Shown in pieces: positions 1 to 64,000 of a DNA stretch of 64,000 nucleotides. The first letter of the stretch is position 1. Each line of letters begins with the position of its first letter. Made by a program: the position numbers and the translations under genes. Source of the DNA: Pontibacter sp. E15-1 (GTDB lineage: Bacteria; Bacteroidota; Bacteroidia; Cytophagales; Hymenobacteraceae); contig NZ_JAKVIR010000021.1 of assembly GCF_022601975.1 (NCBI RefSeq), positions 52,771-116,770 on the forward strand. Reading direction: 5' to 3'. Under the pieces are notes generated by a model. The model was not told the origin of the DNA and ran no database searches. It saw nothing but the letters and a program-made list of their open reading frames with translations.

Positions 1-55
1 GCCCCCCCCCCAACACCGGCCACACCTCCCCTTTTTTCTCTCCGGTGGGGGGGGC
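1..55. repeat. imperfect C/G-rich inverted repeat at window edge
   Basis: Bases 14-19 (CACCGG) pair with 42-47 (CCGGTG), and the C-run at 1-10 pairs with the G-run at 48-55 after a small bulge. The loop is pyrimidine-rich. It may be a terminator-like hairpin of a gene to the left of the window, but there is no clear T-tract and the element may be cut by the window edge. Confidence 0.4.
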
Positions 56-62
56 AAAACCC

Positions 63-98
63 AAAGAGGCCCGGCTGCAATCGCAGCCGGGCCTCTTT
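63..98. terminator. strong hairpin terminator
   Basis: A perfect 16-bp stem (63-78 with 83-98) with a 4-base loop. The stem is flanked by A/T-rich ends, so it can work in both directions. It lies just downstream of the minus-strand small gene at 116-349 and of any plus-strand gene entering from the left. Confidence 0.8.
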
Positions 99-115
99 GC
101 TTGTGCCGCACTGAT

Positions 116-349
116 CTATTTAACAATATGGTCCGGCCGCTGGATAATCTGTACAACCACCTCATGCAAGTCACCCTCCCGGTCCTCTAACTTATAGATA
201 ACCATGGGGTTATCAGCATCCAGGATAGATTCTATTTCGATTACCCGGTGGCCATCCTCCAGCCTGTGCTCTAAATTCGGGGCAAGTTCTTCTAGCGCCT
301 GTGCAAAAGTGACTTCAAGTTTACTGGGGTTGTAATGCGTTGTCCTCAT
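116..349 (-). CDS. small hypothetical protein (77 aa)
   Basis: A short acidic soluble protein with no signal peptide or membrane segment. I chose the ATG at 349; the longer frame to 370 would need a TTG. The C-terminal half (ESILDADNPMVIYKLEDREG, then HEVVVQIIQRPDH) alternates hydrophobic and charged residues like a small beta-sheet domain. I do not recognise a family. A strong terminator follows immediately, and its upstream region is AT-rich. That the frame ends neatly before the terminator supports a real gene. Confidence 0.55.
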   Translation of the reverse strand: MRTTHYNPSKLEVTFAQALEELAPNLEHRLEDGHRVIEIESILDADNPMVIYKLEDREGDLHEVVVQIIQRPDHIVK

Positions 350-655
350 ACTGTTTTTATTTAATAACAATCGCCTGAAAGAGCGTATGTAAGTGTTCTG
401 AATGTAAAAGTTCTATTTATTTCCCCTTAGGTATACCCATGTATACAGCTATTGTTTCATGGAAAAGGCAAATACCCAATAAATGGTGAGCTTTATGTTA
501 TTTTGAGTGGGGATATTTTAAAACGAGGTATGATGTATGAAAAAAAACATCAGTATAGTATAATTAAAAAGTACGGCAGCATAAACCCGAGCAGATTAAA
601 TCCGTTAAACAGGGCAGAAGTTGACACAGTGCAGTAGCAACATAAACCTGAATAC

Positions 656-1051
656 ATGAAACGAAATATACTCTTCCTCTTCCTGCTTTTGCCCGGCATG
701 GCGAGTTATGCCCAACACTTACACGTGACCGATGACAGCCTGGACAAAATTGTGCTGGCTGTGGCGCTGGATGGCTCTGCCATGGCTAATATAGAAATGA
801 AAAAAGAACTGGCACTCAGCGAGAACCAGTATGAAATGGTAGAACGCCTGAATGCTGACCGCTATCAGAAAATGCTTGCCGCTGAACAGCTTTACGCTGC
901 CAACGCGCCGGAGCGCTCCAAGACGCTTCAAAACATTGTGAAGGAGAGAGACCAGGTGTTGCGTGAAATCCTCAGTGAACAGCAGATGCGCCATCTCTTG
1001 GACCTGGAAGGCCGGTTTAACGTGCAGTTCGTGTCTGAGATTAAGGACTAA
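656..1051 (+). CDS. secreted helical protein, Spy/CpxP-like (LTxxQ type)
   Basis: 131 aa. Residues 1-19 form a signal peptide with likely cleavage after SYAQ. The rest is predicted helical: a segment around residues 48-75 (ELALSENQYEMVERLN) and a second helix around 90-120 (VKERDQVLREILSEQQMRHL). The pattern 'L-S-x-x-Q' with a second 'L-S-x-x-Q' resembles periplasmic Spy/CpxP-type proteins, which bind unfolded proteins or metals. The match is at motif level only. It ends at a perfect hairpin (1072-1106) shared with the convergent lipoprotein gene. A hypothetical secreted protein is the safe reading. Confidence 0.6.
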   Translation: MKRNILFLFLLLPGMASYAQHLHVTDDSLDKIVLAVALDGSAMANIEMKKELALSENQYEMVERLNADRYQKMLAAEQLYAANAPERSKTLQNIVKERDQVLREILSEQQMRHLLDLEGRFNVQFVSEIKD

Positions 1052-1071
1052 CACACCATAAGTGCAAGTGA

Positions 1072-1106
1072 CGCAGCAAAGCCCGATTCAGTCGGGCTTT
1101 GCTGCG
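1072..1106. terminator. bidirectional terminator
   Basis: A perfect 15-bp stem (1072-1086 with 1092-1106) with a 5-base loop between two convergent genes. It includes the stop codon (1088-1090) and the last codons of the minus-strand lipoprotein gene. Confidence 0.8.
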
Positions 1107-1489
1107 TTATACGGCTGGTGATACGTTACCTCCGATACCTTTCCGAGCGCGTTGATGCGTACCTCCACACGGTTTGCATCCGACATGCGGGAGCGGTCCT
1201 TGCACTGTGCGCCGGGTTCGAGGTAGTAGTAATAGATGCGCTGGTTTCGTTCCAACAGCTCTTCACTATCCGGCTTCCCGAGCAAATTGCGCAGCACGTA
1301 CTCTTTCTTGCCATAAAGCTCTTTCCTGATTTTCTCAAAAGCCCCGACCAGTTCACTGCGCTTCCCTTCGCAGGCATACGTGTCAGCTTTCCAGCCCTCA
1401 CTGTCGAAGTCTCTCAAACCCTCGGGGGTAGTGCAGGATGCGAGCAGCGCCAAAGTCAGCACCGGCACAAATAGAATACGCTTATACAT
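1088..1489 (-). CDS. small lipoprotein, possibly BamE/SmpA-like fold
   Basis: 133 aa from the ATG at 1489. An upstream in-frame start at 1540 would put residues before the signal peptide and is less likely. The N-terminus MYKRILFVPVLTLALLASC is a classic lipoprotein signal with Cys19 as the lipidated residue. The mature part has LRNLLGKPDSEELL, a Tyr-rich strand, then VEVRINALGKVSEVTY. This helix-'LGxP'-strand-strand pattern resembles SmpA/BamE-type domains, but similarity is by pattern only. The last codons sit inside the terminator hairpin. Function unknown. Confidence 0.6.
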   Translation of the reverse strand: MYKRILFVPVLTLALLASCTTPEGLRDFDSEGWKADTYACEGKRSELVGAFEKIRKELYGKKEYVLRNLLGKPDSEELLERNQRIYYYYLEPGAQCKDRSRMSDANRVEVRINALGKVSEVTYHQPYNAAKPD

Positions 1490-1753
1490 ATCAGTTACGT
1501 CTAGAGTCTCAAAGTTGCAGCTTGAATCGGTGACACACAAGTTATAGCGTGAAAATCAGGTGCCGCTGTGGGTATGTTGCTCTGCGCTAGAGGTATAAAC
1601 GGTGATAAAATACACCGCAAGGCTATGTATAACTCGATTTAAACCTCTCCAAGCCATTTATTTGCAGTATCTTTCGGCAAGCCCGGAACAATTTAGACGG
1701 CTGTGCCTGTTGCTTACTTGAAAACATACAACTGAAGCCAAAAATAAAGATAT

Positions 1754-2575
1754 ATGCTTAGAGTAACCCTAACGTCGCTAGCCCTCGGCCTGTTATCGTT
1801 TACCTCTCCACATTCAAGCGCTGTTGACGCAGCCGCCCCAGTAACCGTTTCCGATGTCAGCACTGCCATCGCTGTAAACGCCTCAGCGCTTTCTTTCTCT
1901 GAGAAAGAAGCCGCCTTCGACGATCACATTCTGGACATCTACAACGAGACCAATCTCAAACAAAAAGGCCTTTCTTTTGAGGTCTTCAAAAACGGGGTGG
2001 TGGGTTTCCAGAACTTCAAGCGGCAGCACCTTAACGCCTCCGACAAATCCATCCTGACCGTGATCGATTTTACGAAGTCAAGCCGGGACAAGCGCCTGTG
2101 GATTATAGACCTTAAATCAAAGAAATTGCTTTTCAACACGCTGGTGGCTCATGGCCGCAATACGGGTGAAGACAAAGCCGTGAAATTCTCGAACCAGCCC
2201 AACTCTTATATGAGCAGTCTTGGCTTTTACCTGACTGATGCCACCTACTTCGGGAAGCATGGCCTGTCGCTGCGCCTCAATGGTATGGATGGCAAGTATA
2301 ACTCCAATGCCATGGCGCGCGCTATCGTGATGCATGGGGCCGATTATGCCACCTCTGATTTTGTGAAGCGGTATGGCCGCCTCGGCCGTAGCCTCGGATG
2401 CCCGGCAGTGCCGCAGGAGTTCTCCAAGGAGATCATCACCGCGATCAAAGACAAGACAGTTATCTACATCCACGGCAATGACAGCCGCTATACCTCCGAT
2501 TATCTTAATCCGAAGCAGGCAGTGGAGACGTTTGCCCTGGAACATTCTGCTGCTGCAACTATGGCGGCCATCTAA
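1754..2575 (+). CDS. murein L,D-transpeptidase catalytic domain protein (YkuD_2 type)
   Basis: 273 aa with an N-terminal signal peptide (about residues 1-24). The catalytic region spans about 100-240. It has a strand WIIDLKSKKLLFNTLVAHG, His194 in VMHGADY, and the nucleophile Cys216 in GRSLGCPAVP. This is the HxG...SxGC arrangement of YkuD-like enzymes, in the variant annotated as 'murein L,D-transpeptidase catalytic domain family'. Such proteins act on peptidoglycan peptides in the periplasm. The gene stands alone and ends before a 22-bp hairpin. I am confident of the family; the exact reaction (cross-linking or lipoprotein attachment) cannot be told. Confidence 0.85.
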   Translation: MLRVTLTSLALGLLSFTSPHSSAVDAAAPVTVSDVSTAIAVNASALSFSEKEAAFDDHILDIYNETNLKQKGLSFEVFKNGVVGFQNFKRQHLNASDKSILTVIDFTKSSRDKRLWIIDLKSKKLLFNTLVAHGRNTGEDKAVKFSNQPNSYMSSLGFYLTDATYFGKHGLSLRLNGMDGKYNSNAMARAIVMHGADYATSDFVKRYGRLGRSLGCPAVPQEFSKEIITAIKDKTVIYIHGNDSRYTSDYLNPKQAVETFALEHSAAATMAAI

Positions 2576-2642
2576 CACTTCGGCCTGCCACCTCGCGCAT
2601 CATAGATGATGCAAAGCCCGACGGGTATAAATTTTATAGGCA

Positions 2643-2692
2643 TATAAACAGCGCGCCCCTGCATGAATCCATGCAGGGGCGCGCTGTTTATA
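2643..2692. terminator. bidirectional terminator, 22-bp stem
   Basis: Perfect inverted repeat 2643-2664 with 2671-2692, loop GAATCC, A/T-rich at both ends. It serves the L,D-transpeptidase gene on the plus strand and the small membrane protein on the minus strand. Confidence 0.85.
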
Positions 2693-2709
2693 TAGGCTGT
2701 GCTTGCTCG

Positions 2710-2907
2710 TTAAACGGTATCCTTGATAGTCTTGACGAGATTGATGCCGGCGAAGAAAAAGATCAGCCCGACAACAAAAGGAACGGCAGAGGTAAACTTA
2801 CCCACCATGGCACCGTCACCTCCCATCACAAAGGCATATGCTCCCCAAATGATGCCTACGATCCCCAGGATGACCAGTATGGCTCCGAATATTCGCTTCA
2901 TATTCAT
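2710..2907 (-). CDS. small two-helix membrane protein
   Basis: 65 aa. Two hydrophobic segments are visible: about residues 5-28 (IFGAILVILGIVGIIWGAYA) and about 40-58 (SAVPFVVGLIFFFAGINLV), with a short Gly-rich loop between. There is no catalytic motif. Such short proteins are common in Bacteroidota and usually annotated as hypothetical membrane proteins. The start could be Met1 or Met3 (2901). It is followed on its own strand by the 22-bp hairpin terminator. Confidence 0.65.
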   Translation of the reverse strand: MNMKRIFGAILVILGIVGIIWGAYAFVMGGDGAMVGKFTSAVPFVVGLIFFFAGINLVKTIKDTV

Positions 2908-3189
2908 ATCTTTCAGATTTATATATACTACAAAATGCCTACTCAGGCAGTTAATTTTATCTTCTTACGGGAAAGTGCTTAAAAGGTGATAATAGCATCG
3001 GTTTAACAGCCACAGAGGCAAAATTCAGTGCATCTGTTTTGTTTTTCCGATGCCTTTGTAACAGCAGGCGCGCGCCAATCGCGTTCCCGAAAAATAGCGC
3101 AACCACTCCCGATAGTGTGCCGTTCACATGTTACCAAAGCTGCTGTATACCGGCGGGCGCGGGAAAACACCACTTAAACAAATACGCCA

Positions 3190-3999
3190 ATGAGAGGAGT
3201 GATAAAATTTATTGTAGCCCTGCTGCTAGCGGCTGTGTCGCTTGTCACGTACTGGTGCAACACCCAGGAGAATGAATTCACCGGAGAGTCGCAGCACGTG
3301 GACATGACCGTGGACCAGGAGATCGCCCTTGGGCTACAGGCCGCACCGCAAATGGCTGAGCAGTATGGCGGGCTCCACGCGGATCGGGAAGCTGCGCAGT
3401 CGGTGAAGGCTATCGGACAGAAGCTCGTGCAAAACACCAAAGCTGGCACGACCCCCTATACCTTCGACTTCCATCTGCTGGCAGACGAGCAAACGGTAAA
3501 CGCTTTTGCCTTGCCCGGCGGACAAATATTCATCACGGCAGGCTTGTTGAAACGGCTGAGCTCTGAGGGGCAACTCGCCGGGGTGCTGGCGCATGAGATC
3601 GGGCATGTGGTGGCCCGCCACTCTGCGCAGCAACTGGCTAAGGCCAAGCTTACGCAGGGCCTCACAGGTGCCGCCGCCATTGCTACCTACGACCCGGAGA
3701 ACCCTGCCAGCAGGGGAGGGGCAGTGGCCGCTGCCATGGTGGGCAAGCTGCTGACCATGCGCTATGGCCGGGATGATGAATTGGAGTCGGATAAGCTGGC
3801 GGTGCAATTGACGGGAGCCTCCGGCTATGACCCCAGGGCCATGATTGAAGTGATGCGCATCCTGGAGCAGGCAAGCGGTGGGGCAGGCGGACCTGAGTTT
3901 ATGCAAACGCACCCCAATCCGGGCAACCGCATCGCGGAAATAGAGCGGGCCATTCAGGAAACCTATCCAAACGGTGTTCCGGAAGGCCTGCAGCAGTAA
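3190..3999 (+). CDS. M48 family zinc metalloprotease
   Basis: 269 aa. A hydrophobic N-terminus (about residues 5-22) serves as signal peptide or anchor; Cys23 (TYWC) is a poor lipobox. The zinc site is H135-E136-x-x-H139 in VLAHEIGHVVARHS, and the third ligand is probably the Glu in DDELESDKLAV. The C-terminal THPNPGNRIAEIERAI is typical of the YfgC/LoiP-like periplasmic branch, which takes part in outer-membrane protein quality control. A second M48 protein of the same branch lies at 10081-10917. The gene is flanked by intergenic sequence, so it is probably monocistronic. Confidence 0.85.
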   Translation: MRGVIKFIVALLLAAVSLVTYWCNTQENEFTGESQHVDMTVDQEIALGLQAAPQMAEQYGGLHADREAAQSVKAIGQKLVQNTKAGTTPYTFDFHLLADEQTVNAFALPGGQIFITAGLLKRLSSEGQLAGVLAHEIGHVVARHSAQQLAKAKLTQGLTGAAAIATYDPENPASRGGAVAAAMVGKLLTMRYGRDDELESDKLAVQLTGASGYDPRAMIEVMRILEQASGGAGGPEFMQTHPNPGNRIAEIERAIQETYPNGVPEGLQQ

Positions 4000-4135
4000 T
4001 CTGCGGTGGGGGGATAATACTTTCTCCCAAAACGTGCAAGCTACACCCACTTGTAGCGTTAGAGCAGCATACACCGGGCAGGCACTTAATGCTCATTTTA
4101 TCGTATCAAAAACCTGTAATCAGGTATGATCACTC

Positions 4136-5047
4136 ATGGAAAACAAACTGCTCAGCAACTTGCTCTTCGTCATCAACCCTATTGCCGGAGACATTGACAA
4201 AGAAGAACTGGAAGAGGAAATAGTGGTGATGTGTCAGGAGCACGGAATCAAATGTGAAATCTACCGCACCACCGGAGAAAAGGACCAGGAGATGCTGCGG
4301 GCTAAAATAAAGGAAAATGCCTACGACGGTGTGTTTACCGCCGGAGGGGACGGAACCGTCAACCTTGTCGCCTCGCTGCTGATTGGCACAGAGACGCCGC
4401 TGGGCATGATCCCGCTGGGCTCAGGCAATGGGCTCTCCAAGGACCTTGGCATCCCGCAGGACTCTGAAGAGGCGCTTGAACTGATACACCACAACATCAT
4501 CCGCAGCATAGATACACTTACGCTTAATGGCCATCCGTCCATCCACCTCAGCGACCTCGGCTTCAATGCCCTGGTGGTGCAGGGTTTTTGCGAGAGCGGC
4601 ACGCGCGGCCCGGGTTCCTATGCCCGCATCGCCTTGCAGGAGTACCTGAACTACGAGCCCAAAACCTACCGCATCGAGACAGACTCTGAAACGTATGAGG
4701 GCAAGGCCTTTATGGTGACGATCGCCAATGCCAATGCTTTCGGGAGCAATGCCAGTATCAACCCCACCGGCATCCTGAACGACGGGCGCTTCGAGATATG
4801 CCTGATTGAGCCCTTTCCAAAGGCGGCGGGCATCGGCATAATGTATAAGCTGTATACCGACAGTATAGATACCTCCGTTTATTCGCGACGCCTGAGCTGC
4901 AAATCCGCCACCATATACAACCTCGAGAGAGAAATCATGCACATAGACGGCGAGCCAGTTGACCTGGGGGAAGAGGTAAAAGTGGAAATGCACACGAAAA
5001 GCCTGAAGGTTATTTTGCCCCCACATCAAGATGAAGAGTATTTATGA
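4136..5047 (+). CDS. YegS/DAGK-type lipid kinase
   Basis: 303 aa, the usual length. The DAGK catalytic domain is N-terminal: FVINPIAG at residues 11-18, the nucleotide-binding loop GGDGT at 70-74, then GMIPLGSGNGLSKDLGIP, the signature of the YegS/BmrU/LCB5 family. The C-terminal half carries the beta-sandwich ending MHIDGEPVDLGEEVKVEM. These enzymes phosphorylate diacylglycerol or related lipids using ATP; the substrate is not determinable. It overlaps the convergent metallophosphoesterase gene by 6 bases at the 3' ends. Confidence 0.85.
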   Translation: MENKLLSNLLFVINPIAGDIDKEELEEEIVVMCQEHGIKCEIYRTTGEKDQEMLRAKIKENAYDGVFTAGGDGTVNLVASLLIGTETPLGMIPLGSGNGLSKDLGIPQDSEEALELIHHNIIRSIDTLTLNGHPSIHLSDLGFNALVVQGFCESGTRGPGSYARIALQEYLNYEPKTYRIETDSETYEGKAFMVTIANANAFGSNASINPTGILNDGRFEICLIEPFPKAAGIGIMYKLYTDSIDTSVYSRRLSCKSATIYNLEREIMHIDGEPVDLGEEVKVEMHTKSLKVILPPHQDEEYL

Positions 5048-6295
5048 CGGCGAAGGAACCGTGGCCTGTTGAGGGGCGGTTTGCAGGAGGCTGTCTAGCT
5101 TTTTCCGGAACACCACCGTTTCCTGATCGGGCACGGCTGCGGCGAGCGCCTCCATCCATACCTCGCCGTTGCTGTAGTAATTGAGCACAAAAAAGCCCAG
5201 TTCCTCCAGCGTGAAGGTTGCCTTTCCACCCTTTTTCACAAACGCCGTCTTACTGCCAGAGCCACTCACGATGTAATGATTTTGCCGCACCTCAAAATGC
5301 TGCAGGTTATGGTCGTGCCCGGCCACGTAGATGATGTTGCTGTAGCGGTGCATGATGGCCAGCAGTCGCTTGCGCATTTTCTTGTACTTGCGGTGCGACA
5401 TGTCTTCGTAAGCCCCAAAAAATTTGCGGTAAAACGGGTATAGCGACCCAAAAATAGGCAGCGGGATGTAAATGCGCTTGTGCGCCGCGGTGAGCGGGAA
5501 GATATGCTGCTTCATCGTGAATTTGCCGCCATGCAGGGCATTGCTGTACAAAGGGTGGTGGGCGGCCACCAAAACGCGCTGGTGCCTGTTGCGCCGCAGC
5601 AGATCATTGAAGGCGATGAAAAACTCCTCAATGTCGGTATACGGGCAGCCATACTTGCTGCCAAGTGGCTTTTCACCGCGCTGCACAAACCACTGGGTGT
5701 TGATCACGACAAGCAGAAGCCCCTCAGCCAGTTGCAAACTCACGGGCCCCGGACAGCCGTGGCGCGGCAGGTAGCTGTCCTCATCTTGCAGTTTTGCCAA
5801 CACGTATTCTTCCTGGCGCAGCATTTGTTTATACCCCCCCTCTCTGCCTTTCAGCCAGTCGTGGTTGCCACTCAGAAAGATGCCTTTGCCTTGGAAGCTA
5901 TCGATATGCTCCAGCAACAGGTTCAGGCGCGTCTCGGCGACATCGCGCAGCCTGTGGCCCTCCTCGGGCAGACCGATGGGATAGAGGTTGTCGCCCAGGA
6001 AAACGGCTGTGCTGGCGCTCCCTGCCTTTTGCTGCCATTTTTCGAACAGCTGCATCACCGGGTCGCTTCCATCTAATGCAATGGCCCCGATATCTCCCAG
6101 CATGGCCACGGAATGCACCAGTTCAGCCCCTTCTGAGGGGGTATGGCGCTGCCAGCCCAGGTCTGCCAGCTTATAGAATGGCTTGCGGCGGTATTTGCGC
6201 TCCTGTAAGTAACTGAACACAATAAACGCGAAGAGCAGAATGGGGATGATGGTAGCGAAATAGATCAGCATATAGGTCAGAGTAGAGGTGCGCAA
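5042..6295 (-). CDS. membrane-anchored calcineurin-like metallophosphoesterase
   Basis: 417 aa. An N-terminal transmembrane anchor covers about residues 9-29. The phosphoesterase core shows AMLGDIGAI, FLGDNLYPIG, LSGNHDWLKG, VAAHHPLYS and VAGHDHNLQH, in the order of the calcineurin-like superfamily. The first motif is GDIG rather than GDxH, as in purple-acid-phosphatase-like members. Substrate unknown. The start overlaps the end of the upstream LON-domain gene by 19 bases, so the two are probably co-transcribed. The 3' end overlaps the convergent lipid kinase by 6 bases. Confidence 0.8.
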   Translation of the reverse strand: MRTSTLTYMLIYFATIIPILLFAFIVFSYLQERKYRRKPFYKLADLGWQRHTPSEGAELVHSVAMLGDIGAIALDGSDPVMQLFEKWQQKAGSASTAVFLGDNLYPIGLPEEGHRLRDVAETRLNLLLEHIDSFQGKGIFLSGNHDWLKGREGGYKQMLRQEEYVLAKLQDEDSYLPRHGCPGPVSLQLAEGLLLVVINTQWFVQRGEKPLGSKYGCPYTDIEEFFIAFNDLLRRNRHQRVLVAAHHPLYSNALHGGKFTMKQHIFPLTAAHKRIYIPLPIFGSLYPFYRKFFGAYEDMSHRKYKKMRKRLLAIMHRYSNIIYVAGHDHNLQHFEVRQNHYIVSGSGSKTAFVKKGGKATFTLEELGFFVLNYYSNGEVWMEALAAAVPDQETVVFRKKLDSLLQTAPQQATVPSPS

Positions 6296-6927
6296 AAATT
6301 TGGAGGCAGGAGATTTTTGAAATGCCCGTTCAGGCGTACCCTGTCTTTAAGCTGCTCCGTTTGCTGCACCACCGGCAGGGTTTGCTGCAAATGCTGCAGT
6401 ACCAGTTCCTGCCGCGCGGACTCGCGCTTCAGCTGCAACAAGGCGTATTCCTGCTCCAGAGTGAGGCCAAGCTCATGGGCGATGGAGAATATTTTGTAGT
6501 TTTCAGGGAGCTCCACAGACAGCTTGCTAAGGCCAAGCGCCTCATACAGCTCGTGCAGCAAGGCCGTGATGTTTTGTTTCATCACCAAGTCCTCATCATC
6601 GATCTGGGGGACGGTCTCTAGCTCGCCACCGGCATACATCTTTGCCGGAGCTGTTTTATCAAATTGCAGAAGTTTAAACACCTCTATGCCCTCCGTACGG
6701 ATATCTATCTCTCCGCTATCATACTTCTTCTCGATCTGCACGAGTCGCACCTCGGTCCCGTACAGGCCAACCCCATTCTGAATATAGGTAGGGATGCCGA
6801 AGGTGTTCTTGTCTTCCACACAATCCAGCACGAGCTGCCGGTAGCGTGGCTCAAATACGTGCAGGTTCAGTTTCTCGCCCGGAAAAACGACTATGCTCAA
6901 GGGGAAAAGGGGGAGGTATCTAGCCAT
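6277..6927 (-). CDS. LON peptidase substrate-binding (N-terminal) domain protein
   Basis: 216 aa. It begins MARYLPLFPLSIVVFPGEKLNLHVFEPRYRQLV, the standard start of the Lon N-terminal (PUA-like) domain. There is no AAA+ ATPase or Lon Ser-Lys protease domain, so this is the stand-alone form. A helical C-terminal part (EQEYALLQLKRESARQE) follows. Stand-alone LON-N proteins are thought to bind protein substrates, but their job is poorly known. The gene precedes and overlaps the metallophosphoesterase gene. Confidence 0.85.
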   Translation of the reverse strand: MARYLPLFPLSIVVFPGEKLNLHVFEPRYRQLVLDCVEDKNTFGIPTYIQNGVGLYGTEVRLVQIEKKYDSGEIDIRTEGIEVFKLLQFDKTAPAKMYAGGELETVPQIDDEDLVMKQNITALLHELYEALGLSKLSVELPENYKIFSIAHELGLTLEQEYALLQLKRESARQELVLQHLQQTLPVVQQTEQLKDRVRLNGHFKNLLPPNFCAPLL

Positions 6928-7057
6928 ATTCGATAAAGGGTTTTGAAACCTAACAGTGCAAAGCGTTTTTTGTCTTTTTCAGATTGGTGCCAATTTCATC
7001 GCTTACGCACAAAGCACACAAGTGTTAGGAGGTATATCTTTGGCTGGATGACGTGGC

Positions 7058-7087
7058 TTGCTTAATCTTTAGAACTGTTTACCTTTG
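7058..7087 (+). promoter_or_regulatory. Bacteroidota sigma-ABfr-type promoter of mtgA
   Basis: TTG at 7058-7060, a 19-base spacer, then TACCTTTG at 7080-7087. This is an exact match to the Bacteroidetes consensus TTG-N19-21-TAnnTTTG. A start near 7093 would leave a leader of about 19 bases before the ATG at 7112. Confidence 0.65.
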
Positions 7088-7111
7088 CGACCTCGAAGTA
7101 GAGGTGTTAAA

Positions 7112-7846
7112 ATGAGTAAAAAGCGTGTTGGGCTGAAGTTTATCAAAATGCTTGTGGTGAAGCTGGCGCTGAGCCTGTTCCTATTGAGCATCGCCTGGGT
7201 TTTGTTATACCGCTGGGTCGCGCCGCCTGCCACGCTCCATATGCTGAAACGCCGTGCGGAGGCTGGGGCCGCAGCCAAAGAAAACCCGCATATCCGGTAT
7301 GCCTTTGTGCCGCTGGAGGAGATGTCGGATCAGCTGCCGCTGGCCGTTGTCGCCTCAGAGGACCAACGCTTCCCGGTGCACAATGGCTTTGACGTGGATG
7401 CCATTCTGGATGCCGTGAAACGCAACCGCAAAGGCGGCAACATCCGGGGCGGAAGCACCATCAGTCAGCAGGTGGCCAAAAACGTATTTCTGTGGCACGG
7501 CCGTAGCTATTTCCGGAAAGGGGTGGAAGCCTATTTTACCATGCTCGTGGAAGTGCTCTGGGGGAAGGAGCGCATTCTGGAGGTATACCTGAACATTGCC
7601 GAAATGGGAGACGGGATATTTGGGGTGGAGGCTGCCTGCCAGTCGTATTTTAAAAAGCCCGCCAAAGACGTGAACCGGCAGCAGGCCGCCTTGCTCGCCG
7701 CAGTGCTGCCCAACCCTATCAAATACTCGGCTGCAAGGCCCTCCGCCTACGTGCTGAACCGACGCAGGCGCATTGCCAATGCCATGCGCAACCTCGGGGG
7801 CACCACGTATATCCAAGAAATCATACCTGCAAAAGATGAAAAATAA
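7112..7846 (+). CDS. mtgA: monofunctional biosynthetic peptidoglycan transglycosylase
   Basis: 244 aa from the ATG at 7112. A TTG nine codons upstream overlaps the promoter -10 element and is rejected. A transmembrane anchor covers about residues 13-34. The GT51 domain shows ASEDQRFPVHNGFD with catalytic Glu83, then RGGSTISQQVAKN and EVYLNIAEMG, all GT51 signatures. No transpeptidase domain follows, and length matches MtgA. It polymerises lipid II into glycan strands at the outer face of the inner membrane. It overlaps the downstream lipoprotein gene by 11 bases. Confidence 0.9.
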   Translation: MSKKRVGLKFIKMLVVKLALSLFLLSIAWVLLYRWVAPPATLHMLKRRAEAGAAAKENPHIRYAFVPLEEMSDQLPLAVVASEDQRFPVHNGFDVDAILDAVKRNRKGGNIRGGSTISQQVAKNVFLWHGRSYFRKGVEAYFTMLVEVLWGKERILEVYLNIAEMGDGIFGVEAACQSYFKKPAKDVNRQQAALLAAVLPNPIKYSAARPSAYVLNRRRRIANAMRNLGGTTYIQEIIPAKDEK

Positions 7847-8282
7847 GCTGCTGTATGCGCTCCCGTTTCTTGCCGTTGCCTGTGTAAGCCCACGCCAGCC
7901 CTCGCTCGACGCAGACACAAAAGCAGAGGTGCGGCAGGTGCTAACTGAACAGAGCGCATGCTGGAGCAAAGGCGACCTGGAATGTTACATGCAAGGGTAC
8001 TGGAAGTCCGACTCACTCCTTTTTGTCGGCTCCCGTGGCCTTACGTATGGATGGCAACAAACGCTGGAGAACTACCAGCGCAGCTATCCAACGGCCACAG
8101 CCATGGGGCACCTCACCTTTAACCTCAAAGAGATGCGGGAGCTCTCGCCAGAAACAATGCTTGTAGTGGGCAAATGGCATTTGCAGCGCAACGCCGCAGC
8201 CGGTGACCTGGAAGGGCATTTCTCCGTGATATTCCGGAAGTTTACGGAAGGGTGGAAAATCATCGCTGACCATTCCAGCTAA
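7836..8282 (+). CDS. DUF4440/SnoaL-like (NTF2 fold) lipoprotein
   Basis: 148 aa from the ATG at 7836. The frame is open further upstream, but that region would not give a signal peptide. MKNKLLYALPFLAVAC is a lipoprotein signal with Cys16. The mature part has VRQVLTEQSACWSKGDLECYMQGYW, then a Gly-Leu-Thr-Tyr-Gly loop, and ends HFSVIFRKFTEGWKIIADHSS, the layout of DUF4440 proteins in the NTF2-like superfamily. These are often of unknown role. It overlaps mtgA by 11 bases and is probably co-transcribed with it. A 24-bp hairpin follows. Confidence 0.75.
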   Translation: MKNKLLYALPFLAVACVSPRQPSLDADTKAEVRQVLTEQSACWSKGDLECYMQGYWKSDSLLFVGSRGLTYGWQQTLENYQRSYPTATAMGHLTFNLKEMRELSPETMLVVGKWHLQRNAAAGDLEGHFSVIFRKFTEGWKIIADHSS

Positions 8283-8296
8283 AAGGTATAGGGTAT

Positions 8297-8350
8297 AAAT
8301 CAAAAAGGCAGGCGCTGTACAATCATGTACAGCGCCTGCCTTTTTGATTT
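8297..8350. terminator. bidirectional terminator, 24-bp stem
   Basis: Perfect inverted repeat 8297-8320 with 8327-8350, loop AATCAT, with A5 on the left and T5 on the right. It lies between the convergent DUF4440 and tatA genes. Two GGTATA-type motifs sit directly before it. Confidence 0.85.
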
Positions 8351-8434
8351 AGGTTGAATCTCCCGGTTGTAAAGGGCTAATCTCCTTTACAAAATCGGTG
8401 AAATTCAAAGCATTTAACCAGCTATTGTCAGTCG

Positions 8435-8692
8435 TTACAAAGCGGCTTTTTCAGCAGTGGTGTCAGCGGTATAGGTCTTGGCTGCTGGCTTTGGCTCCTC
8501 GCGCTTTGGGTTTTCGATGTCGTTTTTGATTTCATTAGTGGCATCCTTAAACTCCCGGATTCCGCGGCCAAGGCCTTTCGCCAGCTCAGGAATGCGCTTA
8601 GCCCCGAAGAGCAAAAGCACGGCAATAAGAATTATGATTACCTCTGTGCCTCCAAGGCCACCGATGAATACTAATATGTTGTTAAGCTCCAT
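8435..8692 (-). CDS. tatA: Sec-independent translocase protein TatA/E
   Basis: 85 aa from the ATG at 8692 (a TTG three codons upstream is less likely). The N-terminal membrane helix is around [20 protein letters not shown]. The [20 protein letters not shown] motif is diagnostic of TatA/TatE: the FG hinge followed by the amphipathic helix. The tail is charged and Pro/Lys-rich. TatA oligomers form the pore that exports folded twin-arginine proteins. No tatC or tatB is in the window, so the system is split across the genome. Confidence 0.9.
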
Positions 8693-8892
8693 AGTCGTCA
8701 ATTTAAATATTTTTTAGCTAATGTTGCGTGAGTATAAACGAAGGCGACATGCTTTCGGATTGCCTGGACGCACAATTAATCGGCAACCGGCAATACTTGG
8801 ACAAAGCTGTCTCGCTTTTCATACCCTGTAAAGCACGAGCGGCAAACAAAGTTCAATTCTGCTTCAAAAATGGCTAAATTTATACCCATTTC

Positions 8893-10023
8893 CTAGGCAT
8901 CGCCCTTCTCATCCATCGCTGCCTCACGGCTAACCTCTTCCACTTCAGCCTGAAAGATATAGCCTTTATCGGCTGCGTGCGCGGCGGCGGCAGTGGTTTC
9001 TTTCACCAACACGAGCTCTACCTCTCCGTTTAGCTTTAGCTCGTCGGCAATGCTGGTCACAGCCTGTGTGCGCGCCGCAACATTCACGTCCCGGATATAG
9101 ATCGCCATGATGCGACCGGGATAGTTCTTCACCACCTCGCGGTAGATGGGGGCATCCTGCTGGCCGCTGTCGCCGATCAGTATGAAATCAAGTTTCGGGT
9201 ATGTCATCAGGATGTTCTCGATCTCCTTGTACTTGTGGCTCATGTGGTCTGTGGACATGAATTTCGCTTCGTCGATGCCGAAGTCGCGGAGCAGCAGCGG
9301 CCCCTGCGGAATCTGGTTCAGTTCAAGAAAATGGTAGAGGAGGTCGTAATTATTCCAGGGGCTGCTGGAAACATAGAAGAAGGGGTTGTTGCGCTTCCCG
9401 TTGCGCCCAAGTTGCAGGGAGCGATAAAACTGAGAAACCCCATGAAAAGGAATCCGGGTATGTGCATTGTTCAGCAGCACGTTTCTACCGGTCTCCAGCA
9501 TGCTGGTGGCTCCTGTCCGTACGATGGTGTCGTCGATGTCGGAGATGATCCCATACTCGGCGTCAGGAGGCGGCACCAGCACAAAGGCCGTCTCCGTCAC
9601 CTCTTCCTCCAGCTTAACCGGGGCTTCCACAAGGCGCAGTTGGATGGGGTGCCAGATATCCTCTAACTCCAGCGGGGCGGCAGGTTCGATGTTGATCACA
9701 AAATAGCCTTCGGCGTCTGTTGTGATTTCGTGTTTTCGCCCCTGCAGGGTCAGTTGCACCCGCGCATTGGGAATCTCGTCACTCTCAAAGCGGCGGTACA
9801 TGTTCAGGAGGTTTTCCCATAGCGTATCGTCCTCCTCCGACCGGGTGATGCCCTTGTTCACCAGCACGCGCCCTTTCACATAGAGCCTGTCGGGGGTGCC
9901 GTAACTCCGGTAGGTCATGATCTGGAGCGGTTTGAGCATCCCCAGTTTGTTCTTGAGCGCAAACGTGAGGGAGTCGATTTTGCTTTCAGCCTTCAGTATT
10001 CCCTTAACTACCTTGTTTTTCAT
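8893..10023 (-). CDS. App1/LNS2-type phosphatase (DUF2183)
   Basis: 376 aa. The middle carries YGIISDIDDTIVRTGA with Asp162 and Asp164 of the HAD-like DxDxT motif, then FFYVSSSPWNNYDLL and DFILIGDSGQQDAPIY. These are the hallmark motifs of the App1 catalytic domain, first known from yeast phosphatidate phosphatase App1. An N-terminal domain (residues 1-150) contains a beta-rich segment (VQLTLQGRKHEITTDAEGYF) like a small carboxypeptidase-regulatory fold. There is no signal peptide, so it is probably cytosolic. It lies 57 bases downstream of the M48 lipoprotein gene on the same strand. Confidence 0.8.
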   Translation of the reverse strand: MKNKVVKGILKAESKIDSLTFALKNKLGMLKPLQIMTYRSYGTPDRLYVKGRVLVNKGITRSEEDDTLWENLLNMYRRFESDEIPNARVQLTLQGRKHEITTDAEGYFVINIEPAAPLELEDIWHPIQLRLVEAPVKLEEEVTETAFVLVPPPDAEYGIISDIDDTIVRTGATSMLETGRNVLLNNAHTRIPFHGVSQFYRSLQLGRNGKRNNPFFYVSSSPWNNYDLLYHFLELNQIPQGPLLLRDFGIDEAKFMSTDHMSHKYKEIENILMTYPKLDFILIGDSGQQDAPIYREVVKNYPGRIMAIYIRDVNVAARTQAVTSIADELKLNGEVELVLVKETTAAAAHAADKGYIFQAEVEEVSREAAMDEKGDA

Positions 10024-10080
10024 ATTTTTGATTAGGATGCGCTACACAACACCTGCTTTTGAGGGCAGCCATAGCAGAGG

Positions 10081-10917
10081 TTATAGGTTCAGTGCGTTTT
10101 TCAGCTGGTTGAAATCCGTGTCAGGGGCGGAGGTGATCTTACAGCCCTCTTTCTCGGCCTTCTGCGAAATCTGCTCGATGCGGTTGCCGGGGTTGGGGTG
10201 GGTGCTCAGAAACTCAGGAGGGGCTCCGCTCTGCGCCGCATCCTGCTCCAGCTTCTGAAAAAAGCCCGCCACTCCATCGCAGGCGTAATAGTTGGTGCCC
10301 CCCAGATACTCCACAGCGTAGCTGTCTGCCTCCGTTTCGGCGTCGCGGCTAAACTTCAGCCCCGCCAAGGAACCCGTCAGTTGGGCGGCGATCTGTTGCA
10401 GGGTACCCGGGTCGTTGCCCAATGCCACGGATAGCAGCAATGCTATACCGTAATCGCGCTGCAGTTGCTTGGCGCTATGCCGTCTGTCTGCGTGAGCAAT
10501 CTCGTGGGCCAGCACACCGGCAAAATGGTCTTCGTCGGCGAGGTACTTGATCAGGCCAGTGTATACATAGATGTGCCCGCCGGGGGTGGCGAAGGCATTC
10601 AGGGTTTGGTCGTCTTTGATCAGTTTCACGCTCCAGGGAAACTCCTGACGGTATTTCACTTTTCCCGAATTCAGAACTCGGTTCACGATTTTATCGAGGT
10701 GCTGGTAGGCCTGCTGGTCCTTTGCGCTGCTGCTGTTGCGCTCTATCAGCTTGCCCTGCGCCCGGTTGGTGGAGTCTATCTTCTCCGACACCTGCTGGCC
10801 CAGCTTGATGTCATCATCGACCGAGAAAAGTACCCCGTCACCGTTATCGCAACTGCCCATGAGCAACACGCCCAGGACACCCAGAAACCAAATCGAAATT
10901 TTACTGCTTTGAAGCAT
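10081..10917 (-). CDS. M48 family metalloprotease lipoprotein
   Basis: 278 aa. Lipoprotein signal ending LLMGSC with Cys23. The zinc motif is H138-E139-x-x-H142 in VLAHEIAHADRRHSAKQL, with the third Glu in SRDAETEADSYAVEYL. The C-terminal STHPNPGNRIEQISQKA is shared with the M48 protein at 3190-3999. It is a probable periplasmic quality-control protease of the LoiP/YcaL/BepA group. The downstream App1-type gene may be in the same transcript. Confidence 0.87.
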   Translation of the reverse strand: MLQSSKISIWFLGVLGVLLMGSCDNGDGVLFSVDDDIKLGQQVSEKIDSTNRAQGKLIERNSSSAKDQQAYQHLDKIVNRVLNSGKVKYRQEFPWSVKLIKDDQTLNAFATPGGHIYVYTGLIKYLADEDHFAGVLAHEIAHADRRHSAKQLQRDYGIALLLSVALGNDPGTLQQIAAQLTGSLAGLKFSRDAETEADSYAVEYLGGTNYYACDGVAGFFQKLEQDAAQSGAPPEFLSTHPNPGNRIEQISQKAEKEGCKITSAPDTDFNQLKNALNL

Positions 10918-11070
10918 ACCAGAATATGTGTGTGTTAGTACAACGCACCATCAGCCTTGGGTATACATTCGCTTTTTGTGAAAGAAAAAGTACCCTTTGT
11001 ACAAAATGGGCTTGCACAACACCATACGCAGTCAGGCCAAATTAGGATTTGCGCCGGGGCTCGGTTGCGT

Positions 11071-11475
11071 TCATTTCGTCTCGCGGAGCACCTGCCTGCT
11101 GAACAGGACCGACACCGCCAGCGTAAGCATCGCGATCACCAGCATGGCGGTGGTCAGCAGAAAGGCCATGCCTGCGGTATCGGCCGGTGTGGCGCTCTGT
11201 GCCTGTTGCCCCATGCCGAACAGGCGCAGGAAGTAGGTGGCCGAGCGCCAGCCAAGCAGCAACGTGAGCAGGGCGGCCTCAGCGGCCCCCAGCACGAAGC
11301 CCCAGCGTTTGCCACGGTTCAGAAAATGCCCCGCCGTAAGGCCGAGCAGGCCGCCCGCCACACCGGTATACAGCGCGGTCTTCGCCTGTTCGCCCGCCAG
11401 GTCGACGGCCACGACGCCACACGCCAGCATAAAGAACCCGAAGAAAGCGTAGAGGTAGGAGATATTCTTGTACAT
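11071..11475 (-). CDS. four-helix hypothetical membrane protein
   Basis: 134 aa from the ATG at 11475. An upstream start at 11571 is rejected because a promoter -10 element (11511-11518) lies between. Four hydrophobic segments are visible: about residues 6-24, 31-50, 57-75 and 105-125. A Gly-rich helix YTGVAGGLLGLTAGHFL is reminiscent of TMEM14-like proteins, but this is weak. No functional residues are recognised. Confidence 0.6.
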   Translation of the reverse strand: MYKNISYLYAFFGFFMLACGVVAVDLAGEQAKTALYTGVAGGLLGLTAGHFLNRGKRWGFVLGAAEAALLTLLLGWRSATYFLRLFGMGQQAQSATPADTAGMAFLLTTAMLVIAMLTLAVSVLFSRQVLRETK

Positions 11476-11510
11476 GGTATGATCCTGGTTGAAAGCGTGA
11501 AACGAAAGGA

Positions 11511-11518
11511 CAAATATA
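11511..11518 (-). promoter_or_regulatory. candidate -7 element (TAnnTTTG)
   Basis: Minus-strand TATATTTG, an exact match to the Bacteroidota -7 box, about 36 bases upstream of the ATG at 11475. No good TTG -33 box is present at the right spacing, so the call is tentative. Confidence 0.4.
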
Positions 11519-11629
11519 GGGCAAATCCCAATTAACCCCTGCAGCAGTCTTGATGGGCCGCTTGATGGCACAACTTTTACCCCGTTCCGAAGTATGAAGT
11601 GCTGAGGCGCGCATTCAAGGCCTCATACA

Positions 11630-12712
11630 ATGGCGAAGAAACACGATTATCACGAATTATACGCTGACCCCTCCAAGTCGGCAAACAGGGCAGGCCTGCG
11701 CTATACCACCGACGCAAAGCACGGCTATACCCGGAAAAAGGCCGGTAAAGGATTTTTTTACCTGGACGAGAAACAAGAGCGCGTAACAGACGAAACAGTG
11801 CTGGAGCGCCTGAAAGGGCTGGTTATACCCCCCGCCTGGACGGATGTGTGGATTTGCAAATCTGCGAAGGGGCACCTGCAGGCCACGGGCCGCGATGAGA
11901 AGGGCCGCAAGCAATACATCTACCATCCGAAGTGGCAGGAGGCCCGCAGCCTTACCAAGTTCGGGCGCATGATTGAGTTTGGCCGGCAATTGCCCAAGCT
12001 GCGCGAGTGCATCCATACCGATATCGGCTCCCGGAAACTGGATCGCCGGAAGGTGACGGCCCTGGTGCTCTCGCTAATGGACAACGCCCTGATCCGCGTC
12101 GGGAACCGCCACTACGCCAAGTCCAACAAGTCCTATGGCCTCACCACCCTGCGCGACAAGCACGTGACGATCGAGGGAAGCAGTATCCGGTTCTCGTTTA
12201 AGGGCAAAAAAGGGGTGGAGCACGAAATAGACCTCAACGACCGTAGGCTGGCGCGCCTCGTAAAACAATGCCGCGATATCCCGGGGTATGACCTCTTTCA
12301 GTATTTCGATGAGAACGGCGATCGGCAGACGCTGGAGTCGGGGGATGTGAACGAGTACCTGCGCGAAGTGACCACCGAGGACTTCACCGCAAAGGATTTC
12401 AGAACGTGGGGAGGCACCGTGAAGATGGTAGAGTGCCTGGAGCAGGTGTTGGAGCAGGACGGCAACCTCGACAAGGAAAAGCACATCAAAGAGGCCGTGA
12501 AGGAAGTGGCCAAGGGCTTAGGCAACACACCGAGTGTTTGCAGCAAATACTACATACACCCCGAAGTGGTGAACCTGTTCAGGGAAGACAAACTGCTGCA
12601 ATACCTCAAGCGCCACCATGAGAACTCCGCTGAAATAGAGCACCTGACAGGTACAGAGGGGTTCGTGCTGAAAATGCTGCAACAGGTGGCCAAGGAAAAA
12701 AAGTTGGCCTAA
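11630..12712 (+). CDS. DNA topoisomerase IB (poxvirus/bacterial type)
   Basis: 360 aa, typical for bacterial TopIB. The N-terminal domain carries RAGLRYTTDAKHGYTRKK and VIPPAWTDVWICKSAKGHLQATGRD. The catalytic domain has LMDNALIRVGNRHYAKSNKSYGLTTL with catalytic Arg, FKGKKGVEH, and TPSVCSKYYIHPEVV, in which Tyr308 (before Ile-His-Pro) should form the 3'-phosphotyrosyl link. It relaxes supercoils without ATP. The gene is single and closed by a terminator. Type IB enzymes are sporadic in bacteria but not rare in Bacteroidota. Confidence 0.9.
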   Translation: MAKKHDYHELYADPSKSANRAGLRYTTDAKHGYTRKKAGKGFFYLDEKQERVTDETVLERLKGLVIPPAWTDVWICKSAKGHLQATGRDEKGRKQYIYHPKWQEARSLTKFGRMIEFGRQLPKLRECIHTDIGSRKLDRRKVTALVLSLMDNALIRVGNRHYAKSNKSYGLTTLRDKHVTIEGSSIRFSFKGKKGVEHEIDLNDRRLARLVKQCRDIPGYDLFQYFDENGDRQTLESGDVNEYLREVTTEDFTAKDFRTWGGTVKMVECLEQVLEQDGNLDKEKHIKEAVKEVAKGLGNTPSVCSKYYIHPEVVNLFREDKLLQYLKRHHENSAEIEHLTGTEGFVLKMLQQVAKEKKLA

Positions 12713-12733
12713 AAGGATAGCGTAATAAACGAT

Positions 12734-12776
12734 AAAAAAGGAGCCCGGAAATAACATACTTTCGGGCTCCTTTTTT
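12734..12776 (+). terminator. rho-independent terminator after topoisomerase IB
   Basis: A stem of about 14 bp (ending GGAGCCCG / CGGGCTCC) followed by seven T. Confidence 0.8.
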
Positions 12777-13184
12777 TATTAAGCTTTTCTTTCTTTTTTC
12801 TCAGCCAATGCCCAGTTCAAATAGAGGGCGCGCATGTATAGGAACTTGTTTGGGAGTGAAATATACCCCATTCCTAACCTATTTGAAGGAGGCTTATTAC
12901 CAGGAGCTGAATTTTCTTACTTCAAAGTAAACGGTATGCACTCCTTTCAACGGGGTAGGGTATAAGCAAAGGCCATACCCCAACCAGTTATACCCTAACC
13001 AAAAAATCATACCACCCTACAGGTATAAAATGCCATGCTGCGTGGGTATGAGGCAGTTCTGGAAAACCGCTTGCTCTTTATGGGGTATACCTAAAGTAAC
13101 TACCCAGGCTCAGATGCTAATTTTATTTGTGTTACGATGCATCCGATGATGGGAAATTGATTGAATCTAACTAAAACGAAGGGT
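12777..13184. other. gene-free spacer dense in GGTAT/ATACC motifs
   Basis: No credible reading frame or RNA. The stretch is striking for about ten copies of GGTAT or its complement between about 12863 and 13184, including one full GGTATACC palindrome at 13084-13091. It probably holds the promoter of the downstream dehydrogenase, but no exact TAnnTTTG box was found. Confidence 0.6.
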
Positions 13185-14180
13185 ATGGAAGTTGTTTTTT
13201 TTAGTGCCAAAGCCTACGACAAGCAGTTTTTTAGGGAGGCGAATAAGGAGTTTGACTTTGAGATGAAGTTTCTGGAGGTGCATCTGCAGAAAAGTACTGC
13301 CGTGCTTGCCAAAGGGTATAAAACGGTGTGTGTTTTCGTGAACGACACCTTGGACGCCGAGGTATTAAAGGCTTTGTCGGAGCAGGGGGTGCAGGTGGTG
13401 GCACTGCGCTGTGCCGGCTACAATAACGTGGACCTGAAGGCAGCCGATGCATTGGGTATAAAGGTGGTGCGGGTGCCCGCGTATTCGCCCTATGCTGTAG
13501 CCGAGCATACCCTTGCCCTGATCCTGACCCTGAACCGCAAGACGCACCGCGCCTACAACAGGGTGCGGGAAGGCAATTTTGCCCTAAACGGACTCATGGG
13601 CTTTGACCTGCACGGCAGAACCGTCGGGCTGATTGGCTTAGGCAAGATTGGGCTCGTGACCGCGGGCATCCTGAGGGGCTTCGGCTGCAGGGTGTTGGGG
13701 TATGATATCGTAAAGCCTGAGGCTGCGGATAGCCTGGGCATCGCGTGCACAGACCTCGATACGTTGTATAACCAGTCCGACATTATCTCCCTGCACTGTC
13801 CGCTTACCCCAGCCACGCGCCATCTTATTTCGGCTGAAAGTATCGCCAAAATGAAAAAAGGGGTGATGCTGATCAACACGAGCCGCGGCGCGCTTATCGA
13901 CACTGCCGCCGTGATCGATGCCCTGAAAACTAGCCACATCAGTTACCTGGGCCTGGATGTGTATGAGGAAGAGGGTGACCTGTTCTTTGAGGATATGTCT
14001 GATAAAGTGATTCAGGACGATGTTTTTATGCGGCTGCTGTCTTTTAACAACGTCCTGATCACGGGGCACCAGGCCTTCTTCACCAGCGAGGCCATGCAGG
14101 CCATCGCAAACGTGACGCTACAGAACATCCAGGAGTTTACGACAGGCACACAACTCACAAACGAGGTGAAAAGTGGCTGA
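13185..14180 (+). CDS. D-2-hydroxyacid dehydrogenase, D-lactate dehydrogenase type
   Basis: 331 aa from the ATG at 13185; a TTG eight codons upstream is rejected. It carries the Rossmann motif [17 protein letters not shown], the substrate Arg in [10 protein letters not shown], the SLHCPLTP and [11 protein letters not shown] motifs, and a C-terminal His in ITGHQAFFT. Length and the N-terminus ([14 protein letters not shown]) match the fermentative D-lactate dehydrogenase LdhA, which reduces pyruvate with NADH. The gene is monocistronic. I leave the symbol blank because other 2-ketoacids are possible substrates. Confidence 0.85.
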
Positions 14181-14291
14181 TCTTAAAAGTACTCCCCCAA
14201 AAAAGGAAAACTAAGTTCTACCACTTTCAAAGCATTCAGCGCAACTTTTGAGAAGAGAACAATATCCCGCTTTCGAAAAGCAGAACATACC

Positions 14292-15932
14292 TTAATTTCC
14301 CTCGCGGTCATAGGCAAATTCACGCACATCACGGGAAGTCATGTCTCTTGCCTCCGTGCCGAAGGAGAGGTTGTTCCCCCTTTTCGTATCATATATCCTG
14401 GTCATTTTCCGTAAACCACCCACCGACGAGCTATCAGCGATGGTGTCTTCTCCGCGGCCCCCATAAATTTCGAGTAGGATGCCCTGCCGTACATTTCCTC
14501 GTACTGTAAACGTGTCGTCTCCGGGCAAGCCATACAGCGTGATGCGCTCAGTCTCGTCGCGGTTAAAGACGCGGTGGTAAAGCGGGGAGGTATGGGGACT
14601 GGCTGATTTACCACGGTATACGGTTACCTCGGTCTGGGCATCGCTCAGGCGATTTAGGGCAAAAAACTCATCTTCATCAGTTCCCGCAATCGCGACGTGT
14701 TCGGCTAGGAGGAGGTATATTTCCTTTGCAACCTTGGGCAGTTGGTCGCGCCGGCTTTTCAGGTTACGGATGGTTTGTGCTCCGTACTGACGGTATATGG
14801 GCGGTGGCAGCCTGCGTATAGCCTGCATGATCACCGCATCCGTCAACTGCCGCTGCATGTCTCCGGCTATCTGTAGCCAGTCCTGTAAACTCAGCTCGTT
14901 CAGCAAGCGCTCATCCATAAACTGCGCATTGATCAGGTAGGCTTTCACATCGTTTATTTCCTCATCAAAACTATGGAATTTGCGCACCAGGAACTTGCTT
15001 GTCGCGATGGCGGGCACGAGGCCGTCGTCCATCTTCATGAACACCTGGTCCCGGTCTTTCGGAATGGGGGTAAAGGTAAATTCCGACCCGTTTTTTTCTA
15101 CAGCCCATTCCCACTGACGTTTGTGCCGGTCCCAATCCCCGAGCAGCACATCGAGCAGACGGGCCCGCGCAAAAGCCTTTTGATTAAAACGGTAGTTGTT
15201 TCGGGCATACCGCTGTTGGAAGGCCTTGTCAGAATCCTCAAAATCAACGGTGGTGCCATGGGCCGGAGAGAGGTCGGCGGTGGACTCGAATTTCTCCTGC
15301 AGCAGGAAGAGCTTGCCCTGCACCTCAGGCGCATACGGGCCGAAGCTGGTGTCTTGCTTGTCCACGTAGAAAATGCGCGGATTGGAATGGTATACCCCCG
15401 TGGCCGCAGCCAGCACAGGCACGACCAATGCCGCATACGGGTTGCTCGCCGAGGTTTGGTCGCGGAGCACGTTGGCCACGAAGGTGCGCCGCCAGAAGGG
15501 CGGCACCACGGAGACAGGGTTCTTGTCGAGGGAGCGCAGGGCATACAGTCGTCCGAGGCTGTCCTGCAGCGTAAAGCTGGTGGTCTGGAAGCCGCCCCCT
15601 TTTTTCTCGATGGTTAGCCCGCCATATAGCTCTTGGAGCCGCAGCACCGGCACTTTTACCGGGGTGGTCCAGGCCTTGCGGTTATGGTCGCCCCAGAAAA
15701 ACCGGTGAAAGCCGCTGCGGTCGTAATGGCGTCCCGCGATGGCCCATACACTGTCTGGCCCGACTGGGGCCATACCCGGCAGTTCGTCGGCAGAGACACG
15801 GGCATCTTCCTGAAAAAAGTTCTCATCCACACAGCTGCTCAGACAGAAAACGACAGCCAGCGGCAGCAGCCAGCGCAAACAAGGGGTGGGAGTGGGATGT
15901 CGGAACAAAAAACAGGTATAGGTTGAAATCAT
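14292..15932 (-). CDS. large lipoprotein with kinase-like motifs and Asp-rich C-terminal repeats
   Basis: 546 aa from the ATG at 15932; a Met ten codons earlier lies inside the preceding terminator. Lipoprotein signal ends FCLSSC (Cys34). Residues about 90-145 hold a strand pattern ending LYALRSLDKNP. Then comes LLDVLLGDWDRHKRQWEW with Asp268, and 24 residues later PIPKDRDQVF with Asp293 and Asp295. A 'GxxDRHxxx' loop followed by a 'P-I-x-x-D-x-D' loop is the layout of HipA/FAM20/PI4K-like kinases, so a secreted kinase-like fold is plausible. The C-terminus has LPGDDTFTVRG and YGGRGEDTIADSS, RTX-like strings. I recall the same core inside much larger Bacteroidota metallophosphoesterase/outer-membrane fusions. 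Activity is unproven. Confidence 0.65.
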   Translation of the reverse strand: MISTYTCFLFRHPTPTPCLRWLLPLAVVFCLSSCVDENFFQEDARVSADELPGMAPVGPDSVWAIAGRHYDRSGFHRFFWGDHNRKAWTTPVKVPVLRLQELYGGLTIEKKGGGFQTTSFTLQDSLGRLYALRSLDKNPVSVVPPFWRRTFVANVLRDQTSASNPYAALVVPVLAAATGVYHSNPRIFYVDKQDTSFGPYAPEVQGKLFLLQEKFESTADLSPAHGTTVDFEDSDKAFQQRYARNNYRFNQKAFARARLLDVLLGDWDRHKRQWEWAVEKNGSEFTFTPIPKDRDQVFMKMDDGLVPAIATSKFLVRKFHSFDEEINDVKAYLINAQFMDERLLNELSLQDWLQIAGDMQRQLTDAVIMQAIRRLPPPIYRQYGAQTIRNLKSRRDQLPKVAKEIYLLLAEHVAIAGTDEDEFFALNRLSDAQTEVTVYRGKSASPHTSPLYHRVFNRDETERITLYGLPGDDTFTVRGNVRQGILLEIYGGRGEDTIADSSSVGGLRKMTRIYDTKRGNNLSFGTEARDMTSRDVREFAYDREGN

Positions 15933-15973
15933 AAAAGCGAGGCACACCGCTTTGATGGGCATGCCTCGCTTTT
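15933..15973 (-). terminator. terminator after pgi
   Basis: A 12-bp stem (15933-15944 with 15962-15973) ending in four T on the minus strand, just downstream of the pgi stop. It directly abuts the start codon of the next minus-strand gene. Confidence 0.7.
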
Positions 15974-15994
15974 AACGTATCCTCTACGGCCTTG

Positions 15995-17641
15995 TTAGCG
16001 GTTATTTTTGTAGTAGTTGATCAGGCCGGTGGTGGAGCTGTCGTGGTCGCCCTGTTTGTCGCCCAGCAGCTCGCCTTCGATGGATCCGGCCAGTTGCTTG
16101 CCCAGCTCCACGCCCCACTGGTCGAAACTGTACACGTTCCAGATCACGCCCTGCACAAACGTCTTGTGCTCATACATGGCGATCAGCTTGCCCAGGGTAT
16201 ACGGCGTCAGGAGCTTGAACATGATGGAGGTGGTAGGCTTGTTGCCCTCAAAAATCTTGTGAGGCACCAGTTGCTCCAGTTCATCGCTGCTTAGGTTTTT
16301 AGAGCTGAGCTCCTCGCGCACCTCTTCCTCGGTTTTTCCTTTCATCAGGGCCTCGGTCTGGGCAAAGAAGTTGGAAAGGAGCAGGGCGTGGTGATCGCCA
16401 ACCGGGTTGTGGCTGATGGCCGGGGCGATGAAGTCGCTCGGGATCAGCACCGTGCCTTGGTGTATAAGCTGGAAGAAGGAGTGCTGGCTATTGGTGCCGG
16501 CGGCCCCCCAGATGACAGGCTGCGTCTGGTAGGAGACAGGCTTGCCATCGCGTCCGGCGCTTTTGCCGTTGCTTTCCATCATCAGTTGCTGCAGGTAGTC
16601 GGGCAGCAGGCGCAGATACTGGTCGTAGGGCAGCACGGCGTGGGTCTGGCACCCGAAAAAGTTTGTGTACCAGACGCTCAGCAAGGCCAGCTGCACGGGT
16701 ATGTTCTGGCGGAGCGGTGTCTCACGGAAATGGGTATCCATGGCTTCGGCGCCTTTCAGCAATTCCTCAAACTTGTCGTAGCCCAGGGCGCAGGCAATGG
16801 AAAGGCCGATGGCAGACCAGAGCGAGAAGCGGCCGCCTACCCAGTCCCAGAAGCGGAAGGCGTTTTCCGGGGCTATGCCAAATTCCACCACGGCCTCCAC
16901 GTTAGTGGAAAGCGCAATGAAGTGCTTCTTGATATGCGCCTTGTCCTGCGCTTTCTTCAGGAACCAGTCGCGGGCCGTTTTGGCGTTGGTGATGGTCTCC
17001 TTGGTGGTGAAGGTTTTGGAGGCGATGATAAACAGCGTGGTCTCCGGGTCCAGGTGGCGCAGCACTTCCGCCGCGTCGGTGCCGTCCACGTTCGAGATGA
17101 AGCTGATCTGGAAACCTTCCTGCTGGTAGCTTTTGAGGGCCTCGCATACCATCTGCGGGCCCAGGTCGGAGCCCCCGATGCCGATATTCACGATATGGTT
17201 TATTTTCTTGCCGCTATACCCCGTCCAGGCGCCGCTGTGCAGTTGCTGGCAAAACGCCTTCATCTGCCGCTGCACATCGCGTACTTCGTCCAGTATGTTT
17301 TCGCCGTTCAGCTCCAGTTTCTCATCCGAGAAATTGCGCAGGGCTGTGTGCAGCACCGCCCTGCCCTCGGTGGCGTTAATGGCCTCCCCCCGGAACATGC
17401 TTTCAATGGCGGCTGGCAACTCCAGTTCCTGGGCAAGCTCCGTGAGCAACTGCATGGTCTCCTCCGTCACGCGGTTTTTAGAGAGGTCAATCAGCATGTC
17501 ATCGAGTTGCAGCGAGAACTTCTCAAAACGCGAAGGATCCTGCGCAAAAAGGTCGCGCAGGTGCTTGGGCGCTACCTCCTGGTAATGCGCGGTTAGTTTT
17601 TGCCAGGCGGCGGCTTGTGTCGGGGATTGGTTTTTTAGCAT
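15995..17641 (-). CDS. pgi: glucose-6-phosphate isomerase
   Basis: 548 aa, the length of the long bacterial form (E. coli 549). Signatures: [51 protein letters not shown], and the C-terminal [11 protein letters not shown]. It interconverts glucose-6-P and fructose-6-P in the cytosol. The gene stands alone with its own terminator. It connects the nearby HAD/GH65/PfkB/FbaA genes to glycolysis. Confidence 0.97.
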
Positions 17642-18011
17642 CGTTTTATATGTCAGTTATTTGTTCTCCCTCTTAATTAACGCTAGCCAGAGTGAAGAAC
17701 AGAAGAAGAAATGCGGAATAGCGCTGCTCCCGCAACGGCATGTATGATTCCTCAAAAATAGAAATTTATGGGGTTTGATGGTACGCATTCAAAAAAGTTG
17801 CCCCATGATTTTTCTATAAAACGGTATGAATCATTGTATATCAGTGTTTTACGTGTTTAATTTAATCTTCCTTATAGGTATAGGTTGGAGAGTTTTGTTT
17901 CGCAGAACAGCTGTTACCCCCTGACAATCACTGCGATTGACTGCTGATCGCCAACCCGAACCGCGGGTAAACCCGTTTCCACTAGAATACATTTATACAT
18001 AGCTGAAGCCT
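17642..18011. other. intergenic region between divergent pgi and P-type ATPase genes
   Basis: 370 bases, AT-rich in the middle (17760-17880). It must hold both promoters. I see no exact TAnnTTTG box, hairpin or reading frame worth calling. Confidence 0.5.
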
Positions 18012-20756
18012 ATGGCTATTGACCAGACATACCCTTACCACAGTGTGCGGGCAGAAGAGGCCCTGGAAAAGATGCAGACGCAGGCCGAAGGCCTGACTGG
18101 GGAAGAGGCCCAAAAGCGCCTCCGGGAGATAGGCCCAAATGAGCTGACGGGGAAAGAAGGCATTAACCCCATTCTTCTTTTTCTCAGGCAGTTCAAGGAT
18201 TTTCTGATCCTTATCTTGTTTGCGGCGGCGGGCGTTGCCTGGTATGCCCAACACATGGTGGATGTATACGTGATCCTGGGTGTGATTATGTTTAACGCCG
18301 TGCTCGGCTTTATGCAGGAGTATCGGGCGGAGAAAGCCATCGAAGCCCTGAAGGGGATGATCAAGCAGCAGGCCACCGTGCTGCGCGACGGGCATGCGGC
18401 AAAAAAGGAGGCCAGCGCGTTGGTGCCCGGCGATGTGATTCTGCTGGAGGAGGGCGATAGCATCCCGGCGGATGCCCGGATCCTATATGCCAAAAACCTG
18501 CAGGCCGTCGAGGGCTCCCTGACCGGAGAATCCCTCCCCGTGAATAAATCCATTGACCCGCTTCCTGAAAAAACGAACCTCGGCGACCGCCTGAACATGC
18601 TGCTGAAAGGAACCCACGTGGCCCGCGGTGCGGCGCGCGCGGTGGTGACGGCCACGGGCCCCCATACGGAGCTCGGCAAAATATCCACCTCGCTGGGCGA
18701 TATAAAGATCACGACCACCAACTTCCGCAAGAAGACGCAGCGTCTCGGCAAAACGATGGCCTACATCTCCGTGGCCACCTCGCTGGTTGTTTTCTCCATT
18801 GGCTATTTTGTGCGGGACTATCCTTTTGATGAGGTGCTGCTCGTGACGGTGGCCACGCTGGTATCGTCTATCCCGGAGGGCTTGCCCGCGGTTATCTCCA
18901 TCGTTCTGGCCATTGGCGCAAAGCGCATGGCCCGCCAGCACGCCATCGTCCGGGAGTTCAGCGCCACCGAAATGCTGGGGGCTGTCTCGGTGATTATGAC
19001 AGACAAAACCGGCACCCTCACCAACAGCATCCTGACGGTGAAGAAAATCTTTCTCGGCGACGGGACCGAGTGTGCGGTGTCGGGTACGGGATATGCCATT
19101 GAGGGCGGGCTCTCCAGAGAAGACTCTGCGGTGGATGCGGCGGAGATCCCGGCCCTGCGGCAGTTTCTGCTGATAGCCAGCGCCTGCAACAACGCCCGCC
19201 TGGGTGCCCCCGATGATGCGGACACCGCACCCGGAAAGGCATCCGGGCAGCCGGGCGTTTTCGGGGACCCCACCGAGGTGGCCCTGCTGGTGCTGGCAAA
19301 GAAAGTGCAGGCCACCCATGCCGGTCTGCTGCCCGATGTAGCGGTGGTGGACGATCTGCCCTTCAGCTCCGAGCACAAATTCCGGGGCTCGCTGGTGAAG
19401 GTGAACGGACACCTGGAGATCATGGCGGTGGGGGCACCCGAGAAAATCCTGGCCTTGAGCACGCATGTCCTGACGCAAGATGGCCCAGTGCCGCTAAGCG
19501 ACGACTGCCGCAGGCAACTGGAGGCGAAGATGGACAAGTGGGCAGGAGAGGCGATGCGCGTGCTGGCGCTGGCCTACCGCCCCGCTCCCGACAACGCCAC
19601 AGAAGTGCTGCCAGAGGAAGTGCGGGACCTGGTATGGGTGGGCATCACGGGCATCGTTGACCCGCCGCGGGAAGGGGTGCCGGAGGCTGTGGCCGCCTGC
19701 AGGTCTGCGGGCATTCGGGTCATGATGGTGACCGGCGACCATAAGAAGACCGGCGCGGCCATCGCCCGCGAGGTGGGGATTCTAGACGGGCAACCAGCAG
19801 ACGCTGCCTACCCGGAGGCGCTGCAGGAAGACGAGCTGGAGGTGGATGCGGAGGAGTTCAGCCGATTGGTCGATCACGTTTCTGTTTTCACGCGCGTGAG
19901 CCCCCGCACCAAGCTGCGGATCGCGGAGAACCTCCAGGAGAAAGGGTTCCTGATTGCCATGACCGGCGACGGGGTGAATGACGCCCCGGCCCTCAAGCGC
20001 GCCGACGTGGGCATCGCCATGGGCATCCGGGGCACCGACGTGGCCAAGGACGCGGCGCATATTGTGCTCTCCGACGACAATTTCGCCACCATCGTGCGCG
20101 CGATCCGGGAAGGACGGACTGTGTTTCAGAACGTGCGGCAGACCAGCTACTTCCTCCTGACCACGAACTTTGCCGCGGTGGCCGTCTTCATCGTGGCGAT
20201 TGCCATCGGCTGGCCCTTTCCGCTCACCGCCACCCAGATCCTGTGGGTAAACCTCGTTACGGACGGTGTGATGGAACTGGGCCTTGCCACAGAGCGCGGG
20301 CATGCGGACATCATGCGGCAAAAGCCACTGCCCAAAGACGCCAATATTCTGGACAGAGAAGTGGTGCCCTACATCCTGCTCATGAGCACCATCATGCTGG
20401 GGCTGTCTCTAGGGGCTTTTGCCTATTATCTGCCGCAGGGGGTGGAGGTAGCGCGCACAGCTGTTTTCCTGGTGGTGGCCATGACACAGGTGTTCAATAC
20501 CTTTAACATGCGCACTCTGAAACAGTCAGTTTTCTCCATCGGGATTTTCAGCAACAAATACATCAATATTGCCTTTGTGGTGTCTTTGTCGCTGCAGTTG
20601 GCCGTTATTTATACCCCACTGCTGAGCGGGCTGTTCCGGTTCCATGAATTGCCGCTGCAGGATTTGCTGCTGCTGCTGGCACTCTCCAGTCTGGTAATCT
20701 GGGTGGCAGAGGTATATAAGTATATCAGGTTTGGGAAGAAGGCTGAAAGTGAGTAA
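18012..20756 (+). CDS. type II cation-translocating P-type ATPase (Ca2+-ATPase-like)
   Basis: 914 aa. It has an N-terminal cation-ATPase domain, the actuator motif LTGESLPV, SSIPEGLPAV in M4, the phosphorylation site D331-KTGTLT, MVTGDHKKT and MTGDGVNDAPALK. The M6 sequence LWVNLVTDGVMELGLATE and the C-terminal cation-ATPase region follow. PEGLP plus NLVTDG points to the SERCA/PMR1-like calcium group, although M6 ends in VMELGL rather than the usual PALAL, so ion specificity is uncertain (Ca2+, Mn2+ or monovalent). It would pump cations out of the cytosol at ATP cost. Monocistronic. Confidence 0.88.
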   Translation: MAIDQTYPYHSVRAEEALEKMQTQAEGLTGEEAQKRLREIGPNELTGKEGINPILLFLRQFKDFLILILFAAAGVAWYAQHMVDVYVILGVIMFNAVLGFMQEYRAEKAIEALKGMIKQQATVLRDGHAAKKEASALVPGDVILLEEGDSIPADARILYAKNLQAVEGSLTGESLPVNKSIDPLPEKTNLGDRLNMLLKGTHVARGAARAVVTATGPHTELGKISTSLGDIKITTTNFRKKTQRLGKTMAYISVATSLVVFSIGYFVRDYPFDEVLLVTVATLVSSIPEGLPAVISIVLAIGAKRMARQHAIVREFSATEMLGAVSVIMTDKTGTLTNSILTVKKIFLGDGTECAVSGTGYAIEGGLSREDSAVDAAEIPALRQFLLIASACNNARLGAPDDADTAPGKASGQPGVFGDPTEVALLVLAKKVQATHAGLLPDVAVVDDLPFSSEHKFRGSLVKVNGHLEIMAVGAPEKILALSTHVLTQDGPVPLSDDCRRQLEAKMDKWAGEAMRVLALAYRPAPDNATEVLPEEVRDLVWVGITGIVDPPREGVPEAVAACRSAGIRVMMVTGDHKKTGAAIAREVGILDGQPADAAYPEALQEDELEVDAEEFSRLVDHVSVFTRVSPRTKLRIAENLQEKGFLIAMTGDGVNDAPALKRADVGIAMGIRGTDVAKDAAHIVLSDDNFATIVRAIREGRTVFQNVRQTSYFLLTTNFAAVAVFIVAIAIGWPFPLTATQILWVNLVTDGVMELGLATERGHADIMRQKPLPKDANILDREVVPYILLMSTIMLGLSLGAFAYYLPQGVEVARTAVFLVVAMTQVFNTFNMRTLKQSVFSIGIFSNKYINIAFVVSLSLQLAVIYTPLLSGLFRFHELPLQDLLLLLALSSLVIWVAEVYKYIRFGKKAESE

Positions 20757-21180
20757 AAATCACCGCTGGGCCGCAGCCTTAAAGCTGGTAATGTATCTCC
20801 AAAAGGGGTATGATTCGCTAGATGCGTCGGTAAATCAGCGTTACGGGCCCCTCGCCCCGAAATTAAGCCCGGGAAGATGCCGATTTAAATAGGCAATTAT
20901 TTATATTTGGTCAAATCGCCCGGGCCTGTGGCGCGGCCATACCCGGCTGACTGGCAGGTAAACTTCATTTCTCCGCGATGGGGAGCCATGAACGGGAAAC
21001 CATATCGCTGGAAACAGGTATGTAGTGGCATCGGCTGGAATAATTGACAGGGTGTGCGTATATAGAGGAAGACACCGCTCCATACCCCCGGAGAGAAAGC
21101 GATCTGTCTCATCCTGCCTCCCCCTGAAGTTGAGCGCAGGGTATACTTTTGTTTGTAACAACATCTAACTTACTATTATA
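20757..21180. other. gene-free region between P-type ATPase and HAD genes
   Basis: 424 bases without a convincing gene. It contains a plus-strand TATATTTG (-7-like) near 20903 that faces no obvious gene and could start a long leader, and the box at 21144-21151 just before the HAD gene. Two CCCGGG-centred palindromes lie near 20870 and 20928. Confidence 0.45.
21144..21151 (+). promoter_or_regulatory. candidate -7 element upstream of HAD gene
   Basis: TACTTTTG fits TAnnTTTG and would give a start near 21157, 24 bases before the ATG at 21181. A TTG with the right spacing is missing. Confidence 0.4.
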
Positions 21181-21951
21181 ATGAGTGATCTGAATAAACT
21201 TATAAAGGAACGAAACATCAAGGCGCTCATCCTGGACATGGATGGCGTGATCACGAATACAGCGATGCTGCACGCGGAGGCATGGAAGAAACTTTGCGAC
21301 TCCTTCCTGAAGCAGCGCAGTGAGCAGGACGGAAATACCTATAAGCCGTTTGATTTTGTGGAAGACTACCGTGCCTTTGTGGATGGCGTGCCCCGCCTGG
21401 AAGCCATGCGCAATTTCATGGACTCCCGCGGCATTGACCTGCCGCAGGGCCAGCCGGAAGATGACGCCAACGAGAACACCATCGTGGGCCTGGGTGAGCG
21501 CAAGGACCTTTACTTCCATGAGTTGCTGAAGCAAAACAGCGTAGTGGTGTTCGACAGTGCCGTGCAGTGGGTGAAAGAGCAGCAGCAGGCCGGTATGAAG
21601 ACAGCCATTGTCTCCGCGAGCCGCAATTGCCTGACAATCCTGCGCCGCGCCAGCCTCGACAAGCTGTTTGAAGTGCGCGTGGATAAAGTGGTGTCAGCGG
21701 AGCGAAACCTGCAGAACAAGCCTGCCCCGGACTTATACCTGGAGGCGGCGCGCCAGTTGGGCTTTTCCCCGCAGGAGACGGCCGTGTTTGAGGATGCCCC
21801 AGCCGGCATCGAGGGCGCAAAGGCAGGTGGATTTGGCCTGGTAGTCGGTGTTGACCACGGATCCCGCGGGGAGGTGCTGGAGAAAAAAGGGGCTGACCTT
21901 GTCATCCAGGGCTTTACACAGCAACTGCAAAAGCAAAACATAGAAGCTTAG
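21181..21951 (+). CDS. beta-phosphoglucomutase-family HAD protein (paralog 1)
   Basis: 256 aa. HAD motif I is ILDMDGVITNTAMLHAEAWK with Asp19 and Asp21; motif II is IVSASRNC; motif III/IV is NKPAPDLYLEAA and VFEDAPAGIEGAKAG. Asp21 followed by Gly-Val and the cap region (YRAFVDGVPRLEAMRNF) are typical of beta-phosphoglucomutases, which convert beta-glucose-1-P to glucose-6-P. A close paralog lies at 22156-22917. A terminator separates the two, so this copy is its own transcript. Function as mutase or phosphatase is inferred from family and context. Confidence 0.85.
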   Translation: MSDLNKLIKERNIKALILDMDGVITNTAMLHAEAWKKLCDSFLKQRSEQDGNTYKPFDFVEDYRAFVDGVPRLEAMRNFMDSRGIDLPQGQPEDDANENTIVGLGERKDLYFHELLKQNSVVVFDSAVQWVKEQQQAGMKTAIVSASRNCLTILRRASLDKLFEVRVDKVVSAERNLQNKPAPDLYLEAARQLGFSPQETAVFEDAPAGIEGAKAGGFGLVVGVDHGSRGEVLEKKGADLVIQGFTQQLQKQNIEA

Positions 21952-22008
21952 GGCCGGGACACCTGCTGCATTGCTGCCCACGGTGTAACGCAGCGTATAC
22001 CTGAATTT

Positions 22009-22047
22009 AACAGACATAGCCCCTTCCGGTAAGGGGCTATGTCTGTT
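22009..22047 (+). terminator. terminator after first HAD gene
   Basis: A 17-bp stem (22009-22025 with 22031-22047) with loop CCGGT and a T-tract. It isolates the first HAD gene from the second. Confidence 0.85.
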
Positions 22048-22155
22048 TTGGGGCAGATGGGTGCCCGCTTTGCTTAAAATACCGGCTCAAAACAACTTTA
22101 ACCAAACGGAACAGGTACTAAGTAGCTATAAGCTTCTATCGCTATATTTTAGCCT

Positions 22156-22917
22156 ATGCAGCACACGCCTTCCCCCGATTTAGCGCAGTTACTCTGCGAA
22201 CGCCACATCAGCGCCCTGCTCCTGGATATGGATGGCGTGATTACGCAGACTGCCAAACTCCACGCCACGGCCTGGAAACGCATGTTCGACGCCTTTCTGC
22301 TGCAGCGCGGCCACCAGGACGGCAAAGCGTATGAACCCCTGGACATTGCCACCGACTACAAACAGTATATCGACGGCATGCCGCGCTACGACGGGGTGCG
22401 TAATTTTCTTTCCTCCCGGGGCATTTCCATACCGGACGAGGCACCTGCAGACGCCCCGGACACCGCATCGGTGGTTTCGCTAGGCAACGAGAAGAACAAC
22501 TACTTTCAGGAACTGGTGCAGCAGGGTGGGGTGGAGGTATACCCCGATACCATCGCGTTTGTGAAACAGAAGCTGGCCGATGGCTACCGCGTCGCCGTGA
22601 TCTCCGCCAGCCGCAACTGCCAAACCATACTGGCTGCCGCAGGCGTGGAGGATTTATTTGAGGTGCGCGTAGACGGGCAGCTGGCCGCCGAGCTGGGCCT
22701 CAAAGGAAAGCCCGCCCCCGACGTGTTCGAGGAGGCCGCCCGCCGGCTGGGTATACCGGTTACGCACTGCGCCGTTTTTGAGGATGCCATATCGGGTGTT
22801 GAGGCGGGCAAAGCCGGCAACTTCGGCCTGGTGGTCGGTATCGACCGGACAAATCAAGCGAAAGAATTAACAGAGCACGGTGCCGACCTGGTACTGGCTA
22901 TATTCCCTACACCATAA
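22156..22917 (+). CDS. beta-phosphoglucomutase-family HAD protein (paralog 2)
   Basis: 253 aa. Motif I LLLDMDGVITQTAKLHATAWK (Asp24, Asp26), motif II VISASRNCQTIL, then KGKPAPDVFEEAARRLG and FEDAISGVEAGKAGNFGLVVG. The tail GADLVLAIF resembles the N-terminal HAD segment of mycobacterial OtsB1, as I recall it. It sits 3 bases before the OtsB-type gene and so leads an operon with it and the GH65 gene. A role in turning beta-glucose-1-P (from the GH65 enzyme) into glucose-6-P fits the context. Confidence 0.85.
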   Translation: MQHTPSPDLAQLLCERHISALLLDMDGVITQTAKLHATAWKRMFDAFLLQRGHQDGKAYEPLDIATDYKQYIDGMPRYDGVRNFLSSRGISIPDEAPADAPDTASVVSLGNEKNNYFQELVQQGGVEVYPDTIAFVKQKLADGYRVAVISASRNCQTILAAAGVEDLFEVRVDGQLAAELGLKGKPAPDVFEEAARRLGIPVTHCAVFEDAISGVEAGKAGNFGLVVGIDRTNQAKELTEHGADLVLAIFPTP

Positions 22918-22920
22918 ACT

Positions 22921-23748
22921 ATGACGAAAGAACAACAAAACACGGACGTGACACGACGCGACCCAAGTGAGCTGCCGCACGCACTCGAGAACCTCCCCAA
23001 GCTGCTGAACGGCAAAAAGCCGGCGATTTTCCTGGACTACGACGGTTGCCTGAGCCCAATCGTAAAAGACCCGGAAAAGGCGGTGCTGACTGATCAGATG
23101 CGCGACACACTGCGTCGGTTGGCCGACGTGTGCAGCGTGGCCGTGGTAAGTGGCCGCGACCGCGCGAACGTAGAAAAGCTCGTGCAACTGGACAACCTCT
23201 ACTATGCCGGTTCCCATGGGTTCGACATTTCCGGCCCCAACAACATGCACACCGAGCCCGGCGGCGCGAAGGCGGCCATACCTGCCCTGGACGAGGCCAA
23301 CAAAACCCTTGACGCCCAACTGAAAGACGTGCAGGGCGTGCTGGTAGAACGGAAGCGCTATGCCATCGCCGTGCACTACCGCAATGTGCCCGACGAGCAG
23401 GTGGGCCGCGTGCTGCAGGTCACGGAAGAAGTCATTGCGCAGCACCCGGAGCTGAAGAAAGGCCCCGGAAAAAAAGTGATGGAGCTGAAACCGAACCTGG
23501 ACTGGCACAAAGGCAAGGCCGTGCTGTGGCTGATGGAGGAGCTGGACCTGAACAAACCGGATATCCTGCCCATATATATCGGCGATGACCTTACGGATGA
23601 AGACGCTTTCGCCACGCTGCAGGGGCAGGGGATCGGCATCATGGTGGGGGAGCACGACGAGAAAACAGCGGCCACCTACAGACTGGACGATGTGGAAGAC
23701 GTGAAGGCGCTACTGGAAGAACTGACCCAAACCATCAAAAACAGATAG
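22921..23748 (+). CDS. otsB: trehalose-6-phosphate phosphatase family protein
   Basis: 275 aa. HAD motif I is AIFLDYDGCLSPIV with Asp39 and Asp41; then VAVVSGRDRANVEKLV, YYAGSHGFDISGP, KVMELKPNLDWHKGKAV and YIGDDLTDEDAF, all characteristic of OtsB. In motif I the usual Thr of DGTLSPI is Cys. It starts 3 bases after the HAD gene and ends one base before the GH65 gene. No trehalose-6-P synthase (OtsA) is in the window. Family assignment is firm; activity on trehalose-6-P is not, because the mycobacterial equivalent OtsB1 is, to my knowledge, not a proven phosphatase. Confidence 0.85.
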   Translation: MTKEQQNTDVTRRDPSELPHALENLPKLLNGKKPAIFLDYDGCLSPIVKDPEKAVLTDQMRDTLRRLADVCSVAVVSGRDRANVEKLVQLDNLYYAGSHGFDISGPNNMHTEPGGAKAAIPALDEANKTLDAQLKDVQGVLVERKRYAIAVHYRNVPDEQVGRVLQVTEEVIAQHPELKKGPGKKVMELKPNLDWHKGKAVLWLMEELDLNKPDILPIYIGDDLTDEDAFATLQGQGIGIMVGEHDEKTAATYRLDDVEDVKALLEELTQTIKNR

Positions 23749-23749
23749 C

Positions 23750-26167
23750 ATGCTGGACTGGTCCGTTGTTTATGAAAACTGGAACCCTGCCGAACAGCCG
23801 TTACGGGAGGCGCTCTGCACGCTGGGCAATGGCTATATAGCCACCCGTGGGGCTTTTGAGGAAGCCGCTGCCGACGAGGAGTTCCATTATCCGGGCACGT
23901 ATCTGGCCGGAGGGTATAACCGCCTGCTCTCGGAGGTGGCGGGCAGGGAGATTTCGAACGAGGACCTGGTTAACTGGCCCAATTGGTTGCCCATTTCCTT
24001 CCGGCACAAAGACGCATCGTCCTGGTTTCAGCTGCGCGAGGTGGAGGTGATTTCCTTCCGGCAGGAGCTGGACCTGGCAAAGGGGCTTTTGGAGAGACGG
24101 GTACGCTTCCGGGACACCAGCAGCCGTGAAAGCGACCTCGTGAGCCGACGGTTCGTGAGCATGGCAAACCCCCACGTGGCGGCGCTGGAATGGGAACTGA
24201 CCCCGCTGAACTGGTCCGGGCCCGTTGAGCTGCGGGCGGCGCTGGATGGGCGCGTGGCCAACCGTGGGGTTGCCCGATACCGTGCACTGGCCAGCCAGCA
24301 CCTTTCCCCGCTTAAGCAAGGCCAGCAAGACGATCATACTATATTTCTGGAAGTACAGACGAACCAGTCGAACCTGCGCATGGCGCAGGCGGCCCGCACG
24401 CACGTGTTTGCCGGGCCAGGCAGCACCCCGCTGGAGGGCGCACTGCAGACTGAGCCAGGGTATGCCGCGCAGTTGTTTACCGTAGACTGCCAGCAGGGCA
24501 AACCAGTCCGGGTAGAGAAAGTGGTGCAGCTCCATACCTCCCGCGACAAGGCGATCACGGAACCGCTGGAGGAGGCCTGCAAAAACATCGGCCGCCAGGG
24601 CAACTTCGCCCACCTGCTGGGGCAGCACCAACTTGCCTGGCAACGGCTCTGGATCCGCTGTGACCTGGAGATAGCCTGTAACAACCAGGCGCAGAAAATC
24701 CTTCGGGTCCACATTTTCCATTTGCTGCAAACCGTTTCTTCCAACACTGTCGGGCTGGATGTGGGGGTGCCCGCCCGCGGGCTGCATGGCGAGGCCTACC
24801 GGGGCCATATCTTCTGGGACGAGCTCTTTATCTTCCCCTTCCTGAACCTGCGCCTGCCCGAGCTTACCCGGGAACTGCTGCTTTACCGCTTTCGGCGCAT
24901 GCCCGAAGCCATCTTCGCCGCGTCGCAGGCTGGTTACCGGGGGGCGATGTTTCCGTGGCAAAGCGGCAGCAATGGGCGTGAGGAAACCCAGGTTACGCAC
25001 CTCAACCCCCAGTCGGGGCGCTGGCTCCCCGATAACACGCATCTGCAGCGCCACATCAGCGCGGCCATCGCTTACAATGTATGGCAGTACTACCAGGCCA
25101 CCGAAGACATGGAGTTCCTCACCTTTGTGGGGGCCGAGATGATCTTCAGCATTGCACTTTTCTGGTCGTCCATCGCGGTGCTGAACCAGGACACCGGGCG
25201 GTATGAGATCCATAAAGTAGTGGGGCCGGACGAGTACCATACCGATTACCCGGGCTCGGGCGAGGAGGGACTGCGAAACAACGCCTATACCAACGTGATG
25301 GCGGTATGGGTGATCCAGCGCGCGCTGCAGCTCTTCCAGATGCTGGACGACTCGCGCCTGCAGGAGCTCTTCCAGAAGCGTAATATCTCGGAGGCAGACA
25401 TTCAGCGCTGGGGCGACATCAGCAAGCGCATGTACATCCCTTTCATCGGCCAGAGCAACATCATCGCGCAGTTCGATGGGTATGACCAGCTGCAGGAGTT
25501 TCCGTGGCGGGAGTATACCGAGAAGTATGGCGAGTCGATGCGGCTTGACAGGATTCTGGAAAGCGAGGGCGACAACGTGAACAAGTACAAAGCCAGCAAG
25601 CAGGCCGACGTGATCATGCTTTTCTATCTCTTCTCCGCCCAGGAGCTCCTGCACATCTTTGAGCTCCTGCAGTATAAGTTCAGCGCCGAAGCCATTGCCG
25701 AGAACATCGCCTATTACGAGCAGCGCACTTCGCATGGCTCCACGCTTAGCAAGGTGGTGCATGCCTGGGTGCTGGCCCGCTCAGACCGCAAGCGCGCCTG
25801 GAGAAACTTCGAGACGGCCCTGGTCAGCGACATGGAGGACGTGCAGGGAGGCACCACCGCCGAGGGGATTCACCTGGGCGCCATGGCGGGCACCGTGGAT
25901 CTGGTGCAGCGCGGATTTATGGGCCTGGAGATACGCGATGATGTCCTGTGGCTGGACCCGGCCTTACCCGATGAGATCGGCTCGCTGCATTTTCAGTTGC
26001 GCTACCGCAGCCATTGGATCTCCCTGCACTGCACACACGAGACACTCCGCGTCACCATCGACATCGGGTGGTTCAAAGAGGTGAAGATCGGGGTGCTCGG
26101 GCAAGTGTATACCTTCCTGACAGGGGAGCAGCGCGAGTTTGCCCTGCCTAAAAACCCTGCTTCCTGA
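23750..26167 (+). CDS. glycoside hydrolase family 65 protein (alpha-glucoside phosphorylase type)
   Basis: 805 aa. N-terminal beta-sandwich (residues about 1-270, beginning with LGNGYIATRGAFEEA), then the (alpha/alpha)6 barrel with GLHGEAYRGHIFWDELF, and the general acid Glu495 in VVGPDEYHTDY followed by NNAYTN. The phosphate-binding region is around HGSTLSKVVHAW, and AEGIHLGAMAGTVDLVQRGFMG closes the barrel. Family members phosphorolyse maltose, trehalose, kojibiose or trehalose-6-P to beta-glucose-1-P. The substrate cannot be read here; the neighbouring OtsB-type and beta-PGM-type genes favour trehalose or trehalose-6-P. The start is one base after the otsB stop. Confidence 0.88.
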   Translation: MLDWSVVYENWNPAEQPLREALCTLGNGYIATRGAFEEAAADEEFHYPGTYLAGGYNRLLSEVAGREISNEDLVNWPNWLPISFRHKDASSWFQLREVEVISFRQELDLAKGLLERRVRFRDTSSRESDLVSRRFVSMANPHVAALEWELTPLNWSGPVELRAALDGRVANRGVARYRALASQHLSPLKQGQQDDHTIFLEVQTNQSNLRMAQAARTHVFAGPGSTPLEGALQTEPGYAAQLFTVDCQQGKPVRVEKVVQLHTSRDKAITEPLEEACKNIGRQGNFAHLLGQHQLAWQRLWIRCDLEIACNNQAQKILRVHIFHLLQTVSSNTVGLDVGVPARGLHGEAYRGHIFWDELFIFPFLNLRLPELTRELLLYRFRRMPEAIFAASQAGYRGAMFPWQSGSNGREETQVTHLNPQSGRWLPDNTHLQRHISAAIAYNVWQYYQATEDMEFLTFVGAEMIFSIALFWSSIAVLNQDTGRYEIHKVVGPDEYHTDYPGSGEEGLRNNAYTNVMAVWVIQRALQLFQMLDDSRLQELFQKRNISEADIQRWGDISKRMYIPFIGQSNIIAQFDGYDQLQEFPWREYTEKYGESMRLDRILESEGDNVNKYKASKQADVIMLFYLFSAQELLHIFELLQYKFSAEAIAENIAYYEQRTSHGSTLSKVVHAWVLARSDRKRAWRNFETALVSDMEDVQGGTTAEGIHLGAMAGTVDLVQRGFMGLEIRDDVLWLDPALPDEIGSLHFQLRYRSHWISLHCTHETLRVTIDIGWFKEVKIGVLGQVYTFLTGEQREFALPKNPAS

Positions 26168-26234
26168 GTAGCCTCCCATTACCGTGGAAAGCCCTTTTCC
26201 CGTATGATAAACGCAAATTTAACCGCACCTGCAT

Positions 26235-27179
26235 ATGTATGACATCATCACGATTACCCTGAACCCGGCTTTGGACAAAAGCACGTTTGTGAACCAGGTG
26301 CGTCCCGAAAAAAAGATGCGCTGCAAAAACCCGTATTACGAGCCGGGCGGGGGCGGCGTGAACGTGTCCAGGGCCATAAAAAAGCTGGGCGGCACGTCCT
26401 GCGCCTGGTTCTTATCAGGTGGCCCCTCCGGTGAGATTTTGTGCGATCTGCTGCGCAAGGAAGGCGTTGACTTCAAGGCTATCCAGATTAAGGACTGGAC
26501 GCGGGAAAACCTGATGGTGATGGAGGAAAACACCGGAAACCAGTTTCGGTTCGGTATGCCCGGCCCGAAAGTGGCGGAGGAGGAGTGGCGGCAATGCATC
26601 ACGTGGCTGGAGGAGATGGCAGACGATGCGCTGCCCAAATACGTGGTGGCCAGCGGCAGCCTGCCGCCGGGTGTTCCCAACGACTTCTACCTGCAGGTGG
26701 CCGAGATTGCCAACCGGCGCGGCTTCCGGCTGGTGGTGGACACGTCGGGCAAGGCCCTTGTGAAAGCGGCTGGCGAAGGGGTATACCTCCTGAAGCCCAA
26801 TATGGTGGAACTGCCTTCGCTGGTAGGCAAAGAAGAGGTGTCGGCGCTGGAGCAGGAGCTGCTAGCCATGCAGGTGCTCAACGAGGGGAAGTGCCAGGTG
26901 CTGGTCGTGTCGTTAGGGCCGCGCGGAGCCATGCTGGCCACCAAAGAGGGAAACATCAGCTACATCGTGTCGCCGGCCGTGAAGCAGAAAAGCGCGGTAG
27001 GTGCCGGCGACAGTATGGTGGCCGGTATGGTGCTGAGTCTGATCAAAGGGTGCAGCCTCGAGGAAGTAGTGCGCTACGGCGTGGCCGCCGGAACCGCCGC
27101 CACCATGACCCCCGGCTCTCAGCTGTGCAAAAAAGAGGATACCGAAGAAATATACCAGTGGCTGCTGGAGCATAAGTAA
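26235..27179 (+). CDS. pfkB: 6-phosphofructokinase of the PfkB (Pfk-2) type
   Basis: 314 aa. It has a ribokinase-fold kinase layout: TLNPALDKSTFV, YEPGGGGVNVSRAIKKLGG, VASGSLPPGVP and the anion hole/catalytic base in VGAGDSMVAGMV with Asp259. The N-terminal EKKMRCKNPYYEPGGGG closely tracks E. coli Pfk-2, which phosphorylates fructose-6-P; 1-phosphofructokinase or tagatose-6-P kinase are alternatives. It lies 67 bases after the GH65 gene on the same strand and is the probable last gene of that operon. A terminator shared with fbaA follows. Confidence 0.85.
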   Translation: MYDIITITLNPALDKSTFVNQVRPEKKMRCKNPYYEPGGGGVNVSRAIKKLGGTSCAWFLSGGPSGEILCDLLRKEGVDFKAIQIKDWTRENLMVMEENTGNQFRFGMPGPKVAEEEWRQCITWLEEMADDALPKYVVASGSLPPGVPNDFYLQVAEIANRRGFRLVVDTSGKALVKAAGEGVYLLKPNMVELPSLVGKEEVSALEQELLAMQVLNEGKCQVLVVSLGPRGAMLATKEGNISYIVSPAVKQKSAVGAGDSMVAGMVLSLIKGCSLEEVVRYGVAAGTAATMTPGSQLCKKEDTEEIYQWLLEHK

Positions 27180-27247
27180 CCGGCAGTCAGATTACGAAGG
27201 GCTATACCTAAGCTGCGCCTCCGTAATGACAGCATTTTATACCCCCT

Positions 27248-27291
27248 AAAACAGAAAAGGTGGAACCTATGGGCTCCACCTTTTCTGTTTT
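27248..27291. terminator. bidirectional terminator between pfkB and fbaA
   Basis: A perfect 17-bp stem (27248-27264 with 27275-27291), AAAA on one side and TTTT on the other, between convergent genes. Confidence 0.85.
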
Positions 27292-27305
27292 ATATAGGCT
27301 TAAGA

Positions 27306-28385
27306 CTAAGCGTTTCGGTTGATGGCGTTCAGGTCTGTGAACGCTTCTTTCAAGCGTGTGATGAACGTTTTCTCGCCTTCGCGCAGCCATACACGCGGGT
27401 CATAGTACTTCTTGTTCGGCACGTCATCGCCTTCCGGGTTACCGATCTGCTTCTGCAGGTAGTCTTTCTTAGACTCCACATAATCGCGGATGCCCTCCAG
27501 GAAAGCCCACTGCATGTCTGTGTCGATGTTCATCTTTACGGCGCCATACTCGATGGCCTCCGTGATCTTCTCTTTCTCAGAGCCAGAGCCGCCATGGAAC
27601 ACGAAGTTCACAGGGTTTTTTCCGGTTCCGAATTTCTCCTGGATAAACTCCTGTGAGTTTTTCAGGATCTCAGGGCGCAGTTCCACGTTACCCGGCTTGT
27701 ACACGCCGTGCACGTTACCGAAGGCAGCGGCGATGGTAAAGCGGTCGCTTATCTCGTTCAGTTTCTCATATGCCAACGCCACTTCTTCCGGCTGTGTGTA
27801 CAGGCGGGAGCTGTCAACGTCAGTGTTGTCCACGCCGTCTTCTTCGCCACCGGTCACGCCCAGCTCGATCTCCACGGTCATGCCGATTTTGTTCATACGC
27901 TCCAGGTACTTTGCGCACGTCTCGATGTTTTCCTCGATATGCTCCTCAGAGAGGTCCAGCATGTGGGAGCTGAACAAGGGCTTGCCGTGCTCAGCGAAGT
28001 ATTTCTCACCCGCGTCCAGCAGCCCGTCAATCCAGGGGAGGAGTTTTTTGGCCGCGTGGTCTGTGTGCAGCACAACAGTCACGCCGTAGGCCTCAGCCAT
28101 AATGTGCACGTGGTGCGCACCAGAGATAGCCCCGGCGATGGCAGACTTCTGCAACTCGTTTGCAAGGCCCTTGCCAGCGTAAAACTGTGCCCCACTGTGT
28201 GAGAACTGAATGATAACAGGAGAATTAGCCTCTTTTGCCGTTTCCAGAACCGCGTTGATGGAGTTCGTGCCAATTACGTTCACTGCCGGTAGGGCAAAGT
28301 TGTTCTCGTTGGCGTATTTAAATAGCTCAGTTACTTCCTCTCCGTACAATACGCCGGCCCGGAATCTTGTTTTTGTTTCACTCAC
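27306..28385 (-). CDS. fbaA: class II fructose-bisphosphate aldolase
   Basis: 359 aa, the length of the E. coli FbaA type. Zinc-binding and active-site segments are seen: VVLHTDHAAKKLLPWIDGLL, TVEIELGVTGGEEDGVDN, AFGNVHGVYKPGNVEL, FHGGSGSEKEKI and AVKMNIDTDMQWAF. It cleaves fructose-1,6-bisphosphate in glycolysis. It is convergent with pfkB, so the two consecutive glycolytic steps share a terminator but not a promoter. Confidence 0.96.
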   Translation of the reverse strand: MSETKTRFRAGVLYGEEVTELFKYANENNFALPAVNVIGTNSINAVLETAKEANSPVIIQFSHSGAQFYAGKGLANELQKSAIAGAISGAHHVHIMAEAYGVTVVLHTDHAAKKLLPWIDGLLDAGEKYFAEHGKPLFSSHMLDLSEEHIEENIETCAKYLERMNKIGMTVEIELGVTGGEEDGVDNTDVDSSRLYTQPEEVALAYEKLNEISDRFTIAAAFGNVHGVYKPGNVELRPEILKNSQEFIQEKFGTGKNPVNFVFHGGSGSEKEKITEAIEYGAVKMNIDTDMQWAFLEGIRDYVESKKDYLQKQIGNPEGDDVPNKKYYDPRVWLREGEKTFITRLKEAFTDLNAINRNA

Positions 28386-28655
28386 AGTTTATAAAGATTA
28401 AGGTTATACAAATTTCTGATGATCTTATACTTGCCAATGCTGTCGATATGCGATCATCCACCAGTAAATTTACTGTATAGTTTAGAATTAAGGAAATCGC
28501 CGCACAATTAATATTGCATCGGGGCAAATGTTAGCATTTTGGCAATCGTCCTGATAAGGGATATAAACAGGCCCGAAAGGCAAGTTCCGGCGGCCGATAT
28601 TCTTGGAGATTATACCTCCGCTTTAACCCAGATAGAGCGTTCAGGGCTTCTTAGG

Positions 28656-30218
28656 TTAGTGCGTCATGTAGTTTTTAAGGTCCGAGATCGTTCGGATGTG
28701 GCGTGCTTCGGCTTGCTCTTCCCGCATCATGAGGGCATAGGTGTTGTTAAACCCCAGCGGCGGCATCCACTGAATGCCATACTCTTTCAAAAACCTGTCG
28801 GCCACATACCGGAACACGCGGTCTTTGTCCTGCGACAGCGCTGCGGCCTCGGTGGGTGCTGTGTTCAGAATCACTTGCAGACCCGTGCCAGTGTATTCCG
28901 GGTACGCGTCAATCTCGTTGGCGGCCAGCGCATCGAAGCAAATCTTGGTGCCGCCCAGCCCGGTTTGCGCCGACACCTGCAGGTCGGTATACCCCCGGAT
29001 CAGCTGCGTGAGCATTTCGGTGAGGATGTATTGCTCTGTGAAAATCTTCGAGCCCAGCCGGATCGTTTCGCCGGTGCCGTTCCGCGCTTCCCGCCAAAGG
29101 CCCTGCTGCTCCAAAAACTCCCGGGCAACCTGCGCCGGTGCTTGCTTTGAAAAGTCCACCTGGTAATTCAGGGCGGTCATGGTCGAGTCGGTGATGGTGC
29201 CGCTGAGCAGTTGGAGCACCTCTCGCAATTCGGGGTGCTTCCGCAGCACGGGCTCCCGCACCAGGAACGAGGCGTAATAGGGCGGGAAAGCACGCTGGTC
29301 ATCCTCCAGCACACGGAGGTTGAAGGTCTTGATCTTCCCGTCTGTGGAGTAGCCATCGATCACATCCACATCGCCCTCATGCACGGCTTTATACACCAGC
29401 GCGGGCCCCATAATCACGGTGTTCAGGTCAAGGCCATATGTGTGCCGCAAACCGGGGTATCCATCTGCCCGGCCCGCGAACTCCGGGCTAAGGCCAGCCA
29501 AAAGCCCGCCGCTGTTTGGCAGCAGGTAAAAGGAGGAGAGTATGGGCAAAGCCAGCACCAGCCCAAGCGAGGCAGGCCGCAGCAGGGGCTGGCGCAGGTG
29601 TTGGAGCCGCGCCAGCAGAAAATCAATCAGCACCGCTAGCAGGGCAGCCGGGAGCGCGCCGGCCAGAATCATGGACGTGTTGTTGAGGGCAATGCCGCCA
29701 AAGATAAACTCGCCCAGCCCCCCGGCCGCGATATAGGCTGCCAGCGTGGCCACCCCCACATTCAGGACTGCGGCCGTGCGGATACCGGCAAACAGCACCG
29801 GCAGCGCCAGCGGCAGCTCCACGCGCGTCAGCAGTTGCCAGTCGGTCATGCCCATACCTCGCGCCGCCTCTTTTACAGTCGCATCCACCTGCGAGACGCC
29901 GGTAAACGCGTTGCGGATAATGGGCAGCAGCGAGTACAGGAACAGCGCAAAGATGGCGGGTTTCGGCCCGATGCCCAGCACCGGAATCAGAAAGCCCAGC
30001 AGCGCGATGCTCGGGATGGTCTGCAGGATGCCCGCCACGGCAAGCACCGAACCGGCCGCTTTTTTATACCTGGTGATGAAGAGGCCAAGCGGCAGGCCGA
30101 TCAGGATGGCCAGCGCCAGCGAGACAAAGGTGAGGCCGATATGCTCCAGCGTCTGCTCCAGCAGTTTGGCCCACTGCAGCTGCACAAAATCCCAGAAATC
30201 CAGTAACATAGCCATCAT
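28656..30218 (-). CDS. ABC importer permease fused to a lobe-swapped glycine betaine/choline-type binding domain
   Basis: 520 aa from the ATG at 30218, which overlaps the ATPase stop as TGATG (the longer frame to 30278 lies inside the ATPase gene). Residues about 1-205 are an OpuCB/ProW-type permease (ALPVLFAGIRTAAVLNVGVA, AAYIAAGGLGEFI), followed by one more membrane segment near 217-235. The periplasmic part reads first DGYPGLRHTYGL ... VDVIDGYSTDGKI ... FPPYYASFLVREPVL ... ALNYQVD, then TIRLGSKIFTEQYILTEML ... IDAYPEYTGTGLQ ... PLGFNNTYALMMRE ... TISDLKNY and stops. In OpuCC/ProX-type proteins these two blocks come in the opposite order, so the domain is circularly permuted. Substrate is probably a quaternary amine or related solute. 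Confidence 0.85.
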   Translation of the reverse strand: MMAMLLDFWDFVQLQWAKLLEQTLEHIGLTFVSLALAILIGLPLGLFITRYKKAAGSVLAVAGILQTIPSIALLGFLIPVLGIGPKPAIFALFLYSLLPIIRNAFTGVSQVDATVKEAARGMGMTDWQLLTRVELPLALPVLFAGIRTAAVLNVGVATLAAYIAAGGLGEFIFGGIALNNTSMILAGALPAALLAVLIDFLLARLQHLRQPLLRPASLGLVLALPILSSFYLLPNSGGLLAGLSPEFAGRADGYPGLRHTYGLDLNTVIMGPALVYKAVHEGDVDVIDGYSTDGKIKTFNLRVLEDDQRAFPPYYASFLVREPVLRKHPELREVLQLLSGTITDSTMTALNYQVDFSKQAPAQVAREFLEQQGLWREARNGTGETIRLGSKIFTEQYILTEMLTQLIRGYTDLQVSAQTGLGGTKICFDALAANEIDAYPEYTGTGLQVILNTAPTEAAALSQDKDRVFRYVADRFLKEYGIQWMPPLGFNNTYALMMREEQAEARHIRTISDLKNYMTH

Positions 30219-31192
30219 CAGCGCAAGGTAGGGATGAAGTGAGCCACAGCGCCCATTAGCTCGGCCAGCGTAGCCCACTGTGCCGGGGCACGATCGGTGG
30301 CTTCCAACTGCAGGCTTTGCTGCGGGAGGTTCGCCGAGGCCAGCTGTTGCGTGGCTTCCAGCACGCTTTCGGAATCGGGCAGGGTGAGCGCAGCGGCAGG
30401 GTATGGCGAAGCCTCAGGTGAGAGAAACGGGCGCAGTTGGTGCAGCCGTAGCACCTGCAGCTGCAACTGAAAGAGCTGGTCTTGCAGGAAGCGCGAGACA
30501 AACGCGTTGGCGGGCCTGAACACAAGCTCCTGCGGAGTGCCCAGTTGCTGAATCTTCCCGGCGTCCATCAGGCAGATGCGGTCGCCGAGTTCAAAAGCCT
30601 CCTGTATGTCGTGGGTGACCAGCACCGTGGTTTTCTGCAGCCGCCGCTCCAGGTGCTTAAACTCTTTCCGGATGTGCGCCCGCGTGATCGGGTCCAATGC
30701 CCCGAAAGGCTCGTCCATCAGCATGACAGGCGGGTCCGTGACGAGGGCGCGGGCCAGACCGATGCGCTGCTGCTGGCCGCCGCTCAGCTCATGCGGGTAC
30801 TTGGCCAGGAACTGTGCCGGAGCCATACCCAGCAATTCCAGCACCTCGTGGGTGCGCGTGGCGGTTTCCGGTTTGCCCCATTTTAGCAGGCGCGGCACCA
30901 CCGCGATATTCTCTTGCACGGTATAATGTGGGAAGAGCCCGGCCCCCTGAATCACATACCCGATCTGGCGGCGCAGCTCCTCGGGCTTTTGCTGCTGTAT
31001 GGCCACGCCCGCTACCGTGATGCTTCCGGCAGTCAGCTCCTCCAGCCGGTTTATGAGCTTCAGCGTGGTGGTTTTGCCGCATCCGCTCGTGCCCAGCAGC
31101 ACCAGGGTTTCCCCCTCGCTCACCTCCAGCGACACGTCATTGACGGCCACGGCGGCAGCATACTTTTTACTCACGTTTTGTAGCCGAATCAT
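30218..31192 (-). CDS. ABC transporter ATP-binding protein, OpuCA/ProV type
   Basis: 324 aa. Walker A LLGTSGCGKTTTLKLINRL, Q-loop VIQGAGLFPHYTVQENIA, signature LSGGQQQRIGLARAL, Walker B VMLMDEPFGALDPITR, and switch His in VLVTHDIQEAFEL. The C-terminal 85 residues are Gln/Leu-rich and show no clear CBS pair, unlike osmosensing ProV/OpuAA. It energises the permease-binding protein fusion encoded next with a one-base TGATG overlap. With the adjacent sugar-phosphate genes, it may belong to an osmoprotection theme (inference). Confidence 0.88.
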   Translation of the reverse strand: MIRLQNVSKKYAAAVAVNDVSLEVSEGETLVLLGTSGCGKTTTLKLINRLEELTAGSITVAGVAIQQQKPEELRRQIGYVIQGAGLFPHYTVQENIAVVPRLLKWGKPETATRTHEVLELLGMAPAQFLAKYPHELSGGQQQRIGLARALVTDPPVMLMDEPFGALDPITRAHIRKEFKHLERRLQKTTVLVTHDIQEAFELGDRICLMDAGKIQQLGTPQELVFRPANAFVSRFLQDQLFQLQLQVLRLHQLRPFLSPEASPYPAAALTLPDSESVLEATQQLASANLPQQSLQLEATDRAPAQWATLAELMGAVAHFIPTLR

Positions 31193-31435
31193 AAGAGGAA
31201 GGGTTTTGGCGCTTGAACAACATGGGCATTATCAGGGAAATTCCCAAAATCCAAAGGTATAAATTAAGCAACCTTTCGGGAGCATACAAATGGAATCCGA
31301 ATCACATTGGAGGGTATAGCCAGCGGCTACACAGTTTTCAAAGCCCGATCAGGCTACGTTCTGTGCCAGCCATATAAAACCGAGCGCTTTAAAGTCAGTG
31401 GCAAGCCGGTATAAACCGAACCGCCTAAAGCTTGC

Positions 31436-32851
31436 TCAGTCAAACACAATCACCTTGTCTTTGTGCTTGCTGCGCATGTGCCCCCGAATGAGCTGCTGCA
31501 CGTCTTTGTTGTCGTTGTAGCGTTTGATGGCCCCTTTAAAATCGTCGAGAGTAGAGGCGGAGAAAGTTTCGTCTACGAAGCCAAAACCCAGGTATGAGCC
31601 GTGCTCCACCACTACCACCGACTTCTCGCCAGGCTCGCGCCCCTTGCCGATGATGACGAAACTGTTGTGTTCAAACGTGAAAGACTCGATGGCGGCATCC
31701 ACGCGCTTGTTATATTCTTCCGGGCTTTCTATACCGATGCAGGCGCCCTTGCACTGGTGCACCTGATAGTCGAAACAGGCCCCATTGCTTTTATACAGGT
31801 CGCAGAGCTTCTGGCAAAGGTTAAACTTGCTGACCTTATGGAAAAGGAACCCTTTTGCCTTAAACTGGTTAGACAGGGCGATGATGGGCGTCATGCTCAC
31901 ATTGTCGGCCTTGTTTAACTTTCCGAAAGACAGCCGCTTGTAGCCATCTCCGTCCTCATACACAAAAATGCCGGTGTTAAACACCGAGCGGCGCTGCTGC
32001 CGGTTGTACTGGGGCTTCATGCGCTTGATCTCCGCCGACTCAAAGAGGAGGGCCACCAGTTCATTGCCCATCTGCTCGTAGGTGATATCGGCGATGCTAT
32101 TCTTGAAATCCAGCGACTTGCGGCTCTTATAGTCGATGTTGAAGTGCTGAATGATGCGCTTTTTGATGTTAATGCTCTTCCCAACATAGATCACCTCGCC
32201 CGCCTCGTTGTGGAAATAGTATACCCCAGGCACCATTGGCAGCGCATCCACCTGTTCTCTCTGAATATTAGGCGGCAGCAGCGACGTCTTGATCTCCTGC
32301 TTGATGACCAATGAGGCAGTGTCGGCCACCATGTTCATGTTGCCGTCCACAACCGGGCGGTTGATTTTCAATAGCTTGTCAAACAACACGGCCGTTGCCT
32401 CGGCATCCCCGATGGCGCGGTGGCGCTGCTTCAGCTCGATGTCGATGCTTTTGCAGAGCTTGCCCAGGCTGTAGGATGGCAAGCCCGGGATAAGGGTGCG
32501 GCTGAGGCGCACGGTGCAGAGCGTCTTCCGCTGGAACATATACCCCAGGTCGCCAAACTCCTTCTTCATGAAAGAATAGTCGAAGCGCACGTTGTGGGCC
32601 ACAAACACTTTGCCCTCCGTAAACTCGACGATCTCCTTGGCTACCTCATAAAACTTGGGGGCATCCCGCACCATCTCGTCGGTGATGCCGGTGAGCTGTG
32701 AGATGAAATAGGGGATAGGCCGCTGCGGGTTAATGAGGGTGTTGTACTTGTCCACGATCTTCTCCCCGTCGTGAATGAAAATGGCGATTTCGGTGATTTT
32801 GTCCTGCGCGGGCTGTCCGCCAGTGGTCTCAATGTCTATGATAGCGTACAA
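31436..32851 (-). CDS. DEDDh exonuclease fused to a GIY-YIG (UvrC-like) nuclease domain
   Basis: 471 aa. The N-terminal DnaQ/epsilon-like exonuclease has AIIDIETTGG (Asp6, Glu8), FVAHNVRFDYSFM and HRAIGDAEATAVLF, giving all DEDDh residues. From about residue 200, GVYYFHNEAGEVIYVGKS and NIKKRIIQHF form a GIY-YIG domain as in UvrC/Cho. The C-terminal region has a Cys-rich stretch (CQKLCDLYKSNGACFDY, CKGACIG) as in UvrC-type proteins. It likely acts in DNA repair by nicking and trimming. Such fusions are known in Bacteroidota and actinobacteria. Single gene. Confidence 0.85.
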   Translation of the reverse strand: MYAIIDIETTGGQPAQDKITEIAIFIHDGEKIVDKYNTLINPQRPIPYFISQLTGITDEMVRDAPKFYEVAKEIVEFTEGKVFVAHNVRFDYSFMKKEFGDLGYMFQRKTLCTVRLSRTLIPGLPSYSLGKLCKSIDIELKQRHRAIGDAEATAVLFDKLLKINRPVVDGNMNMVADTASLVIKQEIKTSLLPPNIQREQVDALPMVPGVYYFHNEAGEVIYVGKSINIKKRIIQHFNIDYKSRKSLDFKNSIADITYEQMGNELVALLFESAEIKRMKPQYNRQQRRSVFNTGIFVYEDGDGYKRLSFGKLNKADNVSMTPIIALSNQFKAKGFLFHKVSKFNLCQKLCDLYKSNGACFDYQVHQCKGACIGIESPEEYNKRVDAAIESFTFEHNSFVIIGKGREPGEKSVVVVEHGSYLGFGFVDETFSASTLDDFKGAIKRYNDNKDVQQLIRGHMRSKHKDKVIVFD

Positions 32852-32986
32852 ATTGCTAAATTTTTAAGCCTGAATGGATGGTATAGCCGTGGCACGCGCC
32901 CGAAGCTGTAAAGTAAACCAATTTTATTAGCATTCCGTTTCAAAACAGCCATACCCCGCTGCAACTTCCTCAGGTTCATCCGCAAA

Positions 32987-34123
32987 TCAGTCATCGCTTT
33001 TCTTGCCGTGCCCGAGGCCGTTGATTATCTCCATAAAGAAGTCCTTTACCTTTCGTTTACGCTTGTGCGGTTTCACGTCGTCAATGTCAGCCAGCAAAAA
33101 GCCCAGCGGCTCCAGCGGGGGGTATGAGTCGAAGATAACCTTGAGCATGGCAATCACGGGCAGGGCCATCACCATGCCTGCCGCACCCCAGATCTCACCA
33201 CCAGTCAGCAAGGCGAGGATCGCCGCAAACGGGTTGATGCTCACCTTGGAGCCCACAATAAAGGGCGTGATGAAATTGCCCTCCAGAAACTGCACAAACA
33301 CAAAAACGCCCACCACCAGGAAAGCGTCCAGCAGGTGCCCGGTGGTGGCCAGCGTGATCAGGGCGGGGAGCAGCGAGCCGATCAGGATGCCGATGTAGGG
33401 GATGATGGTGAGTATGGAGGCGAACACCCCAAAGAAAATGGCATATTTCACGCCCAGCAGCAGCAGCCCCGCCGAGTTGAGCAGCGACACGATCACGATC
33501 ACGATCATCAGGCCTGACAGGTAGCTCTGCACCACCCGCTGGATGTTGGTGATGGTATGGATCAGGTTGCCGCGGCGGTCTTTAGTGACGAGCTTAAACA
33601 GAAACTGCTCCAGGTGATCGCGGTAGTACAGCAGGCAGAACACATAGATGGGTACCACCGTCAGGGCGGCCAGCAATCCGGTCGTCATGGAGATCGTGCT
33701 TCCCAGGAAGGTGCCCGCAATGTCCTGCAGGCTCGAGATCATGTTCGTGATCAGGTCTGTGCGGTTGCTGGGCTGTATGCCGAACTTGTCGAAGAGAAAC
33801 CCCTGCACATTCTCCAGCAGCGTGCCGATGTTTCCGCTGATCGTGTCCAGCTCGCTGGTGAGGCCCATCAGTTGCGCGGAGATGAACCAAATGACGAGGA
33901 CCAGCACCGTCATCACCAGTATAATACTAAAGATGATGGCAAGCGGCCGGGGCACCTTGAGTTTCTCCAGGTCGCGGTTAAGGGGTAGCAGCAGCAGGGC
34001 GAAAAGAAGGGAGAAGGCCAGCGGCACAAAAATAGACTTAAACAGCTGCAGCAGCCAAACCAGCAGGATAATGCCCAGCAAGAGAACGACAGCCTTTAAG
34101 TACTTGGGTAATTTTATTTCCAT
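32987..34123 (-). CDS. AI-2E family transporter (paralog 1)
   Basis: 378 aa with about eight membrane segments. N-terminal helices are at residues 10-45 and 60-85, and a cluster from about 150. The family signature near the end is GSKVSINPFAAILALLTGGEIWG followed by AAGMVMALPVIAMLKVIFD. AI-2E proteins are named for E. coli TqsA, but many members export other solutes or act as Na+/H+ antiporters, so the substrate is unknown. The tail is Lys/Arg-rich. A paralog with the same signature is at 52226-53329. Confidence 0.85.
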   Translation of the reverse strand: MEIKLPKYLKAVVLLLGIILLVWLLQLFKSIFVPLAFSLLFALLLLPLNRDLEKLKVPRPLAIIFSIILVMTVLVLVIWFISAQLMGLTSELDTISGNIGTLLENVQGFLFDKFGIQPSNRTDLITNMISSLQDIAGTFLGSTISMTTGLLAALTVVPIYVFCLLYYRDHLEQFLFKLVTKDRRGNLIHTITNIQRVVQSYLSGLMIVIVIVSLLNSAGLLLLGVKYAIFFGVFASILTIIPYIGILIGSLLPALITLATTGHLLDAFLVVGVFVFVQFLEGNFITPFIVGSKVSINPFAAILALLTGGEIWGAAGMVMALPVIAMLKVIFDSYPPLEPLGFLLADIDDVKPHKRKRKVKDFFMEIINGLGHGKKSDD

Positions 34124-34465
34124 CTAGGTATACATTTATCAAAACACGGACAGCCGCCGCAGGCGTGTGTGTTTGCAAAGCGAAAGTAGCAGTTTGGTAT
34201 CTAAAAAAAGCATTTTATACATGCTAATTAAATTAGCTGAAATATTCGGCGTATTGTTCGGGATAGGTGAACTTCTGTATGGGAATATGGGTTAAACTTG
34301 CTAGGAAGCTGAAAAATGAGTATATTTGACTAATCATTTTAGCACACAAGCATCGGCAATACACTGGGCGGCAGCCTGGCCGGAACAAAAGATGATGCCC
34401 GATCTCTTATATTTTTCTATATTTCCGATTGATTTTACCACAACAACTACACTTACGCTTAAAGA
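34124..34465. other. divergent intergenic region (AI-2E / parE)
   Basis: 342 bases, AT-rich. It holds the promoters for both flanking genes and a perfect 15-base palindrome at 34223-34237. No exact TAnnTTTG box or reading frame is seen. Confidence 0.5.
34223..34237. repeat. perfect 15-base palindrome
   Basis: GCTAATT-A-AATTAGC, a possible binding site for a dimeric regulator, between divergent genes. There is no evidence for which protein binds. Confidence 0.35.
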
Positions 34466-36331
34466 ATGGCAGAGTTAGCGCAAAATAACTACAACGAAGA
34501 CAGCATACGGTCGCTGGAGCCGCGTGAGCACATCCGGTTGCGGCCGGGTATGTACATTGGCAAGCTGGGCGACGGGTCATCCGCGGATGACGGTATTTAT
34601 ATATTGGTGAAAGAGGTGGTCGACAACTCCATCGACGAGCATGTGATGGGGCACGGCAAGACCATCGAGATCAAAATCTCGGACCACAAGGTGCAGGTGC
34701 GCGACTATGGCCGCGGCATTCCGCTGGGCAAGGTGATCGACTGCGTGAGCAAGATCAACACCGGCGGCAAGTACGACAGCAAGGCTTTCCAGAAGTCTGT
34801 AGGTCTGAACGGGGTGGGCACCAAGGCCGTGAATGCGCTCTCCAGCCACTTCAGGGTGCAGTCGGTGCGCGACGGGCAGATGAAAGTGGCCGAGTTTGAG
34901 CAGGGCGTGCTGACCAATGACGCCGAGCTGCAGGAGACGAGCCAACGCAACGGAACGCTGACCACATTTGTGCCCGACGAGGTTGTTTTCAAGAACTTCC
35001 AGTTCAACCCCGATTACCTGGAGAATCAGATGTGGAACTACGTGTACCTCAACGCGGGGCTCACCATCAACTTCAACGGCAAAAAATACTACTCTGAGAA
35101 CGGCCTGCTGGACCTGCTGCGCAACAAAGCAGACGAGGAGAGCATGCGCTACCCGATCATCCACCTAAAAGGGGAGGACATTGAGCTGGCCGTGACGCAT
35201 GGCAACGACTATGGAGAGGAGTACTACTCGTTCGTGAACGGCCAGTATACCACCATGGGCGGCACGCACCTGGCTGCTTTCCGGGAGGCGATAGTGAAAA
35301 CCGTGCGCGATTTCTACAAGAAAGACTACGACGCGGCGGATATCCGGGGCTCCATCGTGGGCGCGATCAGTATCCGGGTGCAGGAGCCGGTATTCGAGTC
35401 GCAGACTAAAACCAAGCTGGGCTCCATCGAAATGGGACCGGACGGGCCAGCGGTGCGCGCCTTTATCAACGACTTCATTAAAGAGCACCTCGACAACTAT
35501 CTCCATAAAAACGTCACGACTGCCGAGGCGCTCCGGAAGCGGATCGAGCAGAGCGAGCGTGAGCGCAAGGATATGGCGGGCGTGAAAAAGCTGGCCAACC
35601 AGCGCGCCAAAAAGGCCAACCTGCACAACCGCAAGCTGCGTGACTGCCGCCTGCACTTTAACGAGGACAAAGACGAGCGCAACCTCATGTCGACGCTCTT
35701 CATCACAGAGGGAGACTCGGCGAGCGGCTCCATCACCAAATCGCGCAACGTGGACACCGAGGCGGTTTTCAGCTTGCGGGGCAAGCCGCTGAACTGTTTC
35801 GGGCTGAAGAAAAAGGTGGTGTATGAAAACGAGGAGTTTAACCTGCTGCAGCATGCCCTGAACATAGAAGAGGGCCTGGATGGCCTGCGCTACAACCGCG
35901 TGGTGGTGGCCACCGATGCCGACGTGGACGGCATGCACATCCGGTTGCTGCTGCTCACCTTCTTTCTGCAGTTTTTCCCCGACCTCGTGAAGAACGGCCA
36001 CGTGTACATCCTGGAGACGCCGCTCTTCCGGGTGCGCAACAAGAAGGAGACCATCTACTGCTACAACGAAACGGAAAAGCAGGAGGCGATCCAGAAGCTG
36101 GGCAAGCGACCGGAGATCACGCGCTTTAAGGGATTGGGCGAGATCTCGCCGGATGAGTTCGGCAAGTTCATCGGCGAGAACATCAAGCTGAAGCCCGTGA
36201 TTCTGCAGAAGGATACCACGATACAGAAGATACTCAGTTACTATATGGGCAAGAACACCCCGGAGCGGCAGAGTTTTATTATCGACAACCTGAAGATTGA
36301 GAAAGACATAGTAGAAGAATTATATGCATAA
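34466..36331 (+). CDS. parE: DNA topoisomerase IV subunit B (type IIA)
   Basis: 621 aa. It has a GHKL ATPase with [22 protein letters not shown] and [14 protein letters not shown], a transducer domain, then the TOPRIM domain with [13 protein letters not shown] and [10 protein letters not shown]. It is shorter than GyrB and lacks GyrB-type insertions. It is paired with the parC-like gene by an 8-base overlap (ATGCATAA). Together they form a heterotetramer that decatenates chromosomes. It could be called a second GyrB in automated annotation, but pairing with a 916-aa A subunit fits the Bacteroidota ParE/ParC set. Confidence 0.88.
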
Positions 36332-39074
36332 CGACGAGCTGAACAAGGAAGAGACGCATCACGAAGACGAGCTGGAAGTGACCTTTACCGACGGGGAGGG
36401 AGAGCTGATCCATAACGTAACACCTGTGGCAGGCCTTTATGAGAACTGGTTCCTCGAGTATGCCTCCTATGTGATTCTGGAGCGTGCAGTACCCGCCATC
36501 GAAGACGGCCTGAAGCCCGTGCAGCGGCGTATCCTGCACGCGATGAAAGAGATGGACGACGGCCGCTTCAACAAGGTGGCTAACGTGATCGGGCAGACCA
36601 TGCAGTACCACCCGCACGGCGATGCCTCCATCGGCGATGCCATGGTGAACCTCGGCCAAAAGGACCTGTTGATTGAGACGCAGGGAAACTGGGGGGATGT
36701 GCGCACCGGCGACAGCGCCGCCGCGCCTCGTTATATAGAGGCCAGGTTATCCAAATTTGCGCTGGATGTGGTGTTTAACCCGCAGACCACGCAGTGGCAG
36801 CTAAGCTACGATGGCCGTAAGAATGAGCCGGTCACGCTGCCCGTAAAATTCCCGCTGCTGTTGGCACAGGGGGTGGAGGGCATCGCCGTGGGCCTGTCTA
36901 CCAAGATCATGCCCCACAACTTCCGCGAGCTGATCAAAGGCTCCATCGACGTGCTGAAGGGGCGCACCACGCAGCTGCTCCCTGACTTCCCGAACGGGGG
37001 GCTGGTAGACGCGTCCAACTACAACACAGGTATGCGCGGCGGCAAGCTCCGCGTGCGCGCCACCATCGAGAAGGCGGACAAGACCATGCTCATCATCCGG
37101 GACGTGCCCTACGGCATCACCACCACCGGCCTGATGGAGTCTATCGTGAAGGCAAGCGAAAACAATAAGATCAAGATCAAGAAGGTGATCGACAACACGG
37201 CCGCCGATGTAGAGATCCAGGTGCACCTGCCGACTGGCGTTTCCCCTGACCTGACCATCGACGCGCTGTATGCCTTCACCGACTGCGAGGTTTCCATCTC
37301 CCCGAATACCTGCGTCATCATCGAGGACAAGCCACACTTCCTGAGCGTGGATGAGCTCCTGCGCATCTCTACTCTTAAAACCGTGGACCTGCTGAAGCGG
37401 GAACTGGAGATACGGAAGGCCGAGCTGGAAGACAAGTGGCACCATTCTTCGCTGGAGAAAATATTCATCGAGAACCGCATTTACCGCGACATCGAGGAAT
37501 GCGAAACGTGGGAGGCGGTGTTGAACGCCATAGACACCGGCCTGGATCCGTTTAAGCCACTCCTGCGCCGTGTCGTGACGGAGGAGGACATTGTGCGGCT
37601 GACGGAGATCAGGATCAAGCGTATCTCCAAATTCGACGCCTTCAAGGCCGACGAGTATATCCGGAAGCTGGAAGAAGAGATGGCTGAGGTGGACGATCAT
37701 CTGGCTCACCTCATCCGCTATGCCATCGCTTATTTTGAGGGACTCCTGAAGAAGTATGGGCAGGGGCGCGAGCGCAAGACGCAACTCAAAACCTTTGACG
37801 TGATCAACGCGCAGAACGTGGCCATCGCCAACCAGAAGCTATATATGAACGCCAAGGACGGCTTTATCGGGACGAGCTTGCGCAAAGACGAGTTTGTGTG
37901 CGACTGCTCCGACATGGACGATATCATCGTGTTCCGTAAGGACGGCAAGTTCACGGTAACCAAGGTGGCCGAGAAAACCTTTGTGGGCAAAGATATCCTC
38001 CTGGCCAGCGTGTACAACAAAAACGACGAGCGGATGGTGTATAACATGATCTATCTCGACGGCAAATCCGGGGTGTCTTATGCCAAGCGTTTCTCGGTTA
38101 AATCCATCACCCGCGACAAGGAGTATGACCTGACCAAAGGCAACAAAGGCTCGAAGGTACTCTACCTCACCGCTAACCCGAACTCGGAGTCTGAGGTGGT
38201 GACGATCACTTTGTCTCCGCAAGCCTCCGCGCGTGTAAAGGTGCTGGACTATGATTTTGCCGAGCTGATGATCAAAGGCAAGGGATCAAACGGCAACATC
38301 GTGACCAAGTACTCGGTGAAGAAAGTGGTGCAGAAAAGCCTGGGCGAGTCTACACTGGGAGGGCGCGAGATTTTCTACGACGAGGTGATCGGCCGTTTAA
38401 ACACGGAGGGCCGGGGCCGCTACCTGGGCTCCTTCAACACCGAAGACACGATCCTGGTGATTTACGAAGACGGCAGTTACGAGCTGACCTCCTTTGACCT
38501 GACGAACCATTATACCGTGGAGAAGATCAAGGTGCTGCAGAAATACGATCCGGAGTTGGTGCTCTCGGCCATATATTACGAAGGAGAGAACAAGACATAC
38601 TATGTGAAGCGCTTTAAGGTAGAAACCTCAACCATCGGCAAGCGCTTTGCCTTTATACCTGAAACCAAGGGGTCGCGGCTCGAGGCGGTGTCCTCGCATC
38701 CGGAGCCATTGGCCAGTATCACTTTCAAACGCGACCGGCGCAGCGAGAAAGAGACGGAGAAACTGTTGCTGAGCGAGTTTATAGATGTGAAGGGCTGGAA
38801 GGCGCTGGGCAACAAACTCACGTATTACAAAGTGCTGGACGTGGCCCTGCCAAAGATGGAGCAAGTAGAGCAGCCGGAGGACGACAAAGCGAAAGCGAAG
38901 AAAGCCGCATCCAGAAAAGGACCCGTAACCGTGCCGAGCGCCCTGAAGGAAATGGCCGACGAAGCCGCGAAGCTGAGCAGCTCCCAACCTGTTGAAAATG
39001 ATGACGTAATAATAGAAGCAGATGATGCAGCGAAGGAAGCGCTGAAGCGGAGGAAGCAGTTGGATATTTTTTAA
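36324..39074 (+). CDS. parC: DNA topoisomerase IV subunit A (type IIA)
   Basis: 916 aa. Breakage-reunion domain with [28 protein letters not shown] and the catalytic Tyr137 in [14 protein letters not shown] coiled-coil tower and a C-terminal domain follow. The C-terminal domain lacks an obvious GyrA box (QRRGGKG), in line with topoisomerase IV rather than gyrase. The last 80 residues are charged ([14 protein letters not shown] ... [12 protein letters not shown]). The start overlaps parE by 8 bases, suggesting translational coupling. Confidence 0.88.
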
Positions 39075-39138
39075 CCTTCGGGAAGTGCCCCTTGTATTAG
39101 TCTTTGGATTTCTGTAAATTCGGAATTAGTGTTTATAT

Positions 39139-39927
39139 ATGAAAAGACTTTGTAAGGCTTTTGTTTGTGCTTTCTTACTCTGTGCCGGTTCGCCTGCCGC
39201 TATGGCAGCGGGCGAACCGGCAGCAGGGTATGAGCAATTGTTGCAGCAGGCAAAAGAGTTACTGGTCAATTACAAAGACAGTGAAGCCCTACAGGTGTAT
39301 GAGCAGGTATTGGCCGTGGCCCCCGAAAACTACGAGGCCCTGTGCAAAGCCAGCTATCTGCATTGCCGAATCGGAGACCGGTTCGGCGACGAAACTTCTA
39401 AGATCAATCATTTCCTGAAGGCAAGGCAGTTGGCTGAGCAGGCGTATGCACTAAACCCCACAGACGCGGAATCTAATTTTGTGATGGGGCTATCCATAGG
39501 CTGCCAGGCCATGGTGGAAGGGCCGCGACAGCGACTGGCGGAGATCAACCAGATAAAAGGGTATATTGATGCTGCCCTCGCCTGCGACAGCAGCCACGCC
39601 GGGGCCTGGCACATCCTGGGGCGCTGGTACTTCAAAATGGCTAACCTGAACTTTGCAGAGAAACTCGCCTCAAAAATGCTTTTCGGCGGCATCAGCGACA
39701 ATGCAACAAATGAAGAGGCAGCCTACGCGCTTGAGAGAGCTATCGCTTATTCCCCCACCAACATCCGTTACTATTATGACCTGGCCAGTGTCTACGCCGA
39801 AATGAAGGACACCGTCGCCTGTAAAAGCGTGCTGGAGAAAGCGATAGCGCTTCGGTACGAGACGAAAGAAGAACTGGAACTGAGCAGGCGCTGCAAAATC
39901 ATGCTGCAACAGCAGCATAAATCGTAA
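39139..39927 (+). CDS. secreted TPR protein (RMD-like)
   Basis: 262 aa. Signal peptide with cleavage near AMAAG (about residue 25). Tetratricopeptide-like helix pairs run from about residue 35 to 250, for example SEALQVYEQVLAVAPENYEAL and AEQAYALNPTDAESNFVMGL. The motif-rich middle (IKGYIDAALACDSSHAGAWHILGRW) resembles the 'regulator of microtubule dynamics'-type TPR domain that is widespread in Bacteroidota. It is probably a periplasmic scaffold. It lies 64 bases after parC but has its own terminator and may have its own promoter. Confidence 0.75.
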   Translation: MKRLCKAFVCAFLLCAGSPAAMAAGEPAAGYEQLLQQAKELLVNYKDSEALQVYEQVLAVAPENYEALCKASYLHCRIGDRFGDETSKINHFLKARQLAEQAYALNPTDAESNFVMGLSIGCQAMVEGPRQRLAEINQIKGYIDAALACDSSHAGAWHILGRWYFKMANLNFAEKLASKMLFGGISDNATNEEAAYALERAIAYSPTNIRYYYDLASVYAEMKDTVACKSVLEKAIALRYETKEELELSRRCKIMLQQQHKS

Positions 39928-39946
39928 GTCAGGATAAACTCACCTG

Positions 39947-39979
39947 AAGCCTGCTCCCGCCACGGTTGCAGGCTTTTTG
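39947..39979 (+). terminator. terminator after TPR gene
   Basis: An 8-bp stem AAGCCTGC/GCAGGCTT followed by a T-tract. Confidence 0.7.
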
Positions 39980-40073
39980 TTTTAAAGCTAGTCGCACAGG
40001 GGTGGTGGCTTTTAGGTAAAATGTCTTAATTTAGCGCTAGGGTTTGCCCTGTAAATAGTAAATATAGCCGTGC

Positions 40074-41156
40074 ATGGTGCTGCGAGTATCCCGATTCATT
40101 TTCCTGTATGTGTGTGTTCTTCTTGCCGCGTGCTCCCCTGAAGAAGGAAACCGTGAACAAATGGTGGACCTGCAGCAGGTGAAAAATGATCCGGAGGCCC
40201 AGCTCAGTCACCTTACAGTTGCCATCGGGCAAAGCGGGAAAGATGGCAGTTTATACGCGCGCAGAGCCCTGGTGCTGCTGCGCAAAGGCCAACTGCCGCA
40301 GGCCCTCGAAGACGCGGACGAGGCCGTGCGGCTGACACAGAACGAGCCCTCTAGCCTTTTTGTGAAAGCACAGGTGCTGCGGGCGCTGGGCAAGCCGGAT
40401 GAGGCCCTGCCACTGGCGCTTCTTGCCGAGCGCAACTCATACCAAAGCGCGTCGCTGTATGTGCTGCTCGGGGAGTTATACCTGCAGCGCAAGCAGTATG
40501 AGCAGTCCCGCATGTACATGACCAAGGCGCACGAACTGGCCCCGACCGACGAATTTGCTTTTTACTACAAAGGGCGCATAGCCACAGCAACAGGCGATAC
40601 CGCCCGGGCATTGAAAAATTACCGGCTCGCACTGCAGCAGGCTCCGAAGTTTATGGAGGCACAGCGGGAACTGGGCGGACTGCTCGTGAACCGACACGAA
40701 TACGAGGAGGCGAAACAGTTGATTGCCAGTGCGCAAAAGGCTGCTCCACAGGATGGGCTGCTCTGGTTTTACAAGGGCACCGTGCTTCAGGCCGAGCAAA
40801 AGCAGGACAGCGCGCTGCAGGCATATGAGCGGGCAGTATCCTTCGCCGATACCATCGCCGGGGCACATTACTGGCTGGGGCTTAGGCAGTATGCATTGGG
40901 GCAGAACGACGTTGCACTGGAGCATTTGCAGAAAGCCGCACCGGCGTATGGCGCCCATCCAAAGTACCTGAGCACGCTGGCAAATGCCTACGAGCGCACA
41001 GGGCAGAACCGGGCCGCGCTGGCCACATACCAGCGATTGCTGCAGGTGGCCCCGAGTTATACCTATGCAAATCAAGCCATCTACCGGCTCAGGAATAAAA
41101 TTGCTAAACCAATGCCTGACAGCACAGTAGTGCGGCAGGCACAGACAGAACAGTAG
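40074..41156 (+). CDS. TPR-repeat lipoprotein
   Basis: 360 aa. The lipoprotein signal [20 protein letters not shown] has Cys20 (a GTG one codon later is an alternative start). It carries eight or so tetratricopeptide repeats, for example [26 protein letters not shown] and [25 protein letters not shown]. The tail is short. It probably acts as a protein-protein scaffold on a membrane facing the periplasm. It ends 5 bases before thrS, so it may be read into the translation operon, an unusual partner for it. Confidence 0.8.
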
Positions 41157-41161
41157 AAAAC

Positions 41162-43099
41162 ATGATTAATATCACACTGCCTGACGGCTCTGTACGTCAG
41201 TACGAACAAGGCGTCACAAGCCTGGAAATAGCGCAAAGCATCAGCGAGGGGCTGGCACGCAACGTACTCGCCGCAAAAGTAAACGACACGGTTTGGGACT
41301 TGTCCCGGCCGATACAAGAAGACGCGCGGGTGCAGCTGCTTACCTGGAACGATGAGCTGGGCAAGTCTGCCTTCTGGCACTCTTCTGCGCACTTGTTGGC
41401 AGAAGCCCTGGAAGAACTGTACCCTGGCGTGAAATTCGGCATTGGCCCACCGGTGGAGAACGGCTTTTATTATGATATCGACCTCGGGGACCGCACTTTC
41501 TCACAGGATGACTTCCCGAAGGTAGAGCAAAAAATGCTGGAGCTGGCCCGCGCCAAAAACGAGTTTACCCGTCGCGAGGTGTCCAAGGAGGAGGCTATTG
41601 CCTACTTTACCGAGAAAGGGGACGAGTACAAGCTGGACCTGATCAAGGACCTGGAGGACGGCACCATCACCTTTTATGAGCAGGGCAAGTTTGTGGACCT
41701 CTGCCGCGGACCCCATCTGCCGAACACTTCATTCATCAAAGCTGCAAAGCTGATGAACGTGGCGGGTGCCTACTGGCGCGGCGACGAGTCGAAGAAGCAG
41801 TTGACCCGAATTTACGGCATTACCTTCCCGAAGCAGAAAGAGCTGACGGAGTACCTGGAGCGGTTGGAGGAAGCCAAAAAGCGCGACCACCGCAAGCTGG
41901 GTAAAGAAATGGAATTGTTCGCCTTCTCCGAGAAAGTGGGTATGGGCTTGCCGCTGTGGTTGCCCAAGGGCACGCTGTTGCGCGAGCGCCTCGAGCAGTT
42001 TATGCGCAAGGCCCAGATGCGCGCCGGCTACCAGCCAGTGATCACCCCGCACATTGGAAGCAAAGAACTCTACGTGACATCCGGGCACTACGAAAAATAC
42101 GGGGCCGATTCGTTCCAGCCCATCAAGACGCCAAACGAGGGGGAGGAGTTCTTCCTGAAGCCCATGAACTGCCCGCACCACTGCGAGATATACAAAGTGC
42201 GCCCGCGCTCCTACAAAGAGCTTCCGGTGCGTTATGCCGAGTTCGGCACGGTATACCGGTATGAGCAGAGTGGGGAGCTGCACGGCCTGACACGCGTGCG
42301 CGGCTTTACCCAGGACGATGCCCACATCTTCTGCCGTCCCGATCAGGTGAAGGATGAGTTCATCAAGGTGATTGACCTGGTGCTGTACGTGTTCAAGGCC
42401 CTGGGCTTTGAGGATTATACCGCCCAGATCTCTCTCCGCGACCCGGAGAACAAGCAAAAGTACATCGGGGGCGATGAGGCCTGGGAAAAAGCGGAGACCG
42501 CGATTATCGAGGCCGCCGCAGAGAAAGGCCTGCAAACTGTAACCGAACTGGGAGAGGCTGCGTTCTACGGACCTAAGCTTGACTTCATGGTGAAAGACGC
42601 CCTGGGTCGCAAGTGGCAGCTGGGAACCATTCAGGTGGATTATCAGTTACCGGAGCGCTTCCAGCTGGAGTACATTGGCGCCGACAACCAGAAGCACCGA
42701 CCAGTCATGATCCACCGTGCCCCATTTGGCTCGCTGGAGCGTTTTGTGGCGGTGCTGATCGAGCACTGCGGCGGCAATTTCCCGCTGTGGTTGAGCCCTG
42801 AGCAGTTTGCCATCCTGCCCATCTCTGAGAAATACCAGGACTTTGCGCAGGAGGTATATGACCGGCTGCAGTTGGAGGATATCCGTGGCTTCGTAGATAA
42901 CCGCGACGAGAAAATCGGCCGCAAAATACGGGATGCCGAGGTTCGAAAAGTATCTTACATGCTGATCGTGGGAGAGAAAGAGCAGGAAAGCGGCTCCGTG
43001 TCGGTGCGCAGGCACGGCGAAGGCGATATCGGCACCATGACGGTGGACGAGTTCATCAGTTTCTTCCAGGGCAAAGTTGCCGATGTATTGAACAAATAA
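41162..43099 (+). CDS. thrS: threonyl-tRNA synthetase
   Basis: 645 aa, standard length. TGS domain at the N-terminus ([21 protein letters not shown]), then the editing domain with [16 protein letters not shown] and the class II catalytic core with [27 protein letters not shown] and [18 protein letters not shown]. The anticodon-binding domain is C-terminal. It charges tRNA-Thr and edits Ser-tRNA. It leads the classical thrS-infC-rpmI-rplT cluster. No T-box or clear thrS operator is seen upstream; the preceding gene ends 5 bases before. Confidence 0.97.
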
Positions 43100-43163
43100 A
43101 GAAAGTAATTTTCTTTTTGATATAATAATTGCGATATTCGCACCCTGATTGTAATAACTAACT

Positions 43164-43181
43164 TAAGGAGGTAATACTATA
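43164..43181 (+). promoter_or_regulatory. infC: strong Shine-Dalgarno and AUA start of infC
   Basis: TAAGGAGG at 43164-43171, 7 bases before an ATA at 43179-43181. The frame has a stop at 43164-43166, so no ATG is available upstream. Strong SD sequences are rare in Bacteroidota, and rare AUU/AUC/AUA-type starts allow IF3 to limit its own synthesis. Confidence 0.7.
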
Positions 43182-43742
43182 GCTACTCAAAATAGGCGCT
43201 ACATCCCACGAGGTAAAGTGGAGGAGCCATACAAAGTCAACGAGAAAATAACTGCCAGAGAAGTCCGGGTGGTTGGAGACAATGTAGAGCAGGGTGTGTT
43301 CTCGACGCGAGACGCCCAGCGCATGGCAAATGAGCAGAATCTTGACCTGGTTGAGATTTCGCCCACTGCCAATCCTCCCGTATGCCGCATCATCGACTAC
43401 TCTAAGTTTAAGTACGAGCAGAAGAAGAAGACGCGTGAGATGAAGGCGAAGGCCCAGAAAGTGGTGATCAAAGAGATCCGCTTTGGCCCGAACACCGACG
43501 ACCACGATTTCGAGTTCAAGTTGAAGCACGCGAAAGGCTTTCTGGAAAGCGGTTTCAAAGTGAAGTCTTATGTTCACTTTGTGGGACGATCCATTGTGTT
43601 TAAAGAAAGGGGCGAGATTCTGCTGCTTAAATTTGCACAGGCCCTGGAAGAGGTAGCCAAAGTAGAGCAGTTGCCGAAGCTGGAGGGAAAACGGATGTTC
43701 CTGATCCTTTCGCCGAAGGTGGCACCACCGGCCAAGAAGTAA
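43179..43742 (+). CDS. infC: translation initiation factor IF-3
   Basis: 187 aa starting at an ATA codon (43179). The next in-frame candidates, such as GTG at 43218, would drop the residues [15 protein letters not shown] that precede [15 protein letters not shown]. The N-domain contains [14 protein letters not shown] and [15 protein letters not shown]. The linker is [14 protein letters not shown], and the C-domain has [22 protein letters not shown]3 binds 30S subunits and rejects non-AUG starts, so an AUA start implies autoregulation. Located between thrS and rpmI as usual. Confidence is high for the gene and good for the start. Confidence 0.95.
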
Positions 43743-43765
43743 TTTTTTAAATCAATTATATAACC

Positions 43766-43960
43766 ATGCCAAAAGTAAAAACTAAATCTGGTGCAAAGAA
43801 GCGTTTTTCTTTGACAGGTACTGGCAAAATTAAGCGCAAGCACGCTTACAAAAGCCACATCCTGACCAAGAAAACCACCAAGCAGAAGCGCAACCTCACG
43901 CACATCGGTCTTGTTAGCTCTGCTGACACTGACAGAGTGAAGGCAATGCTGAACATTTAA
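43766..43960 (+). CDS. rpmI: 50S ribosomal protein L35
   Basis: 64 aa, basic. It begins [31 protein letters not shown], the standard L35 start, and ends with [13 protein letters not shown]. It is 23 bases after infC, in the conserved operon. It binds the large subunit rRNA. Confidence 0.96.
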
Positions 43961-44043
43961 TTATTTCAGGTTACTAATTAGTACGAACCCAGTGTCTGGT
44001 TTTTAAAGGATTTATACCCACCAGCCGCTAAAACTCAAAAGAA

Positions 44044-44388
44044 ATGCCTAGATCGGTCAATGTCGTAGCAGCACGACACAGAAGAAAGAAAATAATGAAA
44101 ATGGCCAAAGGTTACTTTGGCCGTCGCAAGAACGTTTGGACAGTTGCGAAAAACGCAGTTGAAAAAGGTTTAGGCTATGCCTACCGCGACAGAAAAGCGA
44201 AGAAGAGAGACTTCAGAGCGCTATGGATCCAGCGTATCAACGCAGGTGCCCGTCAGCACGGCTTGTCTTACTCTGTCTTGATGGGTGCCCTGAAGAAGGC
44301 GAACATCGACCTGAACCGCAAGGTGCTTGCCGACCTGGCAATGAACCACCCGGAAGCTTTCAAAACGATTGTTGACAAAGTAAAGTAA
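44044..44388 (+). CDS. rplT: 50S ribosomal protein L20
   Basis: 114 aa. It begins [32 protein letters not shown] and has the conserved [22 protein letters not shown]20 is needed for early 50S assembly and in some bacteria represses its own operon by binding mRNA. The 83-base spacer from rpmI could hold such a site, but I cannot show one. A terminator closes the operon. Confidence 0.97.
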
Positions 44389-44411
44389 TTTACTTTCACA
44401 TATAGAGAAAG

Positions 44412-44440
44412 AGGGCTTAGCAGATTGCTAGGCCCTTTTT
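44412..44440 (+). terminator. terminator of the thrS-infC-rpmI-rplT cluster
   Basis: An 11-bp stem (44412-44422 with 44426-44436, one mismatch) followed by five T. Confidence 0.8.
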
Positions 44441-44672
44441 GTTTTTACCCCATTCACTAAATCCTGAGCGCCTGCTCTGTCTCTGGCGTTGCGGGTCCAG
44501 GTATGGGATGTACAGTTGATTCCAAAGCTGAAAAATCTTTCTATGCAGAAGTTGGTTATAAAACCAGCAATCGGGGATTTTTATCTTTATCAATTTTGTA
44601 ATATATTCAGGCTTTCCGTGGAAACTTGAAAAAGGTGCTGCGGCAATGTTACAGTAGTCAATTTAATAGCGT

Positions 44673-45941
44673 ATGATCAAACGAAGCGATAGGCTCCACA
44701 ATGTTTCTTACGAACTGCGTGGGCCAGTGTATGAGAAGTCGAAAGAGCTTGAGTTACAAGGGCACTCGGTTACCAAACTGAACATCGGCAACCCGGCCCC
44801 TTTTGGCTTTAACGCACCGCCAGCGGTATTGCAGCACATTATCGAGAATTTGGGCATCGCCCAGGGCTATTCTGATCATAAAGGACTTTTGAGCGCCCGC
44901 GAAGCCGTAAAGGCGTATTACCTAAAGGCAGGTATACACAACGTTGGCGTAGACGATATTTTTCTGGGCAACGGCCTCAGCGAGCTGATCATGCAGTCGG
45001 TGCAGGCTTTGCTGAACCCCGGCGACGAGATGCTGGTGCCTTCCCCGGACTATCCGCTCTGGACCGCAGCCGTGAACTTCTCGGGGGGCAAGGCTGTGCA
45101 TTACCTCTGCGACGAAGCCTCCGACTGGAATCCCGACATCGCGGATATCAAAAGCAAGATCACCCCGAAGACACGGGCGATCGTCATCATCAACCCAAAC
45201 AACCCTACGGGGGCGGTATACTCCAAAGAAATACTGCAGCAGATTGTGGCGCTGGCCGAAGAGCATGAGCTACTGATCTTCTCGGATGAGATCTATGATA
45301 AAATCCTGTATGATGGCACAGTACACATCCCGACGGCTACCCTGACGGACGCTGCCGTTTGCATCACCATGAGCGGTTTGTCAAAAAATTACCTGGCAGC
45401 GGGGTTCCGCGCTGGCTGGATGGTGATTAGCGGCGCAAAGCACAAGGCAGCTGATTATATAGACGGGCTGAACACGCTGGCAAGTTTGCGGGTGTGCAGC
45501 AACGTGCCTGCCCAGTACGCTATTCAGGTGGCGCTGGAGGGAGGGTCAGGCGTACAGGATCTGGTGTTGCCCACAGGAAGGCTAGGGCAGCAGCGCGCAG
45601 CCTGCTACGACCTGCTGACGGCTATACCCGGTGTGTCGTGTGTGAAGCCGATGGGAGCATTTTATATGTTCCCGAAGGTAGACATAAAGAAATTTGACAT
45701 TCATAACGACCAGCAGTTCGTGCTGGACCTGTTGGCGCAGCAGCATGTGTTTGTGGTGCAAGGCAGTGGCTTTAACTGGCATAAACCTGACCACTTCCGG
45801 ATTGTGTACCTGCCCGAGGTTGAGGTGCTGCAGGATACGATGGAAAGAATGGAGCGGTTTTTCGCTACCTACAGGCAAGCGCCCAAAACGATGGCAGAGA
45901 AAGACCCTGTGCTCTCGCTCTCGGTGCAGCTATCAGATTGA
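44673..45941 (+). CDS. alaA: alanine aminotransferase AlaA-type (class I/II PLP)
   Basis: 422 aa. The sequence tracks E. coli AlaA along its whole length: LNIGNPAPFGFNAPP, GDEMLVPSPDYPLWTAAV, VIINPNNPTGAVYSKE, IFSDEIYDKILYDG. The PLP lysine is Lys238 in SGLSKNYLAAGFRAGWM. A closing AFYMFPKVD and VQGSGFNWHKPDHFRIVYLP follow. It converts glutamate and pyruvate to alanine and 2-oxoglutarate. The gene is single and ends at a terminator shared with the convergent M2 peptidase. Confidence 0.92.
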   Translation: MIKRSDRLHNVSYELRGPVYEKSKELELQGHSVTKLNIGNPAPFGFNAPPAVLQHIIENLGIAQGYSDHKGLLSAREAVKAYYLKAGIHNVGVDDIFLGNGLSELIMQSVQALLNPGDEMLVPSPDYPLWTAAVNFSGGKAVHYLCDEASDWNPDIADIKSKITPKTRAIVIINPNNPTGAVYSKEILQQIVALAEEHELLIFSDEIYDKILYDGTVHIPTATLTDAAVCITMSGLSKNYLAAGFRAGWMVISGAKHKAADYIDGLNTLASLRVCSNVPAQYAIQVALEGGSGVQDLVLPTGRLGQQRAACYDLLTAIPGVSCVKPMGAFYMFPKVDIKKFDIHNDQQFVLDLLAQQHVFVVQGSGFNWHKPDHFRIVYLPEVEVLQDTMERMERFFATYRQAPKTMAEKDPVLSLSVQLSD

Positions 45942-45963
45942 AAGACTGCAGTATATGCGGTAT

Positions 45964-46005
45964 AAAAGAGGAGGCCCCGTTTGCATAACCGGGGCCTCCT
46001 CTTTT
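45964..46005. terminator. bidirectional terminator
   Basis: A 16-bp stem (45964-45979 with 45990-46005) with A-rich and T-rich ends between convergent genes. A GGTATAAAA motif precedes it. Confidence 0.85.
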
Positions 46006-46028
46006 TGCAAGTAAGCTTTCGCGTGAGA

Positions 46029-47873
46029 TCAGATAGTGTATTTGCGTCCTTTGTTCTGCTGTTTCAGGTAGTCCATCAGGGGCTGAAAGTATGCCACCAT
46101 GGCGCGGGCGCTCAACTCTTCCCCGGTTTTCTCCTTTAGCATTTCCCGCCAATCGGCGGAGGCACCCGGGTACATGATGTCGCGCAGGAAATTCCCGACC
46201 TCCTTGCTGCCGTAATAGTTGGTGGCGTGTGGGTCCTGGTGCAGGATGTTTTTGGCGATATGGTCGTGTAGCTGGAAGAGGATGACATAGGAGAGAGCAT
46301 AGTCATAGTACTGCGCCGCATCATCGTTTATGTGCGTTTTGGTGGCAGGGTCCAGGTATTGCTCGCCCCGCTCGGCTGGCGGCACGATGCCCTGGTACTT
46401 TTTAGCCAGCTCCCACCAGCGCTTGTTCAGCTGATCGGCGGGAAGGCTTTTCGCATAAAAATCATGCTCCCATTCGCTCATCACGCCAGCCGAGAAGGGT
46501 ATAAAGGTGACATAGCTAAGCGCCTCCTTCAGCAGTGTCTGCACCTCATCTGTCTTCGCGTTTTTATCTACCAGGCTAAGCTCTGCCAGAAAAGGCTTTT
46601 GCATCGCCGCCAGTCCCATCAGCGAGCCAATTGCCTCGTGGTAGGCCCGGTTGGCACCCGCACGGAGCAGCACAGGCACATCCGGGTTGGTATAGGTCAT
46701 GTAGTAATAGATGTGCCCCAGCTCATGGTGAGATGTCTCATACCACTCTGCATTAGGCTCCACGCTCATCAGGCTGCGCACGTCTTTGTCCAGGTCCATG
46801 TGCCAGGCAGAGGCGTGGTTGTTCTTTTTGTACGTAGCGTCAGCAGGCAGGGGGTATAAGCTGGATTTGGTGTAAAATGTCTGCGGCAGCGACGGGAAGC
46901 CCAGGCTTGTGTAAAAGCGCTCGCTCTGCTGCACTACCCATTCGGCACCCTTCGGCTTCAGTGCGGCGTCGAGGTCCATGCCTTTTACCTCCACCATCGC
47001 GCTCCAATCCTGGCCCCAGCGGTTCGGAAGCCAGTGGGCAGGCAGGTAGTCTGGCACCTGCTTCACGCCATACTGCCTGGCCAGCTCGTAGCGGGCGTAG
47101 GTATGCAGCTCGCGGTATAGGGGGCGGAGCTCCTCGTTAATCTGCTGCATCAGGTCCATCATCTCCGCCCTGGTCATACCATAGTCAGAGGCCTGGTAGG
47201 TGAAGTAATCGTCGTAGCCGAGGCTTTGCACGGTTTGGTTGCGCAGCTGCCGCAGGTTCAGCAGCCCATCTTTCAGGCCAGGGCCAACCTCCTTGCTGGC
47301 TTGCCAGGCATCCAGGCGCTTTTTCACGTTCCGCTCACTCCTGAGGATGTTGTCGATGTCGTTGGTGCTAACCGACTTTTGGTAGATGCGGTAATCGAAG
47401 CCATAGAGTTTTTCCGTCTGCTCTGTCTCGGCCTTGATGCGGGCTTTCACCACATCCGGTATGGTCTGCGGATTGTTGGCCCCGGCATACAGGACAGCTT
47501 CCAGCTGCTTCACCTGCAGGTCCGTCAGCTGGTCTTTCTGCCCGAGCAGGGCTCTGGCTTGCTGGATGTTCTCGGCGCTGCCAGTGAAAGCCGCAAGTGC
47601 CTCGTTGGCTTTGCGTGTAGCCACGGCGTTGGTCGAGTCGCCTTCCACAATCTTAATGTTGGATGCCCATTCTGCCTCGGTTGAGAGGGTATAAAGTTTT
47701 TGGTACGTGGTGGAGTACTGCGTCAGAAACGCGGCCGCCTGTTCCTGCGGCGTCTTGTTGGAAGGCGCGTCTGCCACCGGCGTGCTTGCGGCGGTGGTGC
47801 TGGTAGTGGCCGTTTTTTGGCACGACGTGAGCAGGATAGCGGCCGACAGGCCGGAAAGGAGTAGTTTTTTCAT
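46029..47873 (-). CDS. M2 family metallopeptidase (ACE-like) lipoprotein
   Basis: 614 aa. Lipoprotein signal ending AAILLTSC (Cys18). The zinc motif is H383-E384-L-G-H387 in TSHHELGHIYYYMTY, and the third ligand is the Glu in ANRAYHEAIGSLMGL. It is a stand-alone bacterial homologue of angiotensin-converting enzyme, a carboxydipeptidase. It would act in the periplasm on peptides from the medium. It is slightly longer at the N-terminus than the bacterial norm because of the Thr/Pro-rich linker after Cys18. Confidence 0.9.
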   Translation of the reverse strand: MKKLLLSGLSAAILLTSCQKTATTSTTAASTPVADAPSNKTPQEQAAAFLTQYSTTYQKLYTLSTEAEWASNIKIVEGDSTNAVATRKANEALAAFTGSAENIQQARALLGQKDQLTDLQVKQLEAVLYAGANNPQTIPDVVKARIKAETEQTEKLYGFDYRIYQKSVSTNDIDNILRSERNVKKRLDAWQASKEVGPGLKDGLLNLRQLRNQTVQSLGYDDYFTYQASDYGMTRAEMMDLMQQINEELRPLYRELHTYARYELARQYGVKQVPDYLPAHWLPNRWGQDWSAMVEVKGMDLDAALKPKGAEWVVQQSERFYTSLGFPSLPQTFYTKSSLYPLPADATYKKNNHASAWHMDLDKDVRSLMSVEPNAEWYETSHHELGHIYYYMTYTNPDVPVLLRAGANRAYHEAIGSLMGLAAMQKPFLAELSLVDKNAKTDEVQTLLKEALSYVTFIPFSAGVMSEWEHDFYAKSLPADQLNKRWWELAKKYQGIVPPAERGEQYLDPATKTHINDDAAQYYDYALSYVILFQLHDHIAKNILHQDPHATNYYGSKEVGNFLRDIMYPGASADWREMLKEKTGEELSARAMVAYFQPLMDYLKQQNKGRKYTI

Positions 47874-47983
47874 GTAGCGTAGTAGTTGTTTCTATAAAGA
47901 TACTACACCTTACGGTGGAAGCGCAAAAGTGGCGAAGACAGCTTCGCACCGATACGCAGCCGGACAAAAAAGTGCCGCAGGCT

Positions 47984-49318
47984 TTAGTCCTGATGCCCGG
48001 GCAGCTCGGTTATCTGGGCTTCCTTCAGCAGGCTTTCGTCGATCGTCTTGCTTGTTTTGGCACCCAGCTCGCGCAAAATCTCCACGCGCCGGATAAGGTT
48101 TCCCTTTCCGTCGGTGAGCTTGTTCATCGCGGCGTTGTAGGACGTCTGACTGTTTTCGAGGTGTTTCCCGATCGTTTTCAGGTCATCCAGAAAGCCCACG
48201 AACTTGTCATACAGTTTCCCGCTTTCCTCGGCAATCCGCAGGACGTTCCGCTTCTGGTCTTCCTGGCGCCATACCCCCGCCACGGTTCGCAGGGTGGCCA
48301 GCAAGGTAGAGGTAGTCACGAGCACGACGTTGCGGTCGAAGGCGTCGGTGAACAGGTCGTGGTCGTGCTGCACGGCCAGGTTAAAGGCAGGCTCCAGGGG
48401 GATAAACATCAGCACAAAGTCGGGGGAGTTGATGCCCGCGAGGCGGTGATAGCTCTTACGGCCCAGGTCTGAGAAGTGCGTGCGCACCGAGTTGATGTGG
48501 CTACGGAGGTACATTTGCTGTTGCAGCTCGTCTTCGCAGCTGTTGTAGGCCTCATACGCCACCAGCGACATCTTGGAGTCGATGATGAGGTGCTTGCTAT
48601 CCGGCAGGCGCACGATCACGTCGGGGCGGTAGACCTTGCTTTCGTCGTTTTGCCGCACCTCCTCGCGCTCATAGTGTATGCCCTTCCGCAACCCGGATTT
48701 TTCGAGCAGGCTCTCCAGCAGGTACTCGCCCCAGTTTCCCTGGGTTTTGCTCTCGCCTTTCAGGGCACGGGTCAGGTTCAGGGCATCCTGGCTCATCTGC
48801 TGGTTCAGGGCGGCGAGCTGCGTGATCTGTTCTTTCAGGGAGATGCTGTCTTTCAGGTTTTTCTCGTAGGTTAGGTCAACCTTTGCTTCAAACTCTTTGA
48901 TACGTTCTTTCAGCGGAGATAGGATGCGCTCCAGGTTGTCGGACGAGGCTTTGTTGAAGTGATCGGCGTTGGTCATGAGCACCTGGTTGGAGATGCTCTG
49001 GAACTGCTGCAGGAACTTTTCGCGCAGCTGCTCCAGTTCCCTGCCCTGTTCCTGCAGGCGGGCTTTCAGGTGTTCATAATCCGTTTCGGTTTTCGTCAGG
49101 GCGTTGGTCAGCTCCAGTGTCTCGGTCTGGGCATCGCGGAGCAGCATTTTGAGTTGCTCCAGCTCACCGGCCTTTTCCTTCGCCTGCCCCTCCACCACGC
49201 CAAGTGCCACTGCCGCCTGGTTTGCGGTTTGCTGCAACGCGCTCATCTTTCCCCTTTGGGCCAGATAGGCCACTACCAACCCAGCCAGAAAAGCCGCTAT
49301 ACCTATCAAGATCTCCAT
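47984..49318 (-). CDS. rmuC: DNA recombination protein RmuC
   Basis: 444 aa. An N-terminal membrane helix (EILIGIAAFLAGLVVAYLA) is followed by a long coiled coil to about residue 180. The endonuclease-like domain has TQGNWGEYLLESLLEKSGL, YRPDVIVRLPDSKHLIIDSKM and FVLMFIPLEPAFN, typical of RmuC. RmuC limits recombination of inverted repeats. The C-terminus is charged. Single gene, downstream of and same strand as the nuclease-like gene but separated by a terminator. Confidence 0.9.
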   Translation of the reverse strand: MEILIGIAAFLAGLVVAYLAQRGKMSALQQTANQAAVALGVVEGQAKEKAGELEQLKMLLRDAQTETLELTNALTKTETDYEHLKARLQEQGRELEQLREKFLQQFQSISNQVLMTNADHFNKASSDNLERILSPLKERIKEFEAKVDLTYEKNLKDSISLKEQITQLAALNQQMSQDALNLTRALKGESKTQGNWGEYLLESLLEKSGLRKGIHYEREEVRQNDESKVYRPDVIVRLPDSKHLIIDSKMSLVAYEAYNSCEDELQQQMYLRSHINSVRTHFSDLGRKSYHRLAGINSPDFVLMFIPLEPAFNLAVQHDHDLFTDAFDRNVVLVTTSTLLATLRTVAGVWRQEDQKRNVLRIAEESGKLYDKFVGFLDDLKTIGKHLENSQTSYNAAMNKLTDGKGNLIRRVEILRELGAKTSKTIDESLLKEAQITELPGHQD

Positions 49319-49426
49319 AGGGTAAAGGTATAAACTTTTAGTAGATACTGGCTACTGTTTGCTAACCAAATTAGCCTTCGGGTACGAGCAAGTTTCGGCG
49401 TCGGGGTTATTTCAATCCAAACAAAA

Positions 49427-49458
49427 ACGGCTATACCTGCCCTCGCAAGTATAGCCGT
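49427..49458 (-). terminator. terminator
   Basis: A 10-bp stem (ACGGCTATAC / GTATAGCCGT), followed on the minus strand by TTTTTGT, after the zinc-dependent phospholipase-like gene. Confidence 0.7.
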
Positions 49459-49486
49459 ATAGCTCTATCCGGGTTAAGCGGAATGT

Positions 49487-50473
49487 CTATTCTGTTGCTT
49501 GCGCGGCAACTATCAGGTTCTTATCAAACAGCTTTCCTTTTCTGAAGGCTTTCTTTTCCTGCTTCAGCTGTTTCTTTTCAGTTTTGGTGAGTTTTTCATA
49601 CATCAGTTTTTCCATGTCGGGCTTGCCGCCGTCTACCCAGGCGGTATACCAGAAATTTGCGACTTCCTGTGCCGCCGCGCTCATTTGCTGTTCTACCATC
49701 GGGCCCAGCCTTTCCTGATAGGCTTTCGCGAAAGCGTCGGAGTAATATTGCCGCATTTTGCCGTAGCGCTCCACCTCGTCGAACTTGGTGGCAGTTGTGA
49801 AGCCCTTGCTGGCTTCCTGCTCATCAGCAAGCGTCTGCGGGGTAAGGGAATAGGTATGGCGCACCACTTTCCAGATCTCTTCTTCGGGGTTTGCCAGGTG
49901 CTGTGCCTGCTTGGCCTCCAACTTATAGGTATGGGCAAATTGCTCCGGCAGCTTCGACTCCCAAAGACTGTGCAGCCCTTTCTGATTGGTGAGTTGGCCA
50001 TCGTAATTAACCGTAGTGTGCAGCGGCACGTGGGCATCGGCGATGTAATGGCCCAGATCGGCTGAGTAGTACAGGATGCTATCCAGGTTCTGCTGCCTGA
50101 AGGCATTTGTCAGGCGCTTCTGCATCACCACCACGTGCCAGGGCACGATGCCATACTTCAGGAGGGTGTCGGGGGTATAGCGGGTGGCAGCGGCCTCCCA
50201 GGCCTCGGGCATGGTGTGCACCGCCTCTTCGCCATACACATCGATGTCGATGTAGTGGCGCGGGGCCTCGGTTGGGTCGTCGTTGCGCCGCTCGTCAGGG
50301 CGCACTGATTTCGAGATGATGTAATCCTGATGCTTGAAGTAAAAGCCCTGCAACTGCTTGGGCAGGTTATAGATCGCCAATTGGTGGATCAGCTTGTGGC
50401 CAAAGAAGCCCCAGCCATAGGAGAGGGCACTGCAAGCCACCAGAAGGACGGCCAGAAGCGAAATTTTTTTCAT
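49487..50473 (-). CDS. secreted zinc-dependent phospholipase C / S1-P1 nuclease-like protein
   Basis: 328 aa. Signal peptide 1-20, probably cleaved so that Trp21 becomes the new N-terminus (WGFFGHKLIHQLAIY). In this superfamily an N-terminal Trp and nearby His bind zinc. Further ligands are suggested by HYIDIDVYGE, YYSADLGHYIADAHVPLHT and the His in GLHSLWE. The pattern fits bacterial zinc-dependent phospholipase C or S1/P1 nuclease; substrate open. The tail is Lys-rich (KTEKKQLKQEKKAFRKGK). Confidence 0.8.
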   Translation of the reverse strand: MKKISLLAVLLVACSALSYGWGFFGHKLIHQLAIYNLPKQLQGFYFKHQDYIISKSVRPDERRNDDPTEAPRHYIDIDVYGEEAVHTMPEAWEAAATRYTPDTLLKYGIVPWHVVVMQKRLTNAFRQQNLDSILYYSADLGHYIADAHVPLHTTVNYDGQLTNQKGLHSLWESKLPEQFAHTYKLEAKQAQHLANPEEEIWKVVRHTYSLTPQTLADEQEASKGFTTATKFDEVERYGKMRQYYSDAFAKAYQERLGPMVEQQMSAAAQEVANFWYTAWVDGGKPDMEKLMYEKLTKTEKKQLKQEKKAFRKGKLFDKNLIVAAQATE

Positions 50474-50709
50474 GTGAGTAGGGGGTATAATATCAAGTGC
50501 AAATTAACGGTTTGGGGCCATTACAAAAAACGGGAAGGGTGCAGTCTGTAAAAATGCAAAATAGCTGCCGCGTAATTCTTGCCATCCGGGCATCCTACTG
50601 CCGCTGCTGCAATTGCAATCCAAAGTCTATTATCCGATGTGGTAAGTCTTCATGCAATTGTTTACAAAATGGATTCAAATATCTGATTTATAATTACATA
50701 TTTGGGGTT

Positions 50710-52089
50710 TTAACGCACGGGGCTTATCCTATATTTGCGTCCTTTTATTTTGCCGTTGTTGAGGCGTTCGATGATGGCGTTAACGGCAGTGGCTGGCACC
50801 GCTACAAAACTTTGCCGGTCCTGCACCTCAATTTTGCCGACCTCGTTTGCCTGCAGCCCAGCCTCCGCAATCAGCGCCCCCACGATATCCTTTGGGCTGA
50901 GTTTATCCTTTCGCCCGCCGCTGATGTGCAGCGTGGCAAACGCGGCGGCTTGCGAGGTCGGTTTAGTGGCGGCCGACTTCTGAAGCGTACTTAGATTCAG
51001 CCACTCGTCCATCTCCAGCAGGTTCCATTCCTGCAGTTTCTGCTCGTCGCGGGAAGTGGCCAGGGTATAGACGGTGCCGCTCCTACCTGCACGGCCTGTG
51101 CGCCCGCTGCGGTGCAGGTAAGCATCCGCGTTAATCGGCAGCTCGTAGTGCACAATGTTCTGAAGCGCGGCGATATCGAGGCCGCGTGCCGCCAGGTCGG
51201 TGGCCACCAGTATCTGCGTGGTGCCATTGCGGAACAGTGTCATGGCTTTGTCGCGGTCGGGCTGCTCCATACCCCCGTGCAGCGCTTTCGCCACCAGCCC
51301 CTGCACCTGCAGCAACGCGGTTTGTTCGTCGGCATCGACCCGGGTATTCACAAACACCACCGTGCCCGCCGCCCGGATGCTCTGCAGCAGCTGCACGACC
51401 ACTTCCTGGCGCTGCGTGTGCTCTACTTTTATACCCACCAGTTTCACCTGATCCGGTATGGTAGTGGCTGTGGCCTTCACAAACTGCGGGTTTTGCAGCG
51501 AGTCAGCGATCAGCTCTTTCACCTTTTCGTCCATGGTGGCAGAGAAAAGGATTGTTTGCCGGTTGGCGGGCAAGGCGGCCACGGCCTGATCTATCTCCTC
51601 GGCGAAGCCCATCTCCAGCAGCTTATCTGCCTCATCCAAAACCAGATGGCGGACGGCACTTAAATCTAATGTTCTGCGGCTAAGGTGGTCGGTGAAGCGG
51701 CCCGGCGTGGCCACCAGCACCTGAGGAGGGTGCGCCAGCGACGCACGCTCCTGTGAGAAGGCGTGCCCCCCGTAAAAGGCGCTGATCTTCAGGTTCGCCA
51801 GGTTTTTTCCCAGCTGCTTCAACTCCTGCCGTACCTGCACCGCAAGCTCCCGGGTGGGTACCAGCACCAGCGCCTGCACCTGTTGCAGGTCGGTGTTAAT
51901 GCTGTGCAGCAGGGGCAGCCCAAAGGCCGCTGTTTTGCCGCTGCCCGTCTCGGCTTGCCCGGCCACATCCCGCCCTTGCAACAGCAGGGGTATGGCGCTG
52001 GCCTGAATGGGGGTGGGGGTGGTGAATTGGCGTTCCTGCAGGCTTTGCAGCAGCTCGGTCTTTAGCTTCAGGTCTTCGAAAGATGTCAT
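50710..52089 (-). CDS. dbpA: DEAD-box ATP-dependent RNA helicase, DbpA type
   Basis: 459 aa from the ATG at 52089; the longer frame to 52203 adds unrelated residues. RecA-1: Q-motif TTPTPIQASAIPLLLQGRD, AETGSGKTAAFGLP, VLDEADKLLEMGF, SATMDEKV. RecA-2: ATDLAARGLDI and HRSGRTGRAGR. The last 75 residues (DKLSPKDIVGALIAEAGLQ ... GKIEVQDRQSFVAVP) form a DbpA-type RNA-binding domain. DbpA binds 23S rRNA hairpin 92 and helps assemble the 50S subunit. Confidence 0.87.
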   Translation of the reverse strand: MTSFEDLKLKTELLQSLQERQFTTPTPIQASAIPLLLQGRDVAGQAETGSGKTAAFGLPLLHSINTDLQQVQALVLVPTRELAVQVRQELKQLGKNLANLKISAFYGGHAFSQERASLAHPPQVLVATPGRFTDHLSRRTLDLSAVRHLVLDEADKLLEMGFAEEIDQAVAALPANRQTILFSATMDEKVKELIADSLQNPQFVKATATTIPDQVKLVGIKVEHTQRQEVVVQLLQSIRAAGTVVFVNTRVDADEQTALLQVQGLVAKALHGGMEQPDRDKAMTLFRNGTTQILVATDLAARGLDIAALQNIVHYELPINADAYLHRSGRTGRAGRSGTVYTLATSRDEQKLQEWNLLEMDEWLNLSTLQKSAATKPTSQAAAFATLHISGGRKDKLSPKDIVGALIAEAGLQANEVGKIEVQDRQSFVAVPATAVNAIIERLNNGKIKGRKYRISPVR

Positions 52090-52225
52090 GGCGCATGGTA
52101 TAAAACACAAAGGTACGCAAACCAATCCGCATGACCGTGTGCCGGGCGAAAGCCACTGCAGACGATGGCCGGGATTATACCTCCAACCCTCAAAAAAGAA
52201 CAACTAAAGCCGCGTCGGTTCCGGT

Positions 52226-53329
52226 ATGAGGGGTATGGGCAAACGTAAGAATCGGCTGAAGTCGCTGACGTACCTGCTGCTGTGCGGGGTGCTGCTGGTA
52301 TACGTGCTGGTGGAGGCGCGTAATTTCCTGTACCCGATTTTTATGGCGCTTCTGTTCTCATATCTGCTATACCCTGTCGTGAAGCGGCTGGAGGCGTGGG
52401 GGATGCCCCGCATTTTCGCCAACCTCGTGACTATCCTGGCCGGTATGGCTGTCTTTGTTGGGCTGGTGGTGCTGCTTTATACCCAACTCTCGGTTTTTCT
52501 GCGGGATTTCCCGGCGTTGCAAAAGCAGGCGCTGGGAAACATTGACCGGTTGCAGCACACCATTGATCAGGCCCTCGGCAACAATAACCTGGAAGACGAG
52601 CAATGGCTGCGCCATCAGGTGAAAAACGCCTTTGAGCTCAGCGGGGGCTTTCTGGCAGATTTGCTGCTGGGCATGACCAACACCATCACCAAGTTTGGCC
52701 TGATGCCGGTATACATTTTCCTGATGCTGTTTTACCGCAACAAATTCGAAAACGTGGTGTACAGGCAGCTGCCGGCGCAAGCGCATGCCAGGACCAGCAA
52801 AATCATTGCGGAAATCTCGCACGTGACCAGGCGCTACATGAGCGGGGTGGTGCTCGTTATCCTGGTGCTCTGCGTCATCAACTCGGTGGGGCTGTTGCTG
52901 ATCGGCCTGCAGTATGCCATCATGCTGGGGGTGCTCTCGGCCCTGATGAACTTCATCCCGTATTTTGGCACCCTCATCGGCGGAGCTATACCGCTCTTGT
53001 ATGCCTTGCTGGTGCAGGGGTCGCCGCAAAAAGCCTTCTGGGTGCTGCTGCTCTTTCTGCTGGTGCAATTCACCGAGAACAACATCCTCACGCCCAACAT
53101 CACGGGGAGCAAGGTAAGCATCAACCCCATGTTCACGATCCTGAGCATTATTGTGGGTGGTATGCTCTGGGGCCTGCCCGGCATGTTCGTGGCCGTCCCG
53201 CTGCTGGGGATGTTCAAGGTATACTGCGACCACAGCGAGTCGATGCGCGCCTGGGCTTACCTTCTGGGCACTGAGGGAACTGAGGAGCATGCCCTTACCT
53301 TCAGTAAGTTGAAGCAGTGGTTTCGTTAG
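52226..53329 (+). CDS. AI-2E family transporter (paralog 2)
   Basis: 367 aa, about eight membrane segments. Family motif GSKVSINPMFTILSIIVGGMLWG then LPGMFVAVPLLGMFKVYCD, parallel to the paralog at 32987-34123. N-terminus MRGMGKRKNRLKSLTYLLLCG. Substrate unknown. It is divergent from dbpA with a 136-base spacer and has a terminator shared with the convergent receptor gene. Confidence 0.85.
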   Translation: MRGMGKRKNRLKSLTYLLLCGVLLVYVLVEARNFLYPIFMALLFSYLLYPVVKRLEAWGMPRIFANLVTILAGMAVFVGLVVLLYTQLSVFLRDFPALQKQALGNIDRLQHTIDQALGNNNLEDEQWLRHQVKNAFELSGGFLADLLLGMTNTITKFGLMPVYIFLMLFYRNKFENVVYRQLPAQAHARTSKIIAEISHVTRRYMSGVVLVILVLCVINSVGLLLIGLQYAIMLGVLSALMNFIPYFGTLIGGAIPLLYALLVQGSPQKAFWVLLLFLLVQFTENNILTPNITGSKVSINPMFTILSIIVGGMLWGLPGMFVAVPLLGMFKVYCDHSESMRAWAYLLGTEGTEEHALTFSKLKQWFR

Positions 53330-53368
53330 TTTTCCGTTGGGTGAGGGCACTGGTCCGGAGGTATAAAA

Positions 53369-53403
53369 CGCAACAGCCCGACAGGAGCTGCCGGGCTGTT
53401 GCG
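53369..53403 (-). terminator. terminator of the outer-membrane barrel gene
   Basis: A 12-bp stem (53369-53380 with 53392-53403), with TTTTATACC following on the minus strand. It may also work for the convergent AI-2E gene. Confidence 0.7.
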
Positions 53404-53426
53404 CAGAAATGGCTGTGCCTTTGTGC

Positions 53427-56204
53427 TTAGTCGCGGCGCGGGCCGTCCCCGCGCCGCCTGCCGTTTTCCTCGGCAGGTGCCGGGCCGGTATAGTTGCGGA
53501 TGTTGTAGGTGAAGGTCAGCATGAAATAGCGCTGCAGCACGCTCGACTGCACATCCTCCACGTAGAAGTCGCTCACGTTGCGCTGCACGCTCACGTTCTG
53601 CTTCAGCAAGTCGTTCACGCTCAGGCTCACTTCCCCTTTCTGGTTGTTGAACACCTTCTTGCTGAGGCTCATGTTCCAGAGCAGGTAGTTGTTGTCGAGC
53701 CCCTGGTTCAGGCCGGAGTTCAGCTGGTGGCTGAGCTCGGTACGGTACACCATCCCTTTCCAGAAAATCCAGTTGTAGCGCAGGTTGGTTCTCTGGCTGA
53801 AATAGTTATTGTTTCTGGTGGTCTGCAGTGTGTTTTTGATGATGTTGTAGGAGGAGTTGGTCGATACCGTGAAATCCACGTTCTCGCTGATGTTGCTGCT
53901 GAGCGTGAGGCGCACCCCAAAGTCCGTGTTGTTGGCGTAGTTCATCTCATCGTTGATCAGGCCGGGAACGCGGGAATAGCCGATGGAGCCGCCTGCGTTT
54001 ATATTGGAGCTGATGAAGTTGACCGGCTGGCCGTAGTTGAAAAACGAGCGGACGTTCCAGTAACCGTCCAGGTTAACGGGGCGCGTCAGTTGGGCACCTT
54101 CCCGCAGTTCCAGCCCGTTTTCAATGGCAATCGGGGCCCCGGTGCGGTTGATCATGGTGCTGGAGCCTATATAGTCCTGGGTAAAGGTGCTGAAGAGGCC
54201 TGCAAAAAACATGTGGTTGTTCTCGGGGTTGAAGTTGCGGTAGCGCACAGACAACCGGTTCTGGTAATCCTGGCCCAGGCTGGCGTTGCCGGTGCTGAGC
54301 TTTAGCGGGTTAGTGTTGTTCACCACGTTCTGCAGCTGGCCTACGGAAGGGGCGTTGGTGCTGCTGTTGTAGTTCAGGCTCAGGTTTGTCGTCTTGTCTA
54401 TTTTATACTCCAGTTCCGCCGAGGGGAGCACACTGGTAAACGACCGGTTGATGTCGTAGCTTTTCGGGTATTCCTGCTTGCTTTCCAGCGTAGCATACTG
54501 GTAGCTGGCATACAGCTGCAACCGTATGGCTTCTTTATTATAGTTATACCCCAGCCCACCGCTCTGCGTCAGGTACTTGCTCTCAAACACGTTGCTGAAG
54601 CGGGTGTCCAGCCGCGTGTACTCCATCGTCTGCTCCTCGCGGTTGTATGTCCGGCGGTCAGCGTCGTTGCGCTTGTTGCCCATGTTGTACTCAAACTGCA
54701 ACCGGGCATTCTCGCTCAGCGGCTCGGTATAACTCAGGTTGCCCGACCAGCTGAAGCCTTTTCGGTCGAGGTTGGTGTACTGGTTTGTGGTGGAGTCTTT
54801 GTCCTCACGGAAATATACTTCCCTTGCGTTCAAATAGCGGTTTTCCTGGTCGGTGCCGTACGAGGTGTTTAGCCGGGCAGAGAACATGCGCCCGGCCTTC
54901 TCTAAGCGGTGCGAGAAAAAGATACGGTTTTGCAGGTCAAACTCGTTGCCGTCTCTGTCCGTGGTGTTGGTGGTTGTGGTCACGGGGCCATTGTCGTTGA
55001 AGATCTGGCCCATCACCTCCGACAGGTTTCCGCTGCCCTGCACGGTCAGGCTCGGGGTGATCAGCAGCTTGTTTCGCTCGTTTATTTGATACTCGAAGCG
55101 GGCGTTAAACCGGTGGTTGTTTTCCTTGTTGGTGTTCAGGCGGTCTTCTGTGTATACCCGCCCGGAGTCCTGGGGGGAGATGTAGTCCTGAAACCGGAAC
55201 TGGTTGTTCACGATCTCCCTGCCGTTGAAGGTATAATTGCCGCTGACCTCCATCTTCTCTTTCCATACATCGCTGTAGTTCAGGCTCAGGGTATTGGTGG
55301 AGATAATGCCGTTGGGGCTGCCGCCTCCCCAGCCCCGTCGGCCGCGCATGCCGCCACCCGGCGTCTCGCCCACCGAAAAGTCGAAGAGGTTGATGTTGTT
55401 GCTCAGTCCCGTGACGGTGATGCGCTGGTCGTTGTTGAAGAAGTTGACGCTGGCGCCCACCATGTAGCGGTCGTCGGTGCCATACCCGGCGGAGGCCTTG
55501 CCCATCTGGCCCTGGCGGCGGTCTTTGCGGGTCACGATGTTGATGGTTTTCTCGCGGTTCCCGTCATCCACGCCACTCATCTCCGCCTGGTCGCTTTTTT
55601 TATCAAACACCTGGATGCTCTCAATTATTTCGGCGGGGAGGTTGCGCAGCGCGGTGCTGGCGTCCTGGCCGAAAAAGCGCTTGCCGTCTACCAGCACCTG
55701 CTTCACGTCCTCGCCCTGAGCCTGCACCGTGCCGTTCTGGATCGTGACGCCGGGCACTTTCTGGATCATGTCCTCGGCGCTTGCGTCGGGGTTTGTCTTC
55801 AGGGCCTTGGCATTGAACTGTACCGTGTCGCCCTTCATCTCGCCCAAGGGGGCGCGGCCCACTACCTGCACCTCCTTGATGGTGGTCGTTTCTTCCTGCA
55901 GCATCACTTCCCCAACATCCATACGCCGCCCTTCCGGCTTAATTGCGCGCGAAAAGCTCTTGAAGCCAAGGTAGTTCACGCGAAGGGTATACTGGCCGGG
56001 AGATACGCGCTCGAACCGAAACACGCCCTCGGCGTCTGTGACGGTGGCGGTAGAAGTTCCGGCCGCATTTTCGAGCAATACGGTTGCACCTGGCAGCACA
56101 GTGGCGTCGGTGGTGCTTTTCACCGTGCCCAAAACGGTGGCGCTTTGTGCATGGGCCTGCACCGAAGCAAACAGCAGCGCCAGAGAGAGGAGAATTTTTT
56201 TCAT
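53427..56204 (-). CDS. outer-membrane beta-barrel protein with carboxypeptidase-regulatory and plug domains
   Basis: 925 aa. Signal peptide ending AHAQ. Residues about 22-105 form a CarboxypepD_reg-like domain (GTVKSTTDATVLPGATVLLE), then a TonB-receptor-type plug (KALKTNPDASAEDMIQKVPG) and a long barrel. A Gly/Arg-rich loop (GGGMRGRRGWGGGSP) lies near residue 285. The last strand ends TFTYNIRNY and is followed by a 20-residue Arg-rich tail. This is the 'outer membrane beta-barrel family' related to SusC but without a clear SusD partner nearby. Ligand unknown. Confidence 0.85.
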   Translation of the reverse strand: MKKILLSLALLFASVQAHAQSATVLGTVKSTTDATVLPGATVLLENAAGTSTATVTDAEGVFRFERVSPGQYTLRVNYLGFKSFSRAIKPEGRRMDVGEVMLQEETTTIKEVQVVGRAPLGEMKGDTVQFNAKALKTNPDASAEDMIQKVPGVTIQNGTVQAQGEDVKQVLVDGKRFFGQDASTALRNLPAEIIESIQVFDKKSDQAEMSGVDDGNREKTINIVTRKDRRQGQMGKASAGYGTDDRYMVGASVNFFNNDQRITVTGLSNNINLFDFSVGETPGGGMRGRRGWGGGSPNGIISTNTLSLNYSDVWKEKMEVSGNYTFNGREIVNNQFRFQDYISPQDSGRVYTEDRLNTNKENNHRFNARFEYQINERNKLLITPSLTVQGSGNLSEVMGQIFNDNGPVTTTTNTTDRDGNEFDLQNRIFFSHRLEKAGRMFSARLNTSYGTDQENRYLNAREVYFREDKDSTTNQYTNLDRKGFSWSGNLSYTEPLSENARLQFEYNMGNKRNDADRRTYNREEQTMEYTRLDTRFSNVFESKYLTQSGGLGYNYNKEAIRLQLYASYQYATLESKQEYPKSYDINRSFTSVLPSAELEYKIDKTTNLSLNYNSSTNAPSVGQLQNVVNNTNPLKLSTGNASLGQDYQNRLSVRYRNFNPENNHMFFAGLFSTFTQDYIGSSTMINRTGAPIAIENGLELREGAQLTRPVNLDGYWNVRSFFNYGQPVNFISSNINAGGSIGYSRVPGLINDEMNYANNTDFGVRLTLSSNISENVDFTVSTNSSYNIIKNTLQTTRNNNYFSQRTNLRYNWIFWKGMVYRTELSHQLNSGLNQGLDNNYLLWNMSLSKKVFNNQKGEVSLSVNDLLKQNVSVQRNVSDFYVEDVQSSVLQRYFMLTFTYNIRNYTGPAPAEENGRRRGDGPRRD

Positions 56205-56583
56205 CGAAGTTTTTTAAGAAGAAATGGTATGGCTGCGCGTAGGTTTGGCGGTTATGCCTGGGAGCGAAAAGTGGGTAGACAGGTGGTGCAGAAACAAGGA
56301 TGCGTCCCAAACGAGTTATCAAACATGCGCAAGGGTATAGACTTCGGAAGTTTAACATGGTTTAATGCCCCCGCAGTATTTTTTTCGGGCATCCCATACC
56401 GCAGTGCTGCGTACAGTTGCAAGGTCTTTGATACCGGAACACAGGCTGTTTTTCCAGCCATCGCTGCCCGAGTTAAGCCCACTCCGGCCGGGTAAAAAAA
56501 GAAATATCCGGCAGGCACAAAACAAAGCCATTCCCGGTAGGTTACTTCTGTGCTGAAACCGTATAAAATGCAGGCGCAGGACC
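56205..56583. other. gene-free region upstream of the barrel gene
   Basis: About 380 bases between divergent genes. No reading frame, hairpin or exact promoter box is supported. Confidence 0.45.
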
Positions 56584-56661
56584 TTGTCTGTGTTAGCGGA
56601 TTTCCCCGGTTTCCCCTGCGTTTCTATACTTTACTTTTTTAAGCTACTTTTCAGGGTGTCC

Positions 56662-57150
56662 TTGCTACGCGTTATATCCAAATTTTTCAGGAACAAAGTC
56701 GTGCTTCCGATGCGCAACTTGCTCCGGGAGGGAATGACGCCCCATAAACTGGCCGCCACGGTAGCACTCGGATCGGTGGTAGGCCTTATCCCCGCCATTG
56801 GCGTGACCACCGCGCTCAGCACTGCGCTTGCGGCACGCTTCCGGCTGAACATCGCCGCCACGGTGCTGGTCAGCTACCTGGTGCAGCCTTTGCAGCTGTT
56901 GCTGGCTATTCCGTTTATTCAGGCAGGTATCCGGCTGTTTGGCCTCGCGGCGCTGCGGCTATCGCTTTCCGAGATGCGGAGAATGTTCTCCGCCGATTGG
57001 CTGGATGCGTTGAATCAGCTTTGGGTAGCCAATCTGGCTGGTATACTGGTATGGGTGCTGGTGGCGCTGCCTACGGGCGGCGTGCTTTACCTGCTTTTGG
57101 TGCCGCTGTTCAAAAAGGTGCTGCCAAGGCCTCAGGAGCTTGTTGCCTGA
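56662..57150 (+). CDS. DUF2062 membrane protein
   Basis: 162 aa if started at the TTG at 56662. The frame is open to a TTG at 56584, and the first ATG (56710) would remove FFRNKVVLP, which aligns with the N-terminus I expect for the family. The body has LREGMTPHKLAATVALGSVVGLIPAIG, then ALAARFRLNIAATVLVSYLV and two further hydrophobic helices, the DUF2062 pattern. Function is unknown; it is often near lipid or cell-envelope genes. The start is uncertain; the family call is good. Confidence 0.75.
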   Translation: MLRVISKFFRNKVVLPMRNLLREGMTPHKLAATVALGSVVGLIPAIGVTTALSTALAARFRLNIAATVLVSYLVQPLQLLLAIPFIQAGIRLFGLAALRLSLSEMRRMFSADWLDALNQLWVANLAGILVWVLVALPTGGVLYLLLVPLFKKVLPRPQELVA

Positions 57151-57350
57151 TACCATCTGCTGCACCATTCCGCTTATACTATTTATATATGGATAGGGCA
57201 GGGGGTATAAAACAGAGGGTATAAAATGCTGTGGCAGCATTCCAAGTCGCTCTTTCAGAATTTCATTCCGAAAGTTAACGCCGCTGGGCGTGTGGCTTCC
57301 CTTCACGATCCATCCCTAAAACCATTCCGTCAAGCACCTTTTATACCCCA

Positions 57351-57396
57351 AAACGGCAGATGCCCCACATACATATATGCGGGGCATCTGCCGTTT
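57351..57396 (-). terminator. terminator after ompA-like gene
   Basis: A 16-bp perfect stem (57351-57366 with 57381-57396) just downstream of the minus-strand OmpA gene; ends are A/T-rich. Confidence 0.8.
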
Positions 57397-57425
57397 AAGA
57401 TTTTATACTTCCGGGAAGCGGTGGA

Positions 57426-58304
57426 TCAAGTGGTCTCCAGGATCTGGAACAGCTCGTCCAGTTTCGGGGTCAGGATGATCTCGGTGCGGCGGTTTTTCTG
57501 GCGCGCCTCTTTGGTGCTTGCCTCATCCAAAGGCACGTATTTTGAGCGGCCCGATGGCGTGACACGGTGCGGATCGACACCAGTAGAGGTTAGGATGCGG
57601 GTGATCTCGGTGGCGCGCAGCACGCTCAGGTCCCAGTTGTCCTGCATGCCCACAGTGCCTTTCGAGATCGGAACGTCATCGGTATGGCCTTCCACCAGCA
57701 CGTTCACGTCCTGCTGCTCTTTCAGCACCGAGGCAAGTTTCTTCAGTGCGTCCACGCCTTTCGGGTCTACTTTGGTGGAGCCGGAGTTAAACAATAGCTG
57801 CTCTGCCAGCGACACGTATACCTTGCCGTTGCGCACGTTGATCGTCAGGTCCTTGTCGTTGAAGCCGAGCAGGGCGTTGCTCACGCGGTTGCGGAGGTTG
57901 GCCACAGCCTTGTCTTTTTCGTCGAGGATGCGCTGCAGTTCTGCAAGGCGCTGCTCACGTGCTTTCAGGTCGGCGTTCAGGCGCTCGATCTGCGATTTGC
58001 TCATGTTCAGGTTGTCACCCAGTGTTTTCCCCTCTTTCAGGGCCTGCGCCAGGCTTTGCTGGTACTCAGCCTTCTGCTGCTCCAGTTGCGCCCGTTCCTG
58101 CTCCAGGTTGGCTTTCTCCTGCTCGAGGCTTGCCTTCTGCTGCTCCAGCGTGGATTTTTGCTTCTCCAGGTCAGCTTTGTCTACCTCCAGGCCATTTTTT
58201 CGGCTCAACAGGTCATCGTATTTCTTCTTGGACACGACACATGAGGAAAGCGCCATGCTACCAGCCAATAGGTATACAGAGGCTTTCATAAAATTCTTTT
58301 TCAT
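57426..58304 (-). CDS. OmpA-family lipoprotein with coiled-coil spacer
   Basis: 292 aa. Lipoprotein signal ending MALSSC (Cys22). Residues about 30-150 are a coiled coil with a 7-residue repeat around LEKQKST, LEQQKAS, LEQEKAN, LEQERAQ, LEQQKAE. The C-terminal OmpA domain (about 160-285) has FNSGSTKVDPKGVDALKKLA, VEGHTDDVPISKG and NRRTEIILTPKLDEL. Its peptidoglycan-binding residues are present (Asp in GHTDDVP, Arg in NRRTE). It should tie a membrane to the cell wall. It has its own promoter-like box. Confidence 0.9.
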   Translation of the reverse strand: MKKNFMKASVYLLAGSMALSSCVVSKKKYDDLLSRKNGLEVDKADLEKQKSTLEQQKASLEQEKANLEQERAQLEQQKAEYQQSLAQALKEGKTLGDNLNMSKSQIERLNADLKAREQRLAELQRILDEKDKAVANLRNRVSNALLGFNDKDLTINVRNGKVYVSLAEQLLFNSGSTKVDPKGVDALKKLASVLKEQQDVNVLVEGHTDDVPISKGTVGMQDNWDLSVLRATEITRILTSTGVDPHRVTPSGRSKYVPLDEASTKEARQKNRRTEIILTPKLDELFQILETT

Positions 58305-58342
58305 ATATATGTTTAGCTAAAAATGTAGCAAAGGGAGAGCAA

Positions 58343-58350
58343 CAAATATA
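58343..58350 (-). promoter_or_regulatory. candidate -7 element of ompA-like gene
   Basis: Minus-strand TATATTTG (TAnnTTTG), about 39 bases before the ATG at 58304. The -33 TTG is not evident. Confidence 0.45.
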
Positions 58351-58425
58351 GCAAATTAACATATACCGGAAAGCCGCCGCCAAACTATTTCTCCCTTCGC
58401 CAAAGCGGATTTTGCTCTCGCGCCC

Positions 58426-59307
58426 TCAGGTTTGCCTACCAAAAAGCGGCAACTGGGAGTGTGGCGCCTCGGCTGTCATTTCTGGGGTGTGCCGGGCGGC
58501 TTCCCACCCGATCATGGCCATCTTGCGCTCGCTCCCCCAACGGTACTCGCCAATGCCGCCCACACTTTTGATAACCCGGTGGCAGGGGATGAGGAAAGCG
58601 ATGGGGTTGTTGCCGATGGCGGTGCCCACGGCCCGGCTGGCGGTGGGGCGGCCTATACCCCCGGCCAGATGCGCGTAGGAGGAAAGCCGTCCCTCGGGTA
58701 TCCGGAGCAACGCCTCCCATACCTTTAGCTGAAACGGGGTACCCTTCAGGTGCAGCGGAATCTTGCCGGGTTGTAGCTGCTGGTATGTCTCGAAAAAAGC
58801 CTGTACCTGCTCGTACAGGGGGCATTGTTGCCGGATTAGTGTCGCCTTGGGCCACTGTACGACAAGTTCCTGCAAGGCCTCCTGTTCGTCCAGGTAAAAA
58901 TGCAGGTGGCAGATACCCTTTGGTGTAGCGGCCACGAGGTAGTTTCCGAACTGGCAGCTAGCCATGCTGTAGCGTATCGTGAGCTGCTCGCCCTGCCTTT
59001 GGTAGTCGCCGGGGGTGAGGCCCTCGATTTGCAGAAACAGGTCGTGGAGGCGGCCCGTGCCGGAAAGGCCGCTGACCGAGGCCGTCTCTGCCAGCGACAC
59101 CGCCTGCGCCAGGATGGCTTTGGCATGGCGCAGGGTCAGGAACTGCAGAAACTTCTTGGGGCTGACACCTGCCCACTCCGTAAACACCCGCTGAAAATGG
59201 TACGGGCTCAGGCAGGCGTGCGCCGCCACTTCCTCCAGGTCGGGCTGCTGCAGGGCATGTGCCCGGATGTAGCGCATGGCCTCGGCCACTGTCTCGTAAT
59301 GGTTCAT
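58426..59307 (-). CDS. AraC-type regulator fused to O6-alkylguanine DNA alkyltransferase (Ada-like)
   Basis: 293 aa. N-terminal AraC helix-turn-helix domain (residues about 7-105, with AAHACLSPYHFQRVFTEWAG) and a C-terminal alkyltransferase domain with the active-site Cys242 in IPCHRVI and the helix AGGIGRPTASRAVGTAIG. It lacks the Cys-rich N-terminal Ada domain that senses methyl-phosphotriesters, so the usual Ada switch is absent. It should repair O6-methylguanine and might regulate by another cue. Single gene. Confidence 0.87.
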   Translation of the reverse strand: MNHYETVAEAMRYIRAHALQQPDLEEVAAHACLSPYHFQRVFTEWAGVSPKKFLQFLTLRHAKAILAQAVSLAETASVSGLSGTGRLHDLFLQIEGLTPGDYQRQGEQLTIRYSMASCQFGNYLVAATPKGICHLHFYLDEQEALQELVVQWPKATLIRQQCPLYEQVQAFFETYQQLQPGKIPLHLKGTPFQLKVWEALLRIPEGRLSSYAHLAGGIGRPTASRAVGTAIGNNPIAFLIPCHRVIKSVGGIGEYRWGSERKMAMIGWEAARHTPEMTAEAPHSQLPLFGRQT

Positions 59308-59373
59308 GGGGTGAAGTACCGAAAAGCGCCCCGTACACGCAACCCGTTTCTTGCTGATTTTGCTAATGGCCAG

Positions 59374-59402
59374 AAAAAAAACCCCTGCTTTTGGGCAGAG
59401 GC
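59374..59402 (-). terminator. terminator of TPR gene
   Basis: A 7-bp stem (CCTCTGC / GCAGGGG, one mismatch) followed by T8 on the minus strand. Confidence 0.6.
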
Positions 59403-59409
59403 TTCGATT

Positions 59410-60129
59410 TTATTCCTGCGGGGTGGCTGGCAGCGACGACCGGAAGAACCCTTTCGGGTCTGGCATTTTATCAGTCAGCTGCGCGATAAAGTCATAGTCG
59501 ATTTGCATCAGGTTTACCTCACGGCTTTTGTGCAGGTAGGCCCAGGCATCGCTGTATTCTTTTTGGTAAAACTTCACCTTCGAAAGGTTGTAGAGCGCAT
59601 AGGCATTGGCAGGGTCGGCGGCGATGGCCTCGTTCAGGTAGCTGTCTGCCTTCTTCAGGTCGCGCTTTTTTTGCTTGCCGTCTTTGTATACATTGAGGTA
59701 GGTCGAGGCGATGTCAGACAGCAGCGTCGCGTTTTTGGGGTCATACACCAGCGCTTTCTCATAAAAAGAAATCGCCTTGTCGTGCTCGCCCTGCGAGGAT
59801 GTCACCAGGCCAAACGCCCAGTAGGTGTCCTTGTTGTCGGGGTTCAGCAGCCAGGCCAGGTTAAAGCGGTAAACGGCGGTGTCCAGCTGGCCTTCGTTCA
59901 AATACTCCCAGCCACGCTCCACAAAAAACTTGCTCGCCTCCTGCCGGTTCGTGAAACTCTTGTCGCAGCTGGTCAGGAACTTCTCGTCTTTCTTCTGCTG
60001 CGCCTCGGATTTTGCCTTTCCCCCAAACATCGGGAGCACCTGCATGTCTTTTTCGGCGGCTTGTTCCTGGGCCATACCCATGGATGTGGCACAGACAAAC
60101 GCAAGCACGGCTATCATTATTCTTTTCAT
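59410..60129 (-). CDS. secreted TPR protein (paralog of the next gene)
   Basis: 239 aa. Signal peptide ending GMAQ. Three to four tetratricopeptide-like repeats (ERGWEYLNEGQLDTAVYRFN, YEKALVYDPKNATLLSDIAS, AIAADPANAYALYNLSK). Its C-terminal 'AWAYLHKSREVNLMQIDYDFIAQL' is matched by 'AWGYLHKSQTYDAS' in the neighbouring gene 60206-60934, so the pair are tandem paralogs. Function unknown. Confidence 0.75.
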   Translation of the reverse strand: MKRIMIAVLAFVCATSMGMAQEQAAEKDMQVLPMFGGKAKSEAQQKKDEKFLTSCDKSFTNRQEASKFFVERGWEYLNEGQLDTAVYRFNLAWLLNPDNKDTYWAFGLVTSSQGEHDKAISFYEKALVYDPKNATLLSDIASTYLNVYKDGKQKKRDLKKADSYLNEAIAADPANAYALYNLSKVKFYQKEYSDAWAYLHKSREVNLMQIDYDFIAQLTDKMPDPKGFFRSSLPATPQE

Positions 60130-60205
60130 CGGTATATCTTACTTGAAGGGTGAGGTTTGTTATGTTCGAATATAAAAGTAATTGAATATGGCCTATTTCA
60201 CAAGC

Positions 60206-60934
60206 TTAGGGCGCAGGAGGCGTGGGGTATTTGCCTGCGGGGTCGGGGTGCTTCTCCAGCAGAGCCGAGATAAAGGCCTCATCGCCCACGGATGCATCAT
60301 AGGTCTGGCTTTTGTGCAGGTAGCCCCAGGCGCTCTCGTATTCGCGGAGGTAGTAGCTGCTAATCGCCAGTTTATAGTATAGGTCCGCCTCCTCCGGCGA
60401 CTGTTGCACGGCCTGCTCCAGTAGCTTCTTGCTCTGCAGCAGGTCTTCGGGATTGCTGTTTACATAAAATCGGCTGAGGTGGCTGGTAGCAACATCGTTA
60501 AGCAGGCGCGGGTTCCCGGGGTCGCTTTTTAAGGCATGGTATAGCGCGAACAGCGCCTTGTCATACTCCTGTTGTTGGCCGTAGAGCAGGCCATACCCCC
60601 AGTATACGTCGTTGTTGGTGCTATCCATGAGGTAGGCGCGGCTGAAGAAATACGTGGCCGAATCGGTTTTCTCCTCCTTAAACGTGCGCTGCCCCTGCAG
60701 CACATAGTATGCGCTGGCCAACGCACGGCTCTTGAACCTGTCGACGTGCTCCTGTATAAACGCCTCCTGGGCAGCTTTGGCTTCCGGCGTAGTGGGCTGT
60801 GTCACGGGCAGTACGTCCGCCATGGTCAGGGCAGGGGTGGGGGGCAGTTGCTGTGTGTTTGAGTTTGTTTGTGGGGTTTTGCAGGCACTCAGGCTCATCA
60901 GGAACCCAACTGCCACCACGATGCATTTGCGCAT
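60206..60934 (-). CDS. TPR lipoprotein (paralog)
   Basis: 242 aa. Lipoprotein signal FLMSLSAC (Cys18). TPR helices from about residue 75: DSATYFFSRAYLMDSTNNDV and YYKLAISSYYLREYESAWGYL. It is paralogous to the downstream secreted copy and lies 76 bases upstream of it on the same strand, so both may be on one transcript. The two differ in anchoring (lipid versus free), a possible division of labour. Confidence 0.75.
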   Translation of the reverse strand: MRKCIVVAVGFLMSLSACKTPQTNSNTQQLPPTPALTMADVLPVTQPTTPEAKAAQEAFIQEHVDRFKSRALASAYYVLQGQRTFKEEKTDSATYFFSRAYLMDSTNNDVYWGYGLLYGQQQEYDKALFALYHALKSDPGNPRLLNDVATSHLSRFYVNSNPEDLLQSKKLLEQAVQQSPEEADLYYKLAISSYYLREYESAWGYLHKSQTYDASVGDEAFISALLEKHPDPAGKYPTPPAP

Positions 60935-61165
60935 TTCTGTTCCGGGGTTGTTAGAATCTTATAACGCCTAAGCCCCCGAAAAAGTGCTCTGGTCCGGATG
61001 ATTCCCCTTTTCCCGAAGCACCAGGCGGGGTGGCTGTTTCCGGGTGGTGACCTGATGGCTGCACGAAAACAGGCGTGTGCATGCTGTGAAAGAGCGCGCA
61101 CGATTTCCAGGCAGCACTGCCCTGAGCCCCATGAAAATTCAACCATAAACTCTTCAGAACTATTT

Positions 61166-61181
61166 AACGACAAATGGCGTT
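61166..61181 (+). promoter_or_regulatory. candidate operator of the toxin-antitoxin pair
   Basis: An imperfect inverted repeat, AACGAC...GGCGTT, just upstream of the -7 box at 61202. A Xre-type antitoxin would be expected to bind such a site. Weak evidence. Confidence 0.3.
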
Positions 61182-61201
61182 TTAAATATGACAACTTTCG
61201 C

Positions 61202-61209
61202 TATCTTTG
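61202..61209 (+). promoter_or_regulatory. -7 element of the toxin-antitoxin operon
   Basis: TATCTTTG matches TAnnTTTG and lies 21 bases before the ATG at 61230. An alternative upstream start at 61188 would be untranscribed, supporting 61230. Confidence 0.5.
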
Positions 61210-61229
61210 AAACAGAAACGACTTTAACT

Positions 61230-61652
61230 ATGGCACAGGTACTTAGTAGCGAGCTTAGCTATAAGCAGATTGACGACCGGGACGTGTTCATGCTCATCAG
61301 CACGGTGCGGGAGGGTATAAAATATGCCCTTTTCCAGAACATCGCCAACATAAGCCCTTTCAGCACGACTGAATGGTCGAATTATCTGCACCTGTCGGAG
61401 CGCACGTTCCAGCGGTATAAAAAAGACAGGCGCACCTTCGACCCGCTGCACTCGGAGAAGATACTGGAGATCACGCTGGTATATAATAAAGGCGTGGAGG
61501 TGTTTGGCGACAAGCTTAACTTTGACGCCTGGCTGAGCGCGAAAAACGTAGCCCTGGGCGGCATTAAGCCCAAAGAGCTTTTAGACAGCACCTTCGGCAT
61601 CGGTTTGCTGAAGGACGAGTTGACGCGCATTGAGCATGGCGTGTTGGCATGA
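61230..61652 (+). CDS. Xre/MbcA/ParS-type antitoxin (DUF2384)
   Basis: 140 aa from the ATG at 61230. An N-terminal helical/HTH-like part (about residues 20-80, with EWSNYLHLSERTFQRYKKD) is followed by the toxin-binding C-domain (VFGDKLNFDAWLSAKNVALGG, then ELLDSTFGIGLLKDELTRIEHG). This matches the Xre-antitoxins of RES-Xre modules. It overlaps the RES toxin start by 4 bases (ATGA), as is usual for such pairs. It should bind and block the toxin and repress the operon. Confidence 0.88.
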   Translation: MAQVLSSELSYKQIDDRDVFMLISTVREGIKYALFQNIANISPFSTTEWSNYLHLSERTFQRYKKDRRTFDPLHSEKILEITLVYNKGVEVFGDKLNFDAWLSAKNVALGGIKPKELLDSTFGIGLLKDELTRIEHGVLA

Positions 61653-62116
61653 TCGTATACCGGCTCAGCAGGGGTAAGTTCAAGAACGACCTTTCCGGGC
61701 GCGGCGCAGAACTGGCCGGCGGGCGCTGGAACAGCAAAGGCATTGCCATCCTCTATACCAGCGAGTCAATTGCGCTGTGCACCGTGGAGATTGCCGTGCA
61801 CATGCCGCTCGGTATCGTGCCCGCCGACTATCACCTGATTCAGATCGAGGTGCCGGACGATGCCCCGGTGCAGGAACTAACGCTGGAGGAGATGCCCGCG
61901 GACTGGAAAAGCTTTCCGCACGCCAACAGCACCCAGGAAATGGGCGACGCGTTTGTGCTGGGCAGCGAATACCTGGTGCTGAAAGTGCCTTCGGCCACCG
62001 TGCAGGGCACGTATAATTACCTCCTCAATCCCCGCCACAAAAACTTCAGAGACGTTACCATCACCCAAACCTCCCCATTCGAATTCGACAAGCGCCTTTT
62101 TGTGAAGGATAGTTAG
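61649..62116 (+). CDS. RES-domain toxin
   Basis: 155 aa. RES motifs: Arg26 in GGRWNSKG, Glu47 in CTVEIAVH, and Ser116 in LKVPSATVQG, with NYLLNPRH following. Family members (MbcT and relatives) degrade NAD+ by phosphorolysis, stopping growth. The small size fits the RES core. It is translationally coupled to the antitoxin. Confidence 0.88.
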   Translation: MIVYRLSRGKFKNDLSGRGAELAGGRWNSKGIAILYTSESIALCTVEIAVHMPLGIVPADYHLIQIEVPDDAPVQELTLEEMPADWKSFPHANSTQEMGDAFVLGSEYLVLKVPSATVQGTYNYLLNPRHKNFRDVTITQTSPFEFDKRLFVKDS

Positions 62117-62238
62117 GAATCACATATAAATCGTGAAGTCGGTCATATCGCGGTGGTAACAAGATTAGAAACTCCTTGTTTTCATAGCCTGCTTTGCGCT
62201 CCACGCCCGCTGGGGCGCGTTTTCCCGCTCGGCGCTGT

Positions 62239-62287
62239 GTACATTTCCTGCCTAACGGCTGCCACTGACGTGGCACCGGAAATCTAC
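62239..62287. repeat. cruciform-like nested inverted repeat
   Basis: Outer arms 62239-62248 and 62278-62287 (9 of 10 bases pair), with an inner perfect stem TGCCAC (62260-62265) / GTGGCA (62270-62275), loop TGAC. Confidence 0.5.
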
Positions 62288-62447
62288 AAATAGAGGGCCC
62301 CTACCCCCGGTGCCTCCCGGAAAAACTGGGAATCATTTTGCATTGTTCTGACAGTAGAATACCCTCAATGGCTATAAACTTCATTTTGAAGTAATTCAAC
62401 CTAAAGTAATTTTCGATTTCACGTTTTGATTATGAAAGGCGGCAGGT

Positions 62448-62586
62448 AAAACAGTCAGGACTTTCGCATCAAATCGAAACACAGAGCGAAAGCAGTCTGC
62501 AGCCCGCCGTAGTTGTGTGTTCTCACCAACAACTTGTTGGTCAAAAGACGCAACAAGAGCAGCTTTGCGAAAGCCCTGACTGTTTT
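62448..62586. repeat. 139-base unit bounded by 21-base inverted repeats
   Basis: Arms 62448-62468 and 62566-62586 are inverted copies with one mismatch (20 of 21). Inside lies a further palindrome ACCAACAA-C-TTGTTGGT (62525-62541) and two extra GCGAAAG motifs able to pair with the arms. No clear target-site duplication flanks it. It could be a MITE-like or structural RNA/DNA element. Confidence 0.6.
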
Positions 62587-62669
62587 AAAAGGATGCTGAT
62601 TCCCAGATTTCACGAGAGGTGACGGGGGTAGATGATGCGGTGCCGTCTGCTAGATTACAGATAGTGATT

Positions 62670-64000
62670 TTATGCGTTTACCTTAGCCAAATTCACTATT
62701 TCTTTTGCTAAAACTAATGTTGGGTCTATTAGTGCAACCGGTTTTTCTCCACCTGCGAGTTCTTTAGCTTGAGGGAATAGAAGGGGCAATTCTGTGCAAC
62801 CCAGAATAATTACCTGAGCACCATTTTCAATAAGGTAATCAGCTCCCTTAAGAATATGGTCTTTACAAACCCCTTCAGTATAGCCAGCTTTTACACCGTA
62901 TTCTCCATAAATGCTTTCCATTACATAGCCTTGGTGCAGATCATCCGGAACAATAACCTGAAGCCCAAAATCAGTAAGTACGTTGTAATACACTTTGCTT
63001 TGAACGGTGCCCGTTGTTGCCAATAACCCTACGTTAGTTCCCTCGCCAAAATGCTTTAAAATATGTGCTGCAGTAGTTGTTATCATATTCACAATTGGCA
63101 CATTGAGGTGCTCCTGTATTTCTTTTACAAAGGCATGTGCCGTATTGCACGGTATTGCAATGGCATCTGAACCAGCTGCTTCCAATTTTTTACAAGTTGA
63201 AAACAAGGCAATTGTTGGGTCTGTTTGGTTGTGAATCAAATTGGCCGTTCTGTCAGGAATCTGAGGATTTTGCTCCACCACCATTTTTATATGGTCCTGA
63301 TCTTTTTTTGCAGGTGTGTTCTGAATAACTTTATTCATGAAATCGACCGTTGCGGAAGGCCCGACCCCTCCCACAATACCAAGTTTAAAGGGTTTGGCAT
63401 GCGGAACATTTCCTGTTGCTAAGGCATAGTTTGCATAAACCTCATTAACGTCTATAATCGGGATTCCTCTTTTCCAGAGTTGGTTTACGATGAGCGAAAT
63501 TTCGGTTACGCAAGGTAAAATTACTTCACAACCTTTTGTATTTAGCTCTGTACAGGCCTCGTATATGTATTCTAATGGCAAACCATCTAAGTACCCGTTC
63601 TTTATTCCTGATTCACCATATATAGCGTCCATTAATTGGGCCTGATTTGCAGGATACACCAATTCAAAATCTTGAAAATATTTTTTTAGTAAGAATGAGT
63701 CTTTCACAAAGTTGGATGTCAACACCCCTATTTTTGTCCCTTTTTTAACTTTAGAATTCAGGTAATCGGCGATGGCATCAAAAATGTTGACAATAGAAAT
63801 GGAGGTTTCTTTTTGTAATTCGTCTAAAAAGGAATGACTTGCAAAGCAAGGCAGCAAAATTTTAGACACATCTTTTTGTTCAAAATTTTTGCAAATGGAG
63901 AAGGTATAAAACTTCCTTGATTTGATATCCTGCTCTGTGTATAAGGCAGATTCAATCTGGCTATAGGGTTGTTGTTCGAAAATGAAATGATACTTCTTCT
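62670..64000 (-). CDS. tandem aspartate/glutamate racemase family protein (5' end outside window)
   Basis: The frame is open from 62670 to the window edge on the minus strand; a GTG at 63867-63869 is only an internal codon. Reading upstream gives KKYHFIFEQQPYSQIE ... CKNFEQKDVSKILLPCFASHSF, continuous with the rest. Two racemase domains are seen: an N-terminal one with LLPCFASH and VILPCVTEIS, and a C-terminal one with GIVGGVGPSATVDFMNKVI, AIPCNTAHAFV and ILGCTELPLLF. The C-terminal domain has both canonical Cys; in the N-terminal one the first motif is PCFAS. The gene is clearly AT-rich compared with its neighbours, suggesting acquisition by transfer. Confidence 0.8.
   Translation of the reverse strand, partial: KKYHFIFEQQPYSQIESALYTEQDIKSRKFYTFSICKNFEQKDVSKILLPCFASHSFLDELQKETSISIVNIFDAIADYLNSKVKKGTKIGVLTSNFVKDSFLLKKYFQDFELVYPANQAQLMDAIYGESGIKNGYLDGLPLEYIYEACTELNTKGCEVILPCVTEISLIVNQLWKRGIPIIDVNEVYANYALATGNVPHAKPFKLGIVGGVGPSATVDFMNKVIQNTPAKKDQDHIKMVVEQNPQIPDRTANLIHNQTDPTIALFSTCKKLEAAGSDAIAIPCNTAHAFVKEIQEHLNVPIVNMITTTAAHILKHFGEGTNVGLLATTGTVQSKVYYNVLTDFGLQVIVPDDLHQGYVMESIYGEYGVKAGYTEGVCKDHILKGADYLIENGAQVIILGCTELPLLFPQAKELAGGEKPVALIDPTLVLAKEIVNLAKVNA

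Follow-up and report, generated by a model that had tools for sequence, protein, structure and literature searches.

A gene in the window, by which we mean the whole 64,000-nucleotide stretch of Pontibacter sp. E15-1 DNA that was analysed, raises the question of how a substrate-binding domain fused to an ABC permease is built when its two halves appear in reverse order, a reordering that should alter which lobe is tied to the membrane. The first-pass annotation had proposed a circularly permuted OpuCC/ProX-type domain fused to the permease, and both the Pfam and the EgtUC alignments given below bear this out. We consider it very probable that the gene encodes the membrane subunit of a putative ABC importer whose substrates would be quaternary ammonium compounds (glycine betaine, choline or related molecules), with the C-terminal domain that follows the permease permuted and its lobe D2 cut. 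Here, P denotes the permease, and H1 and H2 denote the canonical first and second halves of the binding domain. The features of the locus are as follows.

28656..30218, minus strand: permease / permuted substrate-binding domain fusion gene (ORF and translation; Pfam BPD_transp_1 and OpuAC)
29589..30098, minus strand: ABC permease core, PF00528 (ORF residues 61-230, E 3.5e-20)
29523..29591, minus strand: last transmembrane helix, which leads the chain into the periplasm (residues 207-229 of the full-length AF2 model; hydropathy)
29091..29510, minus strand: H2, canonical second half of the binding domain, here first (ORF residues 257-396; EgtUC chain 137-276)
29070..29090, minus strand: linker from the old C-terminus to the old N-terminus (ORF residues 397-403; PDB EgtUC alignment)
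28659..29069, minus strand: H1, canonical first half of the binding domain, here last (ORF residues 404-540)
30218..31192, minus strand: ATPase gene of the ProV/OpuCA type, directly upstream of the fusion gene (ABC_tran E 4e-38; TIGR01186)

The longest form of the fusion ORF extends from 28656 to 30278 on the minus strand and encodes 540 amino acids from a GTG at 30278. The ATG at 30218, which gives 520 amino acids, is likelier than this GTG to be the start of the gene; it shares one base with the stop codon of the ATPase gene (TGATG). The upstream ATPase scored 297 bits against TIGR01186, under the curated cut-off of 326.6. The combination that defines a Type I ABC importer is present, namely a BPD_transp_1 permease (PF00528, 3.5e-20) and an adjacent ATPase (ABC_tran, 4e-38). 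By sequence, the closest solved permease is that of L. lactis OpuA (residues 42-225).

The Pfam profile PF04069 (OpuAC) matched the ORF in two stretches (overall E 1.1e-57): the first, at ORF residues 261-391, corresponds to profile positions 117-257, and the second, C-terminal to it, corresponds to profile positions 2-113. When aligned to the PDB structure of EgtUC (9egi), ORF residues 257-396 matched chain positions 137-276, and residues 404-536 matched chain positions 6-134. Whole-sequence comparisons with solved chains gave E values of 1.6e-58 for EgtUC, 2.4e-48 for AfProX, and 3.6e-46 for OpuCC/OpuBC, and the family match spans both halves of the cluster F-III domain (PF04069) of the OpuCC/OpuBC/AfProX/EgtUC type. 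The canonical order H1-H2 is absent from the window protein; the order H2-H1 is found there and in 96 other loci. With H2 ahead of H1 and residues 397-403 bridging the old ends, the arrangement is a circular permutation. The joint of the old ends, previously placed near 29072, falls within the aligned linker. The protein shares its sequence group and its tyrosine-cage pocket with OpuCC and OpuBC of B. subtilis and ProX of Archaeoglobus fulgidus; those proteins, however, have the opposite half order and were solved as stand-alone proteins.

We located the cut relative to the lobes of SpEgtUC, in which D1 comprises residues 233-331 and 445-506, D2 comprises residues 341-432, and both chain ends lie in D1 (PMC9732360). 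The cut, between EgtUC chain positions 134 and 137, corresponds to SpEgtUC residues 363-366, within D2; the numbering offset of 229 was checked against 14 pocket letters, which match the positions given in PMC9732360. H1 stops just past TISDL in the window protein, and by this alignment the loop that follows TISDL, which belongs to lobe D2, contains the new chain ends. Given a cut within D2, the chain leaves the membrane into D2 and also terminates in D2, and D1 spans the new joint. Judging from sequence, the tether of the predicted importer has most likely moved from lobe D1 to lobe D2. The halves are reversed, but whole lobes are not exchanged, since the cut is inside D2 and D1 is made from both halves as usual.

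To survey relatives, we collected 115 loci with the window's permuted protein as the query and ranked them by their match to that query. An HMM scan of segment order assigned 97 of them, including the window, to P-H2-H1, 15 to H1-H2-P, and three to lone permeases; because a permuted query and this ranking favour permuted relatives, 97 of 115 is not a frequency among all relatives, and the set may count one genome twice (L008 and L063 look identical). The 97 include all 80 loci taken from a contig scan, which were the best 80 of 523 relatives. In the permuted loci, 8 to 15 residues separate the HMM edges of H2 and H1, and the spacing is 8 or 9 residues in 86 of the 97. The same junction is thus present in Bacteroidota beyond the window, as the first-pass annotation had suggested looking for. 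Whether this order is simply the norm has a divided answer: it is the norm in the sub-family, represented by the 96 other full-length colinear loci, whereas the wider OpuCC/EgtUC/ProX relatives are canonical.

Genome sampling centered on the window's genome, i.e., on its own phylum. By NCBI family, the best 80 of the 523 relatives comprised Sphingobacteriaceae (40), Chitinophagaceae (19), Spirosomataceae (6), Hymenobacteraceae (2), and Flavobacteriaceae (1), with 11 lacking a family and one labelled Nocardiaceae. Among 296 genomes drawn evenly from the phylum, at least 144 had some match, many of these to the permease alone; at least 14 besides the window's own had a full-length colinear match, and at least 23 had H1-H2-P (22 by HMM, and G222 by row positions). 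Within the window's genus, the family occurs in only one of 18 other genomes (G007, locus L002), where the copy has 58% identity and falls in another subclade of the domain tree. This patchiness points to gene transfer or differential loss. Of 390 plasmid records matching the domain, 40 were listed; each of these aligned in two or three pieces, and in none did a single piece cross the junction. Two loci deserve separate mention. One of the best 80 relatives, a permuted copy with 62% identity (L091), comes from a contig that bears the label of a Williamsia sp. MAG (Actinomycetota) and is perhaps a mis-binned Bacteroidota contig. In L011 (G108), a TAA lies inside the match and the ORF lacks the permease start, so this permuted copy may be broken.

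The pocket is strongly conserved in the permuted loci, which retain the residues that bind the quaternary amine and the carboxylate in this group of proteins. In SpEgtUC numbering, Lys242, Thr275, a Tyr at 293, Thr296, Asn339, Tyr341, Glu375, and Tyr443 are present in 97 of 97 permuted loci, and Arg379 is present in 96. Position 419 has Tyr in 90 loci and Ser in the other seven; the latter may reflect variation in specificity, and the proteins with Ser may, from this residue, bind a different ligand. The window protein itself has the complete Tyr cage and the Lys, Thr, and Arg contacts, each position being kept in 90 to 97 of the 97 loci. In 92 of the 97, the 400 bp upstream include an ATPase ORF like the window's, on the same strand; in the other five, the ATPase is 429 bp off (one locus), there is 900 bp or less of upstream sequence (three loci), or none is nearby (one locus, in G022). 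No ATPase gene lies within 400 bp of this permuted copy (L004/L135). Together, the pocket and the ATPase fit a candidate importer of betaine- or choline-like compounds. The osmoprotection context in the window's genome is weak, with one BCCT match and no betA match above the curated cut-off; the genome's only two PF04069 matches are both in this gene.

One alternative is that the permuted protein transports ergothioneine, as EgtU does. Among PDB chains, EgtUC gives the strongest sequence match, with 46 to 49% identity across the aligned half, and EgtU (EgtUBC) of Streptococcus pneumoniae is likewise a fusion, with the permease and then a cluster F-III domain on a single chain (PMC9732360) and the ATPase encoded by a separate gene. 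However, the order of EgtU is canonical and its chain enters D1, whereas the window protein is P-H2-H1 and its chain enters D2. The ligand determinants also differ. Gly244, Phe293, and Tyr337 are the ergothioneine determinants, and AfProX has Phe, Tyr, and Phe at these positions (PMC9732360). In the permuted loci, Gly244 is replaced by Phe in 95 of 97 (Gln in two), Phe293 by Tyr in all 97, and Tyr337 by Phe in 96. The window protein has Phe, Tyr, and Phe, and its pocket residues correspond to the tyrosine cage of betaine and choline binders rather than to the ergothioneine signature. We regard ergothioneine transport as unlikely, and we continue with the reading of a quaternary ammonium importer.

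A second alternative concerns ancestry rather than ligand: the permutation here and the one in B. subtilis OpuAC could descend from a single event, as one old topology. OpuAC (2b4l, 2b4m) also has H2-H1 and ends in the same D2 loop. A B. subtilis OpuAC homologue on an L. plantarum plasmid (L146, positions 3003-3920) is colinear with 2b4l and permuted relative to L. lactis OpuAC, and its best-matching stretch begins at position 114 of PF04069, compared with 117 for the window protein. Moreover, OpuAC is the best Foldseek match of the predicted binding domain, though by sequence the domain groups with OpuCC/EgtUC. Foldseek aligns in chain order. The loop that is cut in the permuted fusion is also cut in the B. 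subtilis-type OpuAC, which belongs to a different sequence group.

Several results nonetheless argue against a shared event. In a tree built after placing the domains in a common order, a branch with 100/100 support splits three OpuAC-type rows (the permuted, near-identical L146 and L149 and the unpermuted L148, which matches L. lactis OpuA colinearly) from 23 OpuCC-type rows, both permuted and unpermuted. The window domain shares only 16.7% identity with L146 but 36.5 to 39.5% with four unpermuted OpuCC-type relatives. When a profile of the permuted domain was searched against the PDB, OpuCC-type chains were found and L. lactis OpuAC appeared at E 0.2, but B. subtilis OpuAC was absent from the matches even at E 10. 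Profile comparison with OpuAC-type sequences detected no relation (probability 2.4% and 0.4%); the control, the unpermuted Enterococcus domain of L138, gave 99.85%, over H2 only. Because both the OpuAC-type and the OpuCC-type groups hold unpermuted members, the order must have changed at least twice. The two proteins differ in other respects as well: OpuAC is lipid-anchored and separate from its permease, and its pocket is a Trp-prism (PMC2861598), whereas the cage positions of the OpuCC type are Tyr here. Inheritance from one event seems quite improbable. A more ambitious proposal is that the loop was opened at least twice, once in the OpuAC type and independently in the OpuCC type, and that the Bacteroidota case was selected since a permease-fused domain works better when D2, and not D1, is anchored at the membrane; we put this forward tentatively, as possible but rather doubtful.

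Predicted structures bear on whether the two halves of one chain belong together. Modelled alone with AF2, they fold into one confident two-lobe domain (pLDDT 92), with a mean pLDDT of 94 to 96 in the linker block; both lobes are thus predicted to form a single unit, a point that the first-pass annotation had suggested checking. Importers of this family are dimeric, and it is conceivable that H1 of one protomer pairs with H2 of the other in the permease dimer. We consider such a domain swap very improbable, given that the AF2 monomer folds the halves of one chain into a confident domain with an ordered linker; in addition, both ends of EgtUC are in D1, so a short link can suffice. An assembly error, a frameshift, or a single degenerate gene has a negligible chance of explaining the odd order, for even though this order differs from that of every solved member listed of its own sequence group, the ORF is intact, the pocket is conserved, and the same order and junction recur in 96 further loci from many projects, which excludes an assembly or frameshift error.

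The full-length monomer model places the first strand of the binding domain approximately 7 residues past the last transmembrane helix. Because this model is only moderate (pLDDT 84, pTM 0.64), we infer the orientation of the lobes at the membrane rather than read it from the model. Its top structure match is L. lactis OpuA (7ahd_A), a loose one (TM 0.50, rmsd 8.7). L. lactis OpuA (OpuABC) also has permease and domain in one chain, but its domain is unpermuted by sequence and its two lobes are alike, so we did not use this match for chain order. In the permuted importer as we picture it, the chain past the last membrane helix would enter D2 rather than D1, and D2 would be held at the membrane with D1 hanging from the hinge. 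The lobes would close on the ligand, after which the domain would dock on the permease dimer, and import would be powered by ATP hydrolysis, as in EgtU and OpuA.

Relatives with other arrangements provide some constraints on how P-H2-H1 arose. Two Bacillota plasmid fusions (L138 and L140) are P-H1-H2, and six further plasmid loci (L139, L141-L145) have H1-H2 as a separate gene. We also observed 22 distinct Bacteroidota loci (L021-L035, L118-L124) with H1-H2-P, in which the unpermuted domain comes first; they form their own clade in both the domain and the permease trees, and a hydrophobic N-terminal leader was present in all four of the proteins inspected. We rejected a one-step rotation from this type of fusion: the cyclic order of H1-H2-P is not that of P-H2-H1, and the proteins with the binding domain first form a separate clade.

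In the best domain tree, 20 permuted members form one clade, and the distant L018-L020 fall outside it. Bootstrapping recovered the permuted set as a single clade at rates of 18, 28, and 38% for the domain trees and 0% for the permease tree, which has very long outgroup branches with which L018 pairs. An AU test on 51 rows, with the long branches L142 and L145 dropped, did not reject one permuted clade (p 0.279). A single origin of the permuted Bacteroidota set is thus neither shown nor rejected by these sequence trees. Duplication followed by loss is a likely route to P-H2-H1: the domain would have duplicated inside a P-H1-H2 fusion to give P-H1-H2-H1-H2, and the first H1 and the last H2 would then have been lost. 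Both fusion types have almost equal spacing between the permease core and the domain, with 30 and 31 residues in the two Bacillota fusions and 30 to 34 residues, mostly 31 or 32, in the permuted proteins. No tandem P-H1-H2-H1-H2 intermediate was found among the loci scanned.

Permutation in this fold is known, as is permease fusion. Circular permutants have been reported among the glycine betaine binding proteins (2b4l, 1r9l, and 1sw1; PMC2395249). Another natural circular permutant among ABC binding proteins is Tp0684 (MglB-2) of Treponema pallidum, whose authors suggested that its permuted topology may be an adaptation to membrane anchoring; unlike the protein studied here, Tp0684 is a lipoprotein with a Type I/cluster B fold and a glucose ligand (PMC4990184). 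What appears to be undescribed in the literature searched is the combination of the two in the OpuCC-type family, with the tether on the other lobe and the breakpoint as in OpuAC. The relationship of OpuAC to ProX is reportedly one of "domain dislocation". We found no description of a permuted, permease-fused OpuCC-type family in that literature, which mostly excluded subscription papers, and the available text of PMC9732360, PMC2861598, PMC4990184, PMC7824335, and PMC2395249 does not describe one.

These observations have a practical consequence for annotation, since order-dependent methods misread permuted domains: Pfam and PDB searches show two separate halves, and a structure search puts OpuAC above the true sequence kin of the domain. 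A second case of the same permutation also makes it testable whether function or folding favours this breakpoint. Fused binding domains allow tethering, lobe closure, and docking to be probed in ABC importers, and the permuted family offers a natural experiment in which pocket and permease are similar and the opposite lobe is anchored by chain order. If the more ambitious proposal of independent openings and selection is true, the family would represent both a convergent breakpoint and an ABC importer in which the tethered lobe has been exchanged naturally.
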